A stretch of DNA of 39,631 bases from a virus. Below, one piece after another: positions 1 to 39,631 of the stretch. Position 1 is the first letter of the stretch. Every line of letters begins with the position of its first letter. Location of the stretch: the IMG/VR virus record IMGVR_UViG_3300036852_000166, positions 1 through 39,631 of that record; one strand, written 5' to 3'. The translations under genes were made by a program, and so were the position numbers. The notes under the pieces are model-generated. The model was given only the letters and a program-made list of their open reading frames with translations. It was not told the DNA's origin and ran no database searches.

Positions 1-118
1 CGTAATCGGAGCGCGACGGAAAGTTGAAAAAGTGCTCAAGCATGCTCTCTGCCACCGCACGGTCTTGGCTTTTGGTGGACTGGTAGAGGGAGAGAGCGGC
101 TTCATCGCGCGGTGACAT
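1..118 (-). CDS. Partial hypothetical protein, runs off left edge
   Basis: An ATG at 116-118 opens a minus-strand frame (MSPRDEAALSLYQSTK...) that stays open for 39 codons to the left edge. Its start overlaps the TGA of the next upstream gene (TGATG), the same coupling seen along this leftward operon, which supports it being coding. No family is recognised. If the two window ends are joined the frame approaches the one at 39473-39631 but is offset (see findings). Confidence 0.55.
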   Translation of the reverse strand, partial: MSPRDEAALSLYQSTKSQDRAVAESMLEHFFNFPSRSDY

Positions 119-378
119 CACGCCACCCCTCCATTCTCGATAGCCTCGCAGCAGCGATCGATGGTCTCGGAGACGGCGTCGAGCTTTGCGGCAGCTGCCT
201 GCGCGCGGGCGTAGTTCTCGATCAGCTCGGCTGCCTGCCTAAGCGGAATCGCCTGCGCGAGGATCGCAACCTCAAGGGCGCCGGTGATCGGTGGGGATTG
301 CGCGTAGAGGGGCGGGGTGTCGTCGTGTTTCGCGTAATCTCTGCGGTGATCCCAGTATTCAGCGTCGTACTTCGTCAT
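118..378 (-). CDS. Hypothetical phage protein, 86 aa
   Basis: This early leftward gene encodes a small soluble protein beginning MTKYDAEYW. I chose the ATG at 376-378 because it overlaps the TGA of the HNH gene (ATGA) and has GGAGGA 9 bases upstream; a longer in-frame start inside the HNH gene is less likely. The middle is Ala-rich and probably helical (residues 45-75). No domain is recognised and function is unknown. It lies between the HNH endonuclease and the ORF at the left edge in one tightly coupled operon. Confidence 0.7.
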   Translation of the reverse strand: MTKYDAEYWDHRRDYAKHDDTPPLYAQSPPITGALEVAILAQAIPLRQAAELIENYARAQAAAAKLDAVSETIDRCCEAIENGGVA

Positions 379-944
379 GAGCAAAGTCCTCCTGCAAATT
401 CGCCGTGATGAAGGCGTGCAGCATCGCAATACGCGGCATGCGCAAGTTCGGGCGTGTCAAACATTCCGAGATAGCGAACCTTGCCAGCGGCTGAGATTTG
501 AGCCCGGTAGCGGCTGTTGTGAGCACAGACGCCCTTCAGCCCTACTTTGCTGCGCGGACTGACAGGTTGGTTCGCACCGTTCTGTGAGTGCGAGGCTTCG
601 CGCAGATTTACGAAGCGATTGTCGATCTTGTTGCGATTTTCGTGGTCGAGCGACCGCGTCGGCCACGCGCCGGTGTGCATCGCCCAAACAACCCGATGGA
701 CCCGGAATTTCTCACCGTCGATCGTGACGTCGAGATAGCCAGAAGGAGAGAGCGTACCGGCCGGAAGCCCGGCGAACCGAGTATTTACGGCGCCAAACTG
801 GCGGGAATGCTTGAAATGAGATCGCGGCCGATGCCTCCATGTGAGAAGGCCGCGCACGGGGTCGTAATCGAAGCATTCATGGAGGTAGTCGATCGATACC
901 CGGTAATGATCGGCGCGCTCGTACTCATTGGCCATGCGGGTCAT
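375..944 (-). CDS. HNH endonuclease with C-terminal AP2-type DNA-binding domain
   Basis: The 189-aa protein has an HNH-type core at about residues 55-125 (HRVVWAMHTG...SLDHENRNKIDN...NLREA) with the His and Asn residues of the fold. An AP2/ERF-like beta-sheet domain follows at about 135-185 (GLKGV...YLGMFDTPELAHAAY). This pairing is typical of free-standing phage HNH homing-type nucleases that cut specific DNA and spread by gene conversion. GAGGG precedes the ATG at 942-944; a second ATG is four codons in. It is the first sizeable gene after the leftward early promoter. Whether it is mobile or has been adopted by the phage cannot be told from sequence. Confidence 0.9.
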   Translation of the reverse strand: MTRMANEYERADHYRVSIDYLHECFDYDPVRGLLTWRHRPRSHFKHSRQFGAVNTRFAGLPAGTLSPSGYLDVTIDGEKFRVHRVVWAMHTGAWPTRSLDHENRNKIDNRFVNLREASHSQNGANQPVSPRSKVGLKGVCAHNSRYRAQISAAGKVRYLGMFDTPELAHAAYCDAARLHHGEFAGGLCS

Positions 945-954
945 CGGCCAGCCC

Positions 955-1038
955 TCAAAACAATGGCTGGTGATGCAGCGCCCACAATTCAGCGGGCGTT
1001 GGCGGGCGGCGTAGGATCAGGGAAAGGATGAATGACAT
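955..1038 (-). CDS. Possible 27-aa leader ORF of the leftward early operon
   Basis: The ATG at 1036-1038 is preceded by GGAG at a suitable distance and starts a 27-codon frame (MSFILSLILRR...) ending 10 bases before the HNH start. It is the first reading frame after the leftward promoter. Its Shine-Dalgarno sequence lies in the 3' arm of a perfect hairpin (1043-1062), so initiation could be structure-controlled. It may be a leader peptide or a small expressed protein; no homologue is recognised. Confidence 0.4.
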   Translation of the reverse strand: MSFILSLILRRPPTPAELWALHHQPLF

Positions 1039-1042
1039 CGGC

Positions 1043-1062
1043 GGTCTCCGTTGATGGAGACC
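1043..1062 (-). promoter_or_regulatory. Hairpin enclosing the ribosome site of the leftward leader
   Basis: GGTCTCC and GGAGACC form a perfect 7-bp stem around a 6-base loop just after the leftward -10 box. On the minus strand the downstream arm holds the GGAG that would serve the ATG at 1036-1038, so folding would block initiation. It could also act as a 5' mRNA stabiliser. Confidence 0.5.
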
Positions 1063-1090
1063 ATCCTACCTAAATTTGGGTATATGTCAA
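1063..1090 (-). promoter_or_regulatory. Leftward early promoter (PL-like)
   Basis: On the minus strand a perfect -35 box TTGACA (1085-1090) is followed by a 16-bp spacer and TAGGAT (1063-1068). It points into the HNH operon. One operator-like site fills the spacer and a second abuts the -35 box, so it is probably repressed by the product of the adjacent repressor gene. Confidence 0.75.
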
Positions 1091-1105
1091 CCTAAAAATG
1101 GGTAT
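1068..1105. promoter_or_regulatory. Operator pair at the leftward promoter
   Basis: ACCTAAATTTGGGTAT (1068-1083) and ACCTAAAAATGGGTAT (1090-1105) are two near-identical 16-mers with starts 22 bp apart, about two helical turns. The first is close to palindromic over its inner 14 bases. The first recurs exactly at the rightward promoter (1524-1539), as expected for repressor or Cro binding sites. Confidence 0.7.
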
Positions 1106-1463
1106 CAGCCGGTTTTTAGTTTTTCCTTAGCGGCCTCAACCCGTTCGGCGATCGCGGCCGTGATGGCGGCTTGATCTTCCGGGGAAAGCATCTTGTAGCT
1201 TTGCTGGACTTCGACGTCGGTCATGATCGGGGGGCCAATTTCCTTCGGTCCAGTGCCCCAGAGCAGATATTCACCGGTGTCATTAAAGCCTCAGACAAAG
1301 CTCCTGCAGAGACGTGCGGGCGCTTCATGGTGCCCTTTTCAATCCAGCCTATGTTGGTCTGGCTATAGCCGGCAAGCTTACCCAGTCGCGCCTGGCTCAA
1401 TCCTCGAGCCACTCTGCGTTCGCGCACACGGCCGCCGAACTTTATGGGATCCGCCTCTTTCAT
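1105..1463 (-). pseudogene. XRE-family phage repressor (CI-like) with one-base frameshift
   Basis: From the ATG at 1461-1463 the frame encodes a helix-turn-helix XRE domain (GGRVRERRVARGLSQARLGK, then AGYSQTNIGWIEKG; about residues 10-45). It is lost after SEAL (residue 60) and would end after 80 aa with an unrelated tail. Restoring one base near 1283-1287 brings in a natural continuation, NDTGEYLLWGTGPKE, which runs to a TGA at 1105-1107, giving about 119 aa. The 359-bp span is exactly one base short of a whole number of codons. This is a disrupted repressor, a sequencing deletion in an A run, or a -1 frameshifting gene. It sits between the two early promoters as lambda cI does. Confidence 0.8.
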
Positions 1464-1468
1464 GGGTT

Positions 1469-1492
1469 CCAACCTACCAAAATCTAGGTTGG
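1469..1492. promoter_or_regulatory. Palindromic operator-like site upstream of the repressor start
   Basis: CCAACCTA and TAGGTTGG are perfect 8-base inverted arms around an 8-base spacer, 6 bp upstream of the repressor ATG. The half-site ACCTA is shared with the other operator sequences but the spacing differs. Autoregulation of the repressor is the likely role. Confidence 0.55.
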
Positions 1493-1504
1493 CGGTCCCG
1501 CATA

Positions 1505-1539
1505 GATTTTTAGGTTGCAATCGACCTAAATTTGGGTAT
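1505..1539. promoter_or_regulatory. Operator sequences at the rightward promoter
   Basis: ACCTAAATTTGGGTAT (1524-1539) is identical to the operator at 1068-1083. A partial inverted copy, read ACCTAAAAAT on the minus strand, lies at about 1506-1515. They cover the spacer and the -35 region of the rightward promoter. Confidence 0.65.
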
Positions 1540-1542
1540 CTT
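1515..1542 (+). promoter_or_regulatory. Rightward early promoter (PR-like)
   Basis: TTGCAA (1515-1520), a 16-bp spacer and TATCTT (1537-1542) give a recognisable sigma-70-type promoter. The expected start of transcription, 6-8 bases after the -10 box, falls at about 1549, the A of the cro-like ATG, so the transcript may be leaderless. The operator at 1524-1539 lies in the spacer. Confidence 0.6.
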
Positions 1543-1548
1543 GTGCCC

Positions 1549-1770
1549 ATGTCCAACGAAGCACTCAAGCGCGCCTGCGAACTGGCTGGGGGGCAAAAGC
1601 CCTTAGCGGATCGCATCGGCACCACACAATCGCAAGTCTGGTATTGGCTCGAGAAATCGAAGCGGGGCGTGCCCGCCGAGTTTGTCTTGTCGATCGAACG
1701 CGAGACTGGCGTCTCCCGATCTGCGCTGCGTCCAGATTTGTGGCCTGAAGATTCTGAGGCCCGAGCATGA
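1549..1770 (+). CDS. Cro-like / YdaS-family DNA-binding regulator
   Basis: The 73-aa protein (MSNEALKRACELAGGQKPLA...TQSQVWYWLEKSKRGVPAEF) matches the YdaS_antitoxin/Cro helix-turn-helix pattern: helix 1 with AGGQKPLADRIG, a recognition helix around TTQSQVWYWL, then the RGVPAEFVLSIERETGV segment. It is divergent from the repressor and is the first gene of the rightward operon, so it is probably the lytic-switch regulator. No Shine-Dalgarno precedes the ATG, consistent with leaderless translation from the promoter at 1515-1542. Confidence 0.85.
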   Translation: MSNEALKRACELAGGQKPLADRIGTTQSQVWYWLEKSKRGVPAEFVLSIERETGVSRSALRPDLWPEDSEARA

Positions 1771-2053
1771 TACTCGGCGATGTAAATCACATCCGCCATT
1801 CGCGGCGTTTCGTGCATTCCCATTCACGCACCCCCGACTTTTTATTCTTGTCTCCCGAGTGGCCATCATGTGTTCGCTACATGACATTGCGCAAGGAGAA
1901 ACTAGCAAAGCGTACACCGAAAAATTTATCACTTCGTAGTTGTTCCGTATTGGAACACGCGATTCAAAAAGCGCGATCACATCTCGCAGCTTGGCTTCAA
2001 GTTCTATCGACATCATCAGTATCAGTCAGCGTTGTGTTGCGTGGGGGCGTTAT
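1771..2053. other. Gene-poor stretch after the cro-like gene
   Basis: This stretch of about 280 bp is visibly richer in A+T than its neighbours and has no convincing gene. It contains a 6-base inverted repeat TGTTCC-gtatt-GGAACA (1941-1957), which may be a regulator site. One plus frame overlaps the cro stop as ATGA and a minus frame starts near 2016, but neither has protein-like composition throughout. Confidence 0.4.
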
Positions 2054-2311
2054 ATGCACGGTACAATACGTGGAAGAGCCAACGAGGCTCGCGAAATCGA
2101 ACGACGGATTCGTCAGGGCACTGACAAAATTGTCAGCGCGGGTCGTTTCAGTGTTGTTGCCAAGGCTTTATGGCCTCTCAACACAGCAGCTCACATCGCA
2201 AGCATCGCTGGAAAAGACGAGCGCACTGGCGCCCGCTGGTTGTCCGGCGAATTTGAACCTCCCGGCATCGTCCTCGCCGCCATCCTCACCGAAATCACAC
2301 GGCGCGATTAG
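2054..2311 (+). CDS. Small probable DNA-binding regulator, 85 aa
   Basis: The protein begins MHGTIRGRANEAREIERR. Its C-terminal half (LWPLNTAAHIASIAGKDERT...WLSGEFEPP) has the spacing of a helix-turn-helix of the kind I recall in small rhizobial phage regulators, where a bacterial chromosome-like WP-xTAxxxA motif precedes the recognition helix. The start at 2054 is chosen because the upstream extension has no protein character. A terminator-like hairpin overlaps its stop codon, so it may be co-transcribed with cro and separated from the replication genes. Confidence 0.65.
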   Translation: MHGTIRGRANEAREIERRIRQGTDKIVSAGRFSVVAKALWPLNTAAHIASIAGKDERTGARWLSGEFEPPGIVLAAILTEITRRD

Positions 2312-2331
2312 TCAGCGCCGCAGACCTTTTT
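2300..2331 (+). terminator. Possible intrinsic terminator (tR1-like position)
   Basis: CGGCGC (2300-2305) and GCGCCG (2315-2320) pair around a 9-base loop. TTTTT follows at 2327-2331, separated by six bases, which weakens the call. It lies between the regulator gene and the replication genes, where an early attenuator would be useful. Confidence 0.4.
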
Positions 2332-2379
2332 AGTAAATCCGCGTCGCGCCGGTCAGCGAATGACCGACGAGTCATCACA

Positions 2380-2721
2380 ATGGCAAATCTGCCTTCATCG
2401 CCTTTCATTTCTGCCGCCGTGGAGTCGGCAGAAGCGCTGCCCGCCGTGGTACCCGGCACCCCTCATTACCCGGCGGGCAGTGGTCCTATTGAGCCAGACG
2501 ACATCTCCTGCATCGGCGAGATATTCGTCGGCGCCCGCAAGCTGAACCAGTTGCCGGGGATCTTTGATCCGGCTGCGATCACCGGCACCGACGAACTGCT
2601 GTACGTGACGCTGAAGCTCCAGGATGAGCCAGGCACCCGCGATCTGCCGTGCATCCCCGATGAGCAGGCGTTCATGGACGCGATCGAGCCGATGCCGCTG
2701 TTCCTGCGCCAGGCGGTGTGA
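2380..2721 (+). CDS. Hypothetical phage protein, 113 aa
   Basis: The protein (MANLPSSPFISAAVESAEA...) is acidic and Pro-rich in its first third, then contains ISCIGEIFVGARKLNQLPGIF and ends PMPLFLRQAV. No domain is recognised. It directly precedes and nearly touches the rusA-like gene, so a role in DNA metabolism or its control is possible but unproven. No strong Shine-Dalgarno is visible. Confidence 0.65.
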   Translation: MANLPSSPFISAAVESAEALPAVVPGTPHYPAGSGPIEPDDISCIGEIFVGARKLNQLPGIFDPAAITGTDELLYVTLKLQDEPGTRDLPCIPDEQAFMDAIEPMPLFLRQAV

Positions 2722-2723
2722 GA

Positions 2724-3122
2724 ATGAGTTTGCCGTCGATGGCGGATGCACCGTTTCATTGCCCGCCGAACATCACAATCGATCTGCCCTGCCCGCCCTC
2801 AGTGAACAGGATTTGGCGCTCCAACAGAGCTGGGCCAAAACGCGTGAGCATCAGCAAGGAATACGATTCATGGAAGCGAAGCGCTGACGCTCTCGCGATG
2901 TCGACAGGACAGTTCCGCGGGCTGAAAACCATCGTGGGTAAGTTCGAAGCCGAAATCATCATCAAGCGTCGGCCGGGTGACCTCGACAATCGCACCAAAG
3001 GTGTTCTGGACTGGCTGCAGAGCCGCGGCGTCATCACAGATGACAAATACTGCGAGCGCCTGACCATCGCATGGGGCGACGCTCCAACCGGCTGCCGCGT
3101 CACTGTGAGGCCATGTGAATGA
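2724..3122 (+). CDS. rusA: RusA-like Holliday junction resolvase
   Basis: The protein has the RusA layout: an N-terminal strand with ITIDLPCPPSVNRIWR, then RRPGDLDNRTKGVLDWLQ and GVITDDKYCERLTIAWG. The Asp residues of DLDN and TDD correspond to the metal-binding carboxylates of RusA. It would resolve branched recombination or replication intermediates. I prefer the ATG at 2724; a GTG at 2718 and an ATG at 2739 are also possible. It overlaps the next gene by ATGA in the early rightward operon. Confidence 0.88.
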   Translation: MSLPSMADAPFHCPPNITIDLPCPPSVNRIWRSNRAGPKRVSISKEYDSWKRSADALAMSTGQFRGLKTIVGKFEAEIIIKRRPGDLDNRTKGVLDWLQSRGVITDDKYCERLTIAWGDAPTGCRVTVRPCE

Positions 3123-3703
3123 CAATCCTTGAAATGTCGACGCCCATCGCCGCACACTCTTGGGAACGGGAGAAGCACGAGCATTACGTCGAGCCGCATT
3201 GGTGCAGCGAGCGGCTGTTCCAGGTCGAGCAGTTCAAGGATTCCATCTGGGATCCGTGCTGTGGGTTTGGCCGCATACCCGAGGCCGCCAACCGGGCAGG
3301 GCTGATCGGGCTCGGCACGGACATCGTGAACCGCGGTTGGCATGGGCAAAAGACGACGCTCGACTTCATGCAGACAATGGCCCCGCTGTCCGAGAACATT
3401 GTCGCCAACCCGCCGTTCAATATCGCCGGTCGCTTCGTTCGGCACGCCATCGATCTGCCGTACGTGGTGAAGGTGGCGATGATTTTCCCCACCGCACGCC
3501 TCAACGCTGCGCACTGGATCAAGCACATGCCGCTCGCGCGCGTGTGGCTGATGACGCCGCGGCCGTCGATGCCGCCTGGTCACGTCATAGCCTCCGGAGA
3601 GAAGCCCGGTGGCGGCAAGATGGATTTCTGTTGGCTCGTCTTCACCAAGGGCCGCATTGGGCCCGCTGACCTGCTCTGGCTGCGGAGAGAGAGTGCCAAA
3701 TAA
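3119..3703 (+). CDS. Phage N6-adenine DNA methyltransferase
   Basis: The 194-aa protein carries a SAM-binding motif I, WDPCCGFGR (about residues 43-51), and catalytic motif IV, ANPPFN (about 93-98), of amino-methyltransferases. It is short and lacks an obvious target-recognition domain, as in phage orphan methylases. The likely substrate is adenine in phage DNA, to evade host restriction or mark phage DNA. It is coupled by ATGA to rusA and by TAATG to the replication protein. Confidence 0.85.
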   Translation: MTILEMSTPIAAHSWEREKHEHYVEPHWCSERLFQVEQFKDSIWDPCCGFGRIPEAANRAGLIGLGTDIVNRGWHGQKTTLDFMQTMAPLSENIVANPPFNIAGRFVRHAIDLPYVVKVAMIFPTARLNAAHWIKHMPLARVWLMTPRPSMPPGHVIASGEKPGGGKMDFCWLVFTKGRIGPADLLWLRRESAK

Positions 3704-4425
3704 TGGTTGCTTGGTATAAGCACGATATCCCGGCGTGGATGAACGGCACCGAAAATTTGGATGCCGATTGCTATCGCGTCTACCACGTCATTTGTCAGCT
3801 CATCTATTTGAACGAGGGTCCGATCGCGCGCAACGAGCAGGGCATTGCCGGCCGCTGCAAGATGCACGTTCTCAGGCTCCGAAAGTGCATCGACCAGCTC
3901 ATCACCCTCGGCAAACTGACCATCAACCCCGACCTTACCCTCGACCAACCCCGGGCCAACCTCGAACTTAGGAAGATAGGTAGCAACCGGGTTAACGCAG
4001 GGTTAGGTGGGAGTGCTCCTCGTAAGTCATTGAAGGCAAACGATCAGAGTGAAGCACCGCTTCAACAAGATCGGAGCCTAAAGACTAGAGAAGAGGAGAC
4101 TAGAGAAGAGGATAAACATTGTCCGGACGCCAAGGCGCCACGGACCAAATACTCCGACGAGTTCGAGGCGAAGTTCTGGCAGCCCTACCCGCGCACGCCA
4201 ACCATGTCCAAAAGCGAGGCGTGGAAGGCGTGGATGAAAATGACGCTAGAGCAGCGGGTGACAGCCTGCCAAGCCATTGAGCCGTACAAACGGCATCTGC
4301 GATCGAAACCAAATCTCGAAACCGTCCATGCCTGCCGATTTCTATCGCAAGAGCGATACGCGGGATTTAGCAGCGGCGCGGCGGGACAGTCTCAAACATT
4401 CGACATTAGGAGCCACCTCGTATGA
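3703..4425 (+). CDS. DUF1376-containing replication protein
   Basis: The N-terminal 80 residues (WYKHDIPAWMNGTENLDADC...YRVYHVICQLIY) match the DUF1376 type found in phage replication-initiation proteins. A charged linker (KTREEETREEDKH, about 127-139) leads to a C-terminal segment (FEAKFWQPYPRTPTMSKSEA...) that resembles the tail of phage replisome organisers. It lies directly before the helicase gene, so a helicase-loading or origin-recognition role is likely. No separate primase was seen. Confidence 0.8.
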   Translation: MVAWYKHDIPAWMNGTENLDADCYRVYHVICQLIYLNEGPIARNEQGIAGRCKMHVLRLRKCIDQLITLGKLTINPDLTLDQPRANLELRKIGSNRVNAGLGGSAPRKSLKANDQSEAPLQQDRSLKTREEETREEDKHCPDAKAPRTKYSDEFEAKFWQPYPRTPTMSKSEAWKAWMKMTLEQRVTACQAIEPYKRHLRSKPNLETVHACRFLSQERYAGFSSGAAGQSQTFDIRSHLV

Positions 4426-5249
4426 GCGAAACACTGCCGTTTCCGCGCCATGGAATCCCCGGCTATTACGCGCTCGCCGACCTGCCGCAGTCCTCACCGC
4501 TCAGCGAGTCCACGATGTCGACCGGCTGGGAGGAGCTCGACAAGATCCTCAAGATTTACCCGGGCCAGTTCATCGTCACCACCGGCAACGCAGGCAGCGG
4601 CAAGAGCACGTTTCTGTTCAACCTGATCATCAATTTGTGTTGGGTGCACGGTTCGCGGGCCTGGATGTACGTGCCGGAAAACGAGGTCAATCTGTTCCAG
4701 AAGGTTGAGCGGATGTTCAACCGGCATCAGAAGCAATTCGATGCCTTCGCCAAGACGCGGTGCTTCGTCCAGTCGTCGAATTATGCCCACTACGACGATG
4801 AGCCGCGCACCATCGAATGGATCCTAGCCAACGCCTTTGCGGCCTATCAGAAGGACAATATCAATCTGGTGCTGATCGATCCTTGGAACGAGCTCGAGCG
4901 CGCCAAGGCCAAGGACGAAAACCTGACCGACTACATCGGCCGCTGTCTGATGCGCGTGAAGATGTTCGCCCGCGACACCGGCTGCACGATGTTCATGGTG
5001 GCACATCCGACCAAGGCATCCGTCGGTCGGGACGTGGGATTGTCCGACATCGAGGGGTCAATGCACTGGTTCAACAAGTGCGACAATGGCCTGATCGTAA
5101 AGCACGAGCCAGGCGCGAGGGACACCACCGTGATCAGCGCCAAGGTGCGGGAACAGCCCTACGCCGGCAAGATTGGGCATTGCATCTTCCTGGTTGATCC
5201 GGACACCGGGATATTCAGCGAGCAGATCGGCGGGGGGCAGGCGCTATGA
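4422..5249 (+). CDS. DnaB/Twinkle-like replicative DNA helicase
   Basis: The 275-aa RecA-fold ATPase has Walker A GNAGSGKST (about residues 55-63), a PENE motif after the second strand, Walker B-like LVLIDPWN (about 148-155), and MFMVAHPTK as the H3 motif. This matches the C-terminal helicase domain of T7 gp4, Twinkle and DnaB without an N-terminal primase part. It probably unwinds phage DNA during replication. It overlaps both neighbours by ATGA, indicating translational coupling with the DUF1376 protein. Confidence 0.87.
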   Translation: MSETLPFPRHGIPGYYALADLPQSSPLSESTMSTGWEELDKILKIYPGQFIVTTGNAGSGKSTFLFNLIINLCWVHGSRAWMYVPENEVNLFQKVERMFNRHQKQFDAFAKTRCFVQSSNYAHYDDEPRTIEWILANAFAAYQKDNINLVLIDPWNELERAKAKDENLTDYIGRCLMRVKMFARDTGCTMFMVAHPTKASVGRDVGLSDIEGSMHWFNKCDNGLIVKHEPGARDTTVISAKVREQPYAGKIGHCIFLVDPDTGIFSEQIGGGQAL

Positions 5250-5407
5250 GCAGCCCGCGCGCGCAGGAATACCGCGAGCTGATCGACGATGTGATCGCTG
5301 GTGCCATGTTGGAGCAGGACGAAATCGAGGAGATCAAGAGCCTGATCGCGCGCGCCAAAGCCCGCATTCAGGTAGCCCAACCCATCACCGAGCAGGCCGC
5401 GGAATGA
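5246..5407 (+). CDS. Small acidic helical protein, 53 aa
   Basis: The ATG at 5246 overlaps the helicase TGA (ATGA). The product (MSSPRAQEYRELIDD...EQDEIEEIKSLIARAKARI) is mostly predicted helix with heptad-like spacing. Its position suggests a replication accessory factor, but no family is recognised. Confidence 0.6.
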   Translation: MSSPRAQEYRELIDDVIAGAMLEQDEIEEIKSLIARAKARIQVAQPITEQAAE

Positions 5408-5454
5408 GGATCAACGTGCGCAAGGTCTATCGGATCGAGGAGATGGCTGGATGA
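5404..5454 (+). CDS. Possible 16-aa micro-ORF
   Basis: MRINVRKVYRIEEMAG is encoded between two ATGA overlaps, bridging the 53-aa and 66-aa genes. Such short frames can be coupling devices rather than functional peptides. The only support is the unbroken stop/start chain. Confidence 0.3.
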   Translation: MRINVRKVYRIEEMAG

Positions 5455-5651
5455 TTACCGTAGATCTCGGCTGCAACCGCTCGATGAAACGCAAGGAATG
5501 GAATTGCTTGTGGCGACACATGCGGATCATGCAGCGGGAAATGCGCAAGGCGGCTACCGACTGCGTAATCTTCGGCTCGGGATTTATCGAAACGGGCGAG
5601 CATATACCGGACGGAATCCGCGCCGTGCCAGCGAATGAGGTTCATCTATGA
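5451..5651 (+). CDS. Hypothetical phage protein, 66 aa
   Basis: The product (MITVDLGCNRSMKRKEWNC...) overlaps its upstream and downstream neighbours by ATGA. It is basic with two Cys and contains a helical segment RHMRIMQREMRKAATD. No domain is recognised. Its position in the early operon suggests DNA metabolism or regulation. Confidence 0.6.
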   Translation: MITVDLGCNRSMKRKEWNCLWRHMRIMQREMRKAATDCVIFGSGFIETGEHIPDGIRAVPANEVHL

Positions 5652-6169
5652 CCGCGCCGATCCGCAGCATGCCGGAGCTGATGATGGTCGCGGACAACGA
5701 TCAGGTGGTGGCTGTGGTGCGCAAGCATGCTGATCTGATCGAGGTGTTCAGGCTCATGAAGGAGCGGCTGCAGCTCACCAATGAATTCTGCGACGATGTG
5801 GGCGGGCTCACCAAGGGACACACGGACAAGATACTGGGGCCATCCGAGGCAAAGAACATCGGGCCGGTGACCTTCGACCTGTTTTGCGAGATGTTTGCGG
5901 TCGAATTCCACGTCCGGGTCGACCTCGACGCGACAAAGCGCATGGAATCGGTGTGGGAAGGACGCGAGCGGCCGCTCTATCCAAATGCGCGGGTCAAGCG
6001 CATCAGCAAGAAACTGATAGAACGCGCGAAACCCCATGTTTTTCGGGAAATGGGCCAGCGCTCAGCTCCGGCCAGGATGCAATGCTTAACCGCTGAGCAT
6101 CGCTCCAGAATAGCCCGCAAAGCAGCTCGAGCACGCTGGAAAAAACACCGCACATCCTCGGTGCGTTGA
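5648..6169 (+). CDS. Hypothetical protein with probable HTH-like core, 173 aa
   Basis: The middle (LMKERLQLTNEFCDDVGGLT, then GHTDKILGPSEAKNIGPVTF) has the look of small rhizobial proteins with a helix-turn-helix, in which a short LxxxxVGLxxGYxxKxLxP motif is typical. The C-terminus is strongly basic (ARKAARARWKKHR), suited to nucleic-acid binding. It may regulate the early-to-late switch, but function is inferred only from composition and position. Confidence 0.6.
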   Translation: MTAPIRSMPELMMVADNDQVVAVVRKHADLIEVFRLMKERLQLTNEFCDDVGGLTKGHTDKILGPSEAKNIGPVTFDLFCEMFAVEFHVRVDLDATKRMESVWEGRERPLYPNARVKRISKKLIERAKPHVFREMGQRSAPARMQCLTAEHRSRIARKAARARWKKHRTSSVR

Positions 6170-6199
6170 TACTCGATCGCGAACAGGCACGCTTGCGAC

Positions 6200-6724
6200 A
6201 TGATGCGCAGGCCAACACCCCAACTGATCGCCGCCCGCAAATGGGAGATCAAGCGCCGATATGAGCGCCAGGCCAAGGTCGGCAAGCGATCTCACGGTAT
6301 GGCCGCCATTCGCATCGCCGAACTCACTCGGTGGATGCACGACGTTCATGGCGCCGGCACAGAGCTTGAGCCATCCGATCACACCGAGACAATAATCAGG
6401 ATATTCACCCATCATTTCATGTGCTTGCCACATGGGCCACGACGCGCATCAGCATGGTTCGAGACCTATTGCCCATGGCTCGACGTGCGCGATCGCGAAT
6501 ACCTCATCAGCGAGGCTAGCCATTGCCCGCTCAAGTGGTCAGCCGACAAGCTGGGGTGGAAACTGCGCCTCACCGACGAGCAGCGCTCACGCCTGAAGAT
6601 CAAGACAATCGGTGCGCTCGGCATCAACAGGGATCAGCGTGCCATCCAGCGCAAGGCCAAGCGAGCCGAACTCATGCGAGCCCTCAGAGCCAAGCGCAAG
6701 GCCGACCGCGTGAACAACATATAG
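6200..6724 (+). CDS. Basic hypothetical protein at end of early operon, 174 aa
   Basis: The protein is Arg/Lys-rich (MMRRPTPQLIAARKWEIKRR...) and ends with a basic helix (KRAELMRALRAKRKADRVNN). The central part contains HCPLKWSADKLGWKLRLTDE, which could be a winged-helix-like segment. It is the last gene before the non-coding control region and the late operon, so a late-gene regulator is an attractive but unproven role. The gene end is embedded in a 9-bp inverted repeat. Confidence 0.6.
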   Translation: MMRRPTPQLIAARKWEIKRRYERQAKVGKRSHGMAAIRIAELTRWMHDVHGAGTELEPSDHTETIIRIFTHHFMCLPHGPRRASAWFETYCPWLDVRDREYLISEASHCPLKWSADKLGWKLRLTDEQRSRLKIKTIGALGINRDQRAIQRKAKRAELMRALRAKRKADRVNNI

Positions 6725-6747
6725 GTCTATAGATATACTGTTCACGC
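6708..6747. repeat. Inverted repeat spanning the early operon end
   Basis: GCGTGAACA (6708-6716) and TGTTCACGC (6739-6747) are perfect 9-base arms around a 22-base A+T-rich centre containing tataggtctatagatata. There is no following T run, so a simple intrinsic terminator is unlikely. A protein-binding site or a stabilising 3' hairpin fits better. Confidence 0.55.
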
Positions 6748-7184
6748 ACGTGCTCGGGCACGCTGCCAGCACCATCCACCCCATTGCCAAGCCTCTTGTC
6801 CATCCTCAATCCTCACGGCAAGCTACTGGATTGACCTCTTTCATCGCACGCGCGCCGTAACTGACATCACACTCACATCACACAACGCATGGTCCGGACT
6901 CACGTGCAGACCGTGCAAGGCCCTAGACAGGGGAATACGATATCACCATAACTAATTGATATGATTGGTGATTACGCACAGCGGCACACTCGGTGTGTCA
7001 GTCACGTGCCATATGTCGACAGCGCAGATGCTGCCATGCGCCTGTGTGAAAGACCCGGCGGGGGTGGGGGTGGGGGGAAAATGCCGCTCTCTCGTCTAAT
7101 TCATGTTCCCCTTCTCTCACGCGGCTTTTTTGAAAAACCTCGGGGTCGGTTCAAATTTTGGGCGGCCGGTCTGGAAAACACCTT
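6748..7184. other. Non-coding region between early and late operons
   Basis: No convincing gene is present. It holds a small hairpin CGTGC-tcgg-GCACG near 6750, an inverted ATCACC/GGTGAT pair (6942-6947, 6967-6972), a G-rich tract at 7057-7077 (runs of five, five and six G), and an A/T- then GC-rich stretch at 7125-7170 just before the small terminase. The position suits a late promoter and a cos or pac site. Neither can be proved by eye. Confidence 0.45.
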
Positions 7185-7198
7185 GGTGCGTTGTTTGG
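7185..7198 (+). repeat. Late-module leader motif, copy 1 (variant)
   Basis: GGTGCGTTGTTTGG is a variant of the 13-base late motif. It lies 40 bases before the small terminase ATG. A 6-bp hairpin CCTGTT/AACAGG (7201-7219) fills the gap to the start codon. Confidence 0.6.
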
Positions 7199-7224
7199 GG
7201 CCTGTTTCGGAATAACAGGTTAGT

Positions 7225-7755
7225 ATGGCCTCTGAACTGATCAATCCGGACGAGTTCCCTGAATATGGCCCTGCGATGCAGGCGCTGAACCCGATGATGC
7301 GGTCGTTCGTGCTGGCGCTGCTGGATCAGCGGAAGCGGAACAACACGCTGGCTGCGCGGCGTGCGGGGTATTCGGAGAACAGCGCGGTGGCATTGCGGGT
7401 GACGGGGCACCGGTTGGCGCACGACGCTCGGGTGATTGCTGCATTGCACGAGGAGGCTGGCAAGCGGCTGGAGACGGCGGCGCACATTGCGGCTGGGGTT
7501 GTGGTTGGGGTGATGTCTGACAAGGAGGCATCGAACCGGGACAAGCTCAAGGCGGCCGGGATGCTGCTGGATCGGACCGGGTTTGGCGCGTCGCAGACCA
7601 TCAACGTCAACAAGACGGTGACGCGGAAGATGGACGTCTCGGCTGCCGCGCAGAAGATCGCCGAGTTTCGGCGGCGGTTCCCGGCGCAGTTTGAGAAGCT
7701 GATCGGGAATGACGCCGGCGTGATCGACGGCGAGTTCACCGAGGTGGCGAAGTGA
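7225..7755 (+). CDS. terS: Terminase small subunit
   Basis: The 176-aa protein has an N-terminal helical DNA-binding region (MRSFVLALLDQRKRNNTLAA, RRAGYSENSAVALRVTGHR) typical of small terminases, followed by an oligomerisation helix (VIAALHEEAGKRLETAAH). It recognises the packaging site and recruits the large subunit to the portal. The gene opens the late operon and overlaps the large subunit gene by GTGA. No good Shine-Dalgarno is seen; a hairpin lies just before the ATG. Confidence 0.85.
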   Translation: MASELINPDEFPEYGPAMQALNPMMRSFVLALLDQRKRNNTLAARRAGYSENSAVALRVTGHRLAHDARVIAALHEEAGKRLETAAHIAAGVVVGVMSDKEASNRDKLKAAGMLLDRTGFGASQTINVNKTVTRKMDVSAAAQKIAEFRRRFPAQFEKLIGNDAGVIDGEFTEVAK

Positions 7756-9206
7756 CGGCCGAGCCAAGCCTGGAGGAACTGCGCGAGCTCACCGAGGCGC
7801 TGGACGTCATCGAGTATTCCGAGACCTACGAGCGGTTTCGGTCGTTCGTGCCGCATCCAAAGCAGAAGGCGCATCTCGATCTCGGCTTGAAGAAGCGCGA
7901 GCGGCTGCTGATGGCCGGCAACCGGAACGGCAAGACGGAGACGGGCGCGTTCGAGGCGGCCTGCCATTTGACGGGCGAATACCCGGACGGTTGGGAGGGG
8001 CGGCAGTTCGAGCAACCGACGATCGGCTGGATATGCGGCGAGACCTCGCTTCTGGTGCGCGACATCCAGCAGAAGAAGCTTTGCGGACCGCCCGGAGTCG
8101 ACGCCCTGTTCGGCACCGGGATGATTCCGAAGGATGCTTTCACGGACAAACCGTCGCTGGCGCGCGGCGTCACCGACGCCTACGACACGATTCAGGTCCG
8201 ACACAAGTCTGGCGGGATATCGATCGGCAGGTTCAAGTCCTATGAGCAGGGTCGGCAGAAGTTCCAGGGTGAGGGCCTCGATTGGATCTGGTTCGACGAG
8301 GAGCCGCCACTGGATATCTATGCCGAGGGAATCGCCCGGATCGGCGAAAAGGACGGCGTTTCGTGGCTGACCTTCACGCCGCTGAAGGGCCGCTCGGACG
8401 TCGTGCTGCGCTTCCTCGACGACCCGTCGGACGACCGCGGCATCACCATGATGACGCTGGATGATGCACTGCACATCCCATCTGGTGCACGGAAGAAGAT
8501 GCTGGACGGCTACCTGCCGCACGAACGGGAGGCGCGGGCGCGCGGCGTGCCGACGCTGGGGTCTGGTCGCATTTTCATGGCGCCGGAGGAATCGATCATC
8601 GAGGCGCCAATCACCTATGTCCCGGACCACTGGGTGAAGCTGTTCGGGATCGATTTCGGCATCGGCCACCCGTTTGCCGCGGTACTCCTGCTGTGGGACC
8701 GCGACAACGACGTGATCCACATCCACCACACCTACCGCGTGGCGGACGCACTTCCGATACAGCACGCGTCGGCGATGAAGCCGGTGGGCGCCGCGGTGCC
8801 GGTGGCATGGCCGCGGGACGGCACCAACCGCGCCGCCGACGGCAAGCCGCTGTCTGATCACTACAAGCGGCAGGGCCTGCGGATGCTGGCCGAGCACGCC
8901 ACTTGGCCCGATGGATCGGTATCGACGGAAGCCGGCATCCTCGAGATGGACGAGCGCGAGAAGTCCGGCCGGTTGAAGGTCGCGGCGCACCTGTCGGATT
9001 ATCTGGAGGAGCGGAGGTTCTATCACCGCAAGGATGGCCTGATCGTCAAGCTGAAGGACGATCTGATGTCGGCCGCGCGCACCGGGATCATGATGAAGCG
9101 CTTCGCGCGCGCGGTTCCGCTTGGCGGCAAAACCCTGGCCCGCAACAGCAACATCATCGCCACCGGCGCCAACTTCGACGTCTTCACCGGTGCGTTGCTG
9201 GGGTAG
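7752..9206 (+). CDS. terL: Terminase large subunit (ATPase and nuclease)
   Basis: The 484-aa packaging motor has Walker A AGNRNGKTE (about residues 55-63) and Walker B LDWIWFDEEPP (about 177-187). The C-terminal RNase H-like nuclease is marked by FGIDFGIGHP (about 298-307) and later acidic residues. It drives DNA into the procapsid and cuts the concatemer. The GTG start at 7752 overlaps the small-subunit TGA. Its last codons contain a copy of the late motif, which encodes the GALL of its C-terminus. Confidence 0.95.
   Translation: MTAEPSLEELRELTEALDVIEYSETYERFRSFVPHPKQKAHLDLGLKKRERLLMAGNRNGKTETGAFEAACHLTGEYPDGWEGRQFEQPTIGWICGETSLLVRDIQQKKLCGPPGVDALFGTGMIPKDAFTDKPSLARGVTDAYDTIQVRHKSGGISIGRFKSYEQGRQKFQGEGLDWIWFDEEPPLDIYAEGIARIGEKDGVSWLTFTPLKGRSDVVLRFLDDPSDDRGITMMTLDDALHIPSGARKKMLDGYLPHEREARARGVPTLGSGRIFMAPEESIIEAPITYVPDHWVKLFGIDFGIGHPFAAVLLLWDRDNDVIHIHHTYRVADALPIQHASAMKPVGAAVPVAWPRDGTNRAADGKPLSDHYKRQGLRMLAEHATWPDGSVSTEAGILEMDEREKSGRLKVAAHLSDYLEERRFYHRKDGLIVKLKDDLMSAARTGIMMKRFARAVPLGGKTLARNSNIIATGANFDVFTGALLG
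9189..9201 (+). repeat. Late-module leader motif, copy 2 (exact)
   Basis: GGTGCGTTGCTGG overlaps the 3' end of the large terminase gene and lies 38 bases before an ATG at 9227. CGGCG/CGCCG arms (9209-9213, 9231-9235) would place that ATG in a loop. Confidence 0.75.
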
Positions 9207-9226
9207 GTCGGCGTGCGCATCTTCGT

Positions 9227-9367
9227 ATGGCGCCGTGGGTTTCTAACCGGATGACCATGGTGTCCTCCAGACTTGGGCCGTTCGCGTCACCGCGGGCGGC
9301 CCTTTTCGTCGGTGCGTTGCTGGACACCCCGCGCGCGACCACGTTCCGGCACATCACGTCACGCTGA
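9227..9367 (+). CDS. Possible 46-aa ORF between terminase and head genes
   Basis: This frame (MAPWVSNRMTMVSSRLG...) begins at the expected distance from late motif copy 2. It contains a strong terminator-like hairpin and motif copy 3 inside its sequence, and has no Shine-Dalgarno. Coding is uncertain; it may be a leader, or the region may be purely regulatory. Confidence 0.25.
   Translation: MAPWVSNRMTMVSSRLGPFASPRAALFVGALLDTPRATTFRHITSR
9275..9306 (+). terminator. Intrinsic terminator after terminase genes
   Basis: GGGCCGTTCGCG (9275-9286) pairs with CGCGGGCGGCCC (9291-9302) around a TCAC loop, giving a 12-bp stem with two G-U pairs, followed directly by TTTT. This is the best terminator shape in the late region. 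It sits between motif copies 2 and 3, which suggests a transcription boundary within the late operon. Confidence 0.65.
9311..9323 (+). repeat. Late-module leader motif, copy 3 (exact)
   Basis: GGTGCGTTGCTGG starts nine bases after the terminator stem and lies 71 bases before the ATG at 9382. This is the only copy followed by an ordinary Shine-Dalgarno, CCGGAG, eight bases before the start. Confidence 0.75.
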
Positions 9368-9381
9368 CCGGAGTTTCCCAC

Positions 9382-9723
9382 ATGATGGCGAAAAGCAAGG
9401 ACAAGGCTTCCGAGGACCAGCCGTTCGACGACCTCACTGAAACCGAAGCCGCGCCTGCTCCGATCGAACCCATGCCCGCCGGTGCCGCCGCCCGCATCCG
9501 CGCATTCGAGGACGAGCATTTCGGCAAGGATGCCGTGCGCATCGACGGCAAGATCGAGCGAGGCTCCGGCTCTCCATTTGCGTCCATGTCCGACGAGGAT
9601 CGCAAGAAGTACGAAGCGCTCGAGCGGCTGGTGGTCGCCGAGCAGAAGCTGGCCGATGCGCACGCCGCATTGATCGCGTCCGATGCTGCGCATGAGGCAG
9701 CCGAGGCGGAAGCCAATGGCTAA
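9382..9723 (+). CDS. Hypothetical acidic head-module protein, 113 aa
   Basis: The product (MMAKSKDKASEDQPFDDL...) is highly charged and Ala-rich, with a C-terminal helical stretch (ALERLVVAEQKLADAHAALI) suggesting a coiled coil. It has GGAG upstream of an ATGATG start. It precedes the portal and may be a small virion or assembly factor. No domain is recognised. Confidence 0.65.
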   Translation: MMAKSKDKASEDQPFDDLTETEAAPAPIEPMPAGAAARIRAFEDEHFGKDAVRIDGKIERGSGSPFASMSDEDRKKYEALERLVVAEQKLADAHAALIASDAAHEAAEAEANG

Positions 9724-9922
9724 CCCCATGCTAGGCCTCTCGCCCGCCAGCGCCGCGCTCGGCCTCGGCGACGTGCTCGGCCAGCAGGTTGTCGGCGAGA
9801 CCGAGGAACTCCGCAAAAAGCGGATGGCCGAGATGCAGCAGCGCCAGCAGCTCGGGCCATCAGGATCGCTGTCGGTGACGTCGCTGTTCGGACCGATTGG
9901 AGGCGCCGGTGCTGGCTACTAA
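9716..9922 (+). CDS. Hypothetical protein, 68 aa
   Basis: The product begins MANPMLGLSPASAALGLGDV, continues into a charged helix (GETEELRKKRMAEMQQRQQ) and ends with a Gly-rich tail. I chose the ATG at 9716, which overlaps the previous gene by eight bases. Similar short proteins occur near podovirus portal genes in my memory, but no function is known. Confidence 0.65.
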   Translation: MANPMLGLSPASAALGLGDVLGQQVVGETEELRKKRMAEMQQRQQLGPSGSLSVTSLFGPIGGAGAGY

Positions 9923-10370
9923 GCTTGAAAAAAAACTCGCATTCGATATTCGCGGAAGCTGGCAGTGTCGGGCGCTGGCGCAGGTCAAGGGGCCGTCCCG
10001 CGCCGTGCTGCTGTCGGTGCTCGCCCACACGCTCGATGAGGCGTTGCCGACGCTGTGCGCGCTGGTGATTCCGGATTTCGATGGCTCGATCGAACCGCCA
10101 TTCCTCACGACCGCTGCGAAGATCGATAAGACCGGTGCCATCGTCGCCGACGTTTGCGATCGCGACGGCACAATCCACAAGGACGAGGTGATCTTCGTCA
10201 ACGAGGTCCAGATGCGCGACCAGTTCCGAAAGCTGGCGGATCGCATGAAATTCAACGATGCCGACCGCATCGAGCTTTTCAAATATGCGCAGCGCTGGGT
10301 GGTCGCCGACCGCCGGCTCGATCCAAACTTCGATCGCAAGGATCCCGATGCCCGCCGGCTCCTCAACTAA
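9909..10370 (+). CDS. Hypothetical protein before the portal, 153 aa
   Basis: The protein (MLATKLEKKLAFDIRG...) is mixed alpha/beta, with ALCALVIPDFDGSIEPPF and a C-terminal RRLDPNFDRKDPDARRLLN. The GTG at 9909 is chosen because GGAGG stands five bases upstream; an in-frame TTG at 9897 is the alternative. It overlaps the previous gene by 14 bases and the portal by 23. It may be a head-assembly protein. Confidence 0.6.
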   Translation: MLATKLEKKLAFDIRGSWQCRALAQVKGPSRAVLLSVLAHTLDEALPTLCALVIPDFDGSIEPPFLTTAAKIDKTGAIVADVCDRDGTIHKDEVIFVNEVQMRDQFRKLADRMKFNDADRIELFKYAQRWVVADRRLDPNFDRKDPDARRLLN

Positions 10371-12084
10371 CCTTGTGGCTTACGCGACGAACGTCCAGCC
10401 GATGGGGCAGTCGCGCACGATCTCCAATCGCGAGGCTGCAATCGTTGCCGGCATCAAGCGGGAGTTCGGCCAGAAGATTGCGGAACGCAGTACGTTCGCG
10501 GCTCATTGCGAGGAAGTGGCGCAACTGATCCTGCCGACCTCGAAAAACACCTTCTATTACCAGGACTACAACACCCCCGGCGAGAAAAAGACCCAGCAGC
10601 AGGTCGATGCCACCGGCGCACTGGCGCTGCATCGGTTCTGCGCGATCGCGGATTCGATGGTCACGCCGCGCAACATGCACTGGCACGGGCTGGCCGGCGA
10701 TGAATACGTGATGAAGGACCGCGCCACCCGACTGTGGTTCGAGAGCACCACCAAGGTCCTGTTCCGCGAGCGCTACGCCGCGCATGCCAATTTCGTCGCG
10801 CAGAACTACAACAACTGGCAGTCGCTCGGCGCGTTCGGCAATTCGACCATGTATGTCGACCGCTACGACAACCGCTGGCACGGCGGCAGCGCGGGCTTGC
10901 GCTACAAATCCGTCCCGTTCGGCGAGACCTATTACGGCGAGAACCACCAGGGCAAGGTCGACCGGATGATCCGCTGGTTCCGGCTCACCGCCTACCAGGC
11001 CGTGCAGAAGTGGGGCGAGGAGTGGCTGCCGGAAACCCTGCGCGCGCCGCTGCAGCAGGACAGCCAGACCACCTTCAATTTTCTGCATTGCGTCCGGCCG
11101 CGCACCGAGGATTATGACCCCGAGGCGCTCGACGCGCGCTCGATGCCGTTCACGTCCTATTACGTGTCGATCGAGGGCAACTGCCTGATGGCGCCGGAGC
11201 GCGGCTATCGCAAGTTCCCCTATGCGGTCAGCCGCTACGACCAGACCCCCGGCGAGGTCTATGGCCGCGGCCCGGCCATGCTGGTGCTGCCGTCACTCAA
11301 AACCTTGAACGCGCAGAAGATCGTGTTCCTGAAGCAGGGTCACCGCGCCGCCGACCCGGTGCTGCTGATGGCCGATGACGGCATTGTCGGCATGGACATG
11401 CGGCCCGGCGCCATGAACAAGGGCGGCGTCACCTCTGACGGCAGGCCTTTGGTGGCCACGCTGCCGACCGGAGAAATCCAGGTCACGATCGAGATGATGC
11501 AGCAGGAAAGCGGCATCGTGAATGACGTGTTCCTGGTGTCGCTGTTCAAGGTCTTGACCGACCACCCGAACATGACGGCGACGCAAGTCATTGAACTTGT
11601 TAACGAAAAGGGCATGCTGGTGGCGCCCACGCTCGGCCGCCAGCACACCGAGATGGTTCCAACCATGGTCGACCGCGAACTCGATTTGTGCGCCGACATG
11701 CGGCTGCTCGATCCGATGCCCCCTCGTCTTCGAGAGGCGATGGGGTCCTATGAGGTGACCGACACCTCGCCGCTGTCGCTGGCCGCCTCGATGGGCGAGG
11801 TCGCCGGCTTCCTGCGCACGGTCGAGCAGTTGCGCGAGCTGGTCAACATCACGCAGGACATGAGCCTGCTCGACCCGATCAATTTCGACAAGGCGACGCC
11901 GGCGATCGCGCGCATCAACCGCGTCCAGGAAAGCTGGCTGGCCGATGACGACATGATCGCCGCCAAGCGCCAGGCCCGCGCTCAGAAGCAGGCCGCGGAT
12001 CAGGCGATCCAGGCCGCCCCGGCGCAGGCCGCTCTGCAGAGCTCGGCCGCCAAGCAGTTCGCCGCCGGCATGCTGACGCCATGA
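10348..12084 (+). CDS. Portal / head-to-tail connector protein
   Basis: The 578-aa protein matches the podovirus head-tail connector type (T7 gp8 family). Recognisable parts are the N-terminal FAAHCEEVAQLILPTSKNTF, the SLGAFGNSTMYVDRYDNR segment, the PFPYAVSRY-like KFPYAVSRYDQTPGEVYGRG motif and HPNMTATQVIELVNEKGML near the C-terminus. Twelve copies would form the DNA entry channel. The ATG at 10348 has AAGGA upstream and overlaps the preceding gene. The Ala/Gln-rich C-terminus (from about residue 545) is typical. Confidence 0.93.
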   Translation: MPAGSSTNLVAYATNVQPMGQSRTISNREAAIVAGIKREFGQKIAERSTFAAHCEEVAQLILPTSKNTFYYQDYNTPGEKKTQQQVDATGALALHRFCAIADSMVTPRNMHWHGLAGDEYVMKDRATRLWFESTTKVLFRERYAAHANFVAQNYNNWQSLGAFGNSTMYVDRYDNRWHGGSAGLRYKSVPFGETYYGENHQGKVDRMIRWFRLTAYQAVQKWGEEWLPETLRAPLQQDSQTTFNFLHCVRPRTEDYDPEALDARSMPFTSYYVSIEGNCLMAPERGYRKFPYAVSRYDQTPGEVYGRGPAMLVLPSLKTLNAQKIVFLKQGHRAADPVLLMADDGIVGMDMRPGAMNKGGVTSDGRPLVATLPTGEIQVTIEMMQQESGIVNDVFLVSLFKVLTDHPNMTATQVIELVNEKGMLVAPTLGRQHTEMVPTMVDRELDLCADMRLLDPMPPRLREAMGSYEVTDTSPLSLAASMGEVAGFLRTVEQLRELVNITQDMSLLDPINFDKATPAIARINRVQESWLADDDMIAAKRQARAQKQAADQAIQAAPAQAALQSSAAKQFAAGMLTP

Positions 12085-12371
12085 CCCCCGAAGACGTTGA
12101 GGCCAAAAACGAAGAACTGCTCCGGGCCTACCGGCTCACGTTCAATTCGCCGGCCGGGCAGCTTGTGCTGCTCGACCTCATGAGCTTCGGCAAGTTTCGC
12201 GTGCCGATCGAGGACCGCGCGGACGAAGGCAAGCGGCAGGTTGTGCTGCGCATCATGAACTTCACCGAGCTATCGATGGAGCAATTACAGGCCGCTTATC
12301 GCGGTCACACTTCCCCCAGGCCCGCACAAGGAGCACACGGCCATGACGACCAGACCGACCCCCTCAAATAG
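12081..12371 (+). CDS. Bbp19-like small phage protein
   Basis: The 96-aa product (EELLRAYRLTFNSPAGQLVL, LDLMSFGKFRVP, RQVVLRIMNFTELSMEQLQ) resembles the Bbp19 domain of Bordetella phage BPP-1-like podoviruses. It overlaps the portal stop by ATGA and the scaffold start by 29 bases. A head or connector accessory role is likely from position; the biochemical function is not known. Confidence 0.7.
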   Translation: MTPEDVEAKNEELLRAYRLTFNSPAGQLVLLDLMSFGKFRVPIEDRADEGKRQVVLRIMNFTELSMEQLQAAYRGHTSPRPAQGAHGHDDQTDPLK

Positions 12372-13248
12372 CCACATCACCCTGATGCAGCGGCCGTTCG
12401 GCGCGCCGCGTTTTCATTTCGATGAGAACGCTCCGCCGCCAGCGCCGCCTCCCGCCGCTCCACCCCCGGGCGCCCCGCCTCCCGCCGCCTGGCATACCGG
12501 CATCGACGCCGAATTCATCGGCCACGCCCAGAACAAGGGCTGGAAGCTGGACGATCCCAAGGAGGCCTTCGTCGCCGCCACCAAGCAGGCCCGCGAGCTC
12601 GAGCGACACTTCGGCGTGCCGGCCGACCGGCTGGTCAAGCTGCCCGCGCCCGACGCCAAGCCGGAGGACATCCGCGCCTATTACGAGCGGATCGGTGCGC
12701 CGAAGGAGGCCAAGGATTACGACCTCGCTGCGATTAAGGACGCTGCGATCGCCGACTCCTTGCGCGCCACGATGTACGAAAGGGGCGTGCCGAAAGATGC
12801 CGCAGCCGCAGTCGCCGCATCGGTCGCCAAGGCGCTCGAATCCAAGACCTCGACCGATAACACCCTGATGACGGCGAAACTCGCCGAGCAAAAGGCAAAG
12901 CTCACCCAGAACTGGGGCGACAAGTTCGCGTTCAACCAGCTTCAGGCGATGGAAGGCGCGCGGAAACTCGGCATTGCGCCGGAGGCTGTGGCCGCGCTGG
13001 AAGGCGTCATCGGCTACGATCAGGTGATGGAAGCCATGCGCAAGATCGGCGCCAACACCAAGGAAGACACCTTCGTCGAGCGCGGCGCCGGCGGTCCGAC
13101 CGGTGACGTCACCACCCGCGAGGGCGCAGTCGCGCGCAAGCAAGAGCTGATGGCGGATCTTGCGTGGGGCGATCGCTATCTTAAGGGCGGTGCCGCAGAA
13201 GCGCGCGAGATGACCCGCCTCAACACACTCATTGATGGGGGAATGTGA
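12343..13248 (+). CDS. Probable scaffolding protein
   Basis: The 301-aa protein has a Pro-rich segment (PPPAPPPAAPPPGAPPPAA, about residues 30-48), then an alternating charged, helix-rich body. It includes AYYERIGAPKEAKDYDLA, a pattern I associate with phage head scaffolds. AAGGAGCACACGGCC precedes the ATG. It lies between the portal and coat genes, where the scaffold is expected. It would template procapsid assembly and be absent from mature heads. Confidence 0.75.
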   Translation: MTTRPTPSNSHITLMQRPFGAPRFHFDENAPPPAPPPAAPPPGAPPPAAWHTGIDAEFIGHAQNKGWKLDDPKEAFVAATKQARELERHFGVPADRLVKLPAPDAKPEDIRAYYERIGAPKEAKDYDLAAIKDAAIADSLRATMYERGVPKDAAAAVAASVAKALESKTSTDNTLMTAKLAEQKAKLTQNWGDKFAFNQLQAMEGARKLGIAPEAVAALEGVIGYDQVMEAMRKIGANTKEDTFVERGAGGPTGDVTTREGAVARKQELMADLAWGDRYLKGGAAEAREMTRLNTLIDGGM

Positions 13249-13568
13249 TGGACGAGCAAACCGAAGCCACCGCACCCGCGCCGAAGAAGACTGTCAAGCG
13301 CAAGCGAAAGCCGCGCCATCCGCCGCGCCGCGCCTCGTTCCAGAAGCCGGTTGCTGCATCCGAAGTCGAGTACCCCGGGCTCACCGAGACCGTGTGCGCA
13401 GCCGCCTGCAACGTCAATGGCTGCGTGATCTCGGGCAATGCGATGTGCGCGCACCCGAACAAGGGCGGGCTGCGCGGGCCCGATATGTACGACCCGGAAG
13501 CGGTGAAACGCCTGCAATTGGCGAAGAAACAGCTCGCCAGCGCCTCGGCCGAGAAGCGATTTTCCTGA
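13248..13568 (+). CDS. Hypothetical Lys-rich, Cys-containing protein, 106 aa
   Basis: After a basic N-terminus (KKTVKRKRKPRHPPRR) the protein has a short Cys cluster (VCAAACNVNGCVISGNAMC) that could bind a metal, then a helical tail. The ATG at 13248 overlaps the scaffold TGA (TGATG). A decoration or DNA-contacting virion role is possible. No family is recognised. Confidence 0.65.
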   Translation: MDEQTEATAPAPKKTVKRKRKPRHPPRRASFQKPVAASEVEYPGLTETVCAAACNVNGCVISGNAMCAHPNKGGLRGPDMYDPEAVKRLQLAKKQLASASAEKRFS

Positions 13569-13571
13569 AGT

Positions 13572-13584
13572 GGTGCGTTGTTGG
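13572..13584 (+). repeat. Late-module leader motif, copy 4 (variant)
   Basis: GGTGCGTTGTTGG differs from the consensus by one base. It opens the 196-bp gap before the coat gene, so its start codon is much farther away than at the other copies (193 bases). Confidence 0.55.
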
Positions 13585-13592
13585 AATTCGGT

Positions 13593-13614
13593 GGGCGCGG
13601 CAGTTTCCGCGCCC
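13593..13614. repeat. Strong hairpin upstream of the coat gene
   Basis: GGGCGCGG and CCGCGCCC form a perfect 8-bp stem with a six-base loop, nine bases after late motif copy 4. No T run follows on either strand, so an RNA-stability or processing element fits better than a terminator. Confidence 0.55.
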
Positions 13615-13634
13615 ATAGACCCGTGCATCCCGGT

Positions 13635-13684
13635 CCCCGCAAGGACAAGTCCGGCTCGGTAGTTACGGCCCCCGCAAGGACAAG
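13635..13684 (+). repeat. Direct repeat in the coat-gene leader
   Basis: CCCCGCAAGGACAAG occurs at 13635-13649 and again at 13670-13684, 35 bp apart. AAGGA inside each copy could bind ribosomes. No start codon is well placed after the first copy. Confidence 0.6.
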
Positions 13685-13764
13685 GCTGAAAGTTTGATGG
13701 CCCCCGTGGCGCTTCGCGCATGGGCAAGGCCGCTCACGTTCAACCCCTTTCAGGCGGGATAGCC

Positions 13765-14682
13765 ATGTCCGAGAATCTGCCCAAACTATTCACGACCCAG
13801 TTTTCCACGGTGCTCGCGCTCAAGCTGCAGCAGAAGCAGTCGAAGCTTCGCGGTCGCGCCATGGAAGGCTTCCACGTCGGCAAGCAGTCCTCGCCGATCC
13901 AGTACATCGGCGCGATCAAGATGATGCCGCCGGCTGGCCGTTTCGCCCCGATCGGCCGCCAGGACCCCGATTTCGTCCGGCGCTGGGTATTCCCGGTCGA
14001 CCGCGACGCCAACCAGCTCATCGACACCTTCGACAAGCTCAAGACCGCCGTCGAGCCGACCTCGCAGTATTCCGATGTCGCCGCCGCCGCCGTCGCCCGT
14101 GAATGGGACGACCGGCTGATCGGTGCGGCGTTCGCGGCTGCCTCGCTCGGCACCGACAGTTCCGCCTTCACCACCGAGACCTTCTCGACCGCGAGCTGGC
14201 AGATTGCATCGACCTTCGGCTCGGCCGCGGCGTCGGGCCTGACGGTTGCCAAGATGATCGAAGCCAAGCGCATCATGCGCAAGGCGCAGGTCGATATGGA
14301 AGCCGAATCCATCACCTGGGTGACGAACTCGCAGGGCGAAAGCGATCTGCTCAATCAGGTGCAGGTCGTGTCGACCGAGTTCTCCGACAAGCCGGTGCTG
14401 CAGGAGGGCAAGGTAACGCGCTTCCTCGGCTTCGATATCGTCTATTCGGAGCGCCTGGCATCGGCATCCGACGTTCGCAACAACATCGTCGCGGCGAAAT
14501 CCGGCTGGTACCTCGGTATCTGGCAGGACACCATGAACAAGATCAGCCAGCGCGACGATCTTTCGAGCCAGCCGTACCAGATCTACACCATGATGTCGTC
14601 CGGCGCGACGCGGCTTGAACCGGGCCGCCTGCTCTCAGTGCTGTGCGCCGACACATCGGCCGCTGCCGACGTCACGCCCTAA
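13765..14682 (+). CDS. Major capsid (coat) protein
   Basis: The 305-aa product (MSENLPKLFTTQFSTVLALK...) resembles the 'phage capsid protein' type found in podoviruses with a T7-like connector. The position after the scaffold and the conserved-looking segments ESDLLNQVQVVSTEFSDKPV, FLGFDIVYSERL and GWYLGIWQDTMNKISQRDDL support this. About 400 copies would form the head shell. The ATG at 13765 follows AGGCGGGA; longer starts lack support. The unusual leader has a hairpin and a repeat, in keeping with high expression. Confidence 0.85.
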   Translation: MSENLPKLFTTQFSTVLALKLQQKQSKLRGRAMEGFHVGKQSSPIQYIGAIKMMPPAGRFAPIGRQDPDFVRRWVFPVDRDANQLIDTFDKLKTAVEPTSQYSDVAAAAVAREWDDRLIGAAFAAASLGTDSSAFTTETFSTASWQIASTFGSAAASGLTVAKMIEAKRIMRKAQVDMEAESITWVTNSQGESDLLNQVQVVSTEFSDKPVLQEGKVTRFLGFDIVYSERLASASDVRNNIVAAKSGWYLGIWQDTMNKISQRDDLSSQPYQIYTMMSSGATRLEPGRLLSVLCADTSAAADVTP

Positions 14683-14692
14683 GGAGACAACA

Positions 14693-15220
14693 ATGGCCAT
14701 CGACCACGTTAAATCCGCCTCGATCACCAATGCTGACGCTTCGCCTGCTGTCGCCAACACCGCGGGCGAGGGCGGCTCCGCTCCGCTCAAGCACGTCACC
14801 GGCATTGCCGTCGGCGTCGCCGCATCTGACATCGCTGCGACCTATCAGTTTGTGCGGGTGCCCTCGACCGCCATCATCAAGTCGATCTATTTCGGCACCA
14901 TGGCCCAAGGCGCCGGTGCCATGGATATCGGCGTCTATTACGCGACTGACGGCCTGATCGGTCGCCCGACCGCGCTGCTCGCCGCCGCTGCGATCGACCA
15001 GGACTTCTTCGCCTCGGCGCTGTCGCTGACCTCGCTCCTGCTGCAGGAAGCAATGCTGGAATCCGCGGTCTACACTCCGGCGAAATGGAACATGCCGTTG
15101 TGGCAGGCTCTCGGATTGCCTTCCGACCCCGGCGGCAACTTCGACATCTGCGGCACCCTCACCGCCGCGATCACCACCGGCGGCGGCTCGATGGCTCTCA
15201 ACGTCACGTTCACCGACTGA
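14693..15220 (+). CDS. Hypothetical virion protein following coat, 175 aa
   Basis: AAGGAG precedes the ATG. The product (MAIDHVKSASITNADASPAV...) is Ala/Thr/Gly-rich with predicted strands (YQFVRVPSTAIIKSIYFGTM; DIGVYYATDGLIG). The position directly after the coat gene suggests a head decoration or stabilising protein. No family is recognised with confidence. Confidence 0.65.
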   Translation: MAIDHVKSASITNADASPAVANTAGEGGSAPLKHVTGIAVGVAASDIAATYQFVRVPSTAIIKSIYFGTMAQGAGAMDIGVYYATDGLIGRPTALLAAAAIDQDFFASALSLTSLLLQEAMLESAVYTPAKWNMPLWQALGLPSDPGGNFDICGTLTAAITTGGGSMALNVTFTD

Positions 15221-15228
15221 GGTAAGCC

Positions 15229-15459
15229 ATGGCGGATCATTATGTAGCTATCGCCCGCGGTGTGGAAGGGTCGGATTACAACGACTTCATCACGGGCACG
15301 GTATCGAGCGCCGCGACGCTGTTCGAGTTCCGCGTGTTCGACAATTCGGCGCCCAATATCCCGACCAAGGTTGAAGTGCTCAAGGCCCTGAAAGCCTTCG
15401 AGCGCTTCTTCGAAAATGCGCAGCAGGCCAGTGCGGCGGGCTTCGTCATCAAAGGCTGA
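15229..15459 (+). CDS. Hypothetical small virion-module protein, 76 aa
   Basis: The product (MADHYVAIARGVEGSDYNDF) ends with a helix (EVLKALKAFERFFENAQQAS). It lies between the putative decoration protein and a beta-rich protein, nine bases after the former. It may be a structural or assembly component. No homologous domain is recognised. Confidence 0.6.
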   Translation: MADHYVAIARGVEGSDYNDFITGTVSSAATLFEFRVFDNSAPNIPTKVEVLKALKAFERFFENAQQASAAGFVIKG

Positions 15460-15461
15460 TC

Positions 15462-15749
15462 ATGTACAACACCGTCGAGAAGGTCAGCTTCCCGAACATC
15501 TCAGCCACCCCGGCGTCGTTTACGCTGCGCGGTGGCAGCTATGGGGTGATGGCGAATGCGACCTGGGGCGGCGGTTCGGTCACCTTGCAGCGGCTCTCTC
15601 TCGACGGCTCAACCTACGTCACCGTCATGACCGCCTTCAGCGCGGACGGCTATGCGTCCGCCAATCTCCCCGGTGGCACCTATCGGCTTCTCGTCGCCAC
15701 CGCCACCGCAATCTATGTGGATGTGACCTCTATCGTCACGACGATGTGA
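15462..15749 (+). CDS. Small beta-rich virion-module protein, 95 aa
   Basis: The sequence alternates short strands and Gly/Ser turns (SFTLRGGSYGVMANATWGGG, VTLQRLSLDGSTYVTV, LPGGTYRLLVATATAIYVDV). This is the pattern of a single beta-sandwich domain such as phage surface proteins carry. It starts two bases after the previous stop. A head-fibre or decoration role is possible. Confidence 0.6.
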   Translation: MYNTVEKVSFPNISATPASFTLRGGSYGVMANATWGGGSVTLQRLSLDGSTYVTVMTAFSADGYASANLPGGTYRLLVATATAIYVDVTSIVTTM

Positions 15750-15758
15750 GCCGGCGCC

Positions 15759-16175
15759 ATGCGCGCCTCTGAGCAAATCATCATCATGGGAGCGGTCGAC
15801 GGAGGATCGCCTGATCCAGCTTTTGCCAGCGGCGCTCTGTCATTTAACGGCAATGCCCTTGACGGTGAGACGGTTACCATCGGCTCAACCGTATATCGCT
15901 ACGTCACGGTTCTAGCGCAAGCCTATGATGTGTTACTTGGCGGTACCGCGTCACAGACGATCCAAAATCACATTGCTGCCGTTAATGCCGATGCCGGTGC
16001 GGGCACGGTATACGGCAACGGAACATTACAGCATCCAGACGTGGCGGCTGCCAGCGCTCCCGGCAAGATGAATGTGACAGCCAGGGTAGCGGGCCCTGCA
16101 GGCAATGCCATCGTGACCATCTCGACATCGGTTAATGCCACATGGGGAGCGGCAACGCTTCAGGGTGGGACGTAG
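15759..16175 (+). CDS. Beta-rich phage structural protein, 138 aa
   Basis: The sequence (ALSFNGNALDGETVTIGSTV, AYDVLLGGTASQTIQNHIAA, GTVYGNGTLQHPDVAAAS) matches a domain I recall from assorted phage tail and surface proteins, with a GETVTIG strand, an NxxAAVNA helix and an AGPAGNAI motif. It ends the head module just before late motif copy 5. The exact role is unknown. Confidence 0.65.
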   Translation: MRASEQIIIMGAVDGGSPDPAFASGALSFNGNALDGETVTIGSTVYRYVTVLAQAYDVLLGGTASQTIQNHIAAVNADAGAGTVYGNGTLQHPDVAAASAPGKMNVTARVAGPAGNAIVTISTSVNATWGAATLQGGT

Positions 16176-16198
16176 GTATGGCGATGAACATCCCCGGC

Positions 16199-16211
16199 GG
16201 TGCGTTGCTGG
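16199..16211 (+). repeat. Late-module leader motif, copy 5 (exact)
   Basis: GGTGCGTTGCTGG lies 43 bases before the ATG at 16242. GCGCCG (16218-16223) and CGGCGC (16236-16241) form a stem ending exactly at the start codon, and no Shine-Dalgarno is present. Confidence 0.75.
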
Positions 16212-16241
16212 GAACCGGCGCCGAACCTCACCCTCCGGCGC

Positions 16242-17543
16242 ATGGCCGAATATCGAACGCCGATCGACATAGCCAATCGAGCTCTCCAACGCTGCGGTGC
16301 GTCCCGCCTCGGATATCAGGGCTTTTCCGAAGATAGCAAGAACGCCAGCGAGACCGGGTTCTGCTACGGCAAACTGCGGGAATCCGAACTGCGGCGCAAC
16401 GTCTGGACCTTTGCCTGCCGCCGGACCATGCTGCGCGCGATCGACAGCAACACGATGCTGCTCAACACGGCGCTCTGGTCACCGAGCACGACCTATTTCG
16501 TCGGCTCGATCGTCGCGGACCAGTACGCCAATCTGTGGATCTCCAGGATCCCGAACAACCTCGCCAACGATCCGCTGCTGTCGGTCTATTGGGATCCCTA
16601 TTTCGGGCCGCTGACGGTCGCGCTCTACAGCTCCAGCACCAGCTATTACGTCGGCGAGCTCGTCTATACGACGGCCGGCAACGGCACGTCCCGCGTCTAC
16701 CTATCCCTGCAAAGCGGCAATTCCGACAACCCGGCCACGGCGACGGCCTACGACGCGACCACCGTCTACATGAAGAACCAGGTGGTGACGTACCTGTCCG
16801 TCGCCTACATGAGCCTGATCGACCTCAACAGCGGCAACACGCCATCGAGCGCGCCCGCGCTTTGGGACGCTGGCACAACTTACGGGGCGGGTGACAGCGT
16901 CGGCGGTTCGGACGGCGTGATCTATACCTCGGTTGGCGCCGGCAACATCGGCAACGATCCCACGATCGACGGCGGCGTGAATTGGACCAGCACGGGCGTC
17001 CTCAACCCATGGACGACGGTATTTGTCGGCGGCTCGGGTTCGGACAAGTGGCTCCTGATCGGCGGCGCCGAATTCCCATACGGCGTCGGCCTGATGTCGC
17101 TCAACATCACCTATCCGCTCAGCATCGGGCCGTCGAACCAGGCCGTGGCCCGCAGCATCTTCAAGCTGCCGGCCGGCTTCCTGCGGGAGGCGTCGCAGAA
17201 CCCGAAGTCCGGCGTGACGACGTGGCTCGGGGCGCCATCCGGCATCACCTACAACGACTGGGTGCTGGAGAACGGATTTCTCCTGACCATGGACACCGGA
17301 CCGATCCCGTATCGATTTGTCACCAACGTCACCGATGTTTCGCGCATGGACCCGATGTTCTGTGAGGGACTGGCCGCGCGCGTTGCGTTCGAAGTGTGCG
17401 AGGCGCTGACGCAGTCGACCAGCAAGCTAGGCGCAATCGCCAAGGTATATGACGAATGGATGAGCCAGGCGCGTACCGTGAACGCCATAGAACAAGGGAC
17501 CGAAGAGTCGCCCGACGACAGCTACGTCACCTGTAGGCTATAG
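16242..17543 (+). CDS. Tail tubular protein A-like (T7 gp11 type) with inserted repeats
   Basis: The first 75 residues (PIDIANRALQRCGASRLG...ESELRRNVWTFACRR) and the last 150 (SIFKLPAGFLREASQNP...RVAFEVCEALTQSTSKLG) match the gp11-like adaptor that sits under the portal. At 433 aa it is about twice the T7 size. The extra middle holds several copies of an aromatic motif (LWSPSTTYFVGSIV, YDATTVYMKNQVVTY, LWDAGTTYGAGDSV) resembling chitinase-type carbohydrate-binding modules (CBM5/12). The start at 16242 abuts a hairpin and lacks a Shine-Dalgarno. Confidence 0.85.
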   Translation: MAEYRTPIDIANRALQRCGASRLGYQGFSEDSKNASETGFCYGKLRESELRRNVWTFACRRTMLRAIDSNTMLLNTALWSPSTTYFVGSIVADQYANLWISRIPNNLANDPLLSVYWDPYFGPLTVALYSSSTSYYVGELVYTTAGNGTSRVYLSLQSGNSDNPATATAYDATTVYMKNQVVTYLSVAYMSLIDLNSGNTPSSAPALWDAGTTYGAGDSVGGSDGVIYTSVGAGNIGNDPTIDGGVNWTSTGVLNPWTTVFVGGSGSDKWLLIGGAEFPYGVGLMSLNITYPLSIGPSNQAVARSIFKLPAGFLREASQNPKSGVTTWLGAPSGITYNDWVLENGFLLTMDTGPIPYRFVTNVTDVSRMDPMFCEGLAARVAFEVCEALTQSTSKLGAIAKVYDEWMSQARTVNAIEQGTEESPDDSYVTCRL

Positions 17544-17545
17544 CC

Positions 17546-20500
17546 ATGGGTGATGCCGTTTATGCGATCCCCAGCTTTCTCGGAGGAGAAATCTCCGACT
17601 TCGCTCAGGGCCGGTTTGACAAGCCGGACTATCGCGTCTCGCTCAACATCTGCCTGAACTCGTTCCCGGTCGAGATCGGCGCATGGACGCGCCGGCCGGG
17701 CACGATGCACGCCGGTCCGACGCGCGGCGGCGCAGCAGGCCGAACCATCAAATTCGACTTCGAACAGGCGGCTGCTGTCACACTGGAATTTACCGACGGC
17801 TATATGCGCTTCCGCAGCGGCGCAGCATTGCTCTCGACCAATGACGAGCAGGCCATCGTCAGCATCTCGTCGGCCGATCCGGCTGTTGTCGAGACTGCGG
17901 CGCACGGCTGGACCGGAACGATCTCTGTCATATTCGATGGTCTCGGTGAAAACAATCCGTTGCTGCAGGGCAGGGTGTTCACCGGCGCAGTCACATCCGG
18001 AACGCAATTCACGCTCACCGATCCGCTCACAGGCGCAGCGATCAACGGCTCGACGCTGGGCACGTTTGTCTCCGGCACGGTGCGTCGCGTGCAGGAATTG
18101 GCGACGCTCTACACCGGGACCTCGTGGGAGAATGTGCGTCCGGTTCAGGCCGAGACTACCGACGTGCTGCTGTGCCCGCTGATCCCGCCCCAAGTGCTCA
18201 CCGTCGAGACGCTGCCGAGCGAAGGCATCGAGCCGCAGTTCGAAATTGCGAGCGCGGTATTCATCGACGGCCCCTACCTTGATCCATTCATCAACGGCGT
18301 GCAGGCGGTGCCGAACGCGGTGAGCGGCATCATCAATCTCACGCTTTCGTTTGCAGCCTATGTTTCGACCAAGGCATATGCCGAGGGGACTTTTGTCACC
18401 TATTCGGGCATCAATTACGTTTCGCTGATCGATCAAAACGTCGGCAATACCCCGAGCACTAGTCTGAGCGCATGGTCGCAGACTAGTGCTGCCGCTGCCA
18501 TTAACGACGGCCGCGGCTTCCTCGGTACTGACACCGGGCGTCTGGTGCGCCTGCTCTCCGAACCGCCCGCGTTCAACCCAGCCACGACCTATTCGGCGGG
18601 CAATGTCGTGACCTATAATCCGTCCGGCGAGCCCGGCGCCTCGACCTATTGGCAGGCAAAGACAACCACGACCGGCACGCCACCGGGCTACGATCTGAGC
18701 AATTGGGAAATCATCCCGTCTGGTCCGGCCGTGTGGACGTGGGGGCGCATCACCGGTCTTTCGAATGTCATCGATCGCCTGCTTCCGGGATCGATAGCGA
18801 TCGGCGACATGACCGAATTCAACGGCATCACAGCGCCGTTCGACGGTAATTTTTCCAAGGCCGTCAACCAGAGCGCTGCAGAAACCATCACCGGCGGGTC
18901 GGTTATTACCGGCGGTACGGTCAGCGTCAGCAGCTATGCTGGAAAGTTCTTCGGTGCCGGCCCGCAACAAATTCAACAGGCGACAATCTATCCGACACTT
19001 GACCGCGGATTTGGGTTCGCTGAATTCGTCGTTGGAGGCGTCCTTACGTCCTTCCTTGCCACATTCACATTGAACTTGCGTGGGAAGGCTACGGCGCCTG
19101 CGTCGCCATCGGATGGCGCGTTGCTCGGTTCCACCTCGTTCGGCGGCAGCTCGGTCACGACAACGATCGTCTCGAACGATCAGACGACCGGCTGGAACTA
19201 TGTCTGGATCGAGCTTGTCATCTCATCGACCCTTACATCTGGTTTTGCGACCTCATACCGCATCGGCAGTTCCATCGCCCAGATATCATTCTTCAATCCG
19301 ACGAGCTCATCGAGTTCTGGTGCCGGCTGCTCGGTCGAAATCCTTGGTCCGCCGTTGGTCGACACAACCCCGATCGCAACGTGGCGGCTCGGTGTTTACA
19401 GCAACACCACAGGATGGCCGACCTGCGGCACCTATAACGAGGGCCGCATCTGGCTTGGTGGCGCAGTGGCAAATCGCTTTGACGCCAGCGTTTCGAACGG
19501 CATCAGTGGCAATACCCTGAACTTTTCGCCGACCAACCAGTTCGGCGTCGTGGCCGCCAGCAACGCGCTGAATTACACACTGAACTCTGACGGCGTGAAC
19601 CCGATGTTCTGGATGAGGCCGGACCTGCAGGGCGTGGTGATCGGCACGCAGCAAGGCGAATGGCTGGTGCAGGCGCCAACCACCGGGCCGATCGCGCCAA
19701 CCAACATTGCCGCCCGACGCATGACCAAGCACGGCAGCGCGAACGTGGACCCGGTGCGCACCGAACACGCGAACCTGTTCGTCAAGCGCTATGGCCGCAA
19801 GCTGATGGAATACTTTGCTGACGCCTATTCCGGCAAGTTCTCGGCGCCGAACCTGGCCGATAAGGCCGGGCACATCGTCAGCGCCGGGATCATTGAGCTC
19901 GCCTACACCGAGGCGGTCACCCCGATCGTTTGGGGGCGAGATGGCGACAACGCGCTATTCGGCATGACCTATCGCCGCACCGCGATTGCAACTGCCCAGC
20001 CGCCGGACTTCTACGCCTGGCACCGGCATACACTCGGCTCTGGCCGGACGGTGGAGAGCATCAGCGCCGGGCCGTCGGTTGGCGGCGACCTCGATACTGT
20101 GACACTGGTTACAAACGATGCCGACACCGGCATCCGTCATGTCGAGGTGCTAACCGATGCGCCAGACGAGAATACGGAATTGGCGGATGCGTGGTTCCTC
20201 GATAACGCGGTCGAGCCGTCGTCGGCCATCGTCGATTTGACGCCGATCGATCCCACCGCGCCCTATGGGGGCGTGACCCTGAATGGGTTGTGGCATCTCA
20301 ACGGCGAGACGGTGCAGGTGTTCGCCAGCGGTCTCGACTGCGGCGACCGTGGCACCGCCAGTTCGCCCGGATACTTCACCGACTTCCTCGTGACGGACGG
20401 ATCGTGCTTTGTGCCGTTCGGGGACGGGATCGATGCAGGCTGCGGCCGTGGACTGTTCACCCCGGAATTTCTGGCGGCGAACCCGCGCGTTGTGGTCGGC

Positions 20501-20848
20501 TTCACCTACAACAGCGACGGACAACTCGTCCGCCCGATCGCCCCGGCAGACACCGGCGCGCGCAACGGGCCCGCGCTCGGCAAGACCCGGCGCAATCACC
20601 AATATTCGGTGCTGGTGTCGAACACACTCGGGCTCTCGTTCGGCGGCACGTTCGCGGTCGCTCGGCCGGCGCAGTTCCGGAAAGCCAACGGCAACCCGAT
20701 CGACCAACTCACGATGTTCTCCGGGGTGCATCACGACACGCTGTCCGACGACTACAGCTATGATGGCATGGTGGCGTGGCGCGTGACGCGACCGTGGCCG
20801 GCAAACATCGTCGCCATCAGTGGCAACGTGCAAACACAAGACAGGTAG
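17546..20848 (+). CDS. Tail tubular protein B-like / tail hub (T7 gp12 type)
   Basis: The 1100-aa protein begins AIPSFLGGEISDFAQGRFDK and has the RPGTMHAG, FNEGRIW-like YNEGRIWLGG and PMFWMRPDLQGVVIGTQQGE blocks of gp12-like tail nozzle or stabilisation proteins. As in the previous gene, CBM5/12-like motifs are inserted (AYVSTKAYAEGTFVTYSGIN at about 272-291; FNPATTYSAGNVVTYNPSG at about 345-363). It would form the distal tail and may touch surface polysaccharide. It starts two bases after the previous stop. Confidence 0.85.
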   Translation: MGDAVYAIPSFLGGEISDFAQGRFDKPDYRVSLNICLNSFPVEIGAWTRRPGTMHAGPTRGGAAGRTIKFDFEQAAAVTLEFTDGYMRFRSGAALLSTNDEQAIVSISSADPAVVETAAHGWTGTISVIFDGLGENNPLLQGRVFTGAVTSGTQFTLTDPLTGAAINGSTLGTFVSGTVRRVQELATLYTGTSWENVRPVQAETTDVLLCPLIPPQVLTVETLPSEGIEPQFEIASAVFIDGPYLDPFINGVQAVPNAVSGIINLTLSFAAYVSTKAYAEGTFVTYSGINYVSLIDQNVGNTPSTSLSAWSQTSAAAAINDGRGFLGTDTGRLVRLLSEPPAFNPATTYSAGNVVTYNPSGEPGASTYWQAKTTTTGTPPGYDLSNWEIIPSGPAVWTWGRITGLSNVIDRLLPGSIAIGDMTEFNGITAPFDGNFSKAVNQSAAETITGGSVITGGTVSVSSYAGKFFGAGPQQIQQATIYPTLDRGFGFAEFVVGGVLTSFLATFTLNLRGKATAPASPSDGALLGSTSFGGSSVTTTIVSNDQTTGWNYVWIELVISSTLTSGFATSYRIGSSIAQISFFNPTSSSSSGAGCSVEILGPPLVDTTPIATWRLGVYSNTTGWPTCGTYNEGRIWLGGAVANRFDASVSNGISGNTLNFSPTNQFGVVAASNALNYTLNSDGVNPMFWMRPDLQGVVIGTQQGEWLVQAPTTGPIAPTNIAARRMTKHGSANVDPVRTEHANLFVKRYGRKLMEYFADAYSGKFSAPNLADKAGHIVSAGIIELAYTEAVTPIVWGRDGDNALFGMTYRRTAIATAQPPDFYAWHRHTLGSGRTVESISAGPSVGGDLDTVTLVTNDADTGIRHVEVLTDAPDENTELADAWFLDNAVEPSSAIVDLTPIDPTAPYGGVTLNGLWHLNGETVQVFASGLDCGDRGTASSPGYFTDFLVTDGSCFVPFGDGIDAGCGRGLFTPEFLAANPRVVVGFTYNSDGQLVRPIAPADTGARNGPALGKTRRNHQYSVLVSNTLGLSFGGTFAVARPAQFRKANGNPIDQLTMFSGVHHDTLSDDYSYDGMVAWRVTRPWPANIVAISGNVQTQDR

Positions 20849-20851
20849 GCC

Positions 20852-21346
20852 ATGGCATTCGGCGTGGGCACCATCACCAGCATCGGCAGCGCGGTCCAAG
20901 ACCTGTTCGCCGCAGATGCGCACCGTTCAAAGGCGCAAGGCCTGCGCATCGAGGCCGGCAATTACGACCGTTCGTCCGAATTTTCCGAGCAGAGCGCGAG
21001 GTTCACGGAAACCTCGACAGCCATCAAGCAAGCGCAATTGGACCGCGACATCTACAAGACGCTCGGTGGGCAGGCGGCCGACGTGGCAGGCGCAGGTTTT
21101 GCCGCCAGCGGCACCGCGCTCGATCTCCTGCGGGACAGCGCTTCGCAGGGGGCGCTGACCAAGGCGGTCGGCAGCTTGCAAGGCCTGATCACCGAGGAAG
21201 GCTACGAGGTGCAGGCGAAGAATTACACCGCCATGGGCGAGGCGGCGCGTCTCGCTGCGGATGCCGAGGAGAACGCAGCGACCGGCGCGGAATGGTCGGC
21301 GGCATTCAAGGGCGCTGCAGCCATCACATCGATCTTTTTGAAGTAG
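20852..21346 (+). CDS. Internal virion protein (gp14-like position), 164 aa
   Basis: The product is Ala-rich and helical, with GLRIEAGNYDRSSEFSEQSA and DVAGAGFAASGTALDLLRDS, the look of small podovirus internal core or ejection proteins. It follows the tail nozzle gene and precedes two larger ejection proteins, the T7 gp14-15-16 order. It probably enters the cell envelope with the DNA to help form the ejection channel. Confidence 0.75.
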   Translation: MAFGVGTITSIGSAVQDLFAADAHRSKAQGLRIEAGNYDRSSEFSEQSARFTETSTAIKQAQLDRDIYKTLGGQAADVAGAGFAASGTALDLLRDSASQGALTKAVGSLQGLITEEGYEVQAKNYTAMGEAARLAADAEENAATGAEWSAAFKGAAAITSIFLK

Positions 21347-21355
21347 GAGGCGACT

Positions 21356-23023
21356 ATCGCCAACATCAGGGAGCTATCAGCCCCGCAAGACATCGGCCTA
21401 CGTCCCGACGACCGGGCGGCGGAATCGACGGCCAACGCTGGCCGCCGCATTAGCTCGTTCTATGGCCAGATCGCCGAAGCCACCAACGCCACCGGGCGCC
21501 GGACGCGGGGCGCGATCGAGGACGTGGGCAACGTCGCCGTCAAATACATGGAGCACCAGGAGATCAGCAAAGGCGCGGCCGAGGCTGCGAAAACGCTGTA
21601 CGGTCTTGATGCCAAATGGAACGAGACGGTCAAGAAGTCTGACCCGAATGATCCCACTACGGCAATCAAGTTCCGCGAGGAGGTGATCGAACCGACCCTG
21701 GAAAAGATGAAGGCCGGCTATTTCACGGAGGGCGGCCAGAAGTTCGGCGAATCGCAAGTTCAGAGTTTCCGCAATCATTTCTTTGCCAAGACGACCTCCG
21801 ATATGGCGCGCCTGGCTGGCGTGGCGGCAAAGGCAAATGTCGAGACGCTGACCAACCAGCTCACGAACGCGGCGATCAGCGATCCGACTTCGCTCCGAAC
21901 ATCGCTTGATCTGGCCGAGAGTTCGATCGGCGCCATGGTCGACAGCAGCCCGAATCTCAAGGGAGCGGACGGCTCTGCCCTGAAAATCCAGTTGGTTCAG
22001 AACGCGCAGAAGGAAATCGTCAAGGCCGCGGCGATCGGCGCGATCAACGAAAACCCGGAAGCTGGTCTGAAGAAGTTCAGCGGCCCCGAATATTCGAAAT
22101 TCATCAGCGGCACCGAACTCAAGCAGCTCGAGGCGCAGGCCAAGACGGTCGAGCGCGCACGGCGGGTGGACGAGAACTACGCGCTGCAGAACCAGAAGCT
22201 GTTCAAGCAGGAAGCCTCCGACAGCCAGGAGGGAAAATACCTGGAGAAGCTGCACAGCGACGATCCGAAAGATCGGGCCTCCGTCAGCGCGCGCGAAATC
22301 TCCCGCGACTACACACTGACCCGGGAAGCCCGCGAGCGTATGATCAACATCGTCAACCGCGAGACCAAGCCGGAGACCGCTGCCAAGATATCGAACCGGA
22401 CGACCACCGATCTGATTACTCGCATCCGCGCGCCGGTCGGCGACCCGACACGGATTGCCGATCTCAACCCGGTCTATGACGCATATGCGAAGGGCGATCT
22501 TTCCAAGAGCGACCTGAAGTTCGTGCGGGAAGAGTTTGAGAGCATGCGGACACCGGATGGCGCCGAACTCGGGGCGCAGCAGGACGAATTCATCAAGGGG
22601 TTCAAGTCGTCGATCACGCACGCCAATTCGCTTCTCGGCAAGCTCGATCCGTCCGGCGATCAAAAGCTCTACGAGTTCACGCGCAATATACAGAAGAAGG
22701 TCGCCGAATACCGCAAGGCCGGCAAGGATCCGCGCGACCTGTTTGATCCGGCAAAACCGGATTACATGGGCAGTCCGGCGGCGCTGTCGCCGTACCAGAA
22801 ATCGCTCAAGGATTCGATGGAGAGCATGGCCGAGCGGATGCGCTCCAGCATGGAAGCCTCGCCCCCGCCAGCGCCAGCCGCCCCCAAACCCACTCGCATG
22901 GTCGGCGATGTTCCGGTCCCGGCAGCGCTGAACGGGATCGCCGATCTGCAGTTCAACAAGGCGACGCAGCAGTGGCGGGATAAGGCAAGCGGAAAGGTCT
23001 ATGACCGTCGGGGTATCGAATAA
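21356..23023 (+). CDS. Internal virion / ejection protein with apparent ATC start
   Basis: The frame is open from an in-frame TAG at 21344, but the first standard start is GTG at 21524. Upstream in-frame residues ANIRELSAPQDIGLRPDDRA look native, and GGAGG lies five bases before an ATC at 21356-21358 where related phage proteins, as I recall them, begin MANIRE. I therefore place the start at this ATC (555 aa); the GTG start would give 499 aa. The body is charged and mostly helical, with a Pro-rich linker (PPPAPAAPKP) near the C-terminus. It sits between two other ejection proteins. Confidence 0.75.
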   Translation: MANIRELSAPQDIGLRPDDRAAESTANAGRRISSFYGQIAEATNATGRRTRGAIEDVGNVAVKYMEHQEISKGAAEAAKTLYGLDAKWNETVKKSDPNDPTTAIKFREEVIEPTLEKMKAGYFTEGGQKFGESQVQSFRNHFFAKTTSDMARLAGVAAKANVETLTNQLTNAAISDPTSLRTSLDLAESSIGAMVDSSPNLKGADGSALKIQLVQNAQKEIVKAAAIGAINENPEAGLKKFSGPEYSKFISGTELKQLEAQAKTVERARRVDENYALQNQKLFKQEASDSQEGKYLEKLHSDDPKDRASVSAREISRDYTLTREARERMINIVNRETKPETAAKISNRTTTDLITRIRAPVGDPTRIADLNPVYDAYAKGDLSKSDLKFVREEFESMRTPDGAELGAQQDEFIKGFKSSITHANSLLGKLDPSGDQKLYEFTRNIQKKVAEYRKAGKDPRDLFDPAKPDYMGSPAALSPYQKSLKDSMESMAERMRSSMEASPPPAPAAPKPTRMVGDVPVPAALNGIADLQFNKATQQWRDKASGKVYDRRGIE

Positions 23024-26000
23024 TGGCCAGGGATGAATGGATTGACGTTCCCGCGCCCGCTGCTGCCCCTGTTGCGGACGGCTGGATCGATGTGCCGAAT
23101 AAAGAGGTCCAGTGGGTTGACGTCCCGCAGCACGCGCCGCGCGCTTTCATCGAACGCTTCGTCCCCGATGATGACGCCGCAACCTTTACTGATCTGGAAA
23201 AAACCCTCGGCAACACGCTGGCCGGCAGGATCGCGGCCGCGGCGTTCGAGGGCGCCGGCGCTGGCTTTGGCGATCACCCACTCGGCATTTCACCTGAAGA
23301 TGCCAAGAAGCTGCAGAAGCTTGGCATTTTCCAAGATCCGGATGCACCGCGGGACATCACCAGTGGGATCCGGTTTGTGAACGAGTCGGTCATGCGGCCG
23401 GCGGTGACGGCGATTGCGGCCACCTTCCGGGGCTTGAACGCGGGCATCTACGGCGTCGGCGCGCTGGCCGGGCAGATCGCGTCCGAAGTCGCCGGCCAGG
23501 ACGCGGCCGACCAGGCCCGGGCGCGGCGCGACGGCGCGCAGTTTGCGGCCATAGCCACCCTGTTGGGCATGTCCCATCCCGTTGCCCGGTACGAGCGCGG
23601 CCCCACGGGCGAGGTTCGCACCACCACGATCGGCGGCCTGCCAAAGGCGGAAGACTTCGCCACCGCGTCTGAGGTGATAGGCGGCGGCCGACCGCCGCCT
23701 GTGAGTAGTGGGCTGAAGCTGGTTGAAGCGCCAGAAGGCGGCGTTTACGAGCCAAGCCAATTCAAAGCCGGAGAAAAATACTTCAAGGCGGTCGATGCGG
23801 AGGGAAATGTCACCGCCGAAATGCTCGTTAAGATCGACGGGAAGACAGCCCGGATCGAGGACATTCTCAACCCGAACGCGCCGCGGGAGGAAGGTATCGG
23901 GAGCATCGGCAACGCGCAGTTGCGCGGCCTGATCCGGCAATTCCAGCAGCAATACCCTGACGTTACCGAGTTCACGGGAAAGCGCGTGAGTGGCGCGCGG
24001 ATGGATGGCGGGTACAGCCTGCTCGGCGAGCCGACCGAAACGTCTGTCCAGCTATCTCGCTTCGGTGGCGATGCGCCGTTCTACGTCCAGGAAAAGATGC
24101 TGAAGACCTACGAGGAAAAGGGCATCCATCCGGCCGAACTCGCCAACGATGCCCAGACCGACCCCATCGTGGCGCAGCGGCTGCTGTCGAGCGATCCCGA
24201 CGTGCTGCCCGGTGGTCCGCCCCGTGAGCCGCCGCGCCCGCCCAAGCCGCCCGCTGAGCCTCCTGCGCCGCCTCCGGAGGGATCGTTCGAGGCTGCCCAG
24301 TCCAAGATCCTCGGCAAGATCAGCGTCGGCGATCGCGCGCCCAAAGAGCGCCTGACGTGGGACAAGTTTTATACCCAGGCTGTGGATAACCTGCATCCGC
24401 TCAAGGCGGTGGACGAGGGCGCCTACGAACTTGCGCGTCTGACCCGCGGCCAGTTCGGCAAGGCTGAGCATTTCATCGAGCACGGCACGTTCGACTTCCA
24501 CACCTACAAGACCAACGGCAAGCCGCTGAAGGAGATCATCGAGCCGGTAGCCAAAGACCTCGACGGGTTCCGCGCCTATCTGGCGTCGAAGCGCGCGCTC
24601 GAGATCGAGGCGAGCGGCCGCAAGTCCGGCATGGACGTCGAGGCGGCGACCCGGGTGGCGGCCGAGGGCGATGGCGCCTATGGCAAAGCCGCAACCGAAC
24701 TGGTCGACTACCAGAACAAGACGTTGAAATACCTCAAGGATAGCGGCGTGCTGTCCGAGAAAGCGTTCGGCGCCATGGTCGAGGCCGGCAAGAATTACGT
24801 GCCGTTCTATCGCGTGATCACGCCGGAGGAGGGGGGCGCTGCCAGCAAGGGCTTCGGGCCCGGTAACCCCGTGAAGCGGCTGAAGGGTTCCGAGCGCGAC
24901 GTGATTGACCCGCTCGAATCCGTCATCAAGAACACCTACGCCTACATCTCGATCGCCGAGCGCAACGCCGTCGGGATCAAGCTGATCGACGCGCTGAAGA
25001 AGGACGGCGCCGAGGTCAAGGTTTCGAAGCGCGCGCCGTCGGATCCGGAGCTGGTTTCCTACCTCAAGGAGCACGGCGTCACCGAGCCGGAAGCCCTGGT
25101 CGACTTCGTCAAGACGGCGGTTCCGGAGGACGGCACCACGCTGGGCGCGTTCCGCAACGGCGTGAAGGAAACGGTCGAGGTCAACGATCCGGCGCTCGTC
25201 AAGGCATTCCGCGGCCTCGACCAGGAGAGCGCCATCCTGCTGACCAAGGTGCTCGCGGTGCCGGCCAAGGCCCTGCGCGCCGGCGCCACGCTGTCCCCCG
25301 ACTTCATGGTCCGCAACATCGTGCGCGACTTCATGACCGCCTTCGTCAACAGCAAGAGCGCACTGTTCACCCCGGTCGACACGGCCAAGGGGCTGATCAG
25401 CGTGATCCGCAAGGACGCCGACTTTCAGGACTGGCTGAAGGGCGGCGGTGCCAACTCCACCATGGTCGCCATGGACCGGGCCTATCTGCAGGAGAGCCTG
25501 ACCAAGCTGGCGGGAGAAACCGGATTGATGGAACGCTCCTGGAACGTGGTCACCAGCCCGTTTCGCGGTCTGCGCATGATCTCGGAACTGGCCGAAAACG
25601 CCACCCGGCTAGGCGAGTTCAAGAAGATGCGCGAGGAGGGCAAGGAGGCCATCCAGGGCGCCGCGTTCGCCTCCCGCGAGGTGACGCTGGACTTCGCGCG
25701 GATCGGGGCGTCCATGCGCGCCTACAACATGATCACCGCCTTCGGTAACGCACAGATCCAAGGCCTAGACCGCATCGGCCGCGCTTTTTCCGATCGGCCC
25801 TTCAACACCACGGCCAAGGTCGCCGGCGGCATCACCCTGCCGTCGGTCCTGCTCTGGTGGGCCAACCACGACGACCCCCGCTACAAGGAACTGCCGCATT
25901 GGCAGAAAGACTTGTTCTGGATCGTGATGACCAAGGATCACATCTACCGGATTCCGAAGCCGTTCGAGCTCGGCGTGGTGTTCGGCTCCGGCGTCGAGCG

Positions 26001-26844
26001 CATCCTTGATCTCACGATCGGAAACAATCCGGAGGCGTTCGACAAATTCAGCAAGTCCGTTTTCGACATCATCACCCCGAACGTCACCCCCACCGCGTTC
26101 CAGCCGCTGGTCGAGCAATACGCCAACCGATCGACGATGTCGGATCGAACGCTGATCCCGAAGGACCAGGAAAAGAACCTGCCGGAGTATCAATACACGC
26201 CCTACACCACCGAACTGACGAAAAAACTGGGGCAGGTCATCAGCGCTTTCCCGGGCATGCGGGATCAAGCCACCGGACCCGGCGCGCCGTTTGGCCCCGC
26301 CGCGCGCGCGGTGACGACGCCGATCCTGATGGAGAATTACATCCGGGCATGGACCGGCGGCCTCGGCACCTACGTCCTGCAGGCGGCCGACGCCGGGCTG
26401 CGCAAGACCGGGGCTTTGCCGGACCCCATCAAACCGGCATCGACCCTTTCCGACATCCCCGTCGTCAAGGCATTCGTCGTCCGCTACCCATCGGCAAGCG
26501 CACAGTCGATCCAGGACTTCTACGACCAGCACGAGGTCACCAAGAAGTTCTACGACACCTGGCTGGGGAAGGCGCAGGAAGGCGACGTCGACGCCATGTC
26601 GCGCATCCAGGCCGCCGGCGGCCCGATGATGTTCATGCGGCTGGACGCGATCAAGGACACGCTGTCGCAGCATTCCAAGCTGGTGCGGGACATCTACAAG
26701 AACCCGACGGTCAAGCCCGAGGAAAAGCGGCAACTGATCGACAGTTTGTACAATAATATGATAGAGTTAGCAAAGGGTGGGAAAGCCATCCAAAAGGATG
26801 TGAAGAATGCTCTCGACGCTCAAAGCGTGCCGCAAGTGCCATAA
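23023..26844 (+). CDS. Large internal virion / ejection protein, LPD38-like
   Basis: This is the longest gene (1273 aa). It begins with WIDVP repeats (WIDVPAPAA, WIDVPNKEV, WVDVPQH; residues 6-35), then a hydrophobic Ala/Gly segment (about 125-180) and a Pro-rich linker (about 401-424, PREPPRPPKPPAEPPAPPP). A long C-terminal part (NLHPLKAVDEGAYELARLTR...SPDFMVRNIVRDFMTAF) matches large polyvalent-protein domain LPD38 as I recall it. Such proteins are ejected with the DNA; a T7 gp16-like channel role is inferred. It starts by TAATG overlap. Confidence 0.8.
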   Translation: MARDEWIDVPAPAAAPVADGWIDVPNKEVQWVDVPQHAPRAFIERFVPDDDAATFTDLEKTLGNTLAGRIAAAAFEGAGAGFGDHPLGISPEDAKKLQKLGIFQDPDAPRDITSGIRFVNESVMRPAVTAIAATFRGLNAGIYGVGALAGQIASEVAGQDAADQARARRDGAQFAAIATLLGMSHPVARYERGPTGEVRTTTIGGLPKAEDFATASEVIGGGRPPPVSSGLKLVEAPEGGVYEPSQFKAGEKYFKAVDAEGNVTAEMLVKIDGKTARIEDILNPNAPREEGIGSIGNAQLRGLIRQFQQQYPDVTEFTGKRVSGARMDGGYSLLGEPTETSVQLSRFGGDAPFYVQEKMLKTYEEKGIHPAELANDAQTDPIVAQRLLSSDPDVLPGGPPREPPRPPKPPAEPPAPPPEGSFEAAQSKILGKISVGDRAPKERLTWDKFYTQAVDNLHPLKAVDEGAYELARLTRGQFGKAEHFIEHGTFDFHTYKTNGKPLKEIIEPVAKDLDGFRAYLASKRALEIEASGRKSGMDVEAATRVAAEGDGAYGKAATELVDYQNKTLKYLKDSGVLSEKAFGAMVEAGKNYVPFYRVITPEEGGAASKGFGPGNPVKRLKGSERDVIDPLESVIKNTYAYISIAERNAVGIKLIDALKKDGAEVKVSKRAPSDPELVSYLKEHGVTEPEALVDFVKTAVPEDGTTLGAFRNGVKETVEVNDPALVKAFRGLDQESAILLTKVLAVPAKALRAGATLSPDFMVRNIVRDFMTAFVNSKSALFTPVDTAKGLISVIRKDADFQDWLKGGGANSTMVAMDRAYLQESLTKLAGETGLMERSWNVVTSPFRGLRMISELAENATRLGEFKKMREEGKEAIQGAAFASREVTLDFARIGASMRAYNMITAFGNAQIQGLDRIGRAFSDRPFNTTAKVAGGITLPSVLLWWANHDDPRYKELPHWQKDLFWIVMTKDHIYRIPKPFELGVVFGSGVERILDLTIGNNPEAFDKFSKSVFDIITPNVTPTAFQPLVEQYANRSTMSDRTLIPKDQEKNLPEYQYTPYTTELTKKLGQVISAFPGMRDQATGPGAPFGPAARAVTTPILMENYIRAWTGGLGTYVLQAADAGLRKTGALPDPIKPASTLSDIPVVKAFVVRYPSASAQSIQDFYDQHEVTKKFYDTWLGKAQEGDVDAMSRIQAAGGPMMFMRLDAIKDTLSQHSKLVRDIYKNPTVKPEEKRQLIDSLYNNMIELAKGGKAIQKDVKNALDAQSVPQVP

Positions 26845-27337
26845 GGAAAAGCCGCTTACCGCGTTCCAAAAAGACGCCCTTTGCACAGGTGGATTTCGCC
26901 ATCAGTGCAGAGAGTGCGCCAACGAATATACGAGACAGTGGAACTCAAAGAACAAAGAAAAAGTCAGAGCGACCGGGCGAAAATCCAGGCACAAGCGCAA
27001 GACTTCTGATCCCATCCGGGCTTCTCTGAAGGAAATACTGAACGGAGCGAGATGGCGCGCTCGAAAGTTCAGCGTTCCATTCGCGTTAACGGTTTCCGAC
27101 CTCGATCCACCTGTGCTTTGTCCCGTCCTGGGAATGCCGATCGACTATGGCCGAAAGCAAAGATTGGGCCCCGGAGACGATAGCCCGTCAATTGACCGGA
27201 TCGTGCCGGCGTTGGGCTACGTGGCTGGTAACGTCCGCATCATGTCGTTCCGCGCCAACCGCATCCGAAATAACGCCACGCTAGACGATCTTCGCAAGTT
27301 GGTCCTCTACTTAGAGAGCCAAGACACCACGCCATAG
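26807..27337 (+). CDS. HNH-type endonuclease with N-terminal zinc finger
   Basis: Two CxxC pairs (CRKCHKEK at about residues 8-15 and CRECANEY at about 34-41) form a probable zinc-binding module. A basic linker and LCPVLGMPIDYG...SPSIDRIVPALGYVAGNVRI follow, which is the HNH-like core seen in phage free-standing endonucleases (SLDRIxPxKGYxxGNVxxxS pattern). It starts inside the last 38 bases of the ejection gene with AAAAGGA upstream. It is probably a homing-type insertion between virion genes, or a packaging-associated HNH; the former fits the position better. Confidence 0.85.
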   Translation: MLSTLKACRKCHKEKPLTAFQKDALCTGGFRHQCRECANEYTRQWNSKNKEKVRATGRKSRHKRKTSDPIRASLKEILNGARWRARKFSVPFALTVSDLDPPVLCPVLGMPIDYGRKQRLGPGDDSPSIDRIVPALGYVAGNVRIMSFRANRIRNNATLDDLRKLVLYLESQDTTP

Positions 27338-27343
27338 GCTCAT

Positions 27344-27356
27344 GGTGCGTTGCTGG
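27344..27356 (+). repeat. Late-module leader motif, copy 6 (exact)
   Basis: GGTGCGTTGCTGG begins seven bases after the HNH gene and lies 40 bases before the ATG at 27384. A hairpin at 27355-27380 (10 paired bases, one bulged A) ends three bases before the start codon. Confidence 0.75.
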
Positions 27357-27383
27357 GAAGGGTGGCTCGACCATCCTCCCGGC

Positions 27384-28580
27384 ATGCGCAAAACAGCCCT
27401 AGCCCTCGCTCTCGCCCTCCTGCCCGGTGTTGCCGCAGCGCAGGTGTATCTCCCTCCCGGCGTGGGGCTGCCGCCGCAGAGCGTGATCGGCAATGCCCTG
27501 CCACAGACCGGCGATGCCGTCGCGGTGTCGTTTGCGCAGCTTCGATCCAACCTCAATATCCCGGCTCTCAAAACCTGCTCGTCGAGCCAGTGGTTCAATT
27601 CCCTGTCGTCCGGCGGCGTGCTGGGCTGTTCGCAGCCGTCGGTGTCGGATATCGCCGGATTCGGAACGGGCGTTGCGACTTTCCTCGGCGCGCCGACCAG
27701 CGCGAACCTGCGCGCTGCGCTGACCGATGAAACTGGCACCGGTTCGGCCGTTTTTGCGACCGGTCCCACACTCGTCAATGCGAACCTCGGCACACCGTCC
27801 GCGCTGATCCTGACAAATGCCACCGGCCTACCGATCGGCACTGGCGTGTCCGGCCTCGGCACCGGCATCGCCACGGCACTCGCCGTTAATGTCGGCAGCG
27901 CTGGCGCTCCTGTGGTGAATGGTGGCGCGCTCGGAACGCCATCCTCTGGCACGGCCACGAACCTGACCGGCCTGCCGATCTCCACGGGCCTCACGGGCGC
28001 CGGCACGGGCGTACTTACCGCGCTGGGCGTCAATGTCGGATCGGCTGGGGCCTTTGTGACCTTCAACGGTGCTGGCGGAACGCCGTCCTCCATGGTCGGC
28101 ACCAACATCACCGGCCTAAGCGCCTCCAACATCTCAGCCGGTACCCTCAACTCTGCGCGCCTTGCATGGAACGGCGCCACCTTCATCGGGACGCCAGCCA
28201 ATCCGACAGCGACGACCAGCACCTCGGCCGTGCACATGGGAGTCGGCAGCACCTGCACCATAACCCCCTCGTTCTCGACGCGGCTTTTCTTCGTCATTCA
28301 AGGCGTGGCGGCCAATAGCGCCGCCAACCAAACCACTGCAGTAGCCCTTCGCTTTGGTATCGGAGCGGCTCCAGCTAACGGCGCCGCAGCGACTGGCAAC
28401 CTCATCGGGGCTCAGCAGGCCATCGTCGTCGCTGGTGGCGGTACCAGTTCGGGCTTCAGCCTATCTGGCGTCGTTGGAGGTCGCACGCCGGGTGTGGCAG
28501 TCTGGTTCGACGTGACTGCCTTGGTCAGCGCCAACACCGGCACCCTTACCGGTATCACTTGTACGTCGTATGAGCTCTAA
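27384..28580 (+). CDS. Tail fibre-like protein with N-terminal signal peptide
   Basis: The 398-aa protein has a Sec-type signal sequence (MRKTALALALALLPGVAAAQ, likely cleavage after AAA). The body contains repeated LGTPSSGTATNLTGLPI and GTGVATALAVNVGSAGA-like units (about residues 130-255), a Gly/Thr-rich repeat common in phage fibres, and a C-terminal beta-rich head. A receptor-binding role is likely. It is paralogous to the next gene in its leader and N-terminus. CCTCC, not a Shine-Dalgarno, precedes the ATG. Confidence 0.75.
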   Translation: MRKTALALALALLPGVAAAQVYLPPGVGLPPQSVIGNALPQTGDAVAVSFAQLRSNLNIPALKTCSSSQWFNSLSSGGVLGCSQPSVSDIAGFGTGVATFLGAPTSANLRAALTDETGTGSAVFATGPTLVNANLGTPSALILTNATGLPIGTGVSGLGTGIATALAVNVGSAGAPVVNGGALGTPSSGTATNLTGLPISTGLTGAGTGVLTALGVNVGSAGAFVTFNGAGGTPSSMVGTNITGLSASNISAGTLNSARLAWNGATFIGTPANPTATTSTSAVHMGVGSTCTITPSFSTRLFFVIQGVAANSAANQTTAVALRFGIGAAPANGAAATGNLIGAQQAIVVAGGGTSSGFSLSGVVGGRTPGVAVWFDVTALVSANTGTLTGITCTSYEL

Positions 28581-28590
28581 CGTCGGCAGC

Positions 28591-28603
28591 GGTGCGTTGC
28601 TGG
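28591..28603 (+). repeat. Late-module leader motif, copy 7 (exact)
   Basis: GGTGCGTTGCTGG lies 41 bases before the ATG at 28632. GTGCCC (28606-28611) can pair with GGGCAT (28628-28633), which includes the first two bases of the start codon. Confidence 0.75.
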
Positions 28604-28631
28604 TAGTGCCCACGACGCCATCCTCCCGGGC

Positions 28632-30455
28632 ATGACACAGATCACTCGCGCGCTCGCCCTGGTTTTCGCCCTGCTGCCTGCTCTTGCTGCGGCGCAGACT
28701 TTCCCGACTGTGCCGTCGCAAACCGTAATCGGCCGAACAGCATTCGGCACCGGCCCCGCGCAGGCGATCCCGTTTTCAACGATCACGGCCAATCTCTGCA
28801 ACACGTTCACGCTGACGCTCAAGGGCTGCGTTCCTGCCCCGGTCTCGACGACCGGCCGGTATCTGAGCGACGACATCGCGACGCCATGGAAAGCGTTGCC
28901 GACGCAGCAGGTGGTAGCCGGCACTGGCGTCAGCTTAAACGGAACGTGCTCGGGCTCGGCGCTCAATTGCACCGTGAACGCGACGGCCGCGACCCAATAC
29001 GTCGTTCCGTCGCGAACGGCCGCATCGGCACTGGACCTGTCGCTGCTGTCGGCGATCAAAACGCTCGGCTACACCACGCCCGGCGACGGCGGCGGCGCGA
29101 CATTCAAGAATGTCGGGGCGACGGCCTTCACCGATCAAGGCCTGATAGCCTGTACTGTCGCTGGCGGCTCGGGCTATACGAACGGCACTTACCGCGGCGT
29201 CTACATTAGTGTCGGCGGCACAGGTCAGTTTCAAGGTCCGCAAGTCAACGTCGTTGTCTCGGGTAACGCGGTCACGTCCGTCACGGCGACGGCTCAATCA
29301 GGCTTCAGCATCGCCGTTGGCCAGGTCCTTGAAGCCAATGGTGGCAATACACAAATCGGCGGAACCGGGTCAGGTTTCACTTGCACGGTGACCTCGACCA
29401 CGCCCTTGAAGGCCAGCTTCACCGATACTGCGGGCAATCACTGGCAGTACGTTGCAGACTTGGAGGCTTATCCGAACATTCGCCAGTTCGGCGCCAAGAT
29501 CGATTGGAACGGTGTCGACGCGACGGCTACCGACGATTACGACGCCTGGATCGCCGCGCTGCAGTTCACCGCAATCCAGTCGTCTTCGATCTTCGTGGAC
29601 AGCGGCGGGTTCATCGGTGGCAAGTTGAGGGTGCCGCGCGGCTCATCGCTGATCTGCGGCGCCGGCAACAAGTCGCTGGTGATTCCATATGGCGTCATCG
29701 TTGAAGGCGGCGGTGCCTACACTACCACGATGAAAATGTGCGACGCGTTCAACGCGAGTACGCACTTCATCGAACTGTGTGACCCGACAATTCAGTTGGC
29801 CTGCTTCACTACTCGTCTGGAAAACATCAGCGTCTTTGCCAATCGTTTGGTGGCCGCGGACAATCTTATTTTCATGGTCCACACCAACGCCACCCAGCAC
29901 GATGGTGGTCTGAAGAACGTCGCCATCTATGCCGGCAAGCGTGGCTGCACATGGTTTGAAAAGGGCTATGGTGGCGCTTCGACGGTGACGTTTGAGTTCA
30001 TCGAGTGCTCAGCCGACGGCTCGAACACGATGATGAATTTCGGTAACACGAACGCCAGCGGTCTCAACTACGGAACCACAGTCTTCAACATTCGGAACAT
30101 CATTCTGGGCGGGCCATCGTCCGGCGATCTGCAGACTGGCCCCGGGATGGTCCTGCACGGCGGCTTCTACGACATCGTCGGCATGCACTGCGAAGGCATC
30201 GTAAGCTGTATTAACGTCAGCATCCCGGCGACCGCCGTTGGCGATCAAGTCCGCATTCACAACGTGAACGCGGCCAACACTAGCGGCACTCCGTGCACTG
30301 GCACAATCCAGCTTGAGGCTATCAACAACCCCGGCAATACCATCATCGGGATGGTGCCACCTTCTAGCTGCACGAACAACGTCACAAATCTTCAAGGTGG
30401 CGCGAATATCCTTGGCGGCACCGCGATCTTTACAGACATTCGGCCCAATCCCTAA
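28632..30455 (+). CDS. Tailspike-like protein with beta-helix character and signal peptide
   Basis: The 607-aa protein starts with a hydrophobic signal-like segment (ITRALALVFALLPALAAAQ). A mid-region IRQFGAKIDWNGVDATATDD matches the opening of pectate-lyase-type beta-helix tailspikes, and repeated strand/turn units continue to the C-terminus. It probably binds or degrades surface polysaccharide. Its first 60 residues resemble those of the previous gene (VIGRTAFGTGPAQAIPFS against VIGNALPQTGDAVAVSFA), suggesting tandem duplication of the virion-anchoring part. Its stop overlaps a convergent minus-strand gene. Confidence 0.8.
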   Translation: MTQITRALALVFALLPALAAAQTFPTVPSQTVIGRTAFGTGPAQAIPFSTITANLCNTFTLTLKGCVPAPVSTTGRYLSDDIATPWKALPTQQVVAGTGVSLNGTCSGSALNCTVNATAATQYVVPSRTAASALDLSLLSAIKTLGYTTPGDGGGATFKNVGATAFTDQGLIACTVAGGSGYTNGTYRGVYISVGGTGQFQGPQVNVVVSGNAVTSVTATAQSGFSIAVGQVLEANGGNTQIGGTGSGFTCTVTSTTPLKASFTDTAGNHWQYVADLEAYPNIRQFGAKIDWNGVDATATDDYDAWIAALQFTAIQSSSIFVDSGGFIGGKLRVPRGSSLICGAGNKSLVIPYGVIVEGGGAYTTTMKMCDAFNASTHFIELCDPTIQLACFTTRLENISVFANRLVAADNLIFMVHTNATQHDGGLKNVAIYAGKRGCTWFEKGYGGASTVTFEFIECSADGSNTMMNFGNTNASGLNYGTTVFNIRNIILGGPSSGDLQTGPGMVLHGGFYDIVGMHCEGIVSCINVSIPATAVGDQVRIHNVNAANTSGTPCTGTIQLEAINNPGNTIIGMVPPSSCTNNVTNLQGGANILGGTAIFTDIRPNP

Positions 30456-30832
30456 TCCACAGGATCGGCGACTGCCCAGTATTGCCGGCCATTGGTTCGA
30501 GGATCCGATCCGTCGCTGATCTTGATCCTAATGACGTAGACGCCGAGATCGGGAGTGAAGCTAACATTCTCTCTCGGCAATGGCGTCATTTCCTCATAGA
30601 CGCGAAGCTGCGACACATCCGGAAACCGCGCCACGTTGAAGACGTATGACCTGGCGATGTACCTATCGGGGTAGGATTCCGGCTCGTCGGGAAGAAGATT
30701 TATCATCTTCTCGACGACTTTCCCATGTGGGCGAGGCGCTTGGATGTAATCGCGGTGCACAAACAAGGCAACAGGAAGATATATCGCGAAGATCGCCAGC
30801 CCTACCACAATTACTTTCAGATCCTGCCTCAT
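30452..30832 (-). CDS. Membrane-anchored hypothetical protein (moron-like), 126 aa
   Basis: One transmembrane segment (VIVVGLAIFAIYLPVALFV, about residues 7-25) is followed by a soluble domain (SYPDRYIARSYVFNVARFP...GVYVIRIKISDG) that would face the periplasm. It runs against the late operon and its stop overlaps the tailspike stop, so it is transcribed separately. Such inserts are often lysogenic-conversion or superinfection-exclusion genes; that role is inference. It overlaps the 30-aa upstream ORF by ATGA. Confidence 0.7.
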   Translation of the reverse strand: MRQDLKVIVVGLAIFAIYLPVALFVHRDYIQAPRPHGKVVEKMINLLPDEPESYPDRYIARSYVFNVARFPDVSQLRVYEEMTPLPRENVSFTPDLGVYVIRIKISDGSDPRTNGRQYWAVADPVD

Positions 30833-30921
30833 CTGTCGGGCGGGAAATAATGTCGCAGGATCAGTCGCGCGGCGATGTAGAGCACCGCCACGATGAGCAG
30901 CGCATAGATAGCGATTTCCAT
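30829..30921 (-). CDS. 30-aa membrane peptide upstream of the moron gene
   Basis: The frame (MEIAIYALLIVAVLYIAARL...) is almost entirely one transmembrane helix with a basic C-terminus. GGAGG lies upstream and its TGA overlaps the start of the 126-aa gene (ATGA), so the two form a coupled minus-strand pair. It could be a small partner in the same membrane complex. Confidence 0.6.
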   Translation of the reverse strand: MEIAIYALLIVAVLYIAARLILRHYFPPDR

Positions 30922-30982
30922 GGGGAGCCTCCAGCAACGGCGGCGAATCTAGCACCACGCAACCAAAGCGAGCAAGGCTGAC

Positions 30983-30995
30983 GGTGCGTTGCTGG
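30983..30995 (+). repeat. Late-module leader motif, copy 8 (exact)
   Basis: GGTGCGTTGCTGG lies 56 bases before the endolysin-like ATG. A 9-bp hairpin with one bulged C (31014-31038) ends exactly at the start codon at 31039. Confidence 0.75.
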
Positions 30996-31038
30996 AAAGA
31001 CACGGTCGGCCGAGGTTCCACCCAGAAACGGGTGAACC

Positions 31039-31785
31039 ATGGCCACAAATCTGAATTCCCTGACGACCGCCAATTCTAAGCGCTGGAATGCCGCGAAGCT
31101 GACCCGGGGCCCTGAATTCATCCCGGTGGCAAAGCGCCTGGCGGCGCCGAGCGCCAAGGCCCGCTATCTCAAGATCGCCGAGGCTACAGGAGTTCCATGG
31201 TTCGTCGTCGCCGTCATCCACGAACGTGAGGCCTCACAGCGCTGGGACCGGCAGCTCGGCCAGGGCGATCCGCTCAATCAGGTTTCGACGCACGTTCCGA
31301 AAGGGCGGGGTCCGTTCTTCAATCACGACGATGACCCGCCGTTGCAGGATGCCTTCTACCGCGGCGCTCTCGACGCGCTGATCGATTGCGCACCCTACGC
31401 GGCCCGCTGGAAGGACTGGTCGCCGGGCGGCACCATGACGCTGCTCGAGCAATACAATGGGCTGGGCTACGCCGCGCGCGGGCTGCCATCGCCCTACATC
31501 TGGTCCGGGACGGATCAATACCGCGCCGGCAAATATGTCGCCGATCACGTCTTCGATCCAAACGTCGTTGACAGTCAGCTCGGCTGTGCCGGTCTGATCC
31601 TGGCCATGATCCAGGTCGACCCGACCATTACGTTCACGGGCGCGAAGATTACTCAGCCCGACCCACCGAAGCCGCTACCAGTTCCGCCGGAAGTCAAATT
31701 GCCGCCGCCGGGTCAGGCGCCTCCGCCCGATCTCGCCCCGACGTTCTGGGGACGCTTCGCCAATCTTTTCCGACCAAAGGGTTGA
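31039..31785 (+). CDS. Endolysin-like peptidoglycan hydrolase
   Basis: The 248-aa protein has the segment IAEATGVPWFVVAVIHEREA followed by QGDPLNQVSTHVPKGRGPFF, which I recall from phage-encoded lysozyme-like hydrolases of rhizobial phages; the Glu of HERE is the candidate catalytic residue. A Pro-rich tail (about residues 200-235) ends FWGRFANLF. It lacks a signal peptide and is followed by holin genes, so it should reach the wall through a holin. The exact glycosidase class is uncertain. Confidence 0.75.
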   Translation: MATNLNSLTTANSKRWNAAKLTRGPEFIPVAKRLAAPSAKARYLKIAEATGVPWFVVAVIHEREASQRWDRQLGQGDPLNQVSTHVPKGRGPFFNHDDDPPLQDAFYRGALDALIDCAPYAARWKDWSPGGTMTLLEQYNGLGYAARGLPSPYIWSGTDQYRAGKYVADHVFDPNVVDSQLGCAGLILAMIQVDPTITFTGAKITQPDPPKPLPVPPEVKLPPPGQAPPPDLAPTFWGRFANLFRPKG

Positions 31786-31787
31786 CC

Positions 31788-32027
31788 ATGAACAATAAAG
31801 CGCAGATCGCGCCGGTGATCATTTCCGTCATCGTGCTTGGCGGCTTCACCATGTTTTCATTCCTCGCAATGAAACCCGAACTCGCGGGCATCAAGGAGTC
31901 GGTCGTTCTCTTCCTGCTCGGTTCTTGGTCGACCATGGCGGCTGGCGTTGTTTTGTACTGGACCGGATCATCCAGCAGCAGCAAGCAAAAGGATGAGACG
32001 ATTCAGAACATGGCGAACAAGCCATGA
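31788..32027 (+). CDS. Small two-helix membrane protein, holin-like
   Basis: The 79-aa product has two hydrophobic segments (IAPVIISVIVLGGFTMFSFL and VVLFLLGSWSTMAAGVVLYW) and a charged, Ser/Lys-rich tail, the layout of class II holins. It starts two bases after the endolysin gene and overlaps the next holin-like gene by ATGA. It may be the holin or an antiholin. Confidence 0.7.
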   Translation: MNNKAQIAPVIISVIVLGGFTMFSFLAMKPELAGIKESVVLFLLGSWSTMAAGVVLYWTGSSSSSKQKDETIQNMANKP

Positions 32028-32521
32028 TCGCGGGAATTGTTGCACTTCTCGGTGCGGTGGCTGGGTTTATGCCGGCTGTTGTCCAGCTGTTCACGCTGAA
32101 AGCAAACAATGCTCATCAACTCGCAATGGCGCAACTCCAGCTCCAAGCTACTGTTACAGGCAAAGCTCTGGAGGTTGATGTCGCGCGTGCTGAGTCTGAC
32201 GTGCGACAGGCAGACCGTATATATGATTTTGCTAATCAGCCTTCTGGGAACCGCTTTATTGACGCGCTGGTCGTACTTGTGCGACCGCTCATCACCTTTT
32301 GCGTCTTCGGTATGTGGATGGTTCTCACGGGTGGACTTTTTGTTTACGCCGTGAACAGCGGCTACGATCTCGGGCAAATCTACAAGCTGCTATGGGACGA
32401 ACAAACGCAGTCAATATTCGCGGCAATTATTGGCTTCTGGTTTGGCAATCGGATGATGGTCCGGGGTCAACAGGCCATGTCGGCGACGCTCGCCGTTCAA
32501 CCAAAAGGAACGAAGCTATGA
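32024..32521 (+). CDS. Three-TM holin (GTA holin type)
   Basis: The 165-aa product begins with a hydrophobic helix (GIVALLGAVAGFMPAVVQLF), followed by a charged helical region (AMAQLQLQATVTGKALEVDV). Two further membrane segments (LVVLVRPLITFCVFGMWMVL and FAAIIGFWFGNRM) follow. This matches the 3TM holins found in gene transfer agents and alphaproteobacterial phages. It would permit endolysin release. It is coupled to both neighbours by ATGA. Confidence 0.8.
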   Translation: MIAGIVALLGAVAGFMPAVVQLFTLKANNAHQLAMAQLQLQATVTGKALEVDVARAESDVRQADRIYDFANQPSGNRFIDALVVLVRPLITFCVFGMWMVLTGGLFVYAVNSGYDLGQIYKLLWDEQTQSIFAAIIGFWFGNRMMVRGQQAMSATLAVQPKGTKL

Positions 32522-32676
32522 CCTCATGGATGATCTCAGGAGCGCTCGGCTTCGTCACCGGCGGTGCGCTGATTTGGTTTGCGAAAGAGCCGGTGACGCG
32601 CTGGTACAAGGGCGCCGAGAAGTTCGTCGGCGATCTCGAGGATCAGGTCCGCGACCTTCGGCAAAGACTGCGATGA
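32518..32676 (+). CDS. Small membrane-anchored protein, 52 aa
   Basis: The frame (MTSWMISGALGFVTGGALIW...) has an N-terminal membrane segment and a C-terminal amphipathic helix (EKFVGDLEDQVRDLRQRLR). It overlaps the holin stop by ATGA. A lysis accessory or spanin-like role is possible. Confidence 0.65.
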   Translation: MTSWMISGALGFVTGGALIWFAKEPVTRWYKGAEKFVGDLEDQVRDLRQRLR

Positions 32677-32752
32677 CAAGGCGGACCTGTTGCGTAGCGG
32701 TCCGGGCGCGCTTTCGCCCGACAGGCTCAAGGCTATGATAGGCAAATGAAGC

Positions 32753-33139
32753 GTGGCAGGAGTTGAATGGATCGAGATAGCCCTCAAGGCGGGAATTGCG
32801 CTGTCCGGTGGAATCGGTGGGCTATTCATCGGAATCTGGAAATGGGGTCGGTCCAGCGCAAAAGCAGAGCAGGCAGTCAAAAACCAGATCACGGCGTTGC
32901 GTGAGGAAGTGAGGAAGGAAATGGCCGCTCACGTCCAGAAGATAGAAGATGGCCACGACGATCTGGTCAACCACTTCGAGGAATCATTCAACGGCATCCG
33001 TCGTCAGATTGACGAGCATAGGTACTATACCGAGAAGGACTTCATGAAGAAAGATGACTTCAAGAACTTCCGCGAGGAATACCGCGAGGACATGCGAGAC
33101 CTTAAAGCCAGCATCGCTGGCATCGCGCGGACGTCGTGA
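32753..33139 (+). CDS. Membrane-anchored coiled-coil protein, 128 aa
   Basis: A short N-terminal membrane segment (LKAGIALSGGIGGLFIGIWK) is followed by a long charged helix (residues 35-125). The plan resembles inner-membrane spanins or holin accessory proteins. The GTG at 32753 is the only start giving this full membrane segment. The 76-bp gap before it is the longest within the lysis module and contains GGGCG-cgcttt-CGCCC, a weak hairpin. It overlaps the next gene by GTGA. Confidence 0.65.
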   Translation: MAGVEWIEIALKAGIALSGGIGGLFIGIWKWGRSSAKAEQAVKNQITALREEVRKEMAAHVQKIEDGHDDLVNHFEESFNGIRRQIDEHRYYTEKDFMKKDDFKNFREEYREDMRDLKASIAGIARTS

Positions 33140-33255
33140 CCCATCCATGGTGGTGGGTCTATTGGCTCGCGGCTTTCATGGTCGTTCTCGCGTTCCTTAC
33201 TATCGGCGTCTGCATTCAGGAATGGCGGGCTTGGCGGAAGGAAAGTCGGAAATGA
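33136..33255 (+). CDS. 39-aa single-TM protein
   Basis: A GTG start overlapping the previous TGA opens a frame rich in Trp (HPWWWVYWLAAFMVVLAFLT) with a basic tail. It is a single transmembrane helix. It overlaps the next gene by ATGA. A small spanin or lysis partner is plausible. Confidence 0.55.
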   Translation: MTHPWWWVYWLAAFMVVLAFLTIGVCIQEWRAWRKESRK

Positions 33256-33536
33256 TTGTTGAGGAAGGCGGCAAGGTCGCTACCGGCATCATCGAAGGCT
33301 TGAAAACGCAACCGCTGGCGCTGGCGCTGATCGTCATCAACGTTCTGTTTCTTGGATTTATGGCCTTCATCATTCACTCGTTGAAAGAACAGGCAGAGCG
33401 CAAAGACGCGTTGCTGGGCGATCTGGCGCGCAATTGCACCGTCGTTAAATCGCAGGAACATCCAAGACCGGATACTCGAATGCCACGCCTTCCGGATCGT
33501 TCTGATCGAACCAGGCTTGGGCGGCTTCTGCAGTAG
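33252..33536 (+). CDS. Single-TM lysis-module protein, 94 aa
   Basis: A cytoplasmic N-terminus (MIVEEGGKVATGIIEGLKTQ) is followed by a membrane segment (ALALIVINVLFLGFMAFII) and a basic tail. I associate this type with the lysis region of rhizobial prophages. It is the last rightward gene, and its 3' end overlaps the final minus-strand ORF by about 90 bases. Confidence 0.65.
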   Translation: MIVEEGGKVATGIIEGLKTQPLALALIVINVLFLGFMAFIIHSLKEQAERKDALLGDLARNCTVVKSQEHPRPDTRMPRLPDRSDRTRLGRLLQ

Positions 33537-33558
33537 CGAAAACCTCATAAAGGTACAT
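33445..33558 (-). CDS. 37-aa hypothetical protein at the end of the leftward operon
   Basis: The frame reads MYLYEVFATAEAAQAWFDQN then DPEGVAFEYPVLDVPAI, with GGAG upstream. It resembles short phage proteins with an AAQAWFDENDPEGVAFEY signature that I recall from Bradyrhizobium. It is antisense to the end of the last lysis gene, so the convergent operons overlap here. Function is unknown. Confidence 0.6.
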   Translation of the reverse strand: MYLYEVFATAEAAQAWFDQNDPEGVAFEYPVLDVPAI

Positions 33559-33614
33559 TTTCTGGTTCTCCGAGGTTAACGCTACCCCACGTTGCCCCCT
33601 CCATCAAGACGGAT

Positions 33615-33713
33615 TTAGCGGAAGGTTAACGGCCCAACGATCAAAACTGCCAACATAAATCCGAAGCCAAATCCGATGATTAGGCCGCCTAAAAATGGAT
33701 GTTGTAGGTTCAT
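33615..33713 (-). CDS. 32-aa membrane peptide
   Basis: GAGGG precedes the ATG at 33711-33713. The product (MNLQHPFLGGLIIGFGFGFM...) is one Gly/Phe-rich transmembrane helix. It is one of several tiny membrane ORFs in this leftward operon. Confidence 0.5.
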   Translation of the reverse strand: MNLQHPFLGGLIIGFGFGFMLAVLIVGPLTFR

Positions 33714-33739
33714 CTATCTTTCCCTCATGGCCAAGTCCG

Positions 33740-33826
33740 CTAGTCCCACGGCATCTGGATGCCAAGCAGACGGCAGACTGCCCACGTCGCCAGCATTAAA
33801 ACTGCTATGTAGATCGCGATTGTCAT
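33740..33826 (-). CDS. 28-aa membrane peptide
   Basis: The product (MTIAIYIAVLMLATWAVCRL...) is a single hydrophobic helix with a short C-terminus. It lies between two other small frames. Ribosome-site support is weak (GGATCATCCGGCC upstream). Confidence 0.45.
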   Translation of the reverse strand: MTIAIYIAVLMLATWAVCRLLGIQMPWD

Positions 33827-33842
33827 GGCCGGATGATCCTGC

Positions 33843-34058
33843 TCAAGTCCGAGGTAGCCCATCAGCGGAATCCAGCCACATCGAAACTGCTTGGTTCATT
33901 TCATATGGTTCGAGTTGCAGCCTTAGTTCTCGTTGCTCAGCGCGGAGAATGCCCTTTTGCCTATCGATTTGTTGGATGCGGGAACTGATATCGGCGCAGA
34001 TTCTCGAAACGGCCATTTGAAGGGCTTGAGATCGGCTCAAGTAGGTGCTTTTCTTCAT
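33843..34058 (-). CDS. Small helical protein, 71 aa
   Basis: The product begins MKKSTYLSRSQALQMAVSRI and continues as a charged helix (SSRIQQIDRQKGILRAEQRE), probably a coiled coil. I chose the second ATG (34056-34058) because GAGG stands upstream of it. No family is recognised. Confidence 0.6.
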   Translation of the reverse strand: MKKSTYLSRSQALQMAVSRICADISSRIQQIDRQKGILRAEQRELRLQLEPYEMNQAVSMWLDSADGLPRT

Positions 34059-34098
34059 GGTCATCCTCGATCTTCATTCGTCTGTTCGGTCATATCCG

Positions 34099-34380
34099 CT
34101 ACAGGGATTTAAGGGCGGCGTCGATCATCTCCTCAACGCTTGAATCGTGAACGCATTGGCGAGCTGCTTCGAGCGCTTCCCTCGCGGCAATATTGACCGG
34201 AGCAGAAGCGAAGCCAGCAACCAAATCAATCAATTTACTGTCCTCGTAGCAGTAGGACTGAACATGAAACATGAGCGACTTATTTTGAGACTGGTCTACA
34301 AACGCTTGTAGAACCGCCCGATCTGAATCATTCTCTGGGACCAGTTTGATGCTGGAAATGCTGCGAACTTCGGCCTTCAT
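34099..34380 (-). CDS. Hypothetical protein, 93 aa
   Basis: The product (MKAEVRSISSIKLVPENDSD...) is mixed alpha/beta with a helical C-terminus (IAAREALEAARQCVHDSSVE). Its ATG overlaps the stop of the upstream gene (ATGA). Function is unknown; it belongs to the accessory part of the leftward operon. Confidence 0.6.
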   Translation of the reverse strand: MKAEVRSISSIKLVPENDSDRAVLQAFVDQSQNKSLMFHVQSYCYEDSKLIDLVAGFASAPVNIAAREALEAARQCVHDSSVEEMIDAALKSL

Positions 34381-34571
34381 GGGTTTCCGTCTCCGTTCGT
34401 GCCCGAGGTGGTCATCTCTTCCCAGAAGCCGCCCCAGCTACCGCGCCATTCCCAAAGATGGGCCCCGCTGATAAATTTGGCGTGCCACTTCATAGCCCCG
34501 CACCCCGTCCAGAAGAGGCGCATTGGCGTCCAGTTGTCCATTACCGTCACACAATATCGGCGAAGCTTCAC
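34377..34571 (-). CDS. Trp-rich small protein, 64 aa
   Basis: The GTG start at 34569-34571 overlaps the upstream TGA. The product (MKLRRYCVTVMDNWTPMRLF...) has eight Trp residues including LWEWRGSWGGFWEEM. It resembles small phage proteins with a VTVMDNWTP motif that I recall from rhizobial prophages. Function is unknown. Confidence 0.6.
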   Translation of the reverse strand: MKLRRYCVTVMDNWTPMRLFWTGCGAMKWHAKFISGAHLWEWRGSWGGFWEEMTTSGTNGDGNP

Positions 34572-34750
34572 GGCATCATCTCCTGGATGGCTTCCCTAGC
34601 CTGTTCAAACGTCCATTCGCCTTCAATAGCGCGCGTAAGGTAGCGCAGGGCCTGTTGAGCGTAGGCCGTTTCTATGCGGCTTGCCGGCGCCCATAAGGCG
34701 TCATCCTCGGCTTGTATCGCAACCAGTTCTTTGAGTTGTTCAATAGTCAT
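34568..34750 (-). CDS. Acidic helical protein, 60 aa
   Basis: The product (MTIEQLKELVAIQAEDDALW...) is predicted to be nearly all helix. It is coupled to the Trp-rich gene by GTGA. No domain is recognised. Confidence 0.6.
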   Translation of the reverse strand: MTIEQLKELVAIQAEDDALWAPASRIETAYAQQALRYLTRAIEGEWTFEQAREAIQEMMP

Positions 34751-34771
34751 GCTCGGACTCTACTGTCTGAC

Positions 34772-34885
34772 CTACCCATTTCGCCACCGTGGCGGAAGAT
34801 TGCTGTTCTTGGGCCCTGGTCCTCCGGCGTTCGCGCAGACAATCCACAGCACAACAAGAACTGCGCAGATCAATATGATGGTCAC
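34772..34885 (-). CDS. 37-aa single-TM protein
   Basis: A GTG at 34883-34885 with AAGGA upstream opens a frame with a hydrophobic N-terminus (TIILICAVLVVLWIVCANAG) and a polar tail ending PPRWRNG. A longer in-frame ATG at 35026 would overlap the upstream gene. It may be a membrane peptide or lipoprotein-like. Confidence 0.5.
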   Translation of the reverse strand: MTIILICAVLVVLWIVCANAGGPGPKNSNLPPRWRNG

Positions 34886-34907
34886 TGTTTCGGGTTCCTT
34901 GCCAGAA

Positions 34908-35078
34908 CTAAAGGGTTTGCTGAGTAGCTTTGTGGCGCTGGAATAGATCGTCGCGCTGCCTGTCCAACTCGCCCGCTTTCCCAACCAAGTCAGGCTGGGC
35001 GTATCTGAGCAGCAGCGCGAGGGCACCCATGATCTCGATTTGGTTCCGCAATATGCAGTTCGCCTGCTCGTCGGTCAT
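34908..35078 (-). CDS. Small helical protein, 56 aa
   Basis: GGAGAG lies upstream of the ATG at 35076-35078. The product (MTDEQANCILRNQIEIMGAL...) continues into an Arg/Asp-rich helix. No family is recognised. Confidence 0.55.
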   Translation of the reverse strand: MTDEQANCILRNQIEIMGALALLLRYAQPDLVGKAGELDRQRDDLFQRHKATQQTL

Positions 35079-35120
35079 CGCTCTCTCCATTCGGTGTTCC
35101 GGACAGCCGGCCACTCTGGG

Positions 35121-35486
35121 CTATTGATTGGCGTCGGCATCATTCGAGAACGCGGGGTTGGTCAAGTCACGCTGTATCCTGGCACGATTTTCCGCCGTGT
35201 CTGGCACTCCTACCGGAAGCGGGGCCTTGATGAGTTCCGCCCTCGCCTCTATTTCATGAGTACAGCCAAGACCACATCCGCCGTTGCATGCGGGGTAGTG
35301 GGGGCATTCAGCGCCATAAAAAGAGCGTTTAGGCTCCGGACTCACAGCCTCAGTGTCGCCGTGTATCGCGTAATGCAGCGCATGGGCAGCGCGGTTCAGC
35401 GATATGGGGACCTCGCGGTTTTCAGCCTTAAGTTCGCGAATGCAGTCCTTAACGTGTCGCATCGCTTCTTTCACAGCGTCAGTCAT
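35121..35486 (-). CDS. Hypothetical protein with Cys cluster, 121 aa
   Basis: The product starts MTDAVKEAMRHVKDCIRELK and later carries CPHYPACNGGCGLGC (about residues 74-88), which could bind metal. I chose the ATG at 35484-35486 because AAAGGAG precedes it. The frame extends upstream to an ATG at 35595-35597, adding a segment with CPDCPC, so a longer 158-aa form with two Cys clusters is possible. Confidence 0.6.
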   Translation of the reverse strand: MTDAVKEAMRHVKDCIRELKAENREVPISLNRAAHALHYAIHGDTEAVSPEPKRSFYGAECPHYPACNGGCGLGCTHEIEARAELIKAPLPVGVPDTAENRARIQRDLTNPAFSNDADANQ

Positions 35487-35606
35487 TGTCGCTCCTTTGG
35501 CCGTCAAACATGGACAATCAGGGCATTTGCCAAACCAGCGCTTTAGCGTCATTCGCGCGCAGCCTCGGGCGCCATCTGGTTGGCAGAAATCCGTCATGGT
35601 CTATCT

Positions 35607-35807
35607 CTAATCTAGGCTGCCTGCGCCCGTGCGCGGCTCTCGCGTTCCGTAGGTCATAACTAGCCAGCGCCACGCGTCGCTATTTTCGAGCGGGCCACCC
35701 TCGCATTCGAACTTGCATGATTGGATTTGCGCGATTGCGGATTGCGCGTTCCATGGCCTGCGGTTCGTTTCGTCCAGTAAGCGCTTGCTTTCGCGGGAAA
35801 GGCTCAT
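35607..35807 (-). CDS. Hypothetical protein, 66 aa
   Basis: GAAGGAG precedes the ATG, which overlaps the upstream stop (ATGA). The product (MSLSRESKRLLDETNRRPWN...) has an N-terminal basic helix and a C-terminal WRWLVMTYGTREPRT. It is one of a run of small unknown phage proteins. Confidence 0.6.
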   Translation of the reverse strand: MSLSRESKRLLDETNRRPWNAQSAIAQIQSCKFECEGGPLENSDAWRWLVMTYGTREPRTGAGSLD

Positions 35808-36124
35808 CGTCGTTCTCCTTCACTGTTTCGGTCTGTTTGAATCTGCCGGCCGGCAGTCCGCTGAATTGCATCCATCGTCCAGCCCATGAACCGCTCCAGG
35901 TCGGCGCGGGCGGTGGGGTCGGTTTCCTTCTGGTAATTCTTCATCTGCTGGATCAGGGCCGAGATCAGGCGGCCTTCCGTGCTCTCGGCGCCAACCTTGT
36001 TACGTCTCACGGTCAGATCACGGAGAACGTCTGGCGAACAAGCGCGTGTCAATCTTACGTCAGAAGCGGCGGACGTTCCCGAGTCGTTCACGGCGGTTTG
36101 TTCTGGTTTGGCGTCTTCGGTCAT
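35804..36124 (-). CDS. Hypothetical polar protein, 106 aa
   Basis: The product (MTEDAKPEQTAVNDSGTSAA...) has a disordered-looking N-terminus and a helical C-terminus (LISALIQQMKNYQKETDP, ERFMGWTMDAIQRTAG). AAAGGA lies upstream. It is the first gene downstream of integrase in the leftward direction. No domain is recognised. Confidence 0.6.
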   Translation of the reverse strand: MTEDAKPEQTAVNDSGTSAASDVRLTRACSPDVLRDLTVRRNKVGAESTEGRLISALIQQMKNYQKETDPTARADLERFMGWTMDAIQRTAGRQIQTDRNSEGERR

Positions 36125-36213
36125 TTCAGCGTCCTTTGTTTCTAAGGGCTTTTTGCCCTTGTTCTCGGTTAGCCATGTTCCATTGAAGGGGACCGGCCTA
36201 ACTGAAAAAACCC
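36125..36213. other. Intergenic gap after integrase, candidate attP region
   Basis: This 89-bp gap contains AAGGGC-ttttt-GCCCTT (36144-36160), a 6-bp hairpin, and an A+T-rich run beside the integrase stop. attP is often next to int, so the site may lie here, but no tRNA-like core is visible. A 16-codon minus frame (MANREQGQKALRNKGR) also fits and is not called. Confidence 0.3.
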
Positions 36214-37215
36214 TTATTTTAGAAGACTTTCTGCAACTAGCTTAATCTCTGGTGTTCGTGGCGCGTCAACTAGAGCGTTGGTCAGCGTGATATCCTTCAG
36301 CGCGTGCCCGTAGGTCTTGAGCACCTGGGCCGGCGTCTTCCATCCCCCGAGATGCGCCACTGTCACCACGTCAACTCCGCGGCGCAGGAGGCCCGTAGCG
36401 AAGCCATGGCGGCACGAATGCGGAGTTAGACGCTTGATCTTCGCCCGCTTGATCGCGCCATGCCACGCCCTCACGATGTCGTCGGGGTGCTGGTAGACGA
36501 AGACCGGCCGTTCATTGACCCGCGGCAAGTTGGAGAGCATGGCAACGAGCGGCGTCGGCAGATGCGATATCCGCTCCTTGGAAACCTTCGACTCCTTGAT
36601 CAGCACAGTCCCGCCATTCAGGCTGACGTCCTCCCACTGGACAGCCGTAGCCTCACCAATGCGGGCTCCAGTCAGGAACATGAACCAGGCCAGCGCCTCA
36701 ATAACCGGCGCGGCTTGGGCGCTGAACGCGCGCAGCCACTCCAGCGTAACGGGCTCCTTGACCTTCGCGTCCACCTTGAACCGCTTGATCTTGATCGGCG
36801 AGCATAGCTCGGATTCCGCGGCAAAGTTGATCACGGCCTGGGCGGGACAGATCCCTTGGCGATTGCGGGTTGCCCCTGTGCCATTCGGGTATAGTTCAAT
36901 AGCCATCTGCCTGATCGTGCCTTTGTTGATGTCCTTGACCAGCGTTTCCTTAAAATAATCCTCGATGGGCTTCAGAAAGCGGTCGGACTTGCCAGACTTG
37001 CGGTAGAGTTGCGCGGCCCGAGCGAATGTTAGGATGGCGCCCGGACCATCGAAATGACCTTTCCAGTAATTGGCTTCGATCTCGGCAATCTGACGCGCCG
37101 CGATGTCTTTGTCCGCGGTTTTGCAAGAGCCTCTGAGGCGCGATCGGCGCTCAGCCGGGCCAATTGTGCCGCGGTAGTTCCAGACCCCGTTGCGCAGGTA
37201 GAGCTTGAGCGGCAT
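36214..37215 (-). CDS. int: Tyrosine-family phage integrase
   Basis: The 333-aa recombinase has an N-terminal arm-binding-like part, a core-binding region and a catalytic domain. Catalytic landmarks are Arg in TGARIGE (about 190), His-x-x-Arg in HSCRHGFAT (about 266-269), HLGGW (about 288) and the nucleophile Tyr in LKTYGHA (about 302). It integrates phage DNA at a host attachment site and, with an excisionase, removes it. Its first 187 bases overlap the upstream HTH gene. It reads leftward within the early/accessory operon. Confidence 0.95.
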   Translation of the reverse strand: MPLKLYLRNGVWNYRGTIGPAERRSRLRGSCKTADKDIAARQIAEIEANYWKGHFDGPGAILTFARAAQLYRKSGKSDRFLKPIEDYFKETLVKDINKGTIRQMAIELYPNGTGATRNRQGICPAQAVINFAAESELCSPIKIKRFKVDAKVKEPVTLEWLRAFSAQAAPVIEALAWFMFLTGARIGEATAVQWEDVSLNGGTVLIKESKVSKERISHLPTPLVAMLSNLPRVNERPVFVYQHPDDIVRAWHGAIKRAKIKRLTPHSCRHGFATGLLRRGVDVVTVAHLGGWKTPAQVLKTYGHALKDITLTNALVDAPRTPEIKLVAESLLK

Positions 37216-37379
37216 CGCTGCGATTCCATAATTTTGAGAACGTCATCGTGGGTGAGTGTCATACAGTCGCCGGAAATCAGGCAGGCGCCAAGCGATTTGG
37301 CGATCCTGCGCACACGTCTTTCAGGCCAACCCAGATGCTGGGCGAGGGCCTTCGGAGTTGTGACTTCGGGCAACGTCAT
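37029..37379 (-). CDS. Excisionase-like helix-turn-helix protein
   Basis: The N-terminus (MTLPEVTTPKALAQHLGWPE, RRVRRIAKSLG) is a MerR/excisionase-like winged-helix start, followed by TLTHDDVLKIMES. The C-terminal half is basic and low in complexity. The position directly before, and overlapping, int suggests recombination directionality factor or int regulation. No Shine-Dalgarno is visible; TATATT about 14 bases before the ATG could be a -10 box of a near-leaderless transcript. The 187-bp overlap with int is unusually long. Confidence 0.7.
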   Translation of the reverse strand: MTLPEVTTPKALAQHLGWPERRVRRIAKSLGACLISGDCMTLTHDDVLKIMESQRCRSSSTCATGSGTTAAQLARLSADRASEALAKPRTKTSRRVRLPRSKPITGKVISMVRAPS

Positions 37380-37461
37380 CGCTGTAATATACCCTACGTT
37401 GTTAGCTTCGAAAACGCCTGCACAAGGTCCGGACTCTCAGAGAGATCGCGCCAAACGATAT

Positions 37462-37587
37462 TTATTTTCCCGGCACGCCGAGGCGACGGATCAGCTCGGC
37501 GTCGGTAAGGTACAGCTTGCGCTGTTCTCGTTCGAGCGAGCGAAGTTCTAGTTCTAGCGTTTCGTATGTCGGCGACGTCATGCTCAT
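37462..37587 (-). CDS. 41-aa hypothetical protein
   Basis: The product (MSMTSPTYETLELELRSLER, then EQRKLYLTDAELIRRLGVPG) ends with an LTDAELIRRLGVP motif I recall from small rhizobial phage proteins and DNA-binding adaptors. It may be a regulator. It lies about 80 bp upstream of the excisionase-like gene; this gap is A+T-rich and may hold an integration-module promoter. Confidence 0.6.
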   Translation of the reverse strand: MSMTSPTYETLELELRSLEREQRKLYLTDAELIRRLGVPGK

Positions 37588-37596
37588 CTTCCGCCC

Positions 37597-37704
37597 CTAT
37601 TTCATCGTAAAAAGCAGGAAAAGCGAGTGCAGAACAACGGCAACCGAAATGCTGAAAACTATGTTGCACGCCCATCTGACGGCTTCTTTGGCTCCATCGG
37701 TCAT
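37597..37704 (-). CDS. 35-aa single-TM protein
   Basis: The product (MTDGAKEAVRWACNIVFSIS...) is a short polar start followed by one transmembrane helix. GGAGAA lies ten bases upstream. It starts two bases before the upstream gene's stop. Confidence 0.55.
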   Translation of the reverse strand: MTDGAKEAVRWACNIVFSISVAVVLHSLFLLFTMK

Positions 37705-37705
37705 G

Positions 37706-37900
37706 TCAGCTTTTCTCCAAAGCTTCTCGGGCTCGCTCGGTCCAGCCAGGGTGACCCACTTCAATATAATCTGGCGCCCGACTATCCAGCGCTTCATGTA
37801 GAAGAGCTCGCATTGCCTCTATTTCGTCCGCCGCTTCGTCAACTAGGAATTCCCATTTATGCGAAGCGCTGGTTCGCAATCGTTCCACGAGGTCGGTCAT
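37706..37900 (-). CDS. Hypothetical acidic helical protein, 64 aa
   Basis: The ATG at 37898-37900 overlaps the upstream TGA (ATGA). The product (MTDLVERLRTSASHKWEFLV...) resembles the small DEAADEIERLRALL-type phage proteins, a widespread family of unknown role that I recognise by its EAADEIEAMRALLHEAL segment. Confidence 0.65.
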   Translation of the reverse strand: MTDLVERLRTSASHKWEFLVDEAADEIEAMRALLHEALDSRAPDYIEVGHPGWTERAREALEKS

Positions 37901-38235
37901 TTGGTGTTGTGATCTTTCGTCATGTCCGCAAGTGTGATCGGCTGTGTCTCGACCTCGACCACACGCTCGCCGTTGCACTCAGGGCAGACGCCATGATCTG
38001 TCCAATCTGGATTGTTGCCATCGGCCGTATAGACGCGGCTCTCGGTCTGGCAGGCTTCGCAATTAATGAAACGGGCCGGCTCAACGAGATCATCCAAGCA
38101 GTCCAGCGCCTGCAGTAATTTTAGGTAGCGGCAGTGGCCCGCGTGATAAGAAGGCTCCGGTGATTTAGTGTTGCAATCGCAGGAGCCGATGGAGGCGGCC
38201 AGAATTGATTTCTTGGCCTGCTCTAAAGGACTCAT
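37897..38235 (-). CDS. Zinc-finger-like hypothetical protein, 112 aa
   Basis: Two CxxC pairs (CEACQTESR and CPECNGER, about 24 residues apart) form a probable zinc ribbon in the C-terminal half. An N-terminal segment also has several Cys and His. It is coupled to both neighbours by ATGA. Function is unknown; such phage zinc proteins often bind nucleic acid or host regulators. Confidence 0.65.
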   Translation of the reverse strand: MSPLEQAKKSILAASIGSCDCNTKSPEPSYHAGHCRYLKLLQALDCLDDLVEPARFINCEACQTESRVYTADGNNPDWTDHGVCPECNGERVVEVETQPITLADMTKDHNTK

Positions 38236-38591
38236 TTGAACTTCCTTGCTTCAATCTGCTGATCACGAAGGGGGCTGGGACCTTCGCCTCCGTAGTAGCG
38301 TTGGCACTGACGCTCCCAAGCTCGCTCAGCTCGGTTTTGCAAACAATCTCCGCAGAGGAATTCTCCGTCTTCGGAGCAGGTGGCTGCCTCGCCGCATTCG
38401 TCGCACTTGAACATATCAAGCTCCCAACACGCAGACCTTGGAGGGCGCGGCGTTACCTGCTCTGGTTCGCGGCCAGTCGCTGCAATGAACTTCCTGCGGG
38501 TGATTTTCCTAGCCACGGTTATGGTCTCCAGAACTGAGTGAGTTGGGCCAAACGCCAAGGCTTCTTTGGCTCCTTCGATGATCTTGTTCAT
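38232..38591 (-). CDS. Hypothetical protein with C-terminal zinc motif, 119 aa
   Basis: The N-terminus (MNKIIEGAKEALAFGPTHSV) is an IxEGAKEALA-type start common in small phage proteins. The C-terminal half has CDECGEAATCSEDGEFLCGD, a zinc-knuckle-like cluster. An internal ATG before FKCDECGE has GGGAG upstream, so two products may be made from one frame. It is coupled to Dam by ATGA. Confidence 0.65.
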   Translation of the reverse strand: MNKIIEGAKEALAFGPTHSVLETITVARKITRRKFIAATGREPEQVTPRPPRSACWELDMFKCDECGEAATCSEDGEFLCGDCLQNRAERAWERQCQRYYGGEGPSPLRDQQIEARKFK

Positions 38592-39472
38592 TCCCCACCT
38601 CGGTCTGCCGGAGAGTTAGAAACTGCGAACATATCGTGCTGTGCCTTTTCAGCTTCCACCGCGGCGCGGGCGGCCGGGTTGATCCACAGAACTTCTGTCC
38701 GCTTGCGGGCGCCGTCGGCTAGAGCCTCGCGCTCGACCCTCCACCAGGTGGGAAGCGCACGGTCGTACATCGCGTTGGGGTAGCCCGAGAGAATCACCAT
38801 GCCCTCCAAGGTGGGCAGGAAGGCCAGCAAATCGCTATGCTGCCCGTCGTCCATCTCGTGCACGTAATCCGGGCTTTCGTCTCCGCGGGTGCTCCAGACG
38901 TAGGGAGGATCAACGTAGAACAGCGTCTCCGGGCCATCCTGCTGAGCCATCAGCTTCACAGCGTCCCGGTTCTCGATCACGACGCCAGCCAGGCGGCCGA
39001 TAATGGCCATCAGGGCGTCGGGATAGTTGGTCCAGTCGTGTGCCGGCGTCGTGCCGGAGCGGTTGCTGTTCGCCCGGAAGCCAGTTGAGCGGCCATGAGC
39101 GTTCGAGCCGAAACCCATGAATGAGCGCAGCACCAGGTGGCGCGCGGCTTCCATCGGATCCAGCGGCAATGGATCGGAGGTCTTGTCAAACTCAGTGCGG
39201 GCAAAGGGCGTTAATCGGATGCGGCGCACCAGCTCGTCGGCTTGGTCGGACCGGAGGATGCGGAATAGGTTGACCACGCTATCGTCAAGGTCGTTCCAGA
39301 CCTCGGCATAGGACCGTGGCTTGCGCATCAGTACGCTGCCGGCGCCGCCGTAAGGCTCGACATAAACCCGATGGGGAGGGAAATGCGAGATGATCCACGG
39401 CGCAAGCAGCCATTTGCCGCCATGCCAGCGCAAAACGGGGCGGGAGGGGGGTATGGTGGCGGCAATGTTCAC
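38588..39472 (-). CDS. dam: Dam-type DNA adenine methyltransferase (D12 class)
   Basis: The protein has RPVLRWHGGKWLLAPWI at its start (SAM-binding motif of D12 methylases), YVEPYGGAGSVLM next, and catalytic FYVDPPYVW (motif IV, DPPY). This is the layout of Dam and phage Dam-like enzymes methylating adenine. I prefer the GTG at 39470-39472, giving 294 aa and the usual short N-terminus. The frame continues upstream to an ATG at 39601 and to the window edge. It could protect phage DNA or time gene expression. Confidence 0.9.
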   Translation of the reverse strand: MNIAATIPPSRPVLRWHGGKWLLAPWIISHFPPHRVYVEPYGGAGSVLMRKPRSYAEVWNDLDDSVVNLFRILRSDQADELVRRIRLTPFARTEFDKTSDPLPLDPMEAARHLVLRSFMGFGSNAHGRSTGFRANSNRSGTTPAHDWTNYPDALMAIIGRLAGVVIENRDAVKLMAQQDGPETLFYVDPPYVWSTRGDESPDYVHEMDDGQHSDLLAFLPTLEGMVILSGYPNAMYDRALPTWWRVEREALADGARKRTEVLWINPAARAAVEAEKAQHDMFAVSNSPADRGGE

Positions 39473-39631
39473 TGTTTCGGACTTCCCACATCTCCGGCCG
39501 GGACAAAGATCCTTGAGTAGGGCAATTGCATTGAGCATCTGCGCCTTGCATTCCTGTTCGTACAACCGATCGTCCATGGCTGTATCGACCAGCGTCTGCA
39601 TTCGCTTGATCGCAACCTCGACGTTCTGAGG
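39473..39631 (-). CDS. Partial reading frame upstream of Dam
   Basis: The frame of Dam stays open upstream through helical-looking sequence (QNVEVAIKRMQTLVDTAMDD, then RLYEQECKAQMLNAIALLK) to the right edge. This is probably the C-terminal part of a separate gene, with its true end disturbed or fused to Dam. A +1 frame from KDL onward would give a TGA overlapping the Dam GTG (GTGA), matching the operon's habit. Confidence 0.4.

Follow-up and report, generated by a model that had tools for sequence, protein, structure and literature searches.

Probable recent inactivation of a CI/434-like immunity repressor gene by a one-base frameshift in a temperate phage from the environment

The analysed window is a virus record of 39,631 bases displaying a temperate gene set, with open genes for an integrase, DNA methyltransferases, a DnaB-like helicase, terminase, a portal-like connector, capsid and tail. 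The intact integrase gene (36214-37215, minus strand; PHROG 1, E 6e-38), whose relatives are up to 82% identical, points to a temperate ancestry. A check for circular closure of the window, which would have argued for free phage DNA, showed no terminal repeat and no joining of frames across its ends.

In the immunity region, a repressor gene on the minus strand is divergent from a YdaS-type Cro-like gene of 73 aa (1551-1769, plus strand; PF15943 YdaS_toxin, 64.4 bits for a cut-off of 30), whose product has related proteins at 25 loci, with identities of up to 93%. Operator-like palindromes of the form ACCNANNNNTNGGT occur four times in the whole window (at 1068, 1090, 1476 and 1524), for 0.24 expected; none of 100 shuffles reached this count. 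The divergent control region contains two of them, the other two surround a promoter-like sequence behind the repressor, and the same places are used in relatives. The palindrome of the divergent promoter region, ACCTAAATTTGGGT (1524-1537, plus strand), occupies the same position upstream of Cro in most of the more closely related loci. The palindrome search also retrieved ACCAAAATCTAGGT just upstream of the repressor start (1476-1489, plus strand) and ACCTAAAAATGGGT just past the repressor stop codon (1090-1103, plus strand), the latter being followed behind the repressor by a second copy of ACCTAAATTTGGGT (1068-1081, plus strand), in a pair with a 22-base spacing which recurs in several relatives. 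In loci L003-L017 an almost identical operator palindrome precedes Cro by about 25 bases; the HTH parts of their repressors often share no more than about 40-60% identity, and these repressors fall into two architectures, with either a short helical or a long C-terminus.

Read on the minus strand from the ATG at 1463, the repressor frame encodes MKEADPIKFGGRVRERRVARGLSQARLGKLAGYSQTNIGWIEKGTMKRPHVSAGALSEAL, then an unrelated tail, MTPVNICSGALDRRKLAPRS, up to a stop at 1221, giving a product of 80 aa. The first 60 residues are family-like and the following 20 are foreign, the family sequence being left after SEAL. The expected second half, with EYLLWGTGPKE, is open in the -1 frame, which reads NDTGEYLLWGTGPKEIGPPIMTDVEVQQSYKMLSPEDQAAITAAIAERVEAAKEKLKTG and stops at 1105-1107 (minus strand). 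Four segments can be delimited on this strand: an intact 5' part of 60 codons encoding HTH helices 1-4 (1284-1463), defined by Pfam and by the match to the nearest relative found, L002; the interval of the one-base frame change with respect to intact relatives (1272-1293); the out-of-family tail of 20 residues plus stop in the starting frame, which ends the 80-aa product (1221-1283) and was recognised from the reading frame and a low-confidence model; and a 3' part in the -1 frame encoding helix 5 and a C-terminal helical pair (1105-1284), identified by its identity to L002 and its dN/dS. The first-pass annotation had described a repressor frame lost after SEAL with its C-terminus continuing in the -1 frame to its own stop, and both the translation and L002 confirm this description. 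It had also ascribed the loss to a base missing in TTAAA at 1283-1287; this motif is there, but the site is only confined to 1272-1293, an interval delimited on one side by the final stop of the -1 frame (1291-1293) and on the other by the conserved EYLL codons, which begin at 1272, and consistent with the L002 alignment. Sequence and homology place the change somewhere between 1293 and 1272, the exact base not being fixable from them. The repressor matches HTH_31 with 39.3 bits (Pfam cut-off 27) and HTH_3 with 24.4 bits (cut-off 23). A complete five-helix domain with an oligomerisation region in one frame is absent in the window gene and present in L002, and the window gene is a broken, not a functional, member of the CI/434-like XRE HTH immunity repressors.

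The viral contigs were searched with the two repressor halves joined by an unknown residue. L002, the nearest relative retrieved, encodes the repressor in one unbroken frame of 119 aa, with 74% protein identity over the whole length. The first 49 residues of the window repressor are 82% identical to L002 and the -1-frame segment matches it with 73% identity over 55 residues (E 2e-17); this last match is far beyond chance, given its E value and the continuity of both halves in a single L002 frame. With the neighbouring Cro-like protein as query, 25 related loci were gathered, one of them being the contig of L002, and in 25 of 25 the gene divergent from the Cro-type gene is a single open repressor frame of at least 110 aa, some of these repressors carrying a long C-terminal domain instead of a short one. 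The comparison with the closest relatives proposed in the first-pass annotation thus returned an intact gene in L002 and in all the syntenic loci. The family consensus at the break (AL-x-T-T-x-E-W-L-L) also runs straight through, and the frame change is therefore private to the window among the relatives that could be found. A repressor search in 12 related records gave the intact L002 and one weak match. No DNA similar to positions 500-2500 was found in phage GenBank records, exact matching of the break region, allowing 0-2 free bases, gave no viral contig, and no second copy of the window phage, with or without the frame change, was found in the viral collection. Bacterial genomes yielded no close repressor, and the relatives of the terminase in these genomes reach 49% identity or less.

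Both parts of the gene remain constrained. Compared with L002, dN/dS is 0.075 in the 5' part and 0.107 in the 3' part read in its own frame, these ratios being rough because dS is high (about 1.4-1.5). Changes by codon position amount to 9/6/28 in the 5' part and 7/8/27 in the 3' part, third positions accounting for 28 of 43 and 27 of 42 changes, respectively. Both halves thus appear to have been under strong purifying selection as one protein until recently, with no sign of decay, and the break is therefore either very young or not real. The second possibility, in which an error of sequencing or assembly in the consensus hides a normal temperate phage with an intact repressor, is the less probable one but deserves serious consideration: the undecayed halves and the intact state of all relatives fit it, and the record is a virus contig of unknown read support. 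Against it, the interval has no homopolymer of at least 4 bases, the nearest being a GGGG located 3' of it, and is not a classic error site. Moreover, the open frames of related loci covered 28,776 bases when compared with the whole window, and the repressor was the only genuine window gene found broken; with nothing else frameshifted across these 28.8 kb, a real mutation is weakly favoured. Further candidate frameshifts, near 8460, 9720, 13620-13680, 14700 and 20820-21300, were judged from strand and frame numbers and attributed to shadow or antisense frames, to two adjacent genes joined together or to a break on the relative's side, none of them interrupting a window gene. The terminase frame of L060 (region around 10485) matches the window in two frames, and a frameshift may thus be present in the L060 contig itself.

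The family profile matches residues 2-67 of the 434 repressor (E 6e-21). The L002 protein was modelled with a mean pLDDT of 90 and helices at residues 6-19, 24-31, 35-42, 49-60, 64-69, 83-92 and 95-118, corresponding to five HTH helices, the last ending at residue 69, followed by two paired C-terminal helices (83-92, 95-118). On this model, the break is predicted to fall between helix 4 and helix 5 of the 434-repressor-like domain. In the 80-aa product, helices 1-4 are modelled well and the part beyond residue 60 poorly (block mean pLDDT 68, 44), with pLDDT below 50 at residues 72-80. This product is still modelled with five helices, including a short one at 64-68, and may retain some residual binding. 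It should nevertheless be non-functional as a repressor, because the break removes helix 5 and the C-terminal helical pair.

Two further explanations keep the interrupted gene in use. Programmed -1 ribosomal frameshifting, evoked in the first-pass annotation together with a defective repressor and a sequencing error, would yield a short and a full-length repressor, and the change is indeed in the -1 direction that this requires and precedes the starting-frame stop. However, the stretch from the -1 stop to the 0-frame stop contains no X XXY YYZ heptamer; the single one in the gene, AAAGGGC, is upstream of the -1 stop at 1291-1293, where slippage would lead to termination. The downstream RNA is less stable than the shuffle mean (z +1.06), 176 of 200 shuffles folding at least as well in pseudoknot-free predictions, and the arrangement is not conserved, since L002 and all 25 syntenic genes need no frameshifting. 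This makes recoding exceedingly improbable, and of the options first proposed, a repressor broken by a one-base change is the one upheld by L002 and the 25 intact syntenic genes. Alternatively, the gene could be split and still working. A possible re-initiation frame (1105-1224, minus strand) would encode a C-terminal peptide of 39 aa, its ATG (1224-1222) overlapping exactly the TGA (1223-1221) of the starting frame as ATGA, and this peptide, which spans both C-terminal helices of the modelled L002, could act together with the 80-aa HTH piece through coupling at 1221-1224. But helix 5 is then in neither piece, no relative is so organised, and the overlap stems from conserved Met-Thr codons also found inside the intact L002 gene; it is probably a coincidence, and a working split repressor is very unlikely. 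It is just as difficult to credit that both frames are expressed, by ATGA coupling or unusual slippage, so as to provide a split or low-level repressor tuning the lysis-lysogeny decision.

The locus is thus best explained as a temperate-phage immunity repressor gene of the CI/434 type that a one-base frame change has probably inactivated very recently. The repressor would be shortened to 80 aa from about 119, keeping HTH helices 1-4, and would fold poorly, fail to dimerise and not hold its operators. Repression of the divergent YdaS/Cro gene and of the promoter behind the repressor would be lifted, with lytic growth and clear plaques as the outcome. We infer the loss of function, the lytic phenotype and the presence of the change in real molecules alike. 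Phage 434 CI and lambda-type XRE repressors share with this locus the five-helix HTH domain, the divergent Cro-type gene and the palindromic operator-like sites. They differ in that the close family described here ends in a short pair of helices where the known repressors have a long C-terminal domain, a long C-terminus being found in the relatives L008, L016 and L017, and in that the window copy is frameshifted. In the lactococcal phage TP901-1, the clear-plaque mutants C9 and C26 carry cI frameshifts (PMC4892519), and as in the window a single frameshift lies in the part of the repressor gene that encodes the N-terminal, DNA-binding region (PMC4892519); these mutants are laboratory isolates of tested phenotype, whereas the window allele is known from a virus contig sequence alone. 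The window allele is most likely equal in kind to these TP901-1 alleles, with a consensus error as its main rival. In the rac prophage of E. coli K-12, loss of RacR is lethal to the host (PMC5700373). RacR-YdaS/YdaT resembles the window locus by a repressor divergent from a YdaS gene and by repeat elements in the shared intergenic region (PMC5700373), but rac is a cryptic prophage in which racR is intact and essential (PMC5700373), while the window repressor is broken. By analogy with RacR-YdaS, a stable prophage with the frameshifted allele would not be expected, and a lytic phage would therefore be the simplest state. If the change is real, it represents a naturally occurring clear (lysogeny-defective) allele, caught very soon after arising in a temperate phage from the environment, and integrase-bearing contigs should then not be called temperate by gene content alone. 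In other respects it would be a common type of loss-of-function mutation, long familiar from clear-plaque mutants.

Behind the repressor, a sigma-70-like promoter (TTGACA, 16, TAGGAT; 1063-1090, minus strand; one found against 0.5 expected by chance) overlaps the operator-like palindrome at 1068-1081 and reads into the genes after the repressor. The promoter-like site and two operator-like palindromes are grouped at 1063-1103, with the spaced pair conserved as noted above, and this arrangement suggests a second repressor-controlled operon behind the repressor gene. An HNH_3 endonuclease gene (375-944, minus strand; E 2e-12) separates the repressor-side promoter from the conserved ORF that comes next (from 378). 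It looks like a mobile insertion, because in L002 the conserved ORF comes directly after the promoter, without an HNH_3 gene between them.
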